Positions 1 to 39,015 of a stretch of DNA of 39,015 bases are shown here, one piece after another. The stretch lies in NCBI GenBank assembly GCA_943358175.1, contig CALRGV010000009.1:1-39015 (forward strand), in the 5' to 3' direction. Position 1 is the stretch's first letter. Each line of letters starts with the position of its first letter. Position numbers and translations under genes: made by a program. Source of the DNA: Candidatus Peribacteria bacterium. GTDB lineage: Bacteria; Patescibacteriota; Gracilibacteria; UBA1369; LOWO2-01-FULL-3. Below the pieces are notes generated by a model, which had not been told where the DNA came from, did no database searches, and saw only the letters and a list, made by a program, of their open reading frames with translations.

Positions 1-3
1 ATA

Positions 4-267
4 ATGAAACGAGACAAAAAGAAGAAGCTAATGACCAAGCATGGTATTCACGAAAAGGATACCGGATCGTCACAGGTACAGGTGGCTATTTTGACCGAAA
101 GGATCAATGAGCTATCCGGCCATTTGGAGTTACATCCAAAGGACGATCACTCACGCCGTGGCTTACTCGGAATGGTAGGCAAACGTCGCAAACATCTGAA
201 TTATCTCCGTTTGCATGACAAAGGCGAGTATGAAAAATTACTCAAGGAGCTCAAGTTACGCAAATAG
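4..267 (+). CDS. rpsO: 30S ribosomal protein S15
   Basis: Complete 87-residue S15, the usual family length. S15 binds the central domain of 16S rRNA and nucleates assembly of the 30S platform. The family hallmarks are visible: the GSSQVQVAILTERI helix near residues 21-34, the LSGHLELHPKDDHSRRGLL segment near 37-55, and the KRRKHLNYL helix near 60-68. Only three bases precede the ATG, so promoter and ribosome binding site lie outside the window. It sits 159 bp upstream of pnp on the same strand, the classical rpsO-pnp order seen across bacteria. The intervening hairpins suggest processing or attenuation between the two genes. Identification is secure. Confidence 0.98.
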   Translation: MKRDKKKKLMTKHGIHEKDTGSSQVQVAILTERINELSGHLELHPKDDHSRRGLLGMVGKRRKHLNYLRLHDKGEYEKLLKELKLRK

Positions 268-324
268 AAGCCCTTTAAAATATTTTCTCTACCCCTAAAA
301 TCAGAGACGACTCTTAAGTCTCAG

Positions 325-356
325 GGTTGAGAGAACGAATTTTCGTTCTTTGAACC
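325..356 (+). promoter_or_regulatory. stem-loop in the rpsO-pnp spacer
   Basis: An inverted repeat AGAACGAA/TTCGTTCT (332-339 and 342-349) is extended by an outer GGTT/AACC pair (325-328 and 353-356). No T-run follows, so it does not look like an intrinsic terminator. In enterobacteria the equivalent spacer holds an RNase III hairpin through which PNPase controls its own mRNA. A similar role here is inference. Confidence 0.5.
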
Positions 357-379
357 TTGTCACTTGAGATCGGTCGGTT

Positions 380-413
380 TATGGGGTCCCGCATTTAGCG
401 GATATATCCCATA
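380..413 (+). promoter_or_regulatory. hairpin immediately upstream of the pnp start
   Basis: TATGGG (380-385) pairs with CCCATA (408-413), and inside it CCGC (389-392) pairs with GCGG (398-401). The hairpin ends 13 bp before the pnp ATG, so it could cover or present the translation start. No Shine-Dalgarno sequence is visible between the hairpin and the ATG. Confidence 0.45.
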
Positions 414-426
414 ATCCATTTTAAAT

Positions 427-2691
427 ATGGACAACAAAGAAGTAAAAATGGATCTCGCCGGTCGCGAGTTCCGTATCAGGAATTATCCTGTTTCCAGTTA
501 CGCAAATGGTTTTGCCTTGGTCTCACTCGGCGACACCATAGTAATGGGTAACGCATCTATGAGCCCAAAAGGCAAAGCAGGTGCCGATTTTTTTCCTATG
601 TCTGTAGACTATGAAGAAAATATGTATGCTGCCGGAAAGATCAAAGGTAGCCGTTTTGTTAAACGTGAAGGTCGTCCATCCGAGAATGCCATTATGATTT
701 CTCGTTTGATCGATCGTCCAATTAGACCACTTTTCCCAAAGAACACTACGAACGAAGTTCAAATTATCTGTAGTGCGCTTTCTGCTGACTTGGAAGTTGA
801 TCCTGCTACTACTGCTATCAATGCCGCCTCTGCCGCTTTAATGGTCAGTGGACTTCCTTTTTCAGGACCTATCGGCGCTGTGCGTATGGGTTATGTAGAT
901 GGAGAATTAATCGTAAATCCTACTTACACCCAATGTGAAGAAGGGACGATGAATTTGGTAGTTGTAGGTACTCAAGATGCTATTACTATGGTGGAAGCAG
1001 CAATGAAGGAAGTAACAGAAGAAGTCGTGGTCCAGGCTCTCGAAATGGCTCATAAATATATTAAAAAAATCTGTGATCTACAGCTTGAATATGCTAAGAA
1101 TTTTGAAGTACAAAAAATCGAAGCGGCCGTAGCCTCTTTCAATGAAGAAGCTGTCAATGCGGTGAAAGATTTTGTTACTGAGGACATGTTGAATGTCAGC
1201 GGTAAGACAAAAATGATTGTGAAAGAACAAATCCATGCTATTGAAGATAAACTTTTTGCAAAATACGCTACTGAAATTGCTGAGAAAAAATTCAGCGAAG
1301 GAGAGTTCGCCGGCATTCTAAACAAGATGCTCGAGAAAAATATGCGCAAGAATATTCTCGAAAAAGAAACTCGTCTCGACGGTCGTAAATTAAACGAAAT
1401 TCGTCCAATCACTATCGAGCTTGATGTACTTCCACGTACTCACGGTTCTGCTATTTTCCAAAGAGGTGAGACTATGGCTTTGACTATCACTACTCTTGGC
1501 GGTCCAGGCGATGCTCAGATTGTGGATACAATGGAAAGAGACGTTACTAAACGTTATTTCCATCACTACCACTTTCCACCATTTGCTACCGGCGATATCA
1601 AACCACAACGTGGTCCGGGTCGTCGCGAAATCGGTCATGGTGATTTAGGAGAAAGGGCTCTGATCCCAATGCTTCCAAGCAAAGAAGACTTCCCATATAC
1701 AATGTGGTTGGTTTCCGAAGTTACCAGATGTAACGGATCGAGTTCTATGGCTTCTGTATGCGGATCTTCACTCTCCTTAATGTGTGCCGGTGTTCCATTG
1801 AAAAAACCGGTTGCCGGTATTGCGATGGGCCTCGTCTCCAATGCTGAGACAGGCGACTACAAAATTTTGAGCGACATTCAGGGTATGGAAGATTTTGCCG
1901 GAGACATGGATTTCAAAGTAGCCGGTACAAAAGACGGTATCACTGCACTTCAAATGGATATTAAAATCAAAGGACTTTCTTTAGACCTCATGCGTAAGGC
2001 TTTGGCACAGGCTCACGAAGGTCGCAGCTTCATTCTTGATAGTATGAACGCTGTCTTGCCTGAAGCTCGCAAGAAGCTCTCACAATACGCTCCATTGATT
2101 ATGAATATTACTATCGACCCGGAATTAATCCGTGTGGTTATTGGTAAGGGTGGTGAAACAATCCAGAAAATTACTAAAGAATGTGGTGTGGAAATGGACA
2201 TTGATGATGTGGGTATTGTAACCATCACTGCTCCGGATCAGATATCTGGTGAAAAGGCCGTAGAGTGGGTAAAGAAACTTACTTACATGCCAAAAGTTGG
2301 TGATGTGTTTGAGGGTACAGTTGTGAAAATTATGGAATTCGGCGCTTTTGTGGAAATGACACCGGGGAAAGATGGTTTGGTTCACATTTCCGAACTCGAT
2401 ATTAAACGCGTAAACAAAGTGGAAGACGTAGTGAAAATGGGGGATAAGCTCAAAGTGAAATTGATGAAAATCGACGATCAGGGTAGATATAATTTGTCAC
2501 ACAAAGCGGTGATGGATGCTCCGGCAGCAGGTCATGCAAGCGCTCCACATGCCGCGGGTATGGATGGTCAAGCTTCCTCAGCTTTTGCTAAGCAGGAACA
2601 AGGCGGCAAAACCGACGAAGGCAAAGGCGGACACGGCCCTCTGGTAGATGGTACTAGCCACGTGAGGAAAGTAAATGGGGATGATAGATGA
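427..2691 (+). CDS. pnp: polyribonucleotide nucleotidyltransferase (PNPase)
   Basis: 754 residues. Phosphorolytic 3'-5' exoribonuclease that forms a trimer and degrades mRNA to nucleoside diphosphates. Two RNase PH domains fill about residues 10-550. The second carries the acidic catalytic motif DFAGDMDFK near 490-497. A KH domain follows near 556-605, with the GKGG RNA-binding loop (VIGKGGETIQ), then an S1 domain near 623-694 (VFEGTVVKIMEFGAFVEM). The last ~55 residues are a low-complexity Gly/Ala/His-rich tail. The start follows an AT-rich leader without a Shine-Dalgarno sequence. The 3' end runs into a GC-rich repetitive stretch also found at the end of dcd. Downstream is a strong terminator. 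Confidence 0.98.
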   Translation: MDNKEVKMDLAGREFRIRNYPVSSYANGFALVSLGDTIVMGNASMSPKGKAGADFFPMSVDYEENMYAAGKIKGSRFVKREGRPSENAIMISRLIDRPIRPLFPKNTTNEVQIICSALSADLEVDPATTAINAASAALMVSGLPFSGPIGAVRMGYVDGELIVNPTYTQCEEGTMNLVVVGTQDAITMVEAAMKEVTEEVVVQALEMAHKYIKKICDLQLEYAKNFEVQKIEAAVASFNEEAVNAVKDFVTEDMLNVSGKTKMIVKEQIHAIEDKLFAKYATEIAEKKFSEGEFAGILNKMLEKNMRKNILEKETRLDGRKLNEIRPITIELDVLPRTHGSAIFQRGETMALTITTLGGPGDAQIVDTMERDVTKRYFHHYHFPPFATGDIKPQRGPGRREIGHGDLGERALIPMLPSKEDFPYTMWLVSEVTRCNGSSSMASVCGSSLSLMCAGVPLKKPVAGIAMGLVSNAETGDYKILSDIQGMEDFAGDMDFKVAGTKDGITALQMDIKIKGLSLDLMRKALAQAHEGRSFILDSMNAVLPEARKKLSQYAPLIMNITIDPELIRVVIGKGGETIQKITKECGVEMDIDDVGIVTITAPDQISGEKAVEWVKKLTYMPKVGDVFEGTVVKIMEFGAFVEMTPGKDGLVHISELDIKRVNKVEDVVKMGDKLKVKLMKIDDQGRYNLSHKAVMDAPAAGHASAPHAAGMDGQASSAFAKQEQGGKTDEGKGGHGPLVDGTSHVRKVNGDDR

Positions 2692-2697
2692 TAGAGG

Positions 2698-2760
2698 TGC
2701 GAGCGCACGGCTGTCGCTAAGGCGACACGTCGATACTGGTGAAGGAGACGCCGAGCGCGC
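2698..2760 (+). repeat. GC-rich repetitive element after pnp
   Basis: This stretch just beyond the pnp stop is far more GC-rich than its surroundings. It contains two tight hairpins, GTGCG/CGCAC and TGTCGC/GCGACA. The words GCGAGCGCACGGC and AAGGCGA recur in the same order at the 3' end of dcd (from 21788). It is probably a small dispersed element; no coding capacity is apparent. Confidence 0.45.
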
Positions 2761-2793
2761 AACGAGAGAAGAAAGATAAAAGTATAAATGGCA

Positions 2794-2822
2794 TTGACCA
2801 TATGAGCGAGGATAATTATATT
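2794..2822 (+). promoter_or_regulatory. sigma70-type promoter for tRNA-Gly
   Basis: TTGACC (2794-2799), a 17-bp spacer, then TATATT (2817-2822). Transcription would start near 2829, about 33 nt before the mature tRNA. The promoter lies inside the pnp terminator hairpin (2805-2837), so terminator and promoter share the same DNA. Confidence 0.6.
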
Positions 2823-2837
2823 GTCCTCGCTTGTTTT
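2805..2837 (+). terminator. intrinsic terminator of pnp
   Basis: An 8-bp perfect stem, AGCGAGGA (2805-2812) with TCCTCGCT (2824-2831), an 11-nt AT-rich loop, and the run TGTTTT. Confidence 0.8.
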
Positions 2838-2861
2838 AAAACGAGTTTTCGATACGCATTA

Positions 2862-2936
2862 GCGGGTATCGTATAACGGCTATTATGCGACCTTGCCAAG
2901 GTCGAGACACGGGTCCGACTCCCGTTACCCGCTCCA
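2862..2936 (+). tRNA. tRNA-Gly (GCC)
   Basis: A complete cloverleaf can be drawn. The acceptor is GCGGGTA (2862-2868) with TACCCGC (2926-2932), and the discriminator is T. The anticodon stem CGACC/GGTCG encloses the loop TTGCCAA, whose anticodon GCC reads glycine codons GGC and GGU. The T arm is ACGGG-TCCGACT-CCCGT. The 3' CCA (2934-2936) is encoded in the DNA. It lies directly upstream of an accessory patch. Confidence 0.97.
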
Positions 2937-2949
2937 AGCTCTCCCAAAG

Positions 2950-3174
2950 CTAATCCAGCTTTGATATAGAGGTAACATAACATTTATCTAAAGGCAATTT
3001 ATAGCTCAAAACGACTAAAAATTGTAAAAAAAATTGACGATCTGAACCAACACTCAGTATGCTCTTAAACATTCTCAAAAGTCCGCGCATTGTATGATAA
3101 ATGAATTCAGCCACGTCCTCGCTTTTTTCGCCGCCACCAATTTCGTGCCAACAAAGTTGGCTGCAGCAAAAACC
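2950..3174 (-). pseudogene. fragment of a broken gene, N-terminal side
   Basis: An open frame of 74 codons between two stops, without a start near its beginning. It reads WHEIGGGEKSEDVAEFI, then MRGLLRMFKSILSVGS, then runs into unrelated sequence where the methyltransferase scrap begins. The SILSVGS portion is encoded by the 23-mer shared with 4205-4227. There the same frame continues as a plausible C-terminus (see 4107-4229). The two pieces therefore look like complementary remains of one ancestral gene. VGSG resembles a nucleotide or SAM-binding glycine loop, but the function is not recognised. Confidence 0.4.
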
Positions 3175-3271
3175 TTAAATTATCTCTGTTTTTATCGATT
3201 TACAACGATACAATAATTTAGTAAAATAAACAAGGTATGGAATTTGAAAAGCCAAAGGCAAGAAAATTTTG

Positions 3272-3280
3272 TGCTACAAT
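3272..3280 (+). promoter_or_regulatory. extended -10 promoter of the methyltransferase gene
   Basis: TGCTACAAT forms an extended -10 element (TG at 3272-3273, TACAAT at 3275-3280). No good -35 box is seen at the expected distance. The predicted start near 3287 leaves a leader of about 19 nt. Confidence 0.4.
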
Positions 3281-3305
3281 GAGTTAGTAATAAAAAGTTA
3301 ATTTT

Positions 3306-4106
3306 ATGCTTAAAAAAGCTTTTAAAACAACCCACCAACAAAATCGCATGGGTCATGAGGGTAACGTGGTGGGAGCCAGGAAACACTATTTCAAAACCAA
3401 CAGAAATAACCTCAAATTCCTTCTACACCACAGGTTTGAGTGGATGAACAAATTTATTCGTCCAGGAGATGTTGGAATGGAGGTAGGTGCTGGTATTGGT
3501 ATAAGCAAGCTATTTATAAACTCAAATTCTTTTATAATTACAGACTTTAGTGAGAGCGATTGGCTGGACGTAAAAAATGTGGACGCGCTAGCAACTCCCT
3601 TTACAAATGGTCAATTCGACTTTGTGGTCTCGAGTAACATGATCCATCATGTTCCTTACCCTGTAAAATTCTTTAAAGAAATGCACAGGATTTTAAAACC
3701 AGGAGGAGTGCTGTTAATTCAGGAGATAAATGCGTCTTTTTTTATGCGTTTAATCTTACGCTTAATGCGCCACGAAGGGTATGACTTTAACATAAATGTA
3801 TTCGACGAGAATTTAGTTTGCACAGATCCAAACGACCTATGGTCGGCAAATTGTGCCATTCCAAATTTACTTTTTGACGACCCTGCAAATTTTAAAAAAA
3901 GTGTTTCTTATTTCAAAATTGTTAAAGCCAGCTATTCTGAATTTTTCAACTTTCTCAATTCTGGAGGGGTGATTGCTAAAACTTTTTTTATTCCTTTACC
4001 ATTATTTGTACTAAAAATTGTAAAAAAAATTGACGATCTTCTCGCAAATGCTTTTCCTAAAATTTTTGCCTTACAGAGACAAATTATACTAAAAAAGAAC
4101 GCCTGA
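3306..4106 (+). CDS. class I SAM-dependent methyltransferase
   Basis: 266 residues. Motif I, the SAM-binding glycine loop, is VGMEVGAGIGIS near residues 55-66. The acidic strand follows (IITDFSESD near 79-87). Then comes DFVVSSNMIHHVPYPVKFF near 104-122, and post-motif III RILKPGGVLLIQE near 128-140, the signature of type 11/25 methyltransferases. The C-terminal half is AT-rich and ends in a hydrophobic, lysine-rich stretch. Enzymes of this type act on lipids, sugars or small molecules; the substrate cannot be read from the sequence. It lies isolated between tRNA-Gly and a Fic gene. Part of its 3' end is duplicated upstream at 3014-3043, so the locus has rearranged. Confidence 0.85.
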   Translation: MLKKAFKTTHQQNRMGHEGNVVGARKHYFKTNRNNLKFLLHHRFEWMNKFIRPGDVGMEVGAGIGISKLFINSNSFIITDFSESDWLDVKNVDALATPFTNGQFDFVVSSNMIHHVPYPVKFFKEMHRILKPGGVLLIQEINASFFMRLILRLMRHEGYDFNINVFDENLVCTDPNDLWSANCAIPNLLFDDPANFKKSVSYFKIVKASYSEFFNFLNSGGVIAKTFFIPLPLFVLKIVKKIDDLLANAFPKIFALQRQIILKKNA

Positions 4107-4229
4107 TTACTTTCTCACAAATCTAATAATCACAGAACCATATTGTCGATTTTCAAAATTTTGCCAAGGCTGCCAACCCTTTGCTTTAAGCTGATTAACT
4201 CCGCCTGAACCAACACTCAGTATGCTCAT
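4107..4229 (-). pseudogene. fragment of a broken gene, C-terminal side
   Basis: A 40-codon frame with ATG start and TAA stop, convergent with the methyltransferase and abutting its stop codon. It reads MSILSVGSGGVNQLKAKGWQ, followed by PWQNFENRQYGSVIIRFVRK, which looks like a genuine protein C-terminus. A stop lies two codons upstream of the ATG, and the sequence beyond 4229 shows no continuation. The first codons lie in the 23-mer repeated at 3042-3064, where the frame continues on the N-terminal side. I read it as the other half of the gene broken at 2950-3174. A genuine 40-residue peptide is possible but less likely. Confidence 0.4.
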
Positions 4230-4333
4230 CTTCTATGAAAAAAATAGCATTATTTCTATCCGCGACATCTTTACGAAACAATATCTTTTTGCATGCGAGC
4301 AGTATTTGAAATTCTAGGCATAAGGAAGATCCC

Positions 4334-4364
4334 AGTCCGAACATCGTGGACTAAGCAGCTCCAA
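4334..4364. repeat. degenerate cassette-boundary repeat, left of Fic-1
   Basis: Begins AGTCCGAAC like the copies at 34233, 34917 and 37263, and ends GCAGCTCCAAG, close to GGAGCTCCAAA of the copy at 5371. It sits about 130 bp upstream of the Fic start. Homology to the well-conserved copies is inferred from the shared head and tail only. Confidence 0.4.
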
Positions 4365-4415
4365 GAGCCTATTCAAAGCTGAAGAAAGCTGGTTTTAGCA
4401 TTTTTCCTATGGTTA

Positions 4416-4460
4416 ATAATCGTGAAAACACATCAATATTCAATAGTTTTTCACGATTAT
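4416..4460. promoter_or_regulatory. 13-bp inverted repeat upstream of Fic-1
   Basis: ATAATCGTGAAAA (4416-4428) is the exact reverse complement of 4448-4460, with a 19-nt spacer. It ends 2 bp before the -35 box, a usual place for an operator. The C-terminal helical domain of the Fic protein could be the binding partner (inference). Confidence 0.5.
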
Positions 4461-4461
4461 G

Positions 4462-4490
4462 TTGCCAAAAACATGAAAATCTAATAATAT
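4462..4490 (+). promoter_or_regulatory. promoter of Fic-1, predicted leaderless
   Basis: TTGCCA (4462-4467), 17-bp spacer, TAATAT (4485-4490). Six bases then separate the -10 box from the ATG at 4497, so transcription should start on or next to the start codon. Confidence 0.6.
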
Positions 4491-4496
4491 CCAAAT

Positions 4497-5372
4497 ATGA
4501 CAAAAATACTGAAAGTCTACAATCAGATTCAATCACTTCGCAACCGTTACTATCAGGCCGCAATCGGCAAGGAGTCACTCATCGTACTTATCTCAGAGGC
4601 CGAAGTGGCCGAGCAGGTCTATAACTCAAATGCGATCGAAAACAGCACTCTTACCCTCGAGGAAACTGAAAAAATTCTTTTACAAATCGATCTTGATCGA
4701 TACATTAATGAGCGAGAACTTTTTGAGGCAAAAAATCTCGCACGTGTGGTGACATACATTGATCACAAGGCGAAAGAACTTGAGCTCACACTTCCAGTGA
4801 TTCTTTCGCTTCACAAAATGCTTATCCTGAATATCCGTGACGACATCGCCGGAAGATTTCGAAATGCAAATGAATATGTCCGCGTTGGGTCACATATTGC
4901 ACCAGCTCCTCAGGAAATCACCAAACGACTCTCAAAAATGCTCGCAGAGTATAATGCATCAAGTCACGAAAACATCATCAAGAGAATTGCAAAGCTCCAT
5001 TTAACCTTCGAGCATACGCATCCCTTTGTTGACGGAAACGGCCGTATTGGTCGCGTGACAAATAATTTTCTTCTTATCCGAGAAGGTTTCGTTCCGATCA
5101 ATATTAAATTTATAGATAGACAGAAATATTATGAAGCCTTCAGAGAATTTGATGGAAAAGGCGCAACAACCATTATGGAAGAAATTGTCGGAAAAGCTCT
5201 GGCGAACAGCTATCATAAACGATTGGCGTACCTTGAAGGTAAAAAAAATATAACTCTCCGTGAATATGCAAAAGTGAAGAAGTTATCACATTCGGGCCTC
5301 ATCAATAAGGCGAATCGACAAACAATCGAAGCTTTCTTGGAAAAAGGGGTATGGAAGATTGGAACAAAATAG
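4497..5372 (+). CDS. Fic-domain protein (predicted AMP transferase) with N-terminal inhibitory helix
   Basis: 291 residues. The Fic core motif HTHPFVDGNGRIGR spans 173-186 and matches HPFx(D/E)GNGRxxR, with catalytic His175. Canonical members transfer AMP from ATP to a hydroxyl on a target protein. The autoinhibitory motif (S/T)xxxE(G/N) is present N-terminally as SNAIEN (44-49), so this is a class II, self-restrained Fic enzyme needing no separate antitoxin. The last ~60 residues (TLREYAKVKKLSHSGLINKA) look like a winged or helix-turn-helix DNA-binding end, which could act on the inverted repeat at 4416-4460. It stands alone, bounded by degenerate repeats at 4334 and 5371. The target is unknown. 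Confidence 0.9.
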   Translation: MTKILKVYNQIQSLRNRYYQAAIGKESLIVLISEAEVAEQVYNSNAIENSTLTLEETEKILLQIDLDRYINERELFEAKNLARVVTYIDHKAKELELTLPVILSLHKMLILNIRDDIAGRFRNANEYVRVGSHIAPAPQEITKRLSKMLAEYNASSHENIIKRIAKLHLTFEHTHPFVDGNGRIGRVTNNFLLIREGFVPINIKFIDRQKYYEAFREFDGKGATTIMEEIVGKALANSYHKRLAYLEGKKNITLREYAKVKKLSHSGLINKANRQTIEAFLEKGVWKIGTK

Positions 5373-5410
5373 TTCGAACCGCACTGCGTGCATCCACTAA
5401 GGAGCTCCAA
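5371..5410. repeat. degenerate cassette-boundary repeat, right of Fic-1
   Basis: Starts within the Fic-1 stop codon as AGTTCGAACCGC and ends GGAGCTCCAA. It aligns with AGTCCGAACCGC...GGAGCACCA of the 34-37 kb copies. The middle differs but keeps a small GCAC/GTGC hairpin where those copies have CGC/GCG. Confidence 0.45.
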
Positions 5411-5506
5411 AATTTCTTATCTCCAGGCCGGTAGTGTCCCGTTAAGTTTTTAGGTTAAAGAAATGCCGGTTGAAGATCGCTTCGTTTCAGAAAAACTGGG
5501 GCCTTT

Positions 5507-6223
5507 TCAGGGTTTTGCCGCAATGACGTGACGAGCATTTTTTTCCCAGTACCCCATAGCCATACCGCGCTTTTGGTGATCGATTATTACTGCATCCAGA
5601 ATTTTAGTAAGAGCCGCATCTTGTACCTCTTTTCCATTTTTATCAAGATACCTGTTAATAGTGAAATCGAATGTATTCCCAAAAAGATGAGTTGATGCGC
5701 CTACGCTTGGATCGATTGCCGTTGGATTTTTTTTTGCTTCTTTGAGTTGCTGGTCAGGTGAGCGAAACAGAGATGAAACAAGTAATCTGTAGCCCCCACT
5801 TTTCTGCTGGAACTCTTTTGCAATGCTTCTGAGAACTTCAAGCGCATATGGTCTTAGATGCGGCGTACTAGCTGTTAATGGTAACATTCCAAATGCTTCT
5901 CCTTTTGTTGTAACAACAACAATTTCTTTTTTCTTCAACAGTGCTTCCAATGAAGCCAACTTTAAGCCATCAACTTCGGTAGTTTGTTTAATCAACTTGG
6001 AATATTCCATGCGATATAGCCTGTCTTTGTGAAAGTTTCTTGGCTTCCATTTTAGTTTAGGCTTTCCGGTAAGATCTATACCAGCTCCTAACATAGCTCT
6101 TCCGTTCTTACCAGCAATCTTAACAGCAATCTTAACAGCAATCTTAACAGGTCCTCTTGGTAAAGGTTTTGGCGCTATTGTGGGCTTCATTTTTTTGCCA
6201 ACTTTAGGTGCTTCTTTTGTCAT
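5507..6223 (-). CDS. M15-like peptidase fold protein (DUF5715-like)
   Basis: 238 residues from the chosen ATG. An upstream in-frame ATG at 6256 is rejected because it lies upstream of the predicted transcription start, whose -10 box is at 6247-6252. The C-terminal half resembles D-Ala-D-Ala carboxypeptidase/L,D-endopeptidase folds. It has SSLFRSPDQQ, then STHLFGNTFDFT with the His and Asp of the zinc-binding SxHxxGxxxD motif, and finally YWEKNARHVIA with the last Glu/His pair. A role in peptidoglycan trimming is plausible. No signal peptide is evident. The N-terminus is basic and proline-rich, with a fourfold KIA run coded by a 12-bp tandem repeat around 6115-6150. Catalytic competence is inferred from motifs only. 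Confidence 0.6.
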   Translation of the reverse strand: MTKEAPKVGKKMKPTIAPKPLPRGPVKIAVKIAVKIAGKNGRAMLGAGIDLTGKPKLKWKPRNFHKDRLYRMEYSKLIKQTTEVDGLKLASLEALLKKKEIVVVTTKGEAFGMLPLTASTPHLRPYALEVLRSIAKEFQQKSGGYRLLVSSLFRSPDQQLKEAKKNPTAIDPSVGASTHLFGNTFDFTINRYLDKNGKEVQDAALTKILDAVIIDHQKRGMAMGYWEKNARHVIAAKP

Positions 6224-6246
6224 TTTTATTTTAAATAATTCTACAA

Positions 6247-6275
6247 AGTATAGCACTTTTCAGATTCATTTTCAA
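6247..6275 (-). promoter_or_regulatory. promoter of the M15-like gene
   Basis: On the minus strand TTGAAA (6275-6270), 17-bp spacer, TATACT (6252-6247). The start would fall near 6240, giving a leader of about 17 nt to the ATG at 6223. Confidence 0.6.
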
Positions 6276-6303
6276 CGAAATAGGGCTTCCTCAATAAAAA
6301 GGG

Positions 6304-6332
6304 TCGACAAACTTTTCATTACCTGCTAATAT
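6304..6332 (+). promoter_or_regulatory. promoter of the cold-shock gene
   Basis: TCGACA (6304-6309), 17-bp spacer, TAATAT (6327-6332). The predicted leader of about 49 nt is longer than those of neighbouring genes. Cold-shock genes often have structured leaders, but none is obvious here. Confidence 0.6.
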
Positions 6333-6387
6333 GCCTCTCGCAAAGGACAATTGTCATTTGCATCTTATTATTTTAACTATCAAAAGT

Positions 6388-6600
6388 ATGATCGGACAGA
6401 TCAAGAAACTCACTGATAAAGGCTTCGGCTTTATCACTGGAGAGGGCCTACAGAAGGATTTATTCTTTCACAGCAACTCTCTCGTTGGAATCACTTTCAA
6501 CGAACTTAAAGAGGGAGACGAAGTCTCTTTCGAAACAGCTGAATCCCCAAAAGGATTGAACGCTGTAAATGTTCAACTCGCTGGAGGAGAACAGGCTTAA
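6388..6600 (+). CDS. cold-shock domain protein
   Basis: 70 residues from ATG 6388, the normal size of CspA-like proteins. A longer frame opening at 6331 would add 19 residues that match no cold-shock protein and would begin inside the -10 box. RNP-1 is KGFGFI (residues 11-16) and RNP-2 is DLFFH (24-28). These small OB-fold proteins bind single-stranded RNA or DNA and act as RNA chaperones. It is monocistronic, with its own promoter and a strong terminator, and divergent from the M15-like gene. Confidence 0.93.
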   Translation: MIGQIKKLTDKGFGFITGEGLQKDLFFHSNSLVGITFNELKEGDEVSFETAESPKGLNAVNVQLAGGEQA

Positions 6601-6614
6601 TAAGCTACTTGAGA

Positions 6615-6647
6615 AAGCCATTACCTGCAAAGGTAGTGGCTTTTTTT
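6615..6647 (+). terminator. intrinsic terminator of the cold-shock gene
   Basis: AAGCCATTACC pairs with GGTAGTGGCTT (11 bp including one G-T pair) around a 6-nt loop, followed by seven T residues. Confidence 0.88.
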
Positions 6648-6656
6648 ATACCAAAA

Positions 6657-6685
6657 TTTGTAATTTGTAATAAATGATATAAAAT
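6657..6685 (+). promoter_or_regulatory. promoter of the secreted Cys-rich gene, predicted leaderless
   Basis: TTTGTA (6657-6662), 17-bp spacer, TAAAAT (6680-6685), then exactly six bases to the ATG at 6692. An overlapping TATAAA (6678-6683) would leave eight. Confidence 0.5.
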
Positions 6686-6691
6686 AAAATC

Positions 6692-7531
6692 ATGAAAAAA
6701 TATTTATTAGGGGCAGTCTCAATTTTTTTAATTACTTCACTTAGCGTTTTTGCTGCTGGCGGAGGCGGCGGCGGTGGGGGAGGTGGCGGAGGAGGAGTTC
6801 CAACACCAACACCTGATCCTGTACCAACAATTGTCACTACACCCGAACCGGCTTCATGTGCTCAGGGCCCTTGGGCTTGTGCGGAATGGAACTCATGCCA
6901 GATGAATGGCCACCAAACTAGAACCTGCGCCCTAAATCTTGATTGTAAGGCTACGGCTACTACGCCAAAACCGGCTGAAGATCAGGTTTGTAGCGGTCTT
7001 AAGTGCGGACAGCTTGCTACGCTCAAAGAGCGCGTACAATGTCGCTTGGGACTTAAACCGGCAGAGCTAAAAACCGAGTTTGATATCCTGTACTTTCCGG
7101 AATATTGCAAAGTGGAAGAGACTGCAGAAGAACAACAAGAATGCATTGATTTATACAAAGCTTTTAAACCATGTTGGGACATGCCGATTGGCGCTAAGCG
7201 CTTAAAGTGTGGCATGAAAGTTTCAGGAATCAAAAAAACACCTGAAAGCGATCGTATAAAATGCAACAAACAGAAAGGTGATGCCAAAAAATCCTGCCAG
7301 GAAGAAGTTAAGGAAAGTACCGAGCACTACATCTTATTCCAAATGTATGAATATTCCATGCGAGCGGAGAACATGCTAAAGAAACAGCAGGCTGTAATTT
7401 CGGAAGTCACCGATTTTGACGTTTTTGTTGAAGAAACCAAGCAAAAAGTTGAAAAAGCCAACAGCACAACCACTTGGAAAAAACTTCTAAAAGAAGTGCA
7501 AAACAAGTTCGCCATTTTAATGTCGGAATAG
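6692..7531 (+). CDS. secreted cysteine-rich protein with polyglycine and thrombospondin-like segment
   Basis: 279 residues. An N-terminal signal peptide (two Lys, then a hydrophobic core) ends near FAA at 20-22. An uninterrupted run of 13 glycines follows at once, then a Pro/Thr linker. Residues ~57-75 (WACAEWNSCQMNGHQTRTC) match the WxxWxxCxxxxGxxxRxC pattern of thrombospondin type 1 repeats, a motif I recall in surface proteins of CPR bacteria. The rest contains more than a dozen further cysteines and an acidic/lysine-rich helical C-terminus. The many cysteines imply an oxidising extracytoplasmic location; the DsbA-like enzyme at 26148 could serve it. Function unknown; a surface or cell-contact role is a guess. 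Confidence 0.7.
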   Translation: MKKYLLGAVSIFLITSLSVFAAGGGGGGGGGGGGGVPTPTPDPVPTIVTTPEPASCAQGPWACAEWNSCQMNGHQTRTCALNLDCKATATTPKPAEDQVCSGLKCGQLATLKERVQCRLGLKPAELKTEFDILYFPEYCKVEETAEEQQECIDLYKAFKPCWDMPIGAKRLKCGMKVSGIKKTPESDRIKCNKQKGDAKKSCQEEVKESTEHYILFQMYEYSMRAENMLKKQQAVISEVTDFDVFVEETKQKVEKANSTTTWKKLLKEVQNKFAILMSE

Positions 7532-7556
7532 CCTTCAAGGTTACAGAAGACTGGAC

Positions 7557-7585
7557 TTAATGCTGAAAACAGCATACAGTACAAT
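7557..7585 (+). promoter_or_regulatory. promoter of the P-loop gene with embedded palindrome
   Basis: TTAATG (7557-7562), 17-bp spacer, TACAAT (7580-7585). The spacer is largely filled by the palindrome ATGCTGaaaaCAGCAT (7560-7575). It could be an operator or a weak terminator of the preceding gene. Confidence 0.4.
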
Positions 7586-7599
7586 CTTATTTATTTTTT

Positions 7600-8331
7600 A
7601 TGGCTGAGTATCCACGCATCATCTGCGTAGCTGGACTCCCGGGATCTGGGAAAACTGCTGTGTGTAAAGCTCTTGAGGAATCTGGAGGTTTTAGTATGGT
7701 TGAACGCGATAGTTACCCTAAAGGTCTTTTTGATGAGATGAAAGGAGGAGATTTACATAGGCTTCGCGAAATTTTTGGTCGCTTTGTATCTTCCACTCGT
7801 TTACCGGGCTTTGAAGCGACGCTCAAACATGGTGACAATGTTGCTCGTATACTGAAACTTCAAGATAATAAAATGATGGAATTTTTTGACAGAGATCCCA
7901 CATTTTTGGGCAATACTTTGGGTTTAGCTGCTGAACACCAAGCAATGGAGGCAGCCTCCACTCAGGCAAAAAAAAATCTCGATCTACGCATTCTTTTTTC
8001 CAGCGGAGTTCTGAATACACGTGCCGGGCGTGATGCTTCCTTGAGATTTTTTCCCTCACAAGGTATCGTTCCCAATATACTTATTATAAGGGCTCAGTTA
8101 CACCAACTTATGGCAGCTGTTGAACAGCGAAAACGAGAAACCTTAGATGATGAGCATTGTAATGATCATAACCCCGTTCACCCTTCTGAAGCATGGCATT
8201 CTGTTACAGTGCTGGATAATAAGAGATTAAAAGACCCCTCTGAGTTAGCAGCTTCTATCCGTAGAGGTCTTTTAAATTGCACGGAAAATACTTTGACCAG
8301 ACCTATTGAATTTACAATCCCGAGTGTATAA
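7600..8331 (+). CDS. P-loop NTPase, predicted small-molecule or nucleotide kinase
   Basis: 243 residues. The Walker A motif GLPGSGKT lies at 12-19, directly after a hydrophobic strand (IICVA), the layout of adenylate-kinase-like and zeta-toxin-like kinases. The LFSSGV segment near 126-131 and the NILIIRA strand near 149-155 fit later strands of such a fold. No lid or base-recognition motif of a named kinase is clear. The C-terminal part is charged. The EVE gene follows 7 bp after the stop but has its own -10 box inside this gene's end. The substrate is not identifiable. Confidence 0.6.
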   Translation: MAEYPRIICVAGLPGSGKTAVCKALEESGGFSMVERDSYPKGLFDEMKGGDLHRLREIFGRFVSSTRLPGFEATLKHGDNVARILKLQDNKMMEFFDRDPTFLGNTLGLAAEHQAMEAASTQAKKNLDLRILFSSGVLNTRAGRDASLRFFPSQGIVPNILIIRAQLHQLMAAVEQRKRETLDDEHCNDHNPVHPSEAWHSVTVLDNKRLKDPSELAASIRRGLLNCTENTLTRPIEFTIPSV

Positions 8332-8332
8332 T
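8304..8332 (+). promoter_or_regulatory. promoter of the EVE gene, predicted leaderless
   Basis: A perfect TATAAT (8327-8332) is followed by six bases and the ATG at 8339. A weak -35, TATTGA (8304-8309), lies 17 bp upstream. The promoter lies within the 3' end of the preceding gene. Confidence 0.5.
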
Positions 8333-8338
8333 CACTCT

Positions 8339-8743
8339 ATGCACTATTGGATTCTAAAAAGCGAGCCGGAAACATATTCATGGGACACTTTAATGAAAGA
8401 AAAAAAGACTTTTTGGAACGGAGTGCGCAATTATCAGGCTCGCAATAATTTGGCAAAAATGAAAATAGGGGATCTGGCCTTTTTTTATCACTCCGGTAAA
8501 AAACGTGAGATCGTAGGCATTGCCAAAGTCACGCATGAAGCACGCCAGGATAATCTTACGGAAGATCCCCGCTGGGTCATGGTGGATGTAGAGTCGGTAA
8601 AGGCTCTCAACACGCCAATAGGATTAAGCCTGATTAAAGAAATCCCCGAGCTAAAAAATATTCATCTCGTACGCCAAGGCCGACTCTCCGTCAGTGAAAT
8701 CAACCAAAAAGAATTTGAACTGATTTTGGCTTTAGGGAATTAG
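8339..8743 (+). CDS. EVE domain protein
   Basis: 134 residues from ATG 8339; the frame is open further upstream, but the family starts at MHYWILKSEPETYSW. EVE domains share the PUA-like fold and are thought to read modified bases in DNA or RNA (the thymocyte nuclear protein 1 family). Diagnostic pieces are WILKSEP (4-10), FWNGVRNYQARN (24-35), GDLAFFYHSG (43-52) and the DPRWVMVDV strand. The gene ends in a 12-bp tail-to-tail overlap with the flavoprotein gene on the other strand. The modified substrate in this organism is unknown. Confidence 0.92.
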   Translation: MHYWILKSEPETYSWDTLMKEKKTFWNGVRNYQARNNLAKMKIGDLAFFYHSGKKREIVGIAKVTHEARQDNLTEDPRWVMVDVESVKALNTPIGLSLIKEIPELKNIHLVRQGRLSVSEINQKEFELILALGN

Positions 8744-9970
8744 TGATTCTCCCACCAGCCTTCCTGTACACCAGGCCGCTTGCAAATTAAAGCCACCGGT
8801 GAATCCATCCACATCCAAAATTTCACCGGCAAAATAAAGTCCGGGGCAGATTTTTGACTCCAGTGTTTTAGGATCAATTTCTTTGGAATTAATTCCGCCA
8901 GCCGTTACGAATTCCTCACCGGCAGATCTTCCGACTACTGTAATAGTCGCATTCTTGAGCCATTCCACCGTTTTATTTATTTCGATTTTTCCAATTTCCG
9001 CATTAATTTTCCCTGCCTTAATTTGCAAATTATTACTAATAACTTCCGCTAAAGATTTTGGAATAAAGAAGTCCAAAGTATTCACGAAAGATTTTTTAGG
9101 ATTTTCCTGCAACGCTTTTTTTATTTTCACCGACATCTCTTCATAATTAAATTCCGGAAAAAAATCTATAAACATCGTCACTTCCTTTTTTAGATCTGCC
9201 AGATCAAAAGCCGCAAGCGACGAAAGCGCAAAAACCGCCGGACCGGTAATTCCATTATGGGTAAACAAAAAAGCTCCTTCGAATTTAGAAGTTTTTTCTC
9301 CAACTATTTTAAAGCCGGCTTTTTTGAACGAAACACCCGCCAAATCTTTTACCCAAGTATCTTTCAAAATAAAAGCATTCAAACTTGGCGCCAGGGCAGT
9401 GATACTGTGCCCTAAATCTTCAGCAAAAGAATATCCATCACCTGTTGAGCCGGTTTTTTTATAGGCCTGACCTCCTGTTGTGACAACTAATTTATCGACC
9501 TCTAATTCGCCGCCATCGGCAAAAATTAAAACAAATTTATCGCCAAATTTTTCCACACTGTCCACTTTTGTTTTCAACAACATTTCCGCATCATTTTTTT
9601 TGAAAATATTTTCAAAAACCCCCACTACATCTCCGCCATTATTCGATCTGGGAAATACTCTCAAATCCGCTTCGGTTTTCATTGGTACACCATGATTTTC
9701 GAACCACTGATATACTTTTTCAGGAGAAAAATTATACATCGCAAACTTTAACAGGTTTTTTCCACGCGGATATTTCTTCAAAACTTCATCGATATTTTGA
9801 ATGCCTGTCGTCACATTGCATCTTCCACCTCCTGAAATAATAACCTTATTGCCCAGGATAGAATTTTTTTCCACCAAAAAAACTTCGGCACCTTCCGGGT
9901 TTTTCTCAGCTATTGTCGCCGCGCACATCATCCCAGCCGCACCACCTCCAACAATTGCAATTTTCATCAT
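8732..9970 (-). CDS. HI0933-family flavoprotein (BaiN/RdsA-like NAD(P)/FAD oxidoreductase)
   Basis: 412 residues. The N-terminal dinucleotide-binding motif is IAIVGGGAAGMMCA (4-17). The family-typical GNKVIISGGGRCNVTT follows near 40-55, and a second FAD contact lies in the C-terminal segment AGEILDVDGFTGGFNLQAAW. Members are flavin enzymes of largely unknown physiological role; some reduce bile-acid or related steroid double bonds. The start overlaps the yajQ stop (ATGATGA), so the two are translationally coupled; ATG at 9970 or 9967 is equally possible. The C-terminal codons overlap the EVE gene tail to tail. Confidence 0.9.
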   Translation of the reverse strand: MMKIAIVGGGAAGMMCAATIAEKNPEGAEVFLVEKNSILGNKVIISGGGRCNVTTGIQNIDEVLKKYPRGKNLLKFAMYNFSPEKVYQWFENHGVPMKTEADLRVFPRSNNGGDVVGVFENIFKKNDAEMLLKTKVDSVEKFGDKFVLIFADGGELEVDKLVVTTGGQAYKKTGSTGDGYSFAEDLGHSITALAPSLNAFILKDTWVKDLAGVSFKKAGFKIVGEKTSKFEGAFLFTHNGITGPAVFALSSLAAFDLADLKKEVTMFIDFFPEFNYEEMSVKIKKALQENPKKSFVNTLDFFIPKSLAEVISNNLQIKAGKINAEIGKIEINKTVEWLKNATITVVGRSAGEEFVTAGGINSKEIDPKTLESKICPGLYFAGEILDVDGFTGGFNLQAAWCTGRLVGESLIP

Positions 9971-10461
9971 CTGTAATTCGTAAACTGTAGTGGAATCTTT
10001 ATCTCCGGCCTTGTGCGCAAAAATGCAATTATAGCTTGTAGATCATCAATGGATTTTGAGCTTATTCTTACGGCATCTCCCTGTATTGACGCCTTAGATT
10101 TTGGAAAATTTTCTTTGATTAATTTGCTGACTATTTTAGCTGTTTCCTGATCCAAAACTTTGATGAGCTTCATTGTTTGCCTCATTCTCATTCCTCCTGC
10201 TTCTTCAATTTTTTGTCTATCCAAAATTCTTGGAGAAAGATTTCTCGCCGTCATCCTGCGTGACAAAATATCGTGCACGGCTTCAATCTGAAATTCATTT
10301 TCCGTATTTACCTTGAATTCCGTATCGGTGAGCTCGATTTCAAGGTTTGAATTTTTTAGATCATACCTGTTTAAAGCCTCTCTTTTGCACTGATCCACGG
10401 CGTTTGTCATTTCTTGAAAATCAAAATCCACAACGATATCCATTGAATGTTCATCTGCCAT
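9967..10461 (-). CDS. yajQ: YajQ family nucleotide-binding protein
   Basis: 164 residues, the normal length of the family. Typical segments are SMDIVVDFDFQEMTNAVDQ at the N-terminus, NRYDLKNSNLEI near 32-43 and RMRQTMKLIKVLDQETAKI near 92-110, ending in RTRPEIKIPLQFTNYR. The protein has two ferredoxin-like domains. Homologues in Xanthomonas and Pseudomonas bind cyclic di-GMP or other nucleotides; the role here is not known. It lies 17 bp after the small membrane protein gene and overlaps the flavoprotein start, so the three are probably one minus-strand transcript. Confidence 0.95.
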   Translation of the reverse strand: MADEHSMDIVVDFDFQEMTNAVDQCKREALNRYDLKNSNLEIELTDTEFKVNTENEFQIEAVHDILSRRMTARNLSPRILDRQKIEEAGGMRMRQTMKLIKVLDQETAKIVSKLIKENFPKSKASIQGDAVRISSKSIDDLQAIIAFLRTRPEIKIPLQFTNYR

Positions 10462-10478
10462 ATTTTTTTAGTTAAAAA

Positions 10479-10745
10479 CTATTTTTTCTTGCCAACAATC
10501 CAATTCCACAAGGTGGCAAGAATGTAACCATCGATGCAGCCGATCACAAATGTCAAAGCCACTAGGAATACGCTTCCTCCAAAATCGAAGGCTCCAACAG
10601 TGTAGCCACCGGTCACAAAATGACGTGCCATTATCCAATCAACGAAACCTTGCGCCCAGCCTCCGGCTACCAACACAGACCATACAACATGTACCAGAGC
10701 CGCGACCGTACCGAAAAACAATGCTACGCGATTTTGATTTATCAT
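10479..10745 (-). CDS. small two-helix membrane protein
   Basis: 88 residues with two hydrophobic segments near 6-30 and 55-82 and a lysine cluster at the C-terminus (IVGKKK). The HVVWSVLVAGGWAQGFVDW segment and the ending IDGYILATLWNWIVGKKK recall short DUF5676-like membrane proteins, but I cannot confirm membership. It is the first gene of the minus-strand group with yajQ and the flavoprotein, and is divergent from mnmA. Confidence 0.6.
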   Translation of the reverse strand: MINQNRVALFFGTVAALVHVVWSVLVAGGWAQGFVDWIMARHFVTGGYTVGAFDFGGSVFLVALTFVIGCIDGYILATLWNWIVGKKK

Positions 10746-10790
10746 AGGAAAAAGAGGTTAATATATCCTGATTCTACTACTTCTTTAGAT

Positions 10791-10818
10791 TTGTTCAAAT
10801 TTAAATTGATGTTAGAAT
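10791..10818 (+). promoter_or_regulatory. promoter of mnmA, predicted leaderless
   Basis: TTGTTC (10791-10796), 16-bp spacer, TAGAAT (10813-10818) preceded by TGT, which makes an extended -10. Six bases follow to the ATG at 10825. Confidence 0.55.
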
Positions 10819-10824
10819 CTCACT

Positions 10825-11883
10825 ATGAAAATAGCCGTACTCACATCTGGGGGAGTGGATAGCTCGGTGGCACTCAGGCTTTTACAGGATCAAGGCCATG
10901 AAGTTACCGCTTTCTATCTGAAAATTTGGCTGGAAGATGAGCTTTCTTTTCTTGGTGAGAATTGTCCCTGGGATGAAGATTTGAAATATCTTCGTGAAAT
11001 TTGCGGCAAGAATAAAATTCCTTTGGAAGTTGTCTCCATGCAAAAAGAATATTTTGATACCGTAGTTTCTTATACGATCAAAGAAGTTAAATCCGGTCGC
11101 ACACCAAATCCCGACGTAATGTGTAATAACAATGTAAAATTTGGCTTGTTCTTAAAAAAAATAGATAAGAGTTTCGAAAAAATTGCTACCGGTCATTACG
11201 CGGAAGTCATCAAAAAGTCCGGCACTTATTATTTGAAACAAACTCCCGATCCGATTAAAGACCAAACCTATTTTCTCTCAAATCTAAAGCAAAAACAGCT
11301 CGTTAATCTCATTTTTCCGCTCGGAAATCTGAAAAAAGAAGAAGTTCGCAAATTGGCCAAAAAGTACAATTTGCCAAATCAAGATCGTAAGGATAGCCAG
11401 GGAATATGTTTTCTGGGGAAATTCAAATATAGCGATTTCATCAAGCATTATTTGGGTACAAAAGTGGGCGATCTCATTGAATACGAAACCGGCAAAAAGC
11501 TGGCTCGGCACGAAGGTTTTTGGTATTACACCATTGGCCAAAGAAAGGGAATTAAACTTTCCGGCGGCCCATGGTTCGTAGTGAAAAAAGATATCAAAAA
11601 GAACATTGTTTACATCTCCAATCACTACCACGAGGCTGATAAAAAAAGGAACACTTTTAAAATCGGTCACTTCAATTGGTTCTCAGGAAAATTGCCTACC
11701 GAAAATCACTTAAACGTAAAGCTACGTCACGGCGAAAATTCCTACAAATGCACTCTCAAGAAACTTTCAAAAACCACCGCGCGAATCGAAATAGCAGGTA
11801 ATGATCAGGGTATAGCCCCGGGCCAATTTGCCGCATTTTACAGCGGCAAAATCTGCTTAGGCTCGGCTCTTATTATTGCTTGA
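10825..11883 (+). CDS. mnmA: tRNA-specific 2-thiouridylase MnmA
   Basis: 352 residues, the usual size. MnmA adenylates U34 of tRNA-Lys, -Glu and -Gln and replaces the 2-oxygen with sulfur. The PP-loop SGGVDSSVA spans 8-16. The two catalytic cysteines are present: Cys100 in NPDVMCN and Cys195 in SQGICFLG. GHYAEV and the DQTYFLS segment are also family features, and the C-terminal beta-barrel ends APGQFAAFYSG. The sulfur donor partners are not in the window. The 3' end overlaps the aquaporin gene tail to tail by 27 bp. Confidence 0.96.
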   Translation: MKIAVLTSGGVDSSVALRLLQDQGHEVTAFYLKIWLEDELSFLGENCPWDEDLKYLREICGKNKIPLEVVSMQKEYFDTVVSYTIKEVKSGRTPNPDVMCNNNVKFGLFLKKIDKSFEKIATGHYAEVIKKSGTYYLKQTPDPIKDQTYFLSNLKQKQLVNLIFPLGNLKKEEVRKLAKKYNLPNQDRKDSQGICFLGKFKYSDFIKHYLGTKVGDLIEYETGKKLARHEGFWYYTIGQRKGIKLSGGPWFVVKKDIKKNIVYISNHYHEADKKRNTFKIGHFNWFSGKLPTENHLNVKLRHGENSYKCTLKKLSKTTARIEIAGNDQGIAPGQFAAFYSGKICLGSALIIA

Positions 11884-12540
11884 ATCCATCATTAAAACTT
11901 TGAAGAACCAGGCGGAAAGTATACCTCCGACAATTGGCGCCACAAAGTAAATAAAAGACGTGTAAGGTACTCCAATACCAAGCGCGACTGCCGGATTCAG
12001 GGTGCCATAAGATAAACCTCCGGTAATCATTATACCTATAAGCAGAGAGCTTCCGATGACAATACCATGCATTTCTTCTTCCACCTTCCCCCAAACCACT
12101 GCGGAAACTCCAAATACCAACATTCCTGTTCCAATCGCTTCAGCCAATGCTGTTTTCCATAGATCTACACTTGCCGGGAAATTTTCCACGCCTGTGGTAG
12201 CTCCCACAAAATATTTGCTAAAATAATAAGCCGCAACTCCTCCAATAAGCTGAAATAAAACGTACATTAACGCATTTGTAAGGTCTATTTTTTTGACACT
12301 CGCCATTGCAATAGTTACGGCCGGGTTGAAGTGTGCTCCACTAAATCCACCAAAGATGTACACAAAAGTTCCCAGCACTATAGCTGCAACTACCTGAGTA
12401 GGAACGGGAGTATGGGTCATGATGGAAATTGCCACTGCGGATGCCAGTACAAATGATCCGAGCAATTCAGCTACATACTTGTGAACTGGAAATCTTTGAG
12501 TTTTCATGGAAAATAATTTTAAATTATGAGGTAACTTCAT
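11857..12540 (-). CDS. MIP-family aquaporin/glycerol channel
   Basis: 227 residues with six hydrophobic segments and both pore motifs, FNPAVT near residues 71-76 and LNPAVA near 181-186. The internal repeat expected of the family is evident (AELLGSFVLASAVA and AEAIGTGMLVFGVSA). The gene could instead start at the ATG at 12507, where the conserved part begins (MKTQRFPVHKYVAELLGSF). Water channel versus glycerol facilitator cannot be decided by eye. It lies downstream of the aminotransferase, separated by a long conserved hairpin element (12579-12700). Confidence 0.93.
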   Translation of the reverse strand: MKLPHNLKLFSMKTQRFPVHKYVAELLGSFVLASAVAISIMTHTPVPTQVVAAIVLGTFVYIFGGFSGAHFNPAVTIAMASVKKIDLTNALMYVLFQLIGGVAAYYFSKYFVGATTGVENFPASVDLWKTALAEAIGTGMLVFGVSAVVWGKVEEEMHGIVIGSSLLIGIMITGGLSYGTLNPAVALGIGVPYTSFIYFVAPIVGGILSAWFFKVLMMDSSNNKSRA

Positions 12541-12578
12541 TTAACCAAATATTATGTCCCATGTAAACTATTATGAAG

Positions 12579-12700
12579 AAAGTGTTTAATTGCTATTGGA
12601 TACGAGGCGAAACTTAAATTTTGACCGCAGTGTACGATTTGTGTACACGAGGATCAAAATTTAAGTTTCAACGAAGTAGACGATAGCAATTAAACACTTT
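12579..12700. repeat. quasi-palindromic hairpin element, copy 1
   Basis: 122 bp folding as nested stems. The outer stem is 18 bp perfect (12579-12596 with 12683-12700). The inner stem is 16 bp perfect (12609-12624 with 12654-12669). The apical stem is TGTAC (12631-12635) with GTACA (12643-12647). Internal loops carry GATACGAGGC on the left and AACGAAGTAGA on the right, identical to copy 2 at 15607-15730. The stem sequences of the two copies differ but remain complementary. The right end touches the aminotransferase stop codon. Function unknown; see findings. Confidence 0.85.
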
Positions 12701-14238
12701 TAGTTCGTCATATATTCCTTGATCAGCTTCGCTGCCTTTTGCAAATAAGTGAAAGTCAGATTCGGAAGGGAAGCCCGAGCATAAGCGCGATAATCTTTCT
12801 TTTCACGATCAGTTTCCGAGAAAAATAAGTTTGAAGGAATTAGCACCACCCCCTTCTTTGCCAAGCCGTAGAATAACTCTTCCGGCTCTACTCCTTCCTT
12901 TGTATTTCCTGGAATCTGCATCAAGTCAAAACAGCTATAGTACAAATTTTTATTATACTGCATGCCCAAAATCTCATAAAAACTTTCCATATTAACTCTA
13001 ATCCTTTTCAAATATTCATCTCTATCCTCGTCGCCAAAAACCATATGGGATACGCCCAAATATTGAGACGGGCCGGTGACGAAAGCCACGTGTTGGAATT
13101 CTCCTCTGATTCCGCCAGGAGCTTTCGCGAAAATCAAAAGCTGCATCAGATCTTTTGCCGTATCCAGATGACCTTTTAGAATATTTTCGGAAATATATTT
13201 TTGCCCCTCTTTTGTAATTACGAATTCTCCGAATCTCAGCCCGGTACTTCTCTCTATTTTACTCCTACCACCAATCAAAATTGTTCTTTCCGCCGCGAAA
13301 TGCATGATTGTTTTTTTGCGGGCAAAAAAGAAATCACTATATACCTCGTCAGAAACAATCAGCGCATTTCTTTCTTTCGCAAATTTGCCAATTTTCTCAA
13401 GAAATTCTTCACTGTTACAGAATCCGGTTGGATTATTTGGATCAATCAGACAAATCATTTTGATATTTTTTGGAGCACCGGCTAACATTTCGTCCAAATT
13501 ACCCACCACCTCGCCGGTCTCCGGATTTACCGGAATTGAAAAAATCTTGAGGCCTCTGTTTTCCATGATTGTATTATATGGAGCGTACACGGGTGAAGAA
13601 ATCAATACCGTATCTCCAGGCTGTAAATAACCACATTGTGGCTCACACAAAAGTTTAAAAATTGTTCCAATACCATGAGAAACGCCCTGCATAAAAATCA
13701 AATCCTTGTAATCAATTCCCAGATTAAATCTTTCATTGTAATGATTGGCCACTACCAGTCTCACGAGAGTCTCACCCTGCGGATCCAAATATGATCCACC
13801 GGATAAAGCGGAATATTTCAACATCTCAAAAATGACCTGTTTTTTATCCCAATTTAAACCCTGTTCTTTCGCGTATTTTTCAATTCTGGTCAGAAAGAAA
13901 TAAAAATCTTTTAGAACTCTATCGGATTTTTTTTCATTATATGTTTGATTGGCATGAGCCTGAATTTTTTCCCACAATACTTCAAAATTATCTCTATTGT
14001 CAGAAACAAAATGATGATTTGGATTATTCAAAAGCATATCCACTTCCAACAAAAACGCATAAAATTCTCTTCCATGAACAGACGGAGAGAAACCATATCC
14101 GGGATCACCGCGCGATAAATCCACTACATTGGATACGCCCACACTTTCATCAGCAACCTCTCTCAGTAAACGAAAAATCCTAAACGGATTATCTTTCACC
14201 AGATCATAGCCCCATTTGTTGTCTGTCAATTTTATCAT
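12700..14238 (-). CDS. class I/II aminotransferase, aspartate aminotransferase/4-decarboxylase-like
   Basis: 512 residues, about 100 longer than ordinary aspartate aminotransferases but near the size of aspartate 4-decarboxylases. The PLP lysine is Lys327 in RSKIERSTGLRFGEF, matching SKxxxxTGxRxG. Other PLP contacts are Asn269 in DPNNPTG and Asp297 in IVSDEVY. The substrate arginine is probably in RAYARASLPNL near the C-terminus. The N-terminal ~100 residues include LSRGDPGYGFSPS, as in the decarboxylase group. It could make alanine or oxaloacetate/glutamate from aspartate; the reaction cannot be decided without alignment. No aspartate-alanine antiporter lies nearby. Confidence 0.8.
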   Translation of the reverse strand: MIKLTDNKWGYDLVKDNPFRIFRLLREVADESVGVSNVVDLSRGDPGYGFSPSVHGREFYAFLLEVDMLLNNPNHHFVSDNRDNFEVLWEKIQAHANQTYNEKKSDRVLKDFYFFLTRIEKYAKEQGLNWDKKQVIFEMLKYSALSGGSYLDPQGETLVRLVVANHYNERFNLGIDYKDLIFMQGVSHGIGTIFKLLCEPQCGYLQPGDTVLISSPVYAPYNTIMENRGLKIFSIPVNPETGEVVGNLDEMLAGAPKNIKMICLIDPNNPTGFCNSEEFLEKIGKFAKERNALIVSDEVYSDFFFARKKTIMHFAAERTILIGGRSKIERSTGLRFGEFVITKEGQKYISENILKGHLDTAKDLMQLLIFAKAPGGIRGEFQHVAFVTGPSQYLGVSHMVFGDEDRDEYLKRIRVNMESFYEILGMQYNKNLYYSCFDLMQIPGNTKEGVEPEELFYGLAKKGVVLIPSNLFFSETDREKKDYRAYARASLPNLTFTYLQKAAKLIKEYMTN

Positions 14239-14298
14239 GTTTTATAGTTAGTTCAGTCCGCACTCTAAAATTTTCAAGGGGAAAAGGCAAGCTTCTTG

Positions 14299-14327
14299 TT
14301 TTCAAATTTTTTCATTAGTAATATAGT
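14299..14327 (+). promoter_or_regulatory. promoter of the PEBP gene, predicted leaderless
   Basis: TATAGT (14322-14327) with six bases to the ATG at 14334. The candidate -35 TTTTCA (14299-14304) is poor. Confidence 0.45.
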
Positions 14328-14333
14328 ACGGAT

Positions 14334-14774
14334 ATGAAAATCACCAGCCCCGCCTTTGAAAATAATGGGAATGTTCCCGCAAAATATACTTGTGATGGAG
14401 AAAACATAAATCCACCACTGGTTTTTAGTGAAATTCCTGCGGCAGCGCAGAGTCTCGTGCTAATTGTCGATGATCCTGACTCACCAAGCGGTACTTGGGT
14501 GCACTGGACAATCTGGAATATTGATCCAAAAGTTACCGGAATTGACGAAAATTCCATCCCTACCGGCACCACCCAGGGAACCACCAACTTCGGCAAAGAA
14601 GGCTACGGCGGCCCATGTCCCGCATCTGGCATTCACCACTACCATTTTAAATTGTATGCCCTGGATATCAAGCTTTATTTACCCGGCGTCAGAGCTGACA
14701 GTCTGGAAAAGGCAATGGTGGGACACAATTTGGATCAGGCTGAGTTGATTGGTTTATACACTAGGGAGAAATAA
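14334..14774 (+). CDS. YbhB/YbcL family Raf kinase inhibitor-like (PEBP) protein
   Basis: 146 residues, standard for bacterial phosphatidylethanolamine-binding-like proteins. The ligand-pocket signatures are VLIVDDPDSPSGTWVHW (residues 43-59), the GYGGPCPASGIHHYHF block near 87-102, and a C-terminal MVGHNLDQAELIGLY. No signal peptide is present, so it should be cytoplasmic. The physiological role of bacterial members is unclear. It is a single gene with its own -10 box, and mutM starts convergently 2 bp after its stop. Confidence 0.94.
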   Translation: MKITSPAFENNGNVPAKYTCDGENINPPLVFSEIPAAAQSLVLIVDDPDSPSGTWVHWTIWNIDPKVTGIDENSIPTGTTQGTTNFGKEGYGGPCPASGIHHYHFKLYALDIKLYLPGVRADSLEKAMVGHNLDQAELIGLYTREK

Positions 14775-14775
14775 A

Positions 14776-15591
14776 CTACTCCTGACACTCCTCACAATAC
14801 ACTGTCCCTCTTCCTGCGACCACGGTTCTTTTCAAAATGCTCTCACACTTTAAGCATTTTGCACCCCCACGCCCATATACATATAAAAGTTCCTGGTTTT
14901 TACCCTTATAGCCATAAGCATCTTGAAAATCGGAAATGCTGGTTCCACGATTTTTTACACCTTGTTTTAGAGCTTTTATGACTCCTTCAAAAAGACGCCC
15001 CAATTTTTTTTCATTCAATTCCTCCATTCTCACGCCAGGTCTAATTCCCGCATAAAAACATCCTTCATCGGCATAAATATTGCCAATTCCGGCGACTTTT
15101 GATTGGTCCAGAAGCCATTTTTTCACAGAGCCTTTTCGGCCCTTCATCATTTCAATAAAACCACTCACATTCAGATCTCCATTCAACGGCTCCACTCCCA
15201 GTCTTGAAATTCCAGTCACTGCCTCGTACTCGGAAGCTTTACAAATCCAAACTTTCCCGAATTTTCTCACATCGCAAAATCTCAAAGACACTCCATTGAA
15301 ATCAATTCTCGTTCTTTCAAATCTTAAAGGCTCATCTCCAGGGTCGCAAGAAATTATTCTGCCACTCATCCTCAAATGAATAGTCATCACGTAATTATTT
15401 TCAAAAAAAATATTGATGAATTTGCCTCGACGCTCCACCGTTACCACCTTCTTGTCTCTAATAGAAGCCACATTATCCAAGGCACCAATGATAGAATTTT
15501 CATGAGTGCCAACAAGATCAACAAAAAACCGCCCCTTCAAAACAGGCCTCAAATCCGAAACAATGGTTTCGACTTCTGGTAATTCCGGCAT
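14776..15591 (-). CDS. mutM: formamidopyrimidine-DNA glycosylase (Fpg/MutM)
   Basis: 271 residues. Bifunctional glycosylase/AP lyase removing 8-oxoguanine and formamidopyrimidines. The N-terminus MPELPEVETI supplies the nucleophilic Pro2 and Glu3. The helix-two-turn-helix carries QSKVAGIGNIYADEGCF. The C-terminal zinc finger has its four cysteines as CLKC and CEEC at the very end. Together with xth (27023) it provides much of an oxidative base-excision pathway. A TATAAA box (15608-15603) lies just upstream of its start and touches the end of hairpin copy 2. Confidence 0.97.
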   Translation of the reverse strand: MPELPEVETIVSDLRPVLKGRFFVDLVGTHENSIIGALDNVASIRDKKVVTVERRGKFINIFFENNYVMTIHLRMSGRIISCDPGDEPLRFERTRIDFNGVSLRFCDVRKFGKVWICKASEYEAVTGISRLGVEPLNGDLNVSGFIEMMKGRKGSVKKWLLDQSKVAGIGNIYADEGCFYAGIRPGVRMEELNEKKLGRLFEGVIKALKQGVKNRGTSISDFQDAYGYKGKNQELLYVYGRGGAKCLKCESILKRTVVAGRGTVYCEECQE

Positions 15592-15606
15592 AAAATATTG
15601 AATTTA

Positions 15607-15730
15607 TAGAGTTGAATAAAGATGTTAGATACGAGGCGAAGACAGAAAGTTGACCGGAGTGTACGAAGTAAGTACATGAGGATCAACTTTCTGTCTTCAA
15701 CGAAGTAGATAATATCTTTATTCAACTCTA
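15607..15730. repeat. quasi-palindromic hairpin element, copy 2
   Basis: 124 bp. The outer stem is 21 bp (15607-15627 with 15710-15730) with one G-T pair. The inner stem is 16 bp perfect (15638-15653 with 15683-15698). The apical stem is TGTAC/GTACA. Loop sequences match copy 1 at 12579-12700. The right arm contains the ferredoxin stop codon (15728-15730), and the left arm ends in the mutM promoter region. Confidence 0.85.
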
Positions 15731-16009
15731 CATACCTTCAAACTCTACATCTCCATTCACTTTGCACTGACAGCAAAGACGATGCTCTCCATCTTTCATG
15801 CACATCATTTCTAAAGTTTGTTCTTCAGTCTCCTGCACTGGAGCCAAATTTTCTTTACCATTATGAACCTGAATAATGCAAGTTCCGCAAACGCCGTCTT
15901 CACAACCGAAAGCAATCGGCCAGCCATTCTCGCGCACAGCATCTTTCAGCAAACTTCCCTGAGCGGTCTCAATCGTTTCCTTACTATTTTTAAATGTAAC
16001 TTTTGGCAC
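15728..16009 (-). CDS. plant-type 2Fe-2S ferredoxin
   Basis: 93 residues starting at GTG. The cluster ligands are Cys36, Cys41 and Cys44 in FGCEDGVCGTC, plus a fourth in RLCCQC near 80. This is the CX4CX2C...C pattern of plant-type/adrenodoxin-like electron carriers. The redox partner is not obvious; IspG (18675), which needs reduced ferredoxin or flavodoxin, is a candidate consumer, and this link is inference. Two further cysteines (79 and 82) flank the last ligand. It is divergent from gshF. Its stop codon lies within a hairpin element. Confidence 0.93.
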   Translation of the reverse strand: MPKVTFKNSKETIETAQGSLLKDAVRENGWPIAFGCEDGVCGTCIIQVHNGKENLAPVQETEEQTLEMMCMKDGEHRLCCQCKVNGDVEFEGM

Positions 16010-16015
16010 GCGCCC

Positions 16016-16043
16016 ATTATCCTACAACTCAATTAAATTGCAA
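16016..16043 (-). promoter_or_regulatory. promoter of the ferredoxin gene, predicted leaderless
   Basis: On the minus strand TTGCAA (16043-16038), 16-bp spacer, GATAAT (16021-16016), six bases, then the GTG at 16009. This supports the GTG start. Confidence 0.5.
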
Positions 16044-16087
16044 ATTTTTCCCAAATCCAGCAAAATAAAATAACTTAAATCCTTTCC

Positions 16088-18631
16088 ATGAAATGGGATT
16101 TCCCTCAAATTCTCAAAATTTTTTCAGAAGGTGATAATTATCGCTTGTTCAATGAATCAATGCACGGTCTTGAAAGAGAATGTTTGCGTATGGATTATGA
16201 GGGCAGGATCTCTCAGAAAGCGCATCCTGCAGCACTGGGATCTGCTCTGAAAAATCCCCTAATCACTACTGATTTCAGCGAAGCCCAATTAGAACTTATT
16301 AGTCCTCCACGTTCTACGGAAGGAGCGACGGCTGAATATCTGAATAATGTGCACATTTTTATGGCTCAGCGCCTCGATAAGGAATTTTTCTGGCCCTTCA
16401 GTATGCCATGTCTTCTGCCAAAAAATCCTGCCCAAATTCCTTTAGCAAATTATGGGAATTCTTTTGAGGGTAAACGCAAAACTAAGTACCGCCTCGGACT
16501 AAGTCATCGTTATGGACGCAAAATGCAGACCATTTCAGGTACTCATTATAATTTTTCTTTTTCGAAAAGTTTTTGGGAATTTCTCCATCAGAAAATAGCT
16601 CCAAAATCCAATATCCAAAACTTCATCTCTGAGCAATATCTCCACATTGTACGCAATTTTCTGCGCTACAGCTGGTTAAATACTTATCTTTTTGGTGCCG
16701 CTCCGGTAATTGACGAAAGTTATTTGGAGCATAAACCGATTTTTATTTTCCGAAAACCAAAGTATTTAAAAAAACTCGACAGTAAGAGCTATTACGGAGA
16801 ATATGCCTGTTCTTTCCGTATGAGCGAGTTGGGCTATTACAGCAAAGTCCAGACTCAACATGCCGTTTCATTCAACAATCTCAAGGAATACATCGCCGAC
16901 CTTACCAAAGCCATTTCCACGCCCGAGCCAAAATATAAAAAATTTCCGGGCATAAACAACAACATTTTACAGATTGAAGCCGAACATTATTCACGCATTC
17001 GCCCAAAACAGGTTTTACAGACAAAACTCGTAGCACTTGGCACGAAAGAAACTCCACTTGAAGCTCTCAAGGCACGCGGTATTCTTTATGTGGAAGCCCG
17101 CGCCATAGATATAAATCCATATTCGCCAATTGGTTTGGACATTGATCAGCTCGAATTTCTGCATACATTTTTGGTTTATTGTCTTTTTAAACCAAGTCCA
17201 CGAATCGAGGAATGTGAACACTGTCACATCACCGGTAATCAAAATAATGTTTCGATTTATGGTCGCAAGCCGGGACTGACTTTAATCAAAGATTGCAAAG
17301 AATTAGATATGAAAACCTGGGGTCGCGAAATAATAGAGGAGATGATTCCAATCGCCAAATTACTGAATAAAAATTCGAAAGATAAAAATCACCAAAACAG
17401 TTTATTAGCTCAGCTGGAAAAATTGGAAAATCCTTATCTTACCCCATCGGCTAGGATTATCGCTAAGCTACAAAAGCATAAGCAAAGTTTTCTGGAATAT
17501 GGCTTAGAGCTAGCCAAAAGTCATTGCCACCATTTCAAAAAACAAAAACTGAATAAAGAAATCGAAAGTGAATTTGAGGGAATTGCCACGAAGTCGATAG
17601 TGGCTCAAAAGAATCAAGAAATGATCGATGATACTTTTACTGAGGGCTATGAGGATATGGAATTTTCCACTCAGATTTTAATCAAAGAAGCTTTTAAACG
17701 AAAAATAAATGTAGAGATTATCGATCGCAGAGAAAATTTTATAGAACTAAGTAAAGGCGATCATGTCGAATATGTGAAGCAGGCCACCAAAACTTCGCGC
17801 GATTCCTATATCACTTTTCTGATTATGGAGAACAAAAATGTGACTAATCAGGTTTTAAATGCCGGTGGTTTGAGAGTGCCGGCAGGAGAGGCTTTTACTA
17901 GTCCGGAAGCCGCGATTGACGCTTATGAAAAATTTGAAAAAATAAAATCTGTGATCAAGCCGACTACCACGAATCACGGCATTGCGGTTTCTTTTGCCGA
18001 GCCGGGCGATAAAAAATCTTACATAAAAGCCGTACATGAAGCCTTCAAGTTTGGTGCCACGATTTTAGTGGAGGAATTTATTGATGGAGAGGAATATCGT
18101 CTCTTGGTGATCAATGATAAAACTCGCTCAATCGTAAAAAGAATTCCGGCGAATGTCCTTGGCGACGGAATCCATACTATCAAAGAATTGGTTGAGATAA
18201 AAAATGGCGATCCCAAATATTACAAATATTTCAATACTTATACTATCAAATTAGGCGTTGTGGAAGCCGCACATCTCAAATCCCAAGGTCTGAATTTCAA
18301 TAGTACTCCGGCAAAAAACAAACGCATTTTTCTCCGCACAAATTCCAATGTTGGCACCGGCGGTGATCCCATAGAGTGTTTTGAAAATGTTCACAAGAGT
18401 TACAAACTTCTCGCCGAGGAAGCCGCTCTCATCGCCAAAGCAAAAATCTGCGGCGTGGACATGATGATCAAAAACCCGCAAGAAAAAGCACAAGAAAATT
18501 CCAAAAATGCATCCGCCAACTACGGCATCATCGAAATCAATTACAATCCCGCTCTGCAAATGCATCACTATCCAGTCGACAGCGAAGGCAAAAACGTGGC
18601 AGGCGACGTGCTGGATTTATTGGGATTCTAA
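16088..18631 (+). CDS. gshF: bifunctional glutamate-cysteine ligase/glutathione synthetase (GshF/GshAB type)
   Basis: 847 residues. The N-terminal ~470 residues resemble class I glutamate-cysteine ligase: HGLERECLRM (26-35), TDFSEAQLELISPP near 61-74, SGTHYNFSFS near 154-163, and YVEARAIDINPYSPIGLD near 332-349. The C-terminal ~300 residues are an ATP-grasp domain like those of GshF and cyanophycin synthetase: GGLRVPAGEAF, ILVEEFIDGEEYRLLVI, IPANVLGDGIHTI and GIIEINYNPALQMHHYP. The fusion would make glutathione from Glu, Cys and Gly in one polypeptide. A TTAAAT box seven bases before the ATG suggests a near-leaderless mRNA. ispG follows 43 bp downstream with its own promoter. Confidence 0.9.
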   Translation: MKWDFPQILKIFSEGDNYRLFNESMHGLERECLRMDYEGRISQKAHPAALGSALKNPLITTDFSEAQLELISPPRSTEGATAEYLNNVHIFMAQRLDKEFFWPFSMPCLLPKNPAQIPLANYGNSFEGKRKTKYRLGLSHRYGRKMQTISGTHYNFSFSKSFWEFLHQKIAPKSNIQNFISEQYLHIVRNFLRYSWLNTYLFGAAPVIDESYLEHKPIFIFRKPKYLKKLDSKSYYGEYACSFRMSELGYYSKVQTQHAVSFNNLKEYIADLTKAISTPEPKYKKFPGINNNILQIEAEHYSRIRPKQVLQTKLVALGTKETPLEALKARGILYVEARAIDINPYSPIGLDIDQLEFLHTFLVYCLFKPSPRIEECEHCHITGNQNNVSIYGRKPGLTLIKDCKELDMKTWGREIIEEMIPIAKLLNKNSKDKNHQNSLLAQLEKLENPYLTPSARIIAKLQKHKQSFLEYGLELAKSHCHHFKKQKLNKEIESEFEGIATKSIVAQKNQEMIDDTFTEGYEDMEFSTQILIKEAFKRKINVEIIDRRENFIELSKGDHVEYVKQATKTSRDSYITFLIMENKNVTNQVLNAGGLRVPAGEAFTSPEAAIDAYEKFEKIKSVIKPTTTNHGIAVSFAEPGDKKSYIKAVHEAFKFGATILVEEFIDGEEYRLLVINDKTRSIVKRIPANVLGDGIHTIKELVEIKNGDPKYYKYFNTYTIKLGVVEAAHLKSQGLNFNSTPAKNKRIFLRTNSNVGTGGDPIECFENVHKSYKLLAEEAALIAKAKICGVDMMIKNPQEKAQENSKNASANYGIIEINYNPALQMHHYPVDSEGKNVAGDVLDLLGF

Positions 18632-18638
18632 TTTTCTT

Positions 18639-18668
18639 TTGCCTTAAACAAGCCATTTCTGCTAAAAT
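18639..18668 (+). promoter_or_regulatory. promoter of ispG, predicted leaderless
   Basis: TTGCCT (18639-18644), 18-bp spacer, TAAAAT (18663-18668), six bases, ATG at 18675. Confidence 0.55.
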
Positions 18669-18674
18669 CACCTC

Positions 18675-19907
18675 ATGAGAATTAGTACTCCAGCAGTTCT
18701 TGTTGGTGGCATAAAAATTGGCGGCAAAAATCCAATTGTCATTCAATCAATGACCAACACAGATACTTCCGACGCCAAAACCACGGCCAAACAAGCTATG
18801 GAATTAGCCGAAGCCGGTTCGGAAATTGTGCGAATGACTGTAAATACCAATCTGGCCGCGCCCAAAGTCCCTGAAATCAGAAAAATTCTCGACGACAAAG
18901 GATACAAAGCCCTCCCACTCATCGGCGACTTTCATTTCAATGGCCACACTCTTCTAAAAGATTTTCCTAAAATGGCCAAAACTCTGGATAAATATCGTAT
19001 AAATCCGGGCAATGTAGGTTATGGGGATAAACACGAATATAATTTCTCTACAATCATAAAAATCGCCCTCGAAAATAATAAACCCGTGCGCATCGGTGTG
19101 AATTGGGGCTCGCTCGATCAAGATCTTCTCACTGAAATGATGAACAAAAACGCGCGTCTCATAAAGCCAAGATCTGACAAAGAAGTGATCATAGACGCCA
19201 TGGTAGAATCAGCCACTCGTTCCGCCGAAATAGCCGAAAAACTCGGCCTCGCTCAGGACAAAATTATTCTAAGCGTGAAAATGTCCATTGTTCAGGACAT
19301 GATCAAAGCTTACGAACTCCTATCGGCCAGAATGCAGAAAAATAAACATTTATATGCGCTTCATCTGGGGCTTACCGAAGCCGGTGTCGGCATGCAAGGA
19401 TTGGTTTCCAGTTCAGCCGCCCTAGCAATTCTCCTCCAACAGGGAATAGGAGACACTATCAGAATTTCTCTCACGCCTACGCCCACTCAGCCTCGCACTA
19501 AAGAAGTTGAGGCCTGCAAAACTTTGCTCCAATCCCTTGGCTTCCGCTATTTCAAACCCCAGGTCACCAGCTGTCCAGGCTGCGGCCGTACCGATAGTCA
19601 TTTTTTTCAAGAGTTAGCCGAGGAAGTGAATGCTCATGTCACAAAAATCCTCCCAATATGGCAGAAAAAATATCCAAAATCTGCCCAAAAAATAGCCGAA
19701 TTAAAAATTGCCGTCATGGGCTGTGTAGTAAATGGTCCTGGAGAATCCAAGCATGCAGACATCGCTATCAGCCTCCCGGGCCGCATGGAAAAACCCGTTG
19801 CCCCTGTTTACATCAAAGGAAAATTCGTCAAAAGTCTTCAGGGCAAAAAAATCCCCCAGCAATTTATTCAACTGCTGGAGGATTATATTGAAGACAATTT
19901 TTCCTGA
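18675..19907 (+). CDS. ispG: 4-hydroxy-3-methylbut-2-enyl diphosphate synthase (IspG/GcpE)
   Basis: 410 residues. Radical-type iron-sulfur enzyme of the MEP isoprenoid pathway, converting MEcPP to HMBPP. The N-terminal TIM-barrel part shows IVIQSMTNTDT near 20-30 and YRINPGNVG near 112-120. The 4Fe-4S ligands are Cys300 and Cys303 in SCPGCGR and Cys350 in MGCVVNGPGE. It needs an electron donor, for which the nearby 2Fe-2S ferredoxin is a possible but unproven source. The other MEP genes are not in the window. The 3' end lies 6 bp from the convergent htrA gene. Confidence 0.96.
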   Translation: MRISTPAVLVGGIKIGGKNPIVIQSMTNTDTSDAKTTAKQAMELAEAGSEIVRMTVNTNLAAPKVPEIRKILDDKGYKALPLIGDFHFNGHTLLKDFPKMAKTLDKYRINPGNVGYGDKHEYNFSTIIKIALENNKPVRIGVNWGSLDQDLLTEMMNKNARLIKPRSDKEVIIDAMVESATRSAEIAEKLGLAQDKIILSVKMSIVQDMIKAYELLSARMQKNKHLYALHLGLTEAGVGMQGLVSSSAALAILLQQGIGDTIRISLTPTPTQPRTKEVEACKTLLQSLGFRYFKPQVTSCPGCGRTDSHFFQELAEEVNAHVTKILPIWQKKYPKSAQKIAELKIAVMGCVVNGPGESKHADIAISLPGRMEKPVAPVYIKGKFVKSLQGKKIPQQFIQLLEDYIEDNFS

Positions 19908-19913
19908 CCATTC

Positions 19914-21155
19914 TTAGTTCTTGCTCTCTTCCAGCGTCACTATCACTTCCTTCTCCTTGCCCTTGCTTGAGATTTTAAATTTAAGCTTATCTCCAACCTT
20001 CTTTGTGGAAATATAGTGGGCAAGAGTAGTGTCCTTGTCCAATTTGTTGCCATCTACTTCCAGAATAATATCATTCTCCAAAATTCCTGCTTTATCCGCC
20101 GGTGAACCTGGAATAACAGCAAGGTCTTCGGGTTTTTCACCTCTCAAAACCAAAGCTCCATAATCTACATCCAGCTTATTGGCTTCTTTTATTTGATCAT
20201 TGATTCCTATATATCTCACGCCAAGGTAAGCACGTACAATTTTGCCATGCTCTTTTACTGAATCTACAGCGTTTTTTACCAGATTTGCTGGCAGAGAGAA
20301 ACCAATATTATTTGCACTAGCCACGGCTACATTCACGCCAATTACTTTGCCCTGGAGATTCAAAAGTGGGCCTCCGGAATTTCCCGGATTAATTGCCGCA
20401 TCAGTTTGAATTACACCTTCCAATTGTTCTGACATGCCTGCCCCATTTCCGGCTGTAATGGAACGCGATAAACCGGAAACTACACCAACGGAAACCGAAT
20501 TGGTAAATTCCAGCAAAGGATTACCAATCGCGATAGCCGTCTGCCCTACATCTAAATGATCGGAATCGGCAAATTCCAAATATGGTAAATCTTTCGCCTC
20601 AATCTTCATCACCGCTATATCGTTTACAGGATCGGTGGAAATAACTTTCGCCGGATATTTAGTCTTGTTCTCACCTATGAACACCGTGTATTCCGCTTTT
20701 TCATCGGCAACTACATGCTTATTGGTTACAATAAATCCATCTGAAGAAACGATAAATCCGGAACCTCCACCCACATCTTTTTTTTCAGTTCCATTTTGGC
20801 GATATTGTGGAATTTGAAAGTTAAAACCTCCGAAGGGACTTGCGCCACCAAATGGATCCATTCCACCAAAAGGATTACCTGGCGCTTCTTGATAATATTT
20901 TTCCATTACCGGTACATCTTTAGTGATAATTATTGAAACGACCGAAGGTTTGGCCTTTTTTACCGCACCTACCACCAAGGATTCTTGGCTTCCTTCAACA
21001 ATCTGCACTGAATTTTCCTCCTCATTTTTCAAAAGTCCTTCCGGCACCTTTGAATTATTATTTTGCGGTGCAAAACTCATAAAAAGTATTGCTACGATCA
21101 GTGAAGTGACACCGCCGGAAACCGCTCCGACCAAGATTGGATCTTTTTTTTCCAT
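19914..21155 (-). CDS. HtrA/DegP-like membrane-anchored serine protease
   Basis: 413 residues. One N-terminal membrane segment lies near 8-29, so the protease faces outside the cytoplasmic membrane. A linker rich in Gly/Phe/Pro (92-112) follows. The trypsin-like domain has the triad His147 (VTNKHVVA), Asp179 (NDIAVMKI) and Ser260 (INPGNSGGPLL). A single PDZ domain fills about 310-410 (PGSPADKAGILENDIILEVDG). Members degrade or refold damaged envelope proteins. It is monocistronic, convergent with ispG and divergent from dcd, with a recognisable promoter. Confidence 0.96.
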   Translation of the reverse strand: MEKKDPILVGAVSGGVTSLIVAILFMSFAPQNNNSKVPEGLLKNEEENSVQIVEGSQESLVVGAVKKAKPSVVSIIITKDVPVMEKYYQEAPGNPFGGMDPFGGASPFGGFNFQIPQYRQNGTEKKDVGGGSGFIVSSDGFIVTNKHVVADEKAEYTVFIGENKTKYPAKVISTDPVNDIAVMKIEAKDLPYLEFADSDHLDVGQTAIAIGNPLLEFTNSVSVGVVSGLSRSITAGNGAGMSEQLEGVIQTDAAINPGNSGGPLLNLQGKVIGVNVAVASANNIGFSLPANLVKNAVDSVKEHGKIVRAYLGVRYIGINDQIKEANKLDVDYGALVLRGEKPEDLAVIPGSPADKAGILENDIILEVDGNKLDKDTTLAHYISTKKVGDKLKFKISSKGKEKEVIVTLEESKN

Positions 21156-21183
21156 TTTTGATTTGGTTAAATGATAATTTTAA

Positions 21184-21213
21184 TTTATATTCAAGGCGCA
21201 AATTAATTGACAA
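21184..21213 (-). promoter_or_regulatory. promoter of htrA
   Basis: On the minus strand TTGTCA (21213-21208), 18-bp spacer, TATAAA (21189-21184). The leader would be about 22 nt. Confidence 0.5.
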
Positions 21214-21219
21214 AACTCT

Positions 21220-21843
21220 ATGATTCTTTCTGACAAAACTCTTAAGGCTATGCTCGCTTCAGGTGAACTGGTTGTCGCTCCTATTGACGAGAAGTCCATT
21301 CAACCGGCTTCTATTGATTGTCGCCTCGGTGATCACTTTCTATTGGTCGAGGATAACCAAATGGATATTATCACTCTCGATGCAGAGATCAAGTATCGTG
21401 AGATAACTAGCGATTCCATTACAATTCCGCCACATTCATTTCTCCTGGCGACTACACAAGAGTACGTAGAAGTACCGAATAATCTTACAGCTTTTGTTGA
21501 GGGAAGAAGTTCAATCGGTAGAATTGGCTTATTTATACAGAATGCGGGCTGGGTAGACCCCGGTTTTAAGGGCCGAATTACGTTAGAATTGTATAACGCC
21601 GGATCACTTCCGATAAAATTGCAAGCCGGAAAACGCATCTGCCAATTAGTTTTCTGCAGCATGGACCAAGCCGCGGAAAATCCTTACGCAGGTAAGTATC
21701 AAAACCAGAAAGTTACTGTAGGAAGCCGTGTATTTCAGGATAAAGATAGAAATCATGTAGGAATAGAGCAAGAAGCAGCAGTATTGGCGAGCGCACGGCG
21801 CGAGCGCGAGCAAGGCGAAAAATCTGGCTCTGCCAGTTTTTAG
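21220..21843 (+). CDS. dcd: dCTP deaminase
   Basis: 207 residues. Makes dUTP from dCTP, feeding dTMP synthesis by the downstream thyA. Family motifs are QPASIDCRLGDHF (28-40), VEGRSSIGRIGL near 90-101, and GWVDPGFKGRITLELYN near 108-124 with the catalytic Glu. GKRICQLVF and GKYQNQ are also typical. Some members also hydrolyse dUTP; whether this one does is not clear. The last ~20 residues (ASARREREQGEKSGSASF) extend past the usual end and are encoded by a GC-rich repetitive sequence plus an intrinsic terminator, so the tail is probably acquired. thyA begins 26 bp downstream. Confidence 0.94.
   Translation: MILSDKTLKAMLASGELVVAPIDEKSIQPASIDCRLGDHFLLVEDNQMDIITLDAEIKYREITSDSITIPPHSFLLATTQEYVEVPNNLTAFVEGRSSIGRIGLFIQNAGWVDPGFKGRITLELYNAGSLPIKLQAGKRICQLVFCSMDQAAENPYAGKYQNQKVTVGSRVFQDKDRNHVGIEQEAAVLASARREREQGEKSGSASF
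21788..21817 (+). repeat. GC-rich repetitive element inside the dcd 3' end
   Basis: GCGAGCGCACGGC followed by AAGGCGA occurs here and, in the same order, after pnp (from about 2702). Here it is translated as the Arg/Glu-rich dcd tail. Confidence 0.45.
21818..21841 (+). terminator. intrinsic terminator overlapping the dcd stop codon
   Basis: CTGGC/GCCAG around a TCT loop is flanked by AAAAA on the left and TTTTT on the right (one T-T mismatch between). The T-run enters the TAG stop at 21841-21843. It may partly separate dcd from thyA-folA transcription. Confidence 0.6.
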
Positions 21844-21869
21844 CCGCAGCGAGCCTATAAAAAAATATT

Positions 21870-22688
21870 ATGAGACAATATCTCGATCTAGTCCGCGAAG
21901 TCCTGGAGCAAGGTGAAGAAAAAGCCGACCGCACCGGCACCGGTACTATTTCAGTTTTCGGTGCCCAAAAAAAATACGATCTCCGCCAGGGTTTCCCCAT
22001 GGTGACAACAAAAAAGGTGAGTTACGGCGCCATCGTCCGCGAACTTCTTTGGTTTCTCCGCGGCGCCACCAATATCAATGACGATCTTACCCAACACACT
22101 CCCATATGGGATCCTTGGGCAAAAGAAGATGGAGATCTCGGTCCAATCTACGGCTATCAATGGAGAAAATGGGAAAAATTTGAGGAAGATAGAGAACACG
22201 CCGGCCTCTTCAAAAAAACTCACGTTGATCAAATTCAAAATGTCATAGAAACCATCAAAAATAATCCCGATTCTCGTCGCATAATTGTCAGCGGTTGGAA
22301 TGTTTCGGATATTGAAAAAATGGCTTTGCCACCTTGTCACACCCTGTTTCAATTCTATGTAACCAATGGTCGTCTGGATCTTCAATTATATCAGCGCAGT
22401 GCCGATATTGCTCTTGGCGTTCCGTACAATATTGCCAGCTATGCCACGCTTTTGATGATGATGGCCCAGGAATGCAATCTGATTCCGGGGATTTTCGTGC
22501 ATACGATAGGGGACGCGCACATTTATAAGAATCATATCGAAGGCCTCAAGGATCAGCTGACTCGCACTCCACACAAACTTCCCACTCTGACGATCGCTAA
22601 AAAGCCTTTCTGGGAACTAAAATTCGAAGATTTTACTCTGGAAAATTACGAACACGAAAAATTTATCAAATTTCCAATAGCCGTATGA
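21870..22688 (+). CDS. thyA: thymidylate synthase
   Basis: 272 residues. Converts dUMP and methylene-tetrahydrofolate to dTMP and dihydrofolate. The nucleophile is Cys156 in [12 protein letters not shown]. Other hallmarks are [12 protein letters not shown] (20-31), [11 protein letters not shown] near 91-101, [11 protein letters not shown] near 135-145, [19 protein letters not shown] near 173-191 and HIYKNH near 213-218. Its stop overlaps the folA start (ATGATG), so it is translationally coupled to the enzyme that recycles its dihydrofolate product. Dcd supplies the precursor upstream. Confidence 0.98.
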
Positions 22689-23206
22689 TGCATCCAATCT
22701 ACATGATAGTAGCTGTAGACGAGCATCTGGGTATAGGCAAAGCCGGTCATCTTCCTTGGAAACTTCGCAAAGAATACAAATATTTCCGCGATACTACTCG
22801 CAAGACTGAAGACTCAAACAAACAAAACATGGTGATCATGGGCCATCGCACTTGGGATTCTCTCGAACCGGAATTTCGCCCTCTTCCAAATCGCCGCAAC
22901 GTAGTGCTCACTCGCCACGCAGACCTCGCGGTCGACGGCGCTGAAGTTTGTAATTCATTAGATAAGGCTATCGCCTTGGCCGATGAAAAAACTGAAAAAA
23001 TCTTCGTGCTTGGAGGTGGCCAGATTTTCAAGGAATTCATCAATGATCCTCGTCTAACAGGCATTTATCTCACAAAGGTACACCAAACTTTTGACTGCGA
23101 CACTTTCTTCCCTGAAATTCCAGCCACCTTCGGTCAGCCAAAAAAAATCGGCTCCGACGAAGAAAATGGAATTAGTTATGATTTCCTGTTCTACGGTTTT
23201 ATTTAG
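22685..23206 (+). CDS. folA: dihydrofolate reductase
   Basis: 173 residues. NADPH-dependent reduction of dihydrofolate. Visible features are [19 protein letters not shown] at the N-terminus (substrate and Met20-loop region), [12 protein letters not shown] near 49-60, NVVLTR near 72-77, and the nicotinamide-binding [12 protein letters not shown] near 105-116. It is overlapped by the thyA stop and forms the end of the dcd-thyA-folA group. Its last four bases (TTAG) are shared tail to tail with the stop codon of the large repeat protein on the other strand. Confidence 0.97.
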
Positions 23207-25260
23207 AATCCAGCTCTCATGACGACCGGCTTACCATCATTTTTAATGCTTCTTTCAAGACGGGCTTGATCAGCACGCTTCTCAGCCTTTTCGATAAACT
23301 CTTTACCATTAGCTACTGTTCTTTCAACCGCCGCCTTGCCTTCTTTTGAGGCAATATCGTAGTATTCATTACCGACCTTCACAATGTAATCGGAAGAAGC
23401 AACGAGACTGTCGAGAGCACTTTGTCCTGCATCAGTGACAAAACGTCCCGCATCAAGGACACCACCTTTTACGTAGGTGGCAAGGAATCCTGCATTGAAA
23501 GCCAGCTTGTTCCATTGTTTGCCAGACCATTTACCGGCATCAGCCATTTGTTCATTTGTCCACTTCGCACCATTTGCAACCTGTTCGGCAACAGCGTCGT
23601 AGGCAATGAGACCGAGACCTTCGGCAATTTTCAAAGTTTGTTCTGCTTTAGCAGCAACGGCAGAGAAGGCCGCCTTGCCTTCTTTTGAGGCAATATCGTA
23701 GTATTCATTACCGACCTTCACAATGTAATAGGAAGAAGCAACGAGACTGTCGAGAGCACTTTGTCCTGCATCAGTGACAAAACGTCCCGCATCAAGGACA
23801 CCACCTTTTACGTAGGTGGCAAGGAATCCTGCATTGGAAGCCAGCTTGTTCCATTGTTTGCCTGACCATTTACCAGCATCAGCAACTTGTTCATTTGTCC
23901 ACTTCGCACCATTTGCAACCTGTTCGGCTATACCGTCATACCCGGCTTTTGCCAATTTATCCTGTGCTTCACCAAAATCGGCAGTTGCGTTCATCGCGCT
24001 TCTTACGGCACCTTTACCGGCATCAACTGCAGCGCTCGCACCCTGACCAACATCTTTCATGAATTCGCGCGCGGCAGCTCTAGGGTCGTTTGGATTTGCA
24101 GCCGCAACTTCAGTTTTAGCACGCTGTTCAGCCTCAGCTTTTGCTTTCGCTGCAGCTTCAGCTTTTGCGATATTTTCATTGGCTATCCTTTCGTTTTTAT
24201 CAATTTGTTTAACAAACATAGCTGCGAGATCAGCACTGCCCAAAATATCCTTCGAAGTTTTCAAGTCATCTTCATAGCTGGCAAGATTATATCCATCTGG
24301 ATCTTTTTGATCTGGGCCACCGAAGAGCTTATCCCATTTATCTACATATCCCTGAATTTTTTTAGTAACAAGGCTATAAACCGTATCTTCAATTACTTTA
24401 CTATTTTGCTCAGCAAAATTTGGATTAGCTTTCACGGTTTCAGCAAATTTTTTAGGATCTCTAGCAGTGGCAAGTACTGCTTCCCATGAGCCTTTATTCC
24501 CAGAACTCGATCCAAAAAGTGTTTCCCAATTATCGAGATAGAGCTTAACTTGATCACCAAGCTTGTCACGACTTCCTTTCATATCTGCAGTTTCATATTC
24601 ATTTCCTTCAGTGTCCAGAGTCTTATCTCCATCCTGAACAGGAGCGAATGTTTCTCCAAAAAAGCCTGCAATGGCTCCGGCAGTTTCAGGTCCTACTTTT
24701 CCATCAACATTTACTTTCAGTGCCTTTTGAAGTATCGAAACATCTTCAGAAGAAAAACCGGCAAGATTCAAACGATCATTGATTTTGCCCCAATCACTCT
24801 TTGCATATGATCTAATACGAATAGCATCCATGACAACATCTCGTCTATCAACGAGTTTCATAATTTGTTTTACACCATCTTGTTTTTCGAAGCCGTCAAG
24901 TTCCTTGGCAATATCGGCAGTTACAGCTTTAAGAGTTTCTGTATTTCCATCCTTGATACCTTGAACTTGTTTGATACGTTTATCTTTCAGAGCGTCAAGT
25001 TTTCCCTGAATTGCATCTGTCTGACGTGGATCAACTCCTCTAAACTCTCTTAATTTAGCCTCAATAAGACCAATTTTCTTTTGAACACCGCCTTCGTCCA
25101 CAATATTAGCCTTTGTATCAGGTTGTTTTCCCTGCAGCTCGCCTTCCTTTTGCTTAATTGCCTGAACAAGCTTGTCAGGAGCTCCACCTTCAGGTCCTGC
25201 AAAATAGGCAAGACGACTCTGGTGAAAAGATACCTTTGGAAAACAAAATAGATTTTTCAT
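23203..25260 (-). CDS. large alanine/lysine-rich helical repeat protein with peptidoglycan-binding-like segment
   Basis: 685 residues, family not recognised. The N-terminal third is rich in Lys, Asp and Gln and predicted helical. Residues ~170-205 (VSILQKALKVNVDGKVGPET) resemble a peptidoglycan-binding type 1 repeat. A coiled-coil stretch with many Ala/Glu/Lys lies near 360-400. The C-terminal part contains two near-identical blocks of about 86 residues, 113 residues apart (AEQVANGAKWTNEQ, then GKQWNKLA, TYVKGGVLDAGRFVTDAGQS and IVKVGNEYYDIASKEGKAA). They are coded by direct repeats at 23331-23589 and 23670-23928. No clear signal peptide is seen. It probably forms an operon with the small coiled-coil gene ending 6 bp upstream. 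A structural or envelope role is possible. Confidence 0.65.
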   Translation of the reverse strand: MKNLFCFPKVSFHQSRLAYFAGPEGGAPDKLVQAIKQKEGELQGKQPDTKANIVDEGGVQKKIGLIEAKLREFRGVDPRQTDAIQGKLDALKDKRIKQVQGIKDGNTETLKAVTADIAKELDGFEKQDGVKQIMKLVDRRDVVMDAIRIRSYAKSDWGKINDRLNLAGFSSEDVSILQKALKVNVDGKVGPETAGAIAGFFGETFAPVQDGDKTLDTEGNEYETADMKGSRDKLGDQVKLYLDNWETLFGSSSGNKGSWEAVLATARDPKKFAETVKANPNFAEQNSKVIEDTVYSLVTKKIQGYVDKWDKLFGGPDQKDPDGYNLASYEDDLKTSKDILGSADLAAMFVKQIDKNERIANENIAKAEAAAKAKAEAEQRAKTEVAAANPNDPRAAAREFMKDVGQGASAAVDAGKGAVRSAMNATADFGEAQDKLAKAGYDGIAEQVANGAKWTNEQVADAGKWSGKQWNKLASNAGFLATYVKGGVLDAGRFVTDAGQSALDSLVASSYYIVKVGNEYYDIASKEGKAAFSAVAAKAEQTLKIAEGLGLIAYDAVAEQVANGAKWTNEQMADAGKWSGKQWNKLAFNAGFLATYVKGGVLDAGRFVTDAGQSALDSLVASSDYIVKVGNEYYDIASKEGKAAVERTVANGKEFIEKAEKRADQARLERSIKNDGKPVVMRAGF
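23331..23928 (-). repeat. pair of 259-bp direct repeats within the large repeat protein gene
   Basis: Segment 23331-23589 recurs at 23670-23928 with only a few substitutions, an offset of 339 bp (113 codons). The near-identity at DNA level indicates recent duplication or gene conversion, and makes the locus prone to copy-number change or assembly collapse. Confidence 0.85.
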
Positions 25261-25266
25261 ATGATT

Positions 25267-25587
25267 TTATAGGTTATCAAGTTTAGTAAGTAATGATTCA
25301 GCGGCAGTGGATTCATTCACCTCCGCCTGTGCCTGAATGGCTTTGAGTTCAACTCGAACTAGTTCTTTCATATCTTCGGATGCTTTAATATTTATATCGG
25401 AAATAGCAGCTTCCTCTTGCTCTCTTATTTTTTGAACCTTAGCCTCCGCACCTGACAAAAGAACCTCCAGCTGGGAAGAAGCTTCAGCGGAAAGATAAGG
25501 AAGTATCTGTGTATAAATTTGTTTTTTCTCTACCGTCAAAACATTGCTTTGAGCGATCAAAGAAGAAAGTGAAGAAGAATCAGGCAT
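25267..25587 (-). CDS. small coiled-coil protein
   Basis: 106 residues, not recognised. The protein is acidic, predicted almost wholly helical, with heptad-like spacing in LLSGAEAKVQKIREQEEAAI and the Glu/Ala-rich C-terminal half. It has no cysteine, signal peptide or membrane segment. It lies 6 bp upstream of the large repeat protein on the same strand, so co-transcription and a joint role are likely. Codon use and composition are similar to the neighbours. Confidence 0.6.
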   Translation of the reverse strand: MPDSSSLSSLIAQSNVLTVEKKQIYTQILPYLSAEASSQLEVLLSGAEAKVQKIREQEEAAISDINIKASEDMKELVRVELKAIQAQAEVNESTAAESLLTKLDNL

Positions 25588-25671
25588 AGGATATTTTTAT
25601 TTTTATTTTTTTATTACCTATATTATAGCAAAAATAAGCCAAAATTTCAAGCCTATTCGCAGCTCCACAGC

Positions 25672-26145
25672 TTAAGCTAATTCTATTTCCTTCACATCCT
25701 TAACCACCTCCCCCGGATGTTCAGCGGGATTTACCTTGGTGTAGTGTTTTACGATTTTGCCCTCTCTATCAATCAAAAATGAATCTCTCTGAATGCCCAT
25801 GTATATTTTCCCGTACATGGATTTTTCCACCCAAACTCCATATTTTTCAATCACTTTTTTATCCACATCGGCCAGCAAAGGAAAATTCAATTTGTGAGCA
25901 GTGGCAAATTTTTTATGTGACTCTGTGCTGTCCGCACTCACACCCAGGACCTGCACTCCCAGGCCCCTCAATTTGCTTAATCTATCCCTGAAACACTGCG
26001 CCTCCAAAGTGCAACCAGAAGTCATATCTTTCGGATAAAAATATAAAAGTACAAAATCACCTTTGTAATCAGCCAGAGATCTCACTTCTCCATCCTGATC
26101 CTCCAGCTTGAAATCCGGTGCTTTCTTGTTTAACAATATTTTCAT
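25672..26145 (-). CDS. bcp: peroxiredoxin, BCP/PrxQ family
   Basis: 157 residues. Thiol peroxidase reducing hydrogen peroxide and organic hydroperoxides. The peroxidatic cysteine is Cys45 in MTSGCTLEAQC, where most members have TPGCT, so the usual Pro is Ser here. A second cysteine at 51 could resolve it, one residue later than the common Cys50. APDFKLEDQDG (9-19) and LLYFYPKD (33-40) are typical. It lies 2 bp from the DsbA-like gene on the same strand, an apparent redox operon. Confidence 0.94.
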   Translation of the reverse strand: MKILLNKKAPDFKLEDQDGEVRSLADYKGDFVLLYFYPKDMTSGCTLEAQCFRDRLSKLRGLGVQVLGVSADSTESHKKFATAHKLNFPLLADVDKKVIEKYGVWVEKSMYGKIYMGIQRDSFLIDREGKIVKHYTKVNPAEHPGEVVKDVKEIELA

Positions 26146-26147
26146 AA

Positions 26148-26924
26148 TTATTTGGTTTTTTCCTTCAAAATCGGCTCAATTACAGATTGGAATTTTTCGA
26201 AAGGCTGTGCGCCGCTTATTACTTGGCCATTAACGATAAAACCCGGAGTTCCATTAATTCCCGCGCTTTGTCCGGATTTCTGATCCGCGGCAATTTCATC
26301 CTTGAATTTATCGCTATCAAAACATTTCTTCAATTCAGCTTTGTTTATACCCAAGCTTACTGCAAATGTACTCATTACGTCATAATCAAATTTTCCATTC
26401 TGTACTGTCTCGAATAATTTGTCATGTACTTTAAAATAATCCACATTACCATTGGTCGAAAGACTACGCGCGCATTCCGCGAAAAGAGCGGAAGGATAAG
26501 CATAAGGATGGAAACTGAGAGGGAAGTCACGGAAGACCAGTTTTACTTTTCCTGTGTCTATATATTGAGCCTTTATTTTCGGGAAAGTTTCATTTTCAAA
26601 CACGCCACAATATGGACATTGATAGTCTGAGAATTCCACTATGGTTATTGGTGCGTTTTTTTCACCTAGAAATGCGTCATCATCACTGAAATCGCCGGTA
26701 ACAACTTTAGGTTTTTCAGCTTCTGCCTGAGCATCTGCGGATTTCTGCTGTTCTTTAGAGATATAAGCATCTATACCCTTGAAAACTTTTTCCTCTAGAG
26801 CACTATCGCTTACGCCACCATTAGACATCTTTAAACCAAAAAACACCAAGGAACCGGAAATAGCCACCGCCGCAAAAACCACCGCCGCAACAATTTTATT
26901 TGTACTTGTATCTGTGATAGACAT
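26148..26924 (-). CDS. DsbA-like thioredoxin-fold disulfide oxidoreductase, membrane-anchored
   Basis: 258 residues. The N-terminal membrane anchor lies near 10-31, followed by a charged Ala/Glu/Gln-rich linker. The thioredoxin-fold domain has its active site C-P-Y-C at Cys103-Cys106 (SDYQCPYCGVF), as in DsbA/BdbD/DsbG-type proteins. The cis-proline loop is GINGTPGFIV near 223-232. It probably oxidises or isomerises disulfides in exported proteins; the Cys-rich secreted protein at 6692 is a possible client (inference). No DsbB or VKOR partner is in the window. It is the first gene of the pair with bcp. Confidence 0.93.
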   Translation of the reverse strand: MSITDTSTNKIVAAVVFAAVAISGSLVFFGLKMSNGGVSDSALEEKVFKGIDAYISKEQQKSADAQAEAEKPKVVTGDFSDDDAFLGEKNAPITIVEFSDYQCPYCGVFENETFPKIKAQYIDTGKVKLVFRDFPLSFHPYAYPSALFAECARSLSTNGNVDYFKVHDKLFETVQNGKFDYDVMSTFAVSLGINKAELKKCFDSDKFKDEIAADQKSGQSAGINGTPGFIVNGQVISGAQPFEKFQSVIEPILKEKTK

Positions 26925-27022
26925 GGAATGAGAATTAAGAAATTTCCACCGAATTATAGTCCAAAGACTTTTACATTAAAAGCTTTAAATGTTAATTTTC
27001 TTTAGTAATTAAAAATTCCATC

Positions 27023-27787
27023 ATGAAATTAATCTCCTGGAACATAAATGGTCTACGCGCGGTTGAGAAGAAAGGTTTCATTGCATGGCTACACAAAGAG
27101 AAACCGGATATTATCGGTCTGCAGGAAATAAAGGGTCAGGAGCATCAATTTAGTAAAGAATTATTGGCGCCGGATCATTATCATGCTTATTTTAATCCGG
27201 CGCAGAGGAAGGGATATTCCGGCACGGCTATTTACACGAAAGTTCAACCGCACGAAATTTTGAATGGCTTTGGGGTGGAGAAATTTGATTGTGAAGGGCG
27301 TACGCAAATTGTTGATTATGGTGATTTTGTTTTTTTTAATATTTATTTTCCGAATGGGCAAAGGGATCAAGAAAGATTGAATTATAAAATGGAATTTTAC
27401 GATGTTGCTCTGAAATATTTTGATAAATGTGTGCAGGAAGGTAAAAAACTTTTCATCACCGGCGATTACAATACCGCTCACAAAGAAATAGATCTCGCCC
27501 GTCCAAAGGAAAATGAAATGACTTCCGGATTTTTGCCAATAGAAAGAAGATGGCTCGATAAACTGGTCGCTCACGGCTTCATCGACTGCTTCCGCGAATT
27601 CAATCAGACTCCGGAATGTTATACTTGGTGGAGTATGAGAGGGGGTGCGAGATATAGAAATGTGGGATGGAGAATTGATTATTTTTTCTGCTCAAAAAAC
27701 GCTCGCAGCATGGTGAAAGATTGTTACCATATGCCAAACGTCATGGGTTCGGATCATTGCCCGGTGGTGCTTTATATAGCAAAGTGA
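27023..27787 (+). CDS. xth: exodeoxyribonuclease III (AP endonuclease)
   Basis: 254 residues of the ExoIII/APE1 family. It incises abasic sites and trims 3' blocks. Catalytic-site motifs are ISWNINGLRA (4-13), DIIGLQEIKG near 29-38 (metal-binding Glu), GYSGTAIYTK near 65-74, FITGDYNTAHKEIDLARP near 146-163, WWSMRGGARYRNVGWRIDYFF near 201-221, and GSDHCPVV near 244-251 (catalytic His). It complements mutM in base-excision repair. A long hairpin and a GC-rich island follow. Confidence 0.96.
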   Translation: MKLISWNINGLRAVEKKGFIAWLHKEKPDIIGLQEIKGQEHQFSKELLAPDHYHAYFNPAQRKGYSGTAIYTKVQPHEILNGFGVEKFDCEGRTQIVDYGDFVFFNIYFPNGQRDQERLNYKMEFYDVALKYFDKCVQEGKKLFITGDYNTAHKEIDLARPKENEMTSGFLPIERRWLDKLVAHGFIDCFREFNQTPECYTWWSMRGGARYRNVGWRIDYFFCSKNARSMVKDCYHMPNVMGSDHCPVVLYIAK

Positions 27788-27828
27788 AAATTCAAAACTT
27801 TGAGCGAAAATTCTGTAAAGAACTGGAA

Positions 27829-27932
27829 GGGTAGTAAGCTTATGAGGTTCGAGTTCGTCGGGATGCTTTGGCTGTGACTTTCGTCACGCCTCGGCAAATT
27901 CCCGCTCGAAAACTCTATTCACATTACTACCC
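27829..27932 (-). other. long imperfect hairpin at the edge of the GC-rich island
   Basis: GGGTAGTAA (27829-27837) pairs with TTACTACCC (27924-27932). Further in are GAG/CTC, TTCGAG/CTCGAA, CGGGA/TCCCG, TTTG/CAAA and GTGAC/GTCAC. On the minus strand the apical loop is GAAA, a stable GNRA tetraloop, so the folded RNA is more likely the minus-strand one, at the 3' side of the small Cys/His gene pair. It could equally serve both strands. Confidence 0.55.
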
Positions 27933-28017
27933 AACCAGTCATGGTCACCTGTCTCTCCGCGAGGCTCGCCCCATCAGGGGGTCATCGCCGTGCGGAATTT
28001 AAGTTTGTGCTGCCCAG

Positions 28018-28218
28018 CTAGACGTTGCGGTACGAACCGCTGTCGCGCTTGCTCATTGCCGCACGACCCGTGGACGGGGCGCGGTCATACTGGGAGTCCA
28101 ACTTCGCGTAGTGGTCCGCCAGGTCCTTCTTCTGGACCTGGTGACGCTTGCGACAGTTGTGATGGGTACAGGTGACCATCTGCAGGCCGAGGGCCTTCTG
28201 CTTAGCTGAAAGACTCAT
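28018..28218 (-). CDS. small Cys/His protein, putative zinc-binding (A)
   Basis: 66 residues, basic. It has CTHHNC at 17-22, then His26 and His36, a pattern that could hold one zinc ion (CX4C...H). The rest is Lys/Arg/Gln-rich and probably helical. A clear Shine-Dalgarno AGGAG stands nine bases before the ATG. The gene follows 54 bp after its apparent paralogue (28273-28569), with which it shares the CxxxC...LxxH layout. Family not recognised; a nucleic-acid-binding role is a guess from charge and size. GC-rich codon use sets it apart from the window. Confidence 0.55.
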   Translation of the reverse strand: MSLSAKQKALGLQMVTCTHHNCRKRHQVQKKDLADHYAKLDSQYDRAPSTGRAAMSKRDSGSYRNV

Positions 28219-28272
28219 TGGACACTTCTCCTGTCATAGGCGCTTGCGCCTGGGTTGTTGTGATGACCCCTC

Positions 28273-28569
28273 CTAGAAACGGAGGTTCTGGATCGCGACG
28301 CCGCGGCTGAGTTGGGCGACGACACGCTGACGCTGACAGCGGCTCTCGTGACTCTTGCCCTCGAAAGCAGTCTTGAGGCTCTTCATCATGCCGGGCGGCA
28401 GACCGTCCTTCTTGGCGATGAGGCGGAGCTTGTCGTTTTCCTTGTCGCGGCGATGCTTGTTGAGCTCACCGGGATGGAACTTGACGCCGCAGCACTCGCA
28501 CTTGATGAACCGATTCGCCTTGCGGAAACGATTCTCCTCGATGAAATAATTCTCGCCGGTATTGAACAT
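28273..28569 (-). CDS. small Cys/His protein, putative zinc-binding (B)
   Basis: 98 residues, strongly basic. The cluster KCECCGVKFHPGELNKHR near 23-40 has CX2C followed by His in a C2H2-like spacing, and a later His/Cys pair (KSHESRC) could complete a site. The middle (DGLPPGMMKSLKTAFEGK) is conserved-looking but unknown. AGGAG lies five bases before the ATG. It is the first gene of the two-gene minus-strand unit in the GC-rich island. It lacks recognisable homology by eye to named zinc-finger families. Confidence 0.55.
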   Translation of the reverse strand: MFNTGENYFIEENRFRKANRFIKCECCGVKFHPGELNKHRRDKENDKLRLIAKKDGLPPGMMKSLKTAFEGKSHESRCQRQRVVAQLSRGVAIQNLRF

Positions 28570-28729
28570 GGAAACTCCTGACAGGTGAATCCAAGCGACT
28601 TAACGCTCGGGGTTTGGTTGCTGAAATGTGAAAATCTGTTACTACCCTAGTTGTCAAATCATGAACGGCCGAACTTCGACCGCTCATAAATTACTTTAGA
28701 GGGGAGTTACTGACCTTCACGAACAGGTA

Positions 28730-28756
28730 GGGTACTAGAAAATAGAGAAATGTCAA
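28730..28756 (-). promoter_or_regulatory. candidate promoter of the Cys/His gene pair
   Basis: On the minus strand TTGACA (28756-28751), a spacer of about 16 bp, then TACCCT. The leader would be about 150 nt and include the hairpin at 28666-28688. A second TTGACA, just downstream of the hairpin and upstream of GGGTAGTAA, is an alternative. Confidence 0.35.
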
Positions 28757-28826
28757 GCTATAAGCCAAGATTTTAACGAATGTAATGAAATGCTCACTTA
28801 TTCGTATTCAAAAATAGACTATCCGC

Positions 28827-28855
28827 TAGACACTTAATTGATTAAAATCTAGTAT
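28827..28855 (+). promoter_or_regulatory. promoter of the secreted-protein gene
   Basis: TAGACA (28827-28832), 17-bp spacer, TAGTAT (28850-28855). The leader would be about 18 nt. Confidence 0.45.
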
Positions 28856-28879
28856 GAATACATCATTAACCAAAATTAT

Positions 28880-29404
28880 ATGAAATTCCAACGTCTCCTA
28901 AGCATCGTCACTATTGCCGCAATGACATTTTTAGTAAGCAGTACTAGCGTATTTGCCGAGGAGCAAGTACTAACTATCAGTTTTCAAGCAAACGTACTCA
29001 AAGACATGGATGACGATACTAGTGTTATCAAGAATAAATATGTGAATATGTACAAAGTTAAAGTGGTTGGTAATGACTACGTAGGTACGCGCGTTAAAAC
29101 CCTCAGTACAGGCAAAGATGGCTATCAGGCTGTTTTTACTATTAAACCTGGAGAGGCGGTGCATTTTATTGCCTTCAAAAACAAAGCAACCGCAAAAAAG
29201 GCTAAAAACAAAATCAAAATGACTGATGATTTCTATGGTGTACCACCAATGAAAAACTTTTCTGTAGCCGGCAAGCCAATGGAACTATGCACTACGGCCG
29301 GAGTTGATTTTGAAAACAAACTTACTGACTCTGCTACGGGAATCACCCTTTGCACCGAAGGCGAAAATGGCTATATCCAAGGAAATTTAGAGTTAACTAA
29401 ATAA
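28880..29404 (+). CDS. secreted hypothetical protein
   Basis: 174 residues. A signal peptide with basic start (MKFQR), hydrophobic core to about residue 24 and the cleavage-like site VFA-EE is clear. The mature part is mixed beta-strand, lysine-rich in the middle (NKATAKKAKNKIKM), with two cysteines (in MELCTTAG and ITLCTEGE) that could form a disulfide. No domain is recognised. It is monocistronic, between its own promoter and a strong terminator shared with the convergent aminopeptidase gene. Confidence 0.7.
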   Translation: MKFQRLLSIVTIAAMTFLVSSTSVFAEEQVLTISFQANVLKDMDDDTSVIKNKYVNMYKVKVVGNDYVGTRVKTLSTGKDGYQAVFTIKPGEAVHFIAFKNKATAKKAKNKIKMTDDFYGVPPMKNFSVAGKPMELCTTAGVDFENKLTDSATGITLCTEGENGYIQGNLELTK

Positions 29405-29419
29405 ATTAAGCACTCAGAA

Positions 29420-29453
29420 AAGCCTCGCAAAGATTTTCTTACGAGGCTTTTTT
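29420..29453. terminator. bidirectional intrinsic terminator
   Basis: AAGCCTCG (29420-29427) pairs with CGAGGCTT (29442-29449), with an inner AAGA/TCTT. Plus-strand T residues follow the right arm, and A residues precede the left arm, so it can stop both the secreted-protein gene and the aminopeptidase gene. Confidence 0.82.
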
Positions 29454-29457
29454 AATT

Positions 29458-30552
29458 CTAATTTAAAAATTCAAATCTCTTATCAATCCACTTGGTTTTT
29501 GAATAAACCTTTTTGCCATCGAAATATAATTCCGCACCGGCCCATTCAAAACGATAAATCATATCCCAATGGATATTTGAGTCATTGCCATTTGGGCATT
29601 CTTCATAACATCTTCCCAGAGCCATATGCAGACTCTTGCCCATTTTTTCATCGAATAAAATCTGGCGCGTTCCTTGTTTAATATTATTATTTAAACCAAA
29701 AGCGAATTCTCCGTGATATCTTGCACCTGGATCCGTATTCAAAATCTCCGTCAAAGCTTTTTGATTATTTGACTCCTCCTTGATCACTTTTCCATCCTTC
29801 ATCCACAATTTTACCCAGTCAAAATCCTGTGATTGATAATGAGTTGGTACATTAAAACGGATTGTTCCATTCGCTGAAGTTCTTACCGGAGCAGTAAATA
29901 TTTCTCCATCTGGGAGATTGCGTTTTCCACAGCAAGTTTTCCACTTCTGCCCAGCAATTGAAAGAGTCATGTCCGTTTCCTCCCCAGTCACTCTTACTTC
30001 TTTTACTTTCAACATTAGCTCCTTAAATTTAATCTGCATTTTTTCTTCCTCTTTCCAATTCAAAAGACAAGAATCGAAAACAAATTCCTCCCATTCATCC
30101 AAGCTTTTTTTTGCAAGCATCGCTGAGGCAATCGTAGGATAATAGAAAAGGCACCAACGTTTTTTATGTAGAATTTCACCGAGAATTTTGCGAGATTTCT
30201 GCACTGTTTGAATTTTTTTAATATCCACATCAGTCATCTCGTAAGGGTTTGCATCAGCCACAATTTGAACCATCGCATCATAACTTTCCGCCACTTTTTT
30301 ATCCAAATCACTCAGGTATTCCATCTGCTCTTTATTAGCATGATCAAAGAAGACTTTGCTCATTTCATCATGAGAGAATCTCACGTCTACTTGGATTGCA
30401 CCCGCTTTTATACATTCACGATAAAGCTCTTTGATTAGAGGATAACTATCGAATCCATAACCGCGCAAAAGAATTTTTTCACCTTTTTTTACAGCAATGG
30501 AATAGTTTGTAATTACATCCGCCAGCTTTGCTAATTTGTGTTTATCTACCAT
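29458..30552 (-). CDS. M29-family metalloaminopeptidase (AmpS/AmpT type)
   Basis: 364 residues, near the family length. A two-metal aminopeptidase removing N-terminal residues from peptides. Metal ligands can be placed: the Glu of NLPDGEIFTAP, the Glu of ARYHGEFAFGLN, and the His/Tyr and His/Asp pairs of SLHMALGRCYEE and SNIHWDMIY. The N-terminal GEKILLRGYGFDSYPLIKEL is typical. The family does best in thermophiles but is widespread. It is cytoplasmic. It follows the proline operon on the same strand, and peptide turnover could supply amino acids alongside it (inference). Confidence 0.92.
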   Translation of the reverse strand: MVDKHKLAKLADVITNYSIAVKKGEKILLRGYGFDSYPLIKELYRECIKAGAIQVDVRFSHDEMSKVFFDHANKEQMEYLSDLDKKVAESYDAMVQIVADANPYEMTDVDIKKIQTVQKSRKILGEILHKKRWCLFYYPTIASAMLAKKSLDEWEEFVFDSCLLNWKEEEKMQIKFKELMLKVKEVRVTGEETDMTLSIAGQKWKTCCGKRNLPDGEIFTAPVRTSANGTIRFNVPTHYQSQDFDWVKLWMKDGKVIKEESNNQKALTEILNTDPGARYHGEFAFGLNNNIKQGTRQILFDEKMGKSLHMALGRCYEECPNGNDSNIHWDMIYRFEWAGAELYFDGKKVYSKTKWIDKRFEFLN

Positions 30553-30619
30553 ATGTTTTTAGAATTAGATTTGGAAACATCATCGAATATAACATGGAAG
30601 CATTAGTGTCCCCAAATAG

Positions 30620-31885
30620 TTATCTTACCTGCCCATTTCCTCTCCCTATCCACTTGTAACTTGTGAGCTCTTTGATGCCCATTGGCCCGCGCGCATGGAG
30701 TTTTTGAGTGCTTATTCCCACTTCCGCTCCCAAACCAAATTCACCACCATCGGTAAATCTTGTAGAGGCGTTCACATAAACACATGCCGCATCTACGGCT
30801 TTGAGAAATTTTTCTGCGTGCTCTCTGTTTTCTGTAACTATTGATTCGCTGTGCTTTGAACCAAAATTTGCAATATGATCCAGAGCCTCGTCTAATTTTT
30901 TCACAGTCTTCACGGCCATTTTTAAAGACAAATATTCCATGCCGAAATTTTCTTCCGTCGCCTGATGCAAAAGATCCTTAGAGTAATTTTCTTTTAAAAC
31001 TTTATAAGCTTCTTCATCAGCAAAAATCTCCACTTTTTTTTCTTCCATTGGTCTACAAATCGCCGGCAAATCCAGCAGTCTAGACTTATGAATGATCAAA
31101 GTATCTAATGCATTACAAACGCTCGGACGGCTTACCTTAGCATTAAAGACAATCTCCCGACCTTTATCTAAATCACCAAATTCATCAAAGTATGTATGAA
31201 CCACCCCAGCTCCGGTTTCTATCACCGGAATCATCGAATTTTCTCGCACAAAATTAATCAAACCCTGCCCGCCTCGTGGAATAATCACATCCACATATTT
31301 ATCCTGCTTCATAAATTCCGCCAAAATTTCTCTGTCATTTCGAAGTAGCAAAACCAAATCGCTCATAAAAATATTTTCACCACCGGCAGTTTCAATCGCT
31401 TGCAAAATCAGCTCCACCAAAATCGCATTCGAATTTTCCGACTGCGATCCACCTTTCATCACACAAGCATTTCTGGATTTAAAACATAAAGCAAAAATAT
31501 CAATCACCACATTCGGTCGCGCTTCAAAAATTACACCCACTACTCCAAATGGCACGCTGATTTTCCTTAAATCCAAGCCATTTTCTAGCACTCGATGTTC
31601 CAGTTCAATCCCGACAGGGGAGTCGTATCCCGCAATTTCTCGCACGCCAGCCGCGATAGTGGCTATTCTCTTTTCGTTAAGTAAAACTCTATCATATAGC
31701 GGATCACTTTTATCCATCTTTACTGAGTCTTTCAAGTTTTCAGTCAGAATTTTTTCCACACCCCCTTCCAATAAATCCGCCAACTTCATCAGCACTTTAT
31801 TGACCGCCTCTTCCTCTACCATCACGAATTTACGACTCGCAGATTGAGTTTTAGCTAGAGCTTCTTGTAGATTTAGCTTATTCAT
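30620..31885 (-). CDS. proA: gamma-glutamyl phosphate reductase (ProA)
   Basis: 421 residues, family length. NADPH-dependent second step of proline synthesis, converting glutamyl phosphate to glutamate semialdehyde. It is an aldehyde-dehydrogenase-like fold with PFGVVGVIFEARPNVVID near 112-129, KGGSQSENSNA near 143-153, PRGGQGLINFV near 208-218, and the catalytic Cys in SRPSVCNALDTL near 258. The C-terminal HARGPMGIKELTSYKWIGRG is diagnostic. It is the last gene of proB-proC-proA, 34 bp after proC. Confidence 0.97.
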   Translation of the reverse strand: MNKLNLQEALAKTQSASRKFVMVEEEAVNKVLMKLADLLEGGVEKILTENLKDSVKMDKSDPLYDRVLLNEKRIATIAAGVREIAGYDSPVGIELEHRVLENGLDLRKISVPFGVVGVIFEARPNVVIDIFALCFKSRNACVMKGGSQSENSNAILVELILQAIETAGGENIFMSDLVLLLRNDREILAEFMKQDKYVDVIIPRGGQGLINFVRENSMIPVIETGAGVVHTYFDEFGDLDKGREIVFNAKVSRPSVCNALDTLIIHKSRLLDLPAICRPMEEKKVEIFADEEAYKVLKENYSKDLLHQATEENFGMEYLSLKMAVKTVKKLDEALDHIANFGSKHSESIVTENREHAEKFLKAVDAACVYVNASTRFTDGGEFGLGAEVGISTQKLHARGPMGIKELTSYKWIGRGNGQVR

Positions 31886-31919
31886 CTTTATTAAACTTTA
31901 GTCAATCAAAGTAGTCATT

Positions 31920-32663
31920 TTATTTACTTAACTCTTCACTTCTTTTTAAAGCTGCTTCTCCGCCTTTTGCAAATATTTCACCCATCCCACCAGCTTCCAT
32001 TTCTCTCACGCCAGCTTCCGTCAGTCCACCTTTTGAACTTACCTTTTGTCGCATGTCTGTTAAATTCCAAGCATTTGCTTTCACTACTTCTCCTGTCCCA
32101 ATCAAAGTCTGTCTTGCCACTTTTTCCGCTTCTATGGGCGTCAGCCCATGTTTTACTAAAAACTCTACCATTTTTTCTCCGAAATAAGCCAAAAATCCCG
32201 GACCACAGCCGCTCACCACTCCAATGATTCCAATTTTTTCTTCTGTCTCCACTTCAACTTCCTGTCCAAAACTCGCTAAAATTTCTCTTACCAATAACTT
32301 CTCTTCGCCGGAAACTTCCTCGCCAGCTTTCCAGATAGTTAGTGATTGTCCCACCTTCAGAGCTAAATTTGGCAAAGTCCTGACTACTTTTTTTGTTCTC
32401 AAGGATTCAGCTATCTTCTCAATCCCAATTCCAGCCATAATCGAAATCACCAATTTTCCGCTCAAATCAATTTTAATACTAGCTGCTAATTCACTGAATA
32501 CTTGTGGCTTTACCGCCAGAATCACAATTTTCGCGCCACTGATTTTTTCATTCACATCATCTCCTTTTGAGCATCCCACTAATTCAAAACCTCCACGCTT
32601 ACTCAAAATATCCCACATGGCTTTTCCCATATTCCCTAAGCCAATTATACAAATCTTTTTCAT
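31920..32663 (-). CDS. proC: pyrroline-5-carboxylate reductase (ProC)
   Basis: 247 residues, slightly short for the family. Final step of proline synthesis with NAD(P)H. The Rossmann motif is ICIIGLGNMGKAMW (4-17); the usual third glycine of GxGxxG is Met-Gly here, as in many ProC. VILAVKPQ near 50-57 and VVRTLPNLALKVGQS near 94-108 match the family. The C-terminal helical dimerisation region has KVSSKGGLTEAGVREME, the conserved SPGGTT-like motif appearing as SSKGGLT. It lies 3 bp after proB and 34 bp before proA. Confidence 0.94.
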   Translation of the reverse strand: MKKICIIGLGNMGKAMWDILSKRGGFELVGCSKGDDVNEKISGAKIVILAVKPQVFSELAASIKIDLSGKLVISIMAGIGIEKIAESLRTKKVVRTLPNLALKVGQSLTIWKAGEEVSGEEKLLVREILASFGQEVEVETEEKIGIIGVVSGCGPGFLAYFGEKMVEFLVKHGLTPIEAEKVARQTLIGTGEVVKANAWNLTDMRQKVSSKGGLTEAGVREMEAGGMGEIFAKGGEAALKRSEELSK

Positions 32664-32666
32664 AAA

Positions 32667-33425
32667 TTAAATCTTGTGAGCAATAAATTTGCTTCCCACA
32701 TTTTCTCCATTCAAAATCCTGGTAATAACATCTTTTTCCTTACTGCTCGTTATGAAAACTTCCGTACCATGCTTTGCAATTGCCTGCGCCACACCAAATT
32801 TATTTTGCATTCCGCCCTTACCAAAAGAAGATTTTTCACTGGAAATTATATGTCTTGGCATTTCTTCTTCCGGTTTAAATTCCGGAATCACTTTTCCATC
32901 TTTGTCATATACTCCTGTCACATTACTCAAAATAATCAGTTTATCGGCCGAAAGCATTTTTGAAATCATCCCTGCCAATTCATCATTATCGGTAAACATC
33001 AATTCCTCAATACAGACAAAATCATTTTCATTCATAATCGGCACAATATTTTCTCGGAAAAGAGTTTCGATACAATTCTTAGTGTTCAAAAAATGTGTTC
33101 GATTATTAAAATCCTCTTTCGTCGCTAACATCTGCGCTACATTACGCCCATGTTTCTCAAAAAAATTGGAATATAGCTCCATCAATTTTACCTGTCCAAC
33201 TACAGCATATAGCTGGCGCGTGGTAACTTCGTCATATTTCAAAGGTTTTTTCAAAGTCGCCCGTCCAGCACCCATCGCTCCAGACGTGACCAGTAAAATG
33301 TCATTATGCTCACTAGCCTCAGCAATCTGACGCACCAAGTCCTTGATCAAGTCCTTATCCAGCTTCAGATCATCGGTAGTCATGGCATTCGTACCCAATT
33401 TTACAACAATTTTTTTATTTCTCAT
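32667..33425 (-). CDS. proB: glutamate 5-kinase (ProB), PUA-less
   Basis: 252 residues from ATG 33425. The frame stays open upstream to 33626, but that would run antisense through tRNA-Phe and add 67 unrelated residues. An amino-acid kinase fold makes glutamyl phosphate: NKKIVVKLGTNAMT (3-16), LLVTSGAMGAGRATL near 50-64, NENDFV near 131-136, TDNDELAGMIS near 143-153 and SFGKGGMQNKFGVAQAIAKHG near 203-223. The C-terminal PUA domain of enterobacterial ProB is absent, which may change feedback control. First gene of the proline operon. Its -10 box lies seven bases from the ATG. Confidence 0.95.
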   Translation of the reverse strand: MRNKKIVVKLGTNAMTTDDLKLDKDLIKDLVRQIAEASEHNDILLVTSGAMGAGRATLKKPLKYDEVTTRQLYAVVGQVKLMELYSNFFEKHGRNVAQMLATKEDFNNRTHFLNTKNCIETLFRENIVPIMNENDFVCIEELMFTDNDELAGMISKMLSADKLIILSNVTGVYDKDGKVIPEFKPEEEMPRHIISSEKSSFGKGGMQNKFGVAQAIAKHGTEVFITSSKEKDVITRILNGENVGSKFIAHKI

Positions 33426-33432
33426 GTGCCTA

Positions 33433-33461
33433 AATCTAGCCAAAGAAGGGAGAAAAAGCAA
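33433..33461 (-). promoter_or_regulatory. promoter of the proBCA operon, predicted near-leaderless
   Basis: On the minus strand TTGCTT (33461-33456), 17-bp spacer, TAGATT (33438-33433), seven bases, ATG at 33425. This also supports the short proB start. Confidence 0.55.
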
Positions 33462-33488
33462 ATAGGATAGGAAAAGACTCACAAAAGA

Positions 33489-33517
33489 TTGCCATTTCCG
33501 AGAATCCCCGTTAAAAT
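33489..33517 (+). promoter_or_regulatory. promoter of tRNA-Phe
   Basis: TTGCCA (33489-33494), 17-bp spacer, TAAAAT (33512-33517). The start would be about 25 nt before the tRNA 5' end. It is divergent from the proB promoter. Confidence 0.6.
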
Positions 33518-33548
33518 CGGCTTCGTAAGTTTTCATGACTTTCAACGT

Positions 33549-33623
33549 GCCGGGGTAGCTCATTGGTAGAGCAGAGGATTGAAAATCCTTGTGTAGGCAG
33601 TCCGATTCTGCCCCTCGGCACCA
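33549..33623 (+). tRNA. tRNA-Phe (GAA)
   Basis: The acceptor is GCCGGGG (33549-33555) with CCTCGGC (33613-33619), including one G-T pair, and the discriminator is A. The D arm is GCTCATTGGTAGAGC. The anticodon stem GAGGA/TCCTT holds the loop TTGAAAA with anticodon GAA. The T arm is GGCAG-TCCGATT-CTGCC. CCA (33621-33623) is encoded. The first toxin-antitoxin gene ends 7 bp downstream on the other strand, so this tRNA forms the edge of an accessory island. Confidence 0.97.
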
Positions 33624-33629
33624 CAATTA

Positions 33630-33902
33630 TCAATAAACCTCATCATGCGAACCAATATCAATTGGAATAATTTGTTCGTCCCTGATGATAAAATGAATAA
33701 TTAGCCTATACGAAATATTAATTGAAACACTGGATAGGCCAGCCAATCTTCCTGATAATTTATGCAATCGCAAAGAAGGATGCTGAGGATTCAGGCAAAG
33801 TATTTTTAGGATTTTTTCGTATTGTTCTAAGATTTCCGGATGTTTTGCGAAAAATTTCTTTGCCCTCCTCTGATAACTTTCAGTGATTACTAATTTATAC
33901 AT
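33630..33902 (-). CDS. RelE/YafQ-like type II toxin
   Basis: 90 residues, basic, typical RelE/ParE size. The N-terminal MYKLVITESYQRRAKKFFAKHPE fits the first strand and helix. LHKLSGRLAGLSSVSINISYRLIIHF gives the central strands with the conserved Arg, and the end IPIDIGSHDEVY matches the common GxHDxxY close of the fold. Ribosome-dependent mRNA cleavage is the usual activity; gyrase inhibition (ParE) cannot be excluded. It overlaps the antitoxin gene by 8 bp, with antitoxin first. Its end abuts tRNA-Phe. Confidence 0.88.
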   Translation of the reverse strand: MYKLVITESYQRRAKKFFAKHPEILEQYEKILKILCLNPQHPSLRLHKLSGRLAGLSSVSINISYRLIIHFIIRDEQIIPIDIGSHDEVY

Positions 33903-34152
33903 TCTTCAAATCTTTTATGTGACCTTCGACTGTTTTTACCTTGAATTTACCATTTAACAAATCTGCTTCTGATTCCTTTAAGGCAGCTTCCAGCTCACAT
34001 TCTCTTAGATAATGATATTGATCCATAGTAAGTACCGCAAAACTTTTTTCACCATGGATAGTGATGAAAGTTTCAGTGAATTTTTTTGCTCTTTCGTTAA
34101 GAGCCGACATACCTTTAGTTTTTAATTCTTGAGCCGTTACGATATTATTCAT
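33895..34152 (-). CDS. Phd/YefM-like antitoxin
   Basis: 85 residues. The N-terminal IVTAQELKTKGMSALNERAKKFTETFIT and the strand-turn HGEKSFAVLTMDQYHYLRE resemble the Phd/YefM fold (DNA-binding N-terminus). The acidic helical C-terminus (ELEAALKESEADLLNGKFK) would wrap the toxin. It is encoded ahead of the toxin and overlaps it, as is usual. Repression of its own promoter is expected; a palindrome lies upstream at 34190-34203. Confidence 0.82.
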   Translation of the reverse strand: MNNIVTAQELKTKGMSALNERAKKFTETFITIHGEKSFAVLTMDQYHYLRECELEAALKESEADLLNGKFKVKTVEGHIKDLKNV

Positions 34153-34164
34153 GGTACTATATAA

Positions 34165-34203
34165 AGTATAACTTAAAGCACTACTTATGATACCATTTGG
34201 TAT
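34165..34203 (-). promoter_or_regulatory. promoter and operator of toxin-antitoxin pair 1
   Basis: The minus-strand -10 TATACT (34170-34165) lies 12 bases before the antitoxin ATG. The 14-bp palindrome ATACCatttGGTAT (34190-34203) sits at about the -35 position and is a likely antitoxin-binding site. No good -35 sequence is seen. Confidence 0.45.
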
Positions 34204-34232
34204 TTCATATGTAAAGAAGAATTGGCTAATCC

Positions 34233-34268
34233 AGTCCGAACCGCTTCGCGTCTACGATGGAGCACCAC
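34233..34268. repeat. cassette-boundary repeat, copy without inner palindrome
   Basis: AGTCCGAACCGCTTCGCG joined directly to TCTACGATGGAGCACCAC. Copies at 34917 and 37263 have the same halves separated by a 20-bp palindrome. It lies between the two toxin-antitoxin pairs. Confidence 0.85.
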
Positions 34269-34286
34269 CCTTCTGGCCGCTTCATG

Positions 34287-34344
34287 TTGCAATACTTAGC
34301 AATTTACTATATAATTACTATGTACTTGCTAATTAATTACTATG
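34287..34344 (+). promoter_or_regulatory. promoter and 11-bp-periodic operator of toxin-antitoxin pair 2
   Basis: TTGCAA (34287-34292), 17-bp spacer, TATAAT (34310-34315). Across and after it lie TTACTAT at 34304, TTACTAT at 34315, TTGCTAA at 34326 and TTACTAT at 34337. They are exactly 11 bp apart on one face of the helix, and the last overlaps the antitoxin ATG. Regular direct repeats of this kind suit cooperative binding by ribbon-helix-helix antitoxins. Confidence 0.65.
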
Positions 34345-34587
34345 ACTACTGTATTCTTCAAAATCAACGATATTCAAGGAAATGAAGTCGAAAGAATGAT
34401 GGAAGAAGAGGGTTATACCAGTAAGTCCGAGTTTTTCCGCTTTCTGATCAAGTTCTACAAATACCACAAAACTCCTGAGGAAAAACGTTTTAAAAAAGCT
34501 GCCAACGAGCTCGGAGAAGTTTTGAAAAAGCTAGATAAAAAGAGTAAATTAAGCTTGTCATTTGATAAGCAACTTGAAGATGTATGA
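34342..34587 (+). CDS. ribbon-helix-helix antitoxin
   Basis: 81 residues. The N-terminal strand TTVFFKIND and two helices (NEVERMMEEEGYTSKSEFFRFLIKFY) have the shape of CopG/Arc-type DNA-binding domains, including the SKSEFFR turn. The Lys/Glu-rich C-terminus would neutralise the toxin. The gene overlaps the toxin by 8 bp. The operator repeats upstream suit this fold. Confidence 0.82.
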   Translation: MTTVFFKINDIQGNEVERMMEEEGYTSKSEFFRFLIKFYKYHKTPEEKRFKKAANELGEVLKKLDKKSKLSLSFDKQLEDV

Positions 34588-34912
34588 AATATTAGTTAGT
34601 AATTATTTTTCCAAGCAGCTCAAGAGACTGATCAAAAAGAACCTTAAACTAAAGGAAAACCTGAGATCAGCTCTTTTTAGTTTCAACAAAGATCAGGCCA
34701 TATCCATCGGTCATGGAGTCTACAAATTGAGAGTTTCTGCAGAACATAAGGGCAAGTCTAGGGGATATCGTGTTTACGTTTATGTAGTCGAAATAAATAA
34801 AATTCTCACTCCAATTGCAATTTATCCAAAAAATGAGAAAGAAAATCTCTCACTCAATGAAACAGCCATGCATCTGGAAATGGTCAAAAATGAACTGTCT
34901 GCTTTTCTTTAA
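34580..34912 (+). CDS. RelE/HigB-like type II toxin
   Basis: 110 residues from ATG 34580; a TTG at 34562 in frame is unlikely because the ATG gives the usual 8-bp overlap with the antitoxin. MYEILVSNYFSKQLKRLIKK begins the fold. GHGVYKLRVSAEHKGKSRGYRVYVYVV holds the conserved Arg and the KSxGYR motif of HigB/RelE-like mRNA interferases. IYPKNEKENLSLNE is also typical. It is the second gene of the pair. A boundary repeat starts 5 bp after its stop. Confidence 0.86.
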   Translation: MYEILVSNYFSKQLKRLIKKNLKLKENLRSALFSFNKDQAISIGHGVYKLRVSAEHKGKSRGYRVYVYVVEINKILTPIAIYPKNEKENLSLNETAMHLEMVKNELSAFL

Positions 34913-34916
34913 TGAT

Positions 34917-34972
34917 AGTCCGAACCGCTTCGCGCCTGCCTGCCGGTAGGCAGGTCTACGATGGAGCACCAC
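34917..34972. repeat. cassette-boundary repeat with inner palindrome, copy 2
   Basis: AGTCCGAACCGCTTCGCG (34917-34934), CCTGCCTGCCGGTAGGCAGG (34935-34954), TCTACGATGGAGCACCAC (34955-34972). Identical to the copy at 37263-37318. It begins 5 bp after the RelE/HigB-like toxin gene. Confidence 0.9.
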
Positions 34973-35064
34973 ACCACTTTTAAGAGAACTGGTGTTTTTG
35001 GCGTGTGGTAGATGAGAAAAGCGGTGAGAACATGGGGTTTACAAGGAGATAGAATCGGATCAAA

Positions 35065-37071
35065 TTATTTTCTTCTAAAATATTCTTCAAGAATGGTTGA
35101 TCGATTTTTTCCTTCATTAACAGATTCATGCCGCAGTGCTTCAAAAATTGTTTTCATCAATTTGGGATCATTTCTCAGTGCTGATGGAGTTTTAGGAAGC
35201 CACGCGTAATACCAATAGATCTCTTGCCGTGACATGCTTAATGACTTCCACGCCAAAAGGAGTATAGATTTATCTGACCTTAATGATTCTGACGCATACT
35301 GTAATTGTTCGCCGCTATCTGTAACAGCTGCTATCACAACATCTCTGTCATCTTTCAAGGCTTCGGAAATTTCTCCTAATGAGCATCCGTAACTTATAGC
35401 TGTCATAGCAACATCTCTGTCATTTTTTAATCTACTTGAAGCGAATTTTAGAGAAGATCCGGTTTTAGAAACAGCGGCAAGAACAACATCTTTATCATCC
35501 CTAAGCCTTTCAGAGGCATACTCTAAACTCCTGTTGTCTTTAGAAACAGCGGCAAGAACAACATCTTTATCATCCCTAAGCCCATTCGAAGCATGTCGTA
35601 AAGCTCTGCCTGATTTGGAAACAACAGCAAGTACCGTTTCTTTATTTTCTTTTAGGTCTTTTGTAGCTTTCTCAAAATGTTCAGCCCCTATAGCCATCAA
35701 TTCTCCATCCCCAAAGACTTCGCTGGAAGCATATTGAATACTATTTTGGTCCTGAGTAATAGCGGCACGAACAACATCTTTGTCTCTTTTTAGCTCATCC
35801 GAAGCGTACTCTAAGGCTTCTCCACAGTTAGAAACTGCTTTTAGTACAAGTGTTTTATTATTTTGTTGTTGGGGAGATAAATAATACAAAAAAACTCCAC
35901 TCATTTCAACCGCAAGAGAAGCGACCTCGTCGTCATTAAGAAGACTTTTACCTTTACCAATACTGCTACCGATGTAGTACAAAAGCACTGGTGTATCAAG
36001 TATCGAGAAGTTCCGTATATTCGCGATATCCCGCTTGTAAAAGTGGACGCCTTCCTTTAATTCTATCCTCATTGAAGCCAAAACTATTTCTTTATCACTG
36101 AGAAAATTTCTACTTTTCATAATCTCCCATGGTACTCTAAACCCTGCTTTCAGTAACTCGAGAATAAGATCTCTATCAGTATCCAGTAGCTCTGGAGAAA
36201 TACATCTAAAGCCACCTTTTCCAACTCTAACGGCCGCAATAGCGAGATTTCTGTCTCCTCTTAGTCCTTCAGAGGCGAAACCCAGAGCTTTGCCATTTTG
36301 AGAAACTGCAGCAAGTACAACATCTTTGTCACCTCTTAGTTCTTCAGAAACGAACCTCAGAGCTTCGCCATTTTGAGAAACTGCAGCAAGTACAACATCT
36401 TTGTCACCTCTTAGTTCTTCAGAAACGAACCTCAGAGCTTCGCCATTTTGAGAGACTGCGGCAATTACAATATCTTTGTCTTCTTTCAATTCAGGTGATA
36501 CGCATTCTAAAATGCCGCCATCCCTTTTCAGAGCACTCAGCATAACCTCGACATCTGAATACAATTCAAACGCAATTTTATCGAGATCGATTTTAGCAGA
36601 ATTCTGTAAATAAATTATAGCTTCTTCTCTGTCTTGTATACGACCACGATTCTGTGTTGAAACTATTTTAACCATTTCCAAATAATCATTCAAATCTTGC
36701 CTTTTTAACCCTGATTCATCTGTATCCCTAACTACGAAAAAAGCGGAAATAATACGGCTCGGGGCAGTTGTTTTAGTGAACTTCCCATCAACATTCACTC
36801 CGGCAAGTAAATTTGCAAGCGTTTGAACTCTGGGATCGCGCGCGCGTCTGCCAACAGTAAGAGAAAACTCCAACAAATTCATAGTTGGGAATCGCTCTTT
36901 CTCCGGGAGGTCTGTTGCGGCTACAAGAGCATCATGCTGGATATCTACAATTTTTTTTGGAATTTCAGTTTCTTCAAGTGGCACAGCTTTAGGTTCTTCG
37001 TTTCCTTGCGAATCAGGATATGATACTTCATCTAAAAGTATGTTATCGATTGGAGCTTTTGATGTTGGCAT
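35065..37071 (-). CDS. DUF4116-repeat protein
   Basis: 668 residues with about a dozen 24-25-residue repeats of the type DKDVVLAAVSQNGEALRF, seen at 190-290 and again from about 400 to 640. This matches the DUF4116 family, which has no established function and is often found in large repeat proteins. The N-terminal ~170 residues are acidic and unrecognised (EEPKAVPLEETEIPKKIVDI). No signal peptide or membrane segment is seen. Three consecutive repeats are nearly identical in DNA, with a 75-bp period around 36270-36480, indicating recent expansion. It lies between boundary repeats at 34917 and 37263, with its own promoter. A protein-binding scaffold is the likeliest reading. Confidence 0.8.
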   Translation of the reverse strand: MPTSKAPIDNILLDEVSYPDSQGNEEPKAVPLEETEIPKKIVDIQHDALVAATDLPEKERFPTMNLLEFSLTVGRRARDPRVQTLANLLAGVNVDGKFTKTTAPSRIISAFFVVRDTDESGLKRQDLNDYLEMVKIVSTQNRGRIQDREEAIIYLQNSAKIDLDKIAFELYSDVEVMLSALKRDGGILECVSPELKEDKDIVIAAVSQNGEALRFVSEELRGDKDVVLAAVSQNGEALRFVSEELRGDKDVVLAAVSQNGKALGFASEGLRGDRNLAIAAVRVGKGGFRCISPELLDTDRDLILELLKAGFRVPWEIMKSRNFLSDKEIVLASMRIELKEGVHFYKRDIANIRNFSILDTPVLLYYIGSSIGKGKSLLNDDEVASLAVEMSGVFLYYLSPQQQNNKTLVLKAVSNCGEALEYASDELKRDKDVVRAAITQDQNSIQYASSEVFGDGELMAIGAEHFEKATKDLKENKETVLAVVSKSGRALRHASNGLRDDKDVVLAAVSKDNRSLEYASERLRDDKDVVLAAVSKTGSSLKFASSRLKNDRDVAMTAISYGCSLGEISEALKDDRDVVIAAVTDSGEQLQYASESLRSDKSILLLAWKSLSMSRQEIYWYYAWLPKTPSALRNDPKLMKTIFEALRHESVNEGKNRSTILEEYFRRK
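36270..36480 (-). repeat. 75-bp tandem repeats in the DUF4116 gene
   Basis: The string AGAAACGAACCTCAGAGCTT recurs at 36346 and 36421, with the surrounding 75 bp almost identical, and a slightly diverged third unit to the left. Each unit is one 25-residue protein repeat. Confidence 0.8.
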
Positions 37072-37095
37072 ATTGAAGAGTAGTTACAAGTTGCA

Positions 37096-37124
37096 ATTAA
37101 AGCATTTATGGACGATTTTGTCAA
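37096..37124 (-). promoter_or_regulatory. promoter of the DUF4116 gene
   Basis: On the minus strand TTGACA (37124-37119), 17-bp spacer, TTTAAT (37101-37096). The leader is about 18 nt. Confidence 0.6.
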
Positions 37125-37262
37125 CAAAAAAGACAAAAAATAATCAAAATCTGACAGAAACGGCTAATACAATTTTTAATATAATAAATATATTTAGCCA
37201 TAATTCCACGGCACCAGTGGCGACATTTCTGGCCACTTCACACTTTGCATACCTTCAAATCC

Positions 37263-37318
37263 AGTCCGAACCGCTTCGCGCCTGCCTGCCGGTAGGCAGG
37301 TCTACGATGGAGCACCAC
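37263..37318. repeat. cassette-boundary repeat with inner palindrome, copy 3
   Basis: 56 bp identical to 34917-34972, including the 20-bp palindrome at 37281-37300. It lies 130 bp before Fic-2. Confidence 0.9.
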
Positions 37319-37389
37319 AATTGAGCAATCATGGTTTTAGGGCTTTCTTTCCAACAACCTCTAATGGAAGGACTATTTTATATTATATA

Positions 37390-37434
37390 TTGACCGAAAA
37401 GGTTGGATGAGTTATAATTGAAGCTATCCAACCT
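37390..37434 (+). promoter_or_regulatory. promoter and operator-like inverted repeat of Fic-2
   Basis: TTGACC (37390-37395), 17-bp spacer, TATAAT (37413-37418). AGGTTGGAT (37400-37408) and ATCCAACCT (37426-37434) form a 9-bp perfect inverted repeat bracketing the -10 box. A bound protein would block the polymerase. Confidence 0.65.
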
Positions 37435-37448
37435 ATACTCGTTTATTC

Positions 37449-38390
37449 ATGTTTATACAAAAAAACTTAAATGACTTACTTGAAGGAAAACTTCAAAAAC
37501 TAAACAAGTTTCGTCCTCTAGCTCCAACCCTGATTCAAAAGCTCAAGGAGAAGTTTGAGATAGAAATGACCTACAATTCAAATGCCATCGAGGGTAATAC
37601 CCTTACTCTCAAAGAAACCTATTGGGTAATTCAACAGGGGATTACAGTGAAGGGAAAGTCGCTCAAATATCATCTTGAAGCAAAAAATCATCAACAGGCA
37701 CTTGATTATCTTTATGAGCTTATTGAGCATGGAATATCACACACAATTTCAGAACATCTCATCAGAAGTTTGCACGCTCTAGTGATTCAAGATATTGATA
37801 AAAACATTGCCGGAAAATATCGTGATGTAGATGTGTTTATCACCGGTACGGATCATCGTCCACCAAGTGCACTTGAAGTTCCAATAAAAATGCATGAACT
37901 TACCGAATGGGCACGGAAAAATTATGGGAAAATGAATATAGTAGAATTTTCCGCTATCTTTCATCATAAATTCGTTCATATTCATCCTTTCCAAGACGGA
38001 AATGGTCGAACAGGAAGGTTGCTGATGAATATTTTTCTCATGCAGTATGGATTTCCAATGACTATAATTCAGGTTAATGACCGTCAGAAATATTATCGTG
38101 CACTGCAGGAGGCAGATCATGAGAAATATAAACCACTTTGCAATTTTATAGCACAGGCAATTCTTCGTTCATTGAATATTTACCTCGATGTTCTTACTCC
38201 TTCCAAAGAAAAATTTAAGACAGGTGAAGAATGGATGTCTCTACACGAAGCTACAAAATTTTGCTCTTATTCACAGGCATATCTTGGCAAATTGGCTAAG
38301 GATGGTAAAATTGATGCTCACAAATTGGCAAGAAATTGGGTTACCACAGAAAAGGCAATAAAGGATTATTGTAGGAAACAACTAACCTAG
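37449..38390 (+). CDS. Fic-domain protein with C-terminal helix-turn-helix
   Basis: 313 residues. The Fic motif HIHPFQDGNGRTGR spans 177-190, with catalytic His179. The inhibitory motif SNAIEG lies at 44-49, the same positions as in Fic-1, so this too is a class II, self-inhibited AMP transferase candidate. The flap region YRDVDVFITGTDHRPPSA precedes the core. The C-terminal ~50 residues (WMSLHEATKFCSYSQAYLGK) resemble an excisionase/MerR-like helix-turn-helix, a plausible reader of the inverted repeat in its own promoter. It shares only moderate similarity with Fic-1 (4497), so the two are separate arrivals rather than a fresh duplication. The stop codon begins an AGTCCGCAC string like the boundary repeat head. 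Confidence 0.92.
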   Translation: MFIQKNLNDLLEGKLQKLNKFRPLAPTLIQKLKEKFEIEMTYNSNAIEGNTLTLKETYWVIQQGITVKGKSLKYHLEAKNHQQALDYLYELIEHGISHTISEHLIRSLHALVIQDIDKNIAGKYRDVDVFITGTDHRPPSALEVPIKMHELTEWARKNYGKMNIVEFSAIFHHKFVHIHPFQDGNGRTGRLLMNIFLMQYGFPMTIIQVNDRQKYYRALQEADHEKYKPLCNFIAQAILRSLNIYLDVLTPSKEKFKTGEEWMSLHEATKFCSYSQAYLGKLAKDGKIDAHKLARNWVTTEKAIKDYCRKQLT

Positions 38391-38397
38391 TCCGCAC

Positions 38398-38940
38398 CTA
38401 CTCCCTAAGCATTTCCTTCGTTAATCTTTTTTCGATTTCTTCTAAATCGGTTTTTTGCTTCATGATAATTAGCTCGGCATCATCTTCCGGAGGCAGACCC
38501 AGGTGGTCATGGATTCTATCCAAAACAATCAGGATTTTAGTGACCTCCTCTTCTGTCTTTACATTGATTTGAAGATCAATTTCTTCACGTAAATCCTCGA
38601 TATTGGCGGAACGATTTTGGCTTATCAGCACAATAATCGCTAAGAAAATCGCTTCCAAAGATACTACTGTTGTTAACAGTCCAAACGGGAAAGGATCAAA
38701 AATCGGAACGCCCGGTACCAGTCCCGTATTGATTGAAATCCACGCCGCAAACCACAAGACATTCATAAAAAGAAAAGAAACCGTCCCAAAAGAGTCGGTT
38801 AAAAAATCCGCCACTTTATCACTAAAATTCCGTCGCAAATCCATCTTCGCCTTAAAGCTTTGCATTTTTTCGCGCTGCACCTTAACCAACTCCTGGCGTA
38901 ACTCATGACTGCTCTTTAGACGTTTTTTTAATGAGGACAT
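38398..38940 (-). CDS. DUF1003 membrane protein
   Basis: 180 residues. Two membrane segments lie near 50-70 and 85-110, separated by the short loop NTGLVPGVPIFDPFPFGLL. The DPFPFxLL and SLEAIFLAIIVLISQNR strings are the signature of the family. The N-terminus is a basic helix and the C-terminus an acidic coiled-coil (DLEEIEKRLTKEM). Function unknown; members are small inner-membrane proteins. It is convergent with Fic-2. Upstream, TATAAT lies eight bases from the ATG. Confidence 0.93.
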   Translation of the reverse strand: MSSLKKRLKSSHELRQELVKVQREKMQSFKAKMDLRRNFSDKVADFLTDSFGTVSFLFMNVLWFAAWISINTGLVPGVPIFDPFPFGLLTTVVSLEAIFLAIIVLISQNRSANIEDLREEIDLQINVKTEEEVTKILIVLDRIHDHLGLPPEDDAELIIMKQKTDLEEIEKRLTKEMLRE

Positions 38941-39015
38941 GAAGTTTTATTATATGGCACCAATATAGACTACTTCTATAATTTAAGTCTAGCACCAAAA
39001 TTCTCTTGCAATTAA
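38941..39015 (-). promoter_or_regulatory. upstream region of the DUF1003 gene
   Basis: On the minus strand TATAAT precedes the ATG by eight bases. TAGACT (38966-38971) and AGTCTA (38986-38991) form a 6-bp inverted repeat that may be an operator. The window ends here. Confidence 0.35.

Follow-up and report, generated by a model that had tools for sequence, protein, structure and literature searches.

Integron attC sites are imperfect hairpins that lie just past a stop codon, with stems that are free in sequence as long as they stay complementary and with the antisense strand as the functional one. The REP/BIME and IS200/IS605 (Y1) systems are recognised as single-stranded hairpins, and elements of the IS5 group, whose MITEs are compared below, produce 4-bp YTAR target duplications. 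Palindromic intergenic families of Geobacter genomes, reported as unnamed 'multicopy nucleotide sequences' (PMC2700814, PMC2996986), resemble the family presented here, which has copies in a Geobacteraceae MAG, in being palindromic and intergenic; the text consulted contains no structure, strand or mobility analysis, and the likeness is one of description, not of alignment.

The window analysed here, the whole of a 39,015-nt stretch of a Candidatus Peribacteria genome, contains two hairpins, E1 and E2. They are probably copies of a non-autonomous, MITE-like mobile element that occurs across Bacteria and has a core of about 120 nt, the conserved core being a strand-specific hairpin of RNA or ssDNA.

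Structure of the E1 and E2 hairpins

E1 (positions 12579–12700) and E2 (15608–15729), both on the + strand, are each 122 nt long and align without gaps; the initial annotation had located both, placing the ends of E2 one nucleotide further out on either side. Their RNA folds have energies of −64.9 kcal/mol (z −11.7) for E1 and −67.8 kcal/mol (z −12.4) for E2, and 0 of 200 shuffles was as good in either case. The + strand is the folded (model) strand, and in E1 it is antisense to both flanking genes.

In E1, the 20-nt 5′ arm of the outer stem (12579–12598) pairs with residues 12681–12700, which adjoin the stop codon TAA (12700–12702, − strand) of a class I/II aminotransferase gene (12700–14238, − strand) situated upstream in the sense direction. 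The internal loop is made up of GATACGAGGC on its 5′ side (12599–12608) and AACGAAGTAGA on its 3′ side (12670–12680); UAC pairs with GUA across it, and GA/GA may form tandem sheared pairs. The inner stem, with a 16-nt 5′ arm (12609–12624) paired with 12654–12669, leads to the apical part CCGCA-GTGTAC-loop-GTACAC-GAGGA (12625–12653). E2 has the same organization: an outer stem (15608–15627 with 15710–15729), the loop sides GATACGAGGC (15628–15637) and AACGAAGTAGA (15699–15709), an inner stem (15638–15653 with 15683–15698) and the apical part CCGGA-GTGTAC-loop-GTACAT-GAGGA (15654–15682). Its outer 3′ arm overlaps the stop codon (15728–15730, − strand) of the upstream gene for a 2Fe-2S (Fer2) protein (15728–16009, − strand).

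The loop sequences common to the two hairpins, GATACGAGGC, AACGAAGTAGA and CCG-AGTGTACGA...GTACA-GAGGA, are exactly those first annotated. The outer stems, initially measured as 18 and 21 bp, comprise 20 pairs in each hairpin, including one G-U in each, and the 16-bp inner stem has 7 changed and 9 identical positions rather than nine differences; every changed pair remains complementary in both copies, as had been claimed. The description of the outer stems as unrelated holds only in part: most copies in this genome share the loose consensus AGAGTGTTTAATTGATGCCA and divide into subfamilies.

Compensatory variation and strand-specific folding

Selection on structure together with loop sequence, as the initial annotation proposed, is strongly supported by covariation within CPR and across phyla and by strand-biased wobbles. 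In 12 near copies, 32 of the 47 pairs show two-sided changes, 98.4% of stem cells are paired and the score is 0.619, against 0.187 in shuffles. Across phyla, two-sided changes affect 45 of the 47 pairs, with 1055 two-sided cells compared with 304 when shuffled.

Near-perfect stems, in which two-sided changes far exceed one-sided ones, would also be expected if the covariation came from mutation, with template switching correcting palindromes by copying from arm to arm. Such correction would not distinguish between strands, but G·T wobbles fall mostly on one strand, at ratios of model to other strand of 40:12 in CPR and 76:14 in other phyla (42:10 and 62:6 in a second count), and the elements favouring the model strand outnumber those favouring the other by 25 to 7 in CPR and 36 to 3 in other phyla. 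The loops, where arm copying cannot act, are also conserved across phyla. The strand-biased wobbles tell against template switching as the main source of the covariation, and we consider it very improbable as an explanation.

Because G·T wobbles are tolerated mostly on one strand, that strand carries the functional fold; G·G is not favoured over C·C on it. It is the strand read by the initial annotation and in most cases runs antisense to the gene with the adjoining stop codon. The hairpin is thus under strand-specific selection, its stems varying by compensation while its internal-loop sequences stay fixed, and the selected fold is either RNA or ssDNA.

Distribution across Bacteria

A search of this genome and its relatives, as initially suggested, placed the element at 37 sites here and revealed further compensatory changes. 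Neither of the outcomes initially named as refuting, a lack of other copies or stems that do not pair, was obtained. Among the relatives its occurrence is patchy (19 of 60 genomes), with 0 copies in two same-genus genomes. Pattern matches were obtained in Desulfobacterota, Nitrospirae, Pseudomonas, Rokubacteria, Clostridia, Selenomonadales, Chlorobiota, Bacteroidota and others, most of them confirmed with covariance model R1 at E ≤ 0.01. In 18 of these cross-phylum carrier genomes, R1 had 1 to 150 matches per genome; the cultured Geothermobacter hydrogeniphilus HR-1 has 147 model matches. The plasmids, phages and viral contigs searched gave no element match.

At the Rfam gathering threshold, the window yielded two tRNAs only, with E1 and E2 unmatched; at E ≤ 1, five element loci gave nothing relevant, the sole match being a sub-threshold one to MIR475. 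String searches of the open literature did not return the consensus sequences, in keeping with the initial statement that no named family matches. The hairpin family is very widespread across Bacteria, is not CPR-specific and is apparently undescribed. Although 45 of its 47 pairs covary and it is present in many phyla, with single genomes carrying up to dozens of copies, the hairpin has apparently been missed by annotation. Its pan-bacterial range, its mobility and its single functional strand were not noticed in the initial annotation.

Insertion sites and element ends

All 16 sites compared with the same-genus relative G003 are empty there, and 5 of the 16, including the greA site, have an ordinary intrinsic terminator instead; the dnaA site is empty in 3 of 3 same-genus relatives. 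In some cases, however, members of different genera carry a copy at the orthologous site.

The ends of the element can be seen in Peptococcaceae BRH_c4a (Clostridia), in which about 20 near-identical copies form the left end of a unit of approximately 180 bp, with CTAG on both sides and the inverted ends GAGGCTGTTGAAAA and GAGAGTGTTGCAAAA. Other non-CPR copies are surrounded by 4-bp direct repeats (TTAG, TTAA, CTAA) or by repeats of 6–8 bp. In certain non-CPR genomes, the arm of the outer stem doubles as a terminal inverted repeat, and the unit that it bounds is slightly larger and bordered by short target repeats. A second terminal repeat was not seen in this genome, and direct repeats beside the copies show no enrichment (3.90 versus 3.85 shuffled here; 4.22 versus 3.91 in relatives). 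Derivation of the outer stem as an inverted copy of the native 3′ flank, prompted by the dnaA and C1:6143 sites, was set aside, as other sites carry the element's own arm consensus.

Neither a recurring transposase gene nor a shared neighbour that could serve as autonomous partner was found near the copies, at CPR loci or in other phyla. Searches for the Y1 transposase (PF01797) gave 0 matches in this genome and in relatives G001, G007, G009, G010, G020 and G027, the copy-rich relatives being without it. The PF05598 transposases of carrier genomes were discarded as partners, the loci examined having neither hairpin nor matching ends. A search for a full-length BRH_c4a element with the same ends gave paired ends about 187 bp apart, delimiting short units, together with a few unpaired right-type ends.

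Gene-end placement and orientation

In this genome, 28 of the 37 copies lie between −15 and +8 nt from a stop codon, and 0 of 37 are in divergent intergenic regions. The genes beside the dispersed copies include housekeeping ones, dnaA and greA among them. A structured RNA that acts in cis at the 3′ end of genes, perhaps terminating transcription strand-specifically or stabilising RNA, and that is kept because it benefits the host and spreads incidentally, would fit this placement, the replacement of intrinsic terminators at the five loci described above, and the restriction of mismatch tolerance to G·T, an RNA-like wobble signature. The folded strand, however, lies antisense to the gene upstream, with both neighbouring genes running against it at 18 of the 37 copies; only 12 of 162 copies have a T-tract past the hairpin when both strands are considered; same-genus relatives manage without the element; and the near-identical BRH_c4a copies have no consistent tie to stop codons. 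We regard this reading as unlikely.

In 36 of the 37 copies, the folded strand is on the C-rich strand (20-kb scale), although genes are mixed: contig C1 has 51 genes on the + and 49 on the − strand, and its elements are on − in 11 of 11 cases. In relatives with a local skew of at least 0.15, orientation agrees in 32 cases against 2. Such a bias would be expected of an ssDNA mobile element acting at the replication fork, where a recombinase that reads hairpins, or another enzyme of transposition, would move it, its orientation following replication. Set against this are the copy-rich genomes without Y1 transposase, the lack of attC boxes and of the REP tetranucleotide, and the absence of the bias in other phyla (45 versus 33, 8-kb scale) and in the BRH_c4a burst. 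In addition, skew is one-signed across the whole sampled chromosome (contig) of relative G008, which defeated an assignment of leading and lagging strands from oriC. We hold this reading tentatively, at somewhat less than an even chance; it is one of two sub-cases of the MITE-like explanation, and confidence in the two therefore overlaps. For a CPR lineage whose chromosome-wide GC skew is unusual, the orientation bias also supplies a marker of strand asymmetry.

A mobile hairpin with a conserved core

The element disperses within genomes. The MITE-like reading draws on copy number, the patchy and pan-bacterial range, covariation, strand bias, empty sites, terminal repeats and gene-end placement. 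A transposase supplied in trans would move the element by recognising its outer-stem ends. The core would be required in folded, single-stranded form, as ssDNA laid bare by replication-coupled movement or as RNA transcribed from that strand. Insertions at gene ends would persist because the upstream gene is left intact and the hairpin can substitute for its terminator or 3′ end.

Plain MITE transposition does not explain the conservation of the core across phyla with differing terminal repeats, nor the orientation of 36 of 37 copies. Also counted against the MITE-like reading are the missing recurrent transposase, the lack in this genome of a second terminal repeat and of direct-repeat enrichment, the unbiased orientation in BRH_c4a and the orthologous sites shared between genera. 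The family could represent an undescribed pan-bacterial class of mobile hairpins that keep an internal strand-specific fold while their terminal repeats change between genomes, a possibility that we put forward without favouring it. In that case, a fixed-loop core of folded RNA or ssDNA kept while the ends change would imply a conserved partner, a protein or other machinery, able to read the fold. Should movement depend on the core, a new transposition mechanism reading a folded strand would be indicated; should the core be required once insertion has occurred, the element is a ready-made 3′ end that has displaced ordinary terminators. Both readings are testable in the cultured G. hydrogeniphilus HR-1.

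Comparison with known systems

The 162 copies tested for stem-base boxes, foot tetranucleotide and T-tract do not identify the element as attC, REP or intrinsic terminator. It resembles integron attC sites in being an imperfect hairpin just past a stop codon, with a free but complementary stem folded on the antisense strand, whereas only 2 of 162 copies have, at the base of the stem, the boxes R′ (RYYYAAC) and R″ (GTTRRRY), and its copies are scattered among housekeeping genes rather than held in cassette arrays. With REP/BIME and IS200/IS605 it shares dispersed extragenic palindromes and strand asymmetry, but it is three to five times longer, has GTAG/GGAG at its foot in 8 of 162 copies (model strand) and abounds in relatives that lack Y1. 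Intrinsic (Rho-independent) terminators are also hairpins directly past the stop, and the element replaces them at several orthologous sites; it differs in its fixed loop sequences, its much greater length and the rarity of a T-tract within 12 nt (7 of 162 on the sense strand, 5 of 162 on the model strand).

The element is like the MITEs of IS families, for example the IS5-like ones, in being short, gene-free and dispersed in many copies, with sites empty in a relative (37 places and 16 of 16 here), and, in several non-CPR genomes, in having terminal inverted repeats and 4-bp or 6–8-bp direct target repeats. The element departs from them in lacking a partner transposase among the Y1 and PF05598 families searched, in showing no target duplication at this genome's copies, and in having a fixed-loop hairpin core that stays conserved between phyla and in company with at least two types of terminal and target repeat, its own terminal repeats being variable. 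The initial suggestion of a new element class stands in that no named family matches, and is better put as a new and unusually structured hairpin family whose closest kind is the MITE-like elements.

Two hairpin elements and their copies

The window contains two hairpin elements, E1 (12579–12700) and E2 (15608–15729), which abut the stop codons of an aminotransferase gene and a Fer2 gene, respectively. Each is 122 nt long, the two align without gaps, and their stems rank as the top four inverted repeats in the window (folding energies −64.9 for E1 and −67.8 kcal/mol for E2; z-scores about −12). Both hairpins are real, as the initial annotation held, and all loop sequences are common to both; its outer stems of 18 and 21 bp are corrected to 20 pairs in each element, including one G-U each, and its nine inner-stem differences to 7 of 16 positions.

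The first further copies were located with a two-loop sequence pattern, which placed a third hairpin after dnaA and later matched 11 copies in the source genome (G000) and one in a same-genus relative. In these 12 sequences 98.4% of stem cells are paired, against 77.8% in shuffles, and two-sided changes occur at 32 of 47 pairs, against 17.1. A covariance model (R1), the check proposed initially, bore out the expectation of more copies, defining 37 distinct places in the 1.38-Mb G000 (58 raw matches, counting both strands of many copies) and matching 19 of 60 related genomes, with a very uneven distribution and no match in two same-genus genomes.

The family is not CPR-specific. When one genome per species was scanned with a loose pattern, the matches listed fell in many other phyla: Desulfobacterota/‘Deltaproteobacteria’, Nitrospirae, Rokubacteria, Pseudomonas, Geobacteraceae, Selenomonadales, Clostridia, Chlorobiota, Bacteroidota, Chlamydiae and Omnitrophota, besides Patescibacteria; viral contigs were without a match to this pattern. 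Most loci among the matches listed are supported by R1 (E ≤ 0.01); for those outside CPR the consensus on the sense strand is roughly AGGCTGCTGAAAAAGTCCATCTGCTGCGTTG-inner stem-CGCCTTGCATCTGGAGCTTTTTGAGCAGCCT. Across phyla, in an alignment that had been fitted to the model and therefore favours structure, two-sided changes occur at 45 of 47 pairs (1,055 cells versus 304 in shuffles), and pairing drops from 89% to 33–43% in partner-slide controls. With a second covariance model, R2, 18 carrier genomes had between 1 and 150 matches each, among them the isolate Geothermobacter hydrogeniphilus HR-1 with 147; these counts may take in both strands of a single copy.

Several variants accompany the complete copies. 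G000:C11:7438–7505 (locus L154), some 220 nt away from the end of the 16S rRNA gene, is an internal-deletion derivative that retains the 20-bp outer stem and GATACGAGGC-CTGAA-AACGAAGTAGA, with the inner stem and apex wholly missing. In tandem or adjacent sets (G000:C1:32564–32785, G000:C6:50937–51123 and L290:5482–5726) one copy is complete and the other partial or of a different subfamily. Diverged long hairpins, several missed or weakly scored by R1, occur at six places (L168 and L208, at the greA and dnaA ends of relative G015; L182 in G014; G000:C6:73979; L243:6286; L290:5606), and their related loops (for example, TTGCGCATTGCTT... and GACCTCTGCGTAGG...) suggest a wider superfamily. A short terminator-like hairpin, AAAAAAAGTCCTCATGTACCACAAGTACACTGCGGACTTTTTTT, carries the element’s apical motif at positions 1501–1544 of L064 (relative G056). 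In L227, L244 (Pseudomonas) and L235 (Cryptobacteroides) a purD-like gene is preceded, at a distance of about 90–230 nt, by an element, a proximity that may be chance in these unrelated phyla.

Strand and orientation

Wobble G·T pairs are informative about the folding strand, as the same pair reads A·C on the opposite strand. With outer-stem pairs located by sequence anchors, independently of any model, G·T pairs lie preferentially on the strand initially read, by 42:10 within the CPR order and by 62:6 among other phyla. A second count permitting a one-base shift gave 40:12 (25 versus 7 elements) and 76:14 (36 versus 3 elements), respectively. G·G is not preferred over C·C (3 versus 19, other phyla). 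Because the wobbles fall mostly on one strand, the selected fold is that of the strand bearing GATACGAGGC...AACGAAGTAGA. Tandem G·A pairs may form in its loops and would be impossible on the other strand. Tolerance of wobbles only would be expected of RNA, and single-stranded DNA would also be compatible with it.

Read on the complement of the folded strand, taken as the sense view, 28 of the 37 G000 copies begin or finish −15 to +8 nt from a stop codon; neighbouring genes are arranged ++ in 18 cases, +− in 10, −− in 7 and divergently in none. The selected strand is therefore usually antisense to the adjoining gene. It also lies on the C-rich side at the 20-kb scale in 36 of 37 copies, with genes evenly mixed: contig C1 of G000 has 51 plus and 49 minus genes, yet 11 of 11 elements on one strand. 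The two-sided probability, near 1e-9 if copies were independent, is indicative only, since they are related. Relatives with clear local skew agree in orientation by 32 to 2.

GC skew in relatives (loci L342–L361 and L364–L381) is independent of gene direction and one-signed, end to end in the single 998-kb contig G008:C1 and, with one near-neutral exception, in large contigs of others (G003:C6, G019:C3, G021:C10). Such skew is already known from Microgenomates, order UBA1400 (PMC7143001). Leading and lagging strands are not assignable in G000, because of this one-signed skew.

Mobility

Element sites are empty in the same-genus genome G003 at 16 of 16 compared loci, and at dnaA all three of G001, G002 and G003 lack the element. 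Separately, in-frame TGA codons interrupt dnaA of relative G030 (G030:C23:1860–3273), for which a pseudogene, an assembly error or recoding might each account. At five G000 element loci (C1:32564, C1:75666 at greA, C1:11131, C6:18604 and C8:17740) G003 carries, in place of the element, a hairpin like that of an ordinary terminator, with a T-run, and at two loci the element substitutes for the last codons, providing a new in-frame stop.

The unit extends further in genomes outside CPR. In that of Peptococcaceae BRH_c4a it measures ~180 bp, has inverted ends and lies between CTAG sites, and the element, present in about 20 near-identical copies, forms its left end. Several other non-CPR genomes have an inverted outer-arm copy 6–60 nt past the hairpin, flanked outside by direct 4-bp YTAR repeats (TTAG, TTAA, CTAA) or 6–8-bp repeats. 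YTAR holds TAA/TAG, which would account for landing at stop codons without gene damage. In G000 copies neither a second end nor a target duplication was detected.

A Y1 transposase is absent from copy-rich relatives, and loci of a PF05598 transposase are without element ends. No neighbouring gene recurs as a partner near copies in CPR loci and other phyla. At 13 loci in several genomes (for example, L020, L031, L040 and L048) one protein family repeatedly adjoins copies.

Comparison with known systems

The initial annotation knew of no matching named family, and comparison with Rfam likewise gave no match. For attC sites, REP elements and intrinsic terminators alike, one defining feature tested does not hold. 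No publication naming the family emerged from the open literature searched by exact strings and descriptions; papers on Geobacter genomes refer to palindromic multicopy families without naming them, possibly an earlier partial sighting.

The mobility data are most simply read as those of a non-autonomous, MITE-like element whose outer stem also serves as terminal repeats. Its folded strand could act during movement, as single-stranded DNA, which would fit the orientation bias in G000, or after movement or as a transcript, as RNA, which would fit the wobble signature and terminator replacement. Unlike those of an ordinary MITE, the family’s ends differ between genomes, whereas conservation across phyla holds for its inner fold and loops, and for the fold on one strand only; because of this combination, the folded strand must matter.

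Follow-up and report, generated by a model that had tools for sequence, protein, structure and literature searches.

The question raised by this locus is what kind of unit a short GC-rich island with two small minus-strand genes represents, and why it resides among genes of a different composition. The window, that is, the whole stretch of 39,015 nucleotides that was analysed, is contig 9 of a 1.38-Mb Candidatus Peribacteria genome (G000; 45 contigs, 99% complete). Its GC content is 0.602 at 28001-28500 versus 0.34-0.50 across all the remaining 500-base bins, and 0.579 for 28000-28600 versus 0.406 window-wide, which bears out the abrupt change of composition that the first-pass annotation had pointed out. 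The inverted copies that it had described as bracketing the block are exact, with AGGGTAGTAA at 27828-27837 and TTACTACCCT at 28639-28648, and an extra copy of this AGGGTAGTAA/TTACTACCCT repeat at 27924-27932 forms the 3' hairpin. The island is single-copy within its own genome. The leader pattern finds the element in two congeners, ZH-bin-154, a Candidatus Peribacteria MAG (CALRGJ010000006.1; G002), and LacPavin, a Candidatus Peregrinibacteria MAG (JAPLYN010000002.1; G003). It is confirmed that the GC-rich gene block is genuine, the recurrence of its hairpin ends and its ORF family at the same locus in the two congeners being beyond chance.

Along the minus strand, the unit begins with a 5' leader hairpin (28621..28726), which is a long imperfect stem with the apical GAGCGGTCGA-AGT-TCGGCCGTTC, includes AGGGTAGTAA and has a fold z of -5.2. 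Directly upstream of it, a TTGACA (28751..28756) is a weak candidate -35 box without a good -10, positioned as are promoter-like sites elsewhere in L052 (TTGACA-16-TAAAAT, 11/12) and L009 (TTGTCA-17-TAAACT, 9/12). In a promoter scan of 27700-28950 no minus-strand promoter was called, this TTGACA included, the -10 of the window being poor, and a second minus-strand TTGACA, at about 28652-28657, belongs to the stem of the leader hairpin. It is noted that, of the earlier claim that a TTGACA box and a wobble-rich hairpin precede the ORFs, the hairpin stands, and the box inside it is part of the stem in a region where the scan gives no promoter. The leader is followed by ORF 1 (28273..28569; P0002, 98 aa), by an inter-ORF hairpin AGGCGC-AA-GCGCCT (28238..28251), which G002 and G003 have with unchanged position and shape, and by ORF 2 (28018..28218; P0001, 66 aa), to which the congener ORFs P0003-P0006 are related. 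Both ORFs are preceded at the normal distance by the AGGAG Shine-Dalgarno (SD) sequence that had been noticed before, at 28575-28579 and 28228-28232, respectively. The trailer then consists of a stem (27957..27995) with a kink-turn-like core and a 3' hairpin of 118 nt (27822..27939; GGGTAGTAA...TTACTACCC), which ends within about 35 nt of the stop codon of the neighbouring xthA-like gene and has fold z values of -6.6 as RNA and -5.8/-6.9 as DNA. We take the stem to be kink-turn-like by the consensus of the Kt-7 type: it has GGC-GAU-GA-CCCC with GGG(G)-C-GA-GCY in G000, G002 and G003 (GGGG-C-GA-GCC in the window), being kept in all three congeners, while it differs from that type in having C.C at 3b.3n and is unrecognised in G015 and G001, two relatives that are described below. 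The ORF bodies have fold z values of only -2.4 to +0.8 versus -5.2 and -6.6 at the ends, and since the bodies are thus not markedly folded, the GC content of the ORFs is unexplained by RNA structure.

The xthA-like exonuclease gene and a 364-aa aminopeptidase-like gene (names presumed from sequence features) flank the island in the window, G002 and G003, and a further gene, which varies, lies on the aminopeptidase side in the congeners. The locus is therefore fixed in these three genomes, and the 3' hairpin is conserved, its pattern occurring in 3 of 195 genomes, all of one genus and G000 included. Orthologues of the aminopeptidase-like gene are found in 19 of 30 genomes of the family, and among the best 18 of these loci a GC-rich unit lies downstream in five (G000, G002, G003, G015 and G010), none in 12, and G001 is cut by its contig end, which stops 429 bases past the aminopeptidase-like gene. 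An island-less arrangement is seen in G011, of another genus in the same family, where the two flanking genes abut with 13 bases between their stop codons. In G015, of another genus, the aminopeptidase-like gene is followed by the leader and by a Cys/His ORF of 46 aa with an SD.

The first-pass annotation had further described two small basic proteins with related Cys/His layouts that could bind DNA or RNA, and both points hold, the second as a probability. As read off the sequence, the layouts are C24-x2-C27-x4-H32-x5-H38 in P0002 and C17-x4-C22-x3-H26-x9-H36 in P0001, and K+R exceeds D+E in both (22 versus 11 in P0002, 13 versus 5 in P0001); small, basic Cys/His proteins of this kind probably bind nucleic acid, and their Cys and His residues would bind zinc. 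The layout is common to the island ORFs, the Cys, Cys, His and His being invariant across five aligned ORFs (P0001, P0003/P0004 of G002 and P0005/P0006 of G003), and the matches to a profile of these five proteins are confined to G000, G002 and G003 among 288 genomes. For P0002 the congeners offer no clear homologue; it and the 46-aa ORF of G015 carry Cys/His layouts, with homology to the P0001 group undemonstrated. An AlphaFold2 (AF2) model of P0001 gives a beta-beta-alpha arrangement at residues 14-45, with block pLDDT values of 82-85 over residues 11-40, and the single-sequence model of P0002 is of low confidence (pLDDT 51). The known systems that come closest to the island are C2H2 zinc fingers with the beta-beta-alpha fold, including the bacterial Ros/MucR type, autoregulated operons such as those of ribosomal proteins, the Kt-7 kink-turn and integron attC cassettes. 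The island proteins are similar to C2H2 zinc fingers in having two Cys and two His at short spacing, a predicted beta-hairpin followed by a helix, and basic tails. They are different in their His spacing, in their tiny size, in their place in an operon with long hairpins, and in the lack of a significant family or fold match: against the zinc-finger family models P0002 scores 9.4 bits with PF13913 (cut-off 27), P0001 and P0003-P0006 have no Pfam zinc-finger match, the island proteins have no match in Pfam, NCBIfam or PHROGs that is significant or exceeds a curated cut-off, the best PDB profile match is the zinc finger of SAGA-associated factor 11 (E 0.054), and Foldseek with the P0001 model gives nothing below E 0.38.

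Based on these data, we propose to read the island as a mini-operon that resides at a fixed locus in a few Peribacteria genera, encodes small nucleic-acid-binding proteins, is probably regulated through its hairpins and follows an uncommon, GC-rich and SD-led style, a proposal to which we would give an even chance of being right. In the model, the long leader hairpin would open a single minus-strand transcript; one or two ORFs, each led by an SD and encoding a small, basic protein of C2H2-like zinc-finger type, would come next, and the kink-turn-like stem and the long hairpin would close it. The finger proteins would bind nucleic acid and the constant hairpins would serve regulation or stability, autoregulation being perhaps the simplest use of them; GGGTAGTA in the leader might have a choice between local pairing and pairing with TACTACCC in the trailer. 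It would be selection, rather than repeated import, that maintains the GC-rich SD-led style. Such a unit has in common with autoregulated operons of nucleic-acid-binding proteins, e.g., of ribosomal proteins, the structured leader, the small basic SD-led proteins and the structured end, and differs from them in that its proteins are non-ribosomal, fast-evolving and present in few genera only, and in that the regulation is here a prediction. Against the proposal stand the patchy occurrence, with 12 of the 18 aminopeptidase loci having no island, the poor -10 of the window, and the ORF-less G001 and the divergent ORF 2 that are described below. Among the open-licence PMC papers listed for Peribacteria/Peregrinibacteria and the Candidate Phyla Radiation, none has a title or beginning of an abstract that describes such a unit. 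The unit is also small and can be recognised by the covariance models of its ends, which makes it of use in a search for lineage-specific protein-RNA operons in Patescibacteria, a group with many unknown small genes.

The main rival, which we consider unlikely and yet a serious contender, is that the locus is a cassette site, where the hairpin ends persist and the cargo, GC-rich and SD-led, is repeatedly brought in from a phage, a plasmid or a neighbouring bacterium that is itself GC-rich and uses SDs, and is swapped between relatives. In favour of this are a GC3 and an SD use that are typical of another kind of genome, the few further GC-rich genes in G003 (4 of 646 with GC3 above 0.6), and ORF sets that differ between G000, G002/G003 and G015 and are missing in G001. 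It is also in line with the divergence between G002 and G003, where the interior has dS values of 1.0-3.2 versus 0.37-0.78 (with dN 0.008-0.057) in eight flanking genes, one further flanking gene pair having been excluded from the count because its coordinates were mismatched. The identity is 95.5% in the leader and 99.1% in the trailer hairpin, about 90% in the flanking DNA and far lower in the interior. By contrast, the comparable ORFs are homologous and under purifying selection: ORF 1 has a dN of 0.36 and a dS of 1.02 with an excess of changes at position 3, i.e., a dN/dS of about 0.36. Taken together, the conserved ends, the dN/dS and the high interior divergence imply that the ends are constrained, that the ORFs are coding and selected as proteins, and that the interior is fast-changing. 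ORF 2 is only 33% identical with dS saturated, which, together with P0002 having no clear homologue in the congeners, looks like replacement. Against the cassette site, neither a recombinase nor a target duplication is seen at the island, and the phage, plasmid and viral collections yield no source: the phages, plasmids, viral contigs and PHROGs searched have no significant match to the island proteins (best PHROGs E 0.062-0.13), tblastn of P0001, P0002 and P0005 against 50,697 phage records gives no match, and the same three proteins give nothing when viral contigs are scanned by peptide pattern. Seven viral stretches that matched the pattern had neither leader nor trailer in common with the island and were dropped. 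The suggestion that the block is perhaps derived from a phage or plasmid thus found no backing, while that of a foreign mini-element survives in part: the unit is distinct and its SD usage is foreign to its neighbours, but it is single-copy and occupies the same syntenic position in several species.

A bolder reading, which we regard as distinctly improbable, concerns translation: such genomes would have two expression styles, with nearly all genes AT-rich and lacking an SD and a handful of GC-rich genes made for SD-dependent translation, for which the CCTCC of the 16S rRNA would be kept. In its boldest form, the GC-rich genes would follow the translation dialect of a different organism, in which they would be meant, or would recently have been meant, to work, e.g., in the host cell of an epibiont. 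SD use in the island and the GC3 contrast with its surroundings are both plain, and they count for the proposed mini-operon. An SD match of at least 5 nt precedes one of the 36 other genes in the window, and 29 of the 36 have none of even 3 nt, in agreement with the earlier remark that the neighbours are SD-poor, while an SD of 4-6 nt precedes all eight island ORFs examined (seven of 46-98 aa and an 18-codon ORF of G010). GC3 is 0.80 in P0001 and 0.81 in P0002 versus 0.27-0.47 in the 36 other window genes, and 0.73-0.84 over the island ORFs across the relatives (0.80 in G015), so that the block is conserved in relatives without being composition-adapted, which is half of what the first-pass annotation had named as speaking against its view. 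In about 1.0 Mb of G003, the 646 ORFs that are 150 aa or longer have a mean GC3 of 0.31, and SD matches of at least 5 nt precede six of them, made up of two of the four with GC3 above 0.6 and four of the 642 others. One G003 contig with 118 ORFs that are 200 aa or longer shows no SD excess (5.1% versus 4.9% in shuffled upstream sequence, for at least 4 nt). The end of the G003 16S gene, GGATCACCTCCTTT, retains CCTCC (L128, minus strand, near 14708), from which it follows that SD-led translation is possible; a ribosome unable to read SDs was accordingly dropped as an idea for the genus. This CCTCC-bearing 16S gene differs from what has been published for Ca. Peribacter riflensis (PMC10783764).

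With two styles, the GC-rich class would consist of the zinc-finger unit and of three genes of G003, namely those for a repeat-rich lipoprotein, a small lipoprotein and an MFS transporter. The unit lends itself to testing why the 16S rRNA retains an anti-Shine-Dalgarno in a genome that makes no use of SDs, as the few genes led by an SD may form a functional class. The genes in question are a 744-aa lipoprotein-like gene with Dictyostelium-type repeats (L104 8102-10336; PF00526, E 6e-60; GC3 0.72; SD GAGGT), which has a long leader hairpin and a strong 3' hairpin; a small lipoprotein-like gene with a GGAGGT SD (L123 2336-2899; GC3 0.68); and an MFS transporter (L109 7255-8514; PF07690; GC3 0.73), which, as a third of the four with GC3 above 0.6, has AGGAGG before an internal ATG. 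A collagen-repeat protein (L115 17782-18534; PF01391) has a GC3 of 0.74. The leader of the L104 gene contains AGGGTAGTA, a 9-mer that occurs four times in the about 1.0 Mb of G003 and may be there by chance. Strong hairpins often occur before or after the GC3-rich G003 genes, and with another shuffling seed some control genes have them likewise, so that framing by hairpins is undemonstrated as a special feature of this class.

Another alternative, to which we give a slim chance, takes a gene for a structured non-coding RNA as the real unit and the ORFs as optional passengers. In its favour is the congener G001, where an ORF-less unit with both ends kept occupies L034 151-418: GTAGGGTAGTAAGCTTATGAG, a trailer end nearly as in the window, comes straight after the xthA-like gene, the leader hairpin lies 184-267 bases beyond, and no GC-rich ORF lies between the two, which implies that the ORFs are dispensable. 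A protein match in G001 (E 2e-4) has two internal stops, is antisense to a murC-like ORF and was dropped. G010, of a third genus, has at the same locus a 630-nt GC-rich unit (L037 1284-1914; fold z -7.6) whose sole ORF is SD-led and of 18 codons (MARKPKPSGLENCGCKKP), the order being a promoter-like TTGACA...TAAGAT (by eye), a hairpin, AAGGAG, the ORF, the structured GC-rich RNA and an end hairpin. Against 290 genomes this unit matches only itself and an unrelated stretch of 38 bases in G105, which lies within ordinary AT-rich sequence and was dropped; lacking significant DNA similarity to the other units, and hence demonstrable homology, G010 is counted as similar, not homologous. The leader, which is conserved in G000, G002 and G003 and also present in G015, covaries: over five genomes (these four and G001) 88.9% of the cells pair and both sides are changed in 5 of 21 pairs, a level that is reached by none of 500 shuffles and none of 6 slid versions, where the slid control leans in favour of the structure because the latter was partly derived from the same sequences. 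With covariance models of the leader (R1, 291 genomes) and the trailer (R2, 89 genomes) only G000, G002 and G003 were matched; a broader leader model seeded with the five genomes (R3, 386 genomes) matched its five seeds strongly, G015 included (E below 2e-10), and its eight weak matches in other genomes (E 0.02-0.96) were set aside as the number expected by chance. On the other side, the ORFs are protein-constrained and SD-bearing, and Rfam has no match up to E 5 in 27780-28800, and likewise in L037 1250-2000 of G010, on which ground a known RNA family was rejected.

It is very improbable that the unit is an integron cassette or is flanked by a pair of transposon ends, with the hairpins attC-like or terminal. 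The two long imperfect hairpins on either side of the small cargo would suit this, as would the ORFs, which point to the 3' hairpin, and attC cassettes likewise have a hairpin after the genes. But the island has no core boxes, array or linked integrase: GTTRRRY and RYYYAAC, the R' and R'' consensus, are absent at the attC positions on both strands by eye (27822-27939 and 28621-28726), so the integron gene cassette was rejected, and the lone PF00589 gene of the genome is on a different contig. A transposable element or MITE was rejected because the island is single-copy and at the same locus in the congeners, and no target duplication is recognised. Finally, an assembly chimera, which the abrupt composition change could suggest, is practically out of the question and misassembly was rejected, since three assemblies, two of them named MAGs from different projects and assembled separately, have identical junctions and place the island between the same genes in three species.

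Note also that beside the island, at 28880-29404 of the window, lies a gene for a 174-aa secreted-looking protein, and that coiled-coil-like ORFs occur at this place in G002 and G003.
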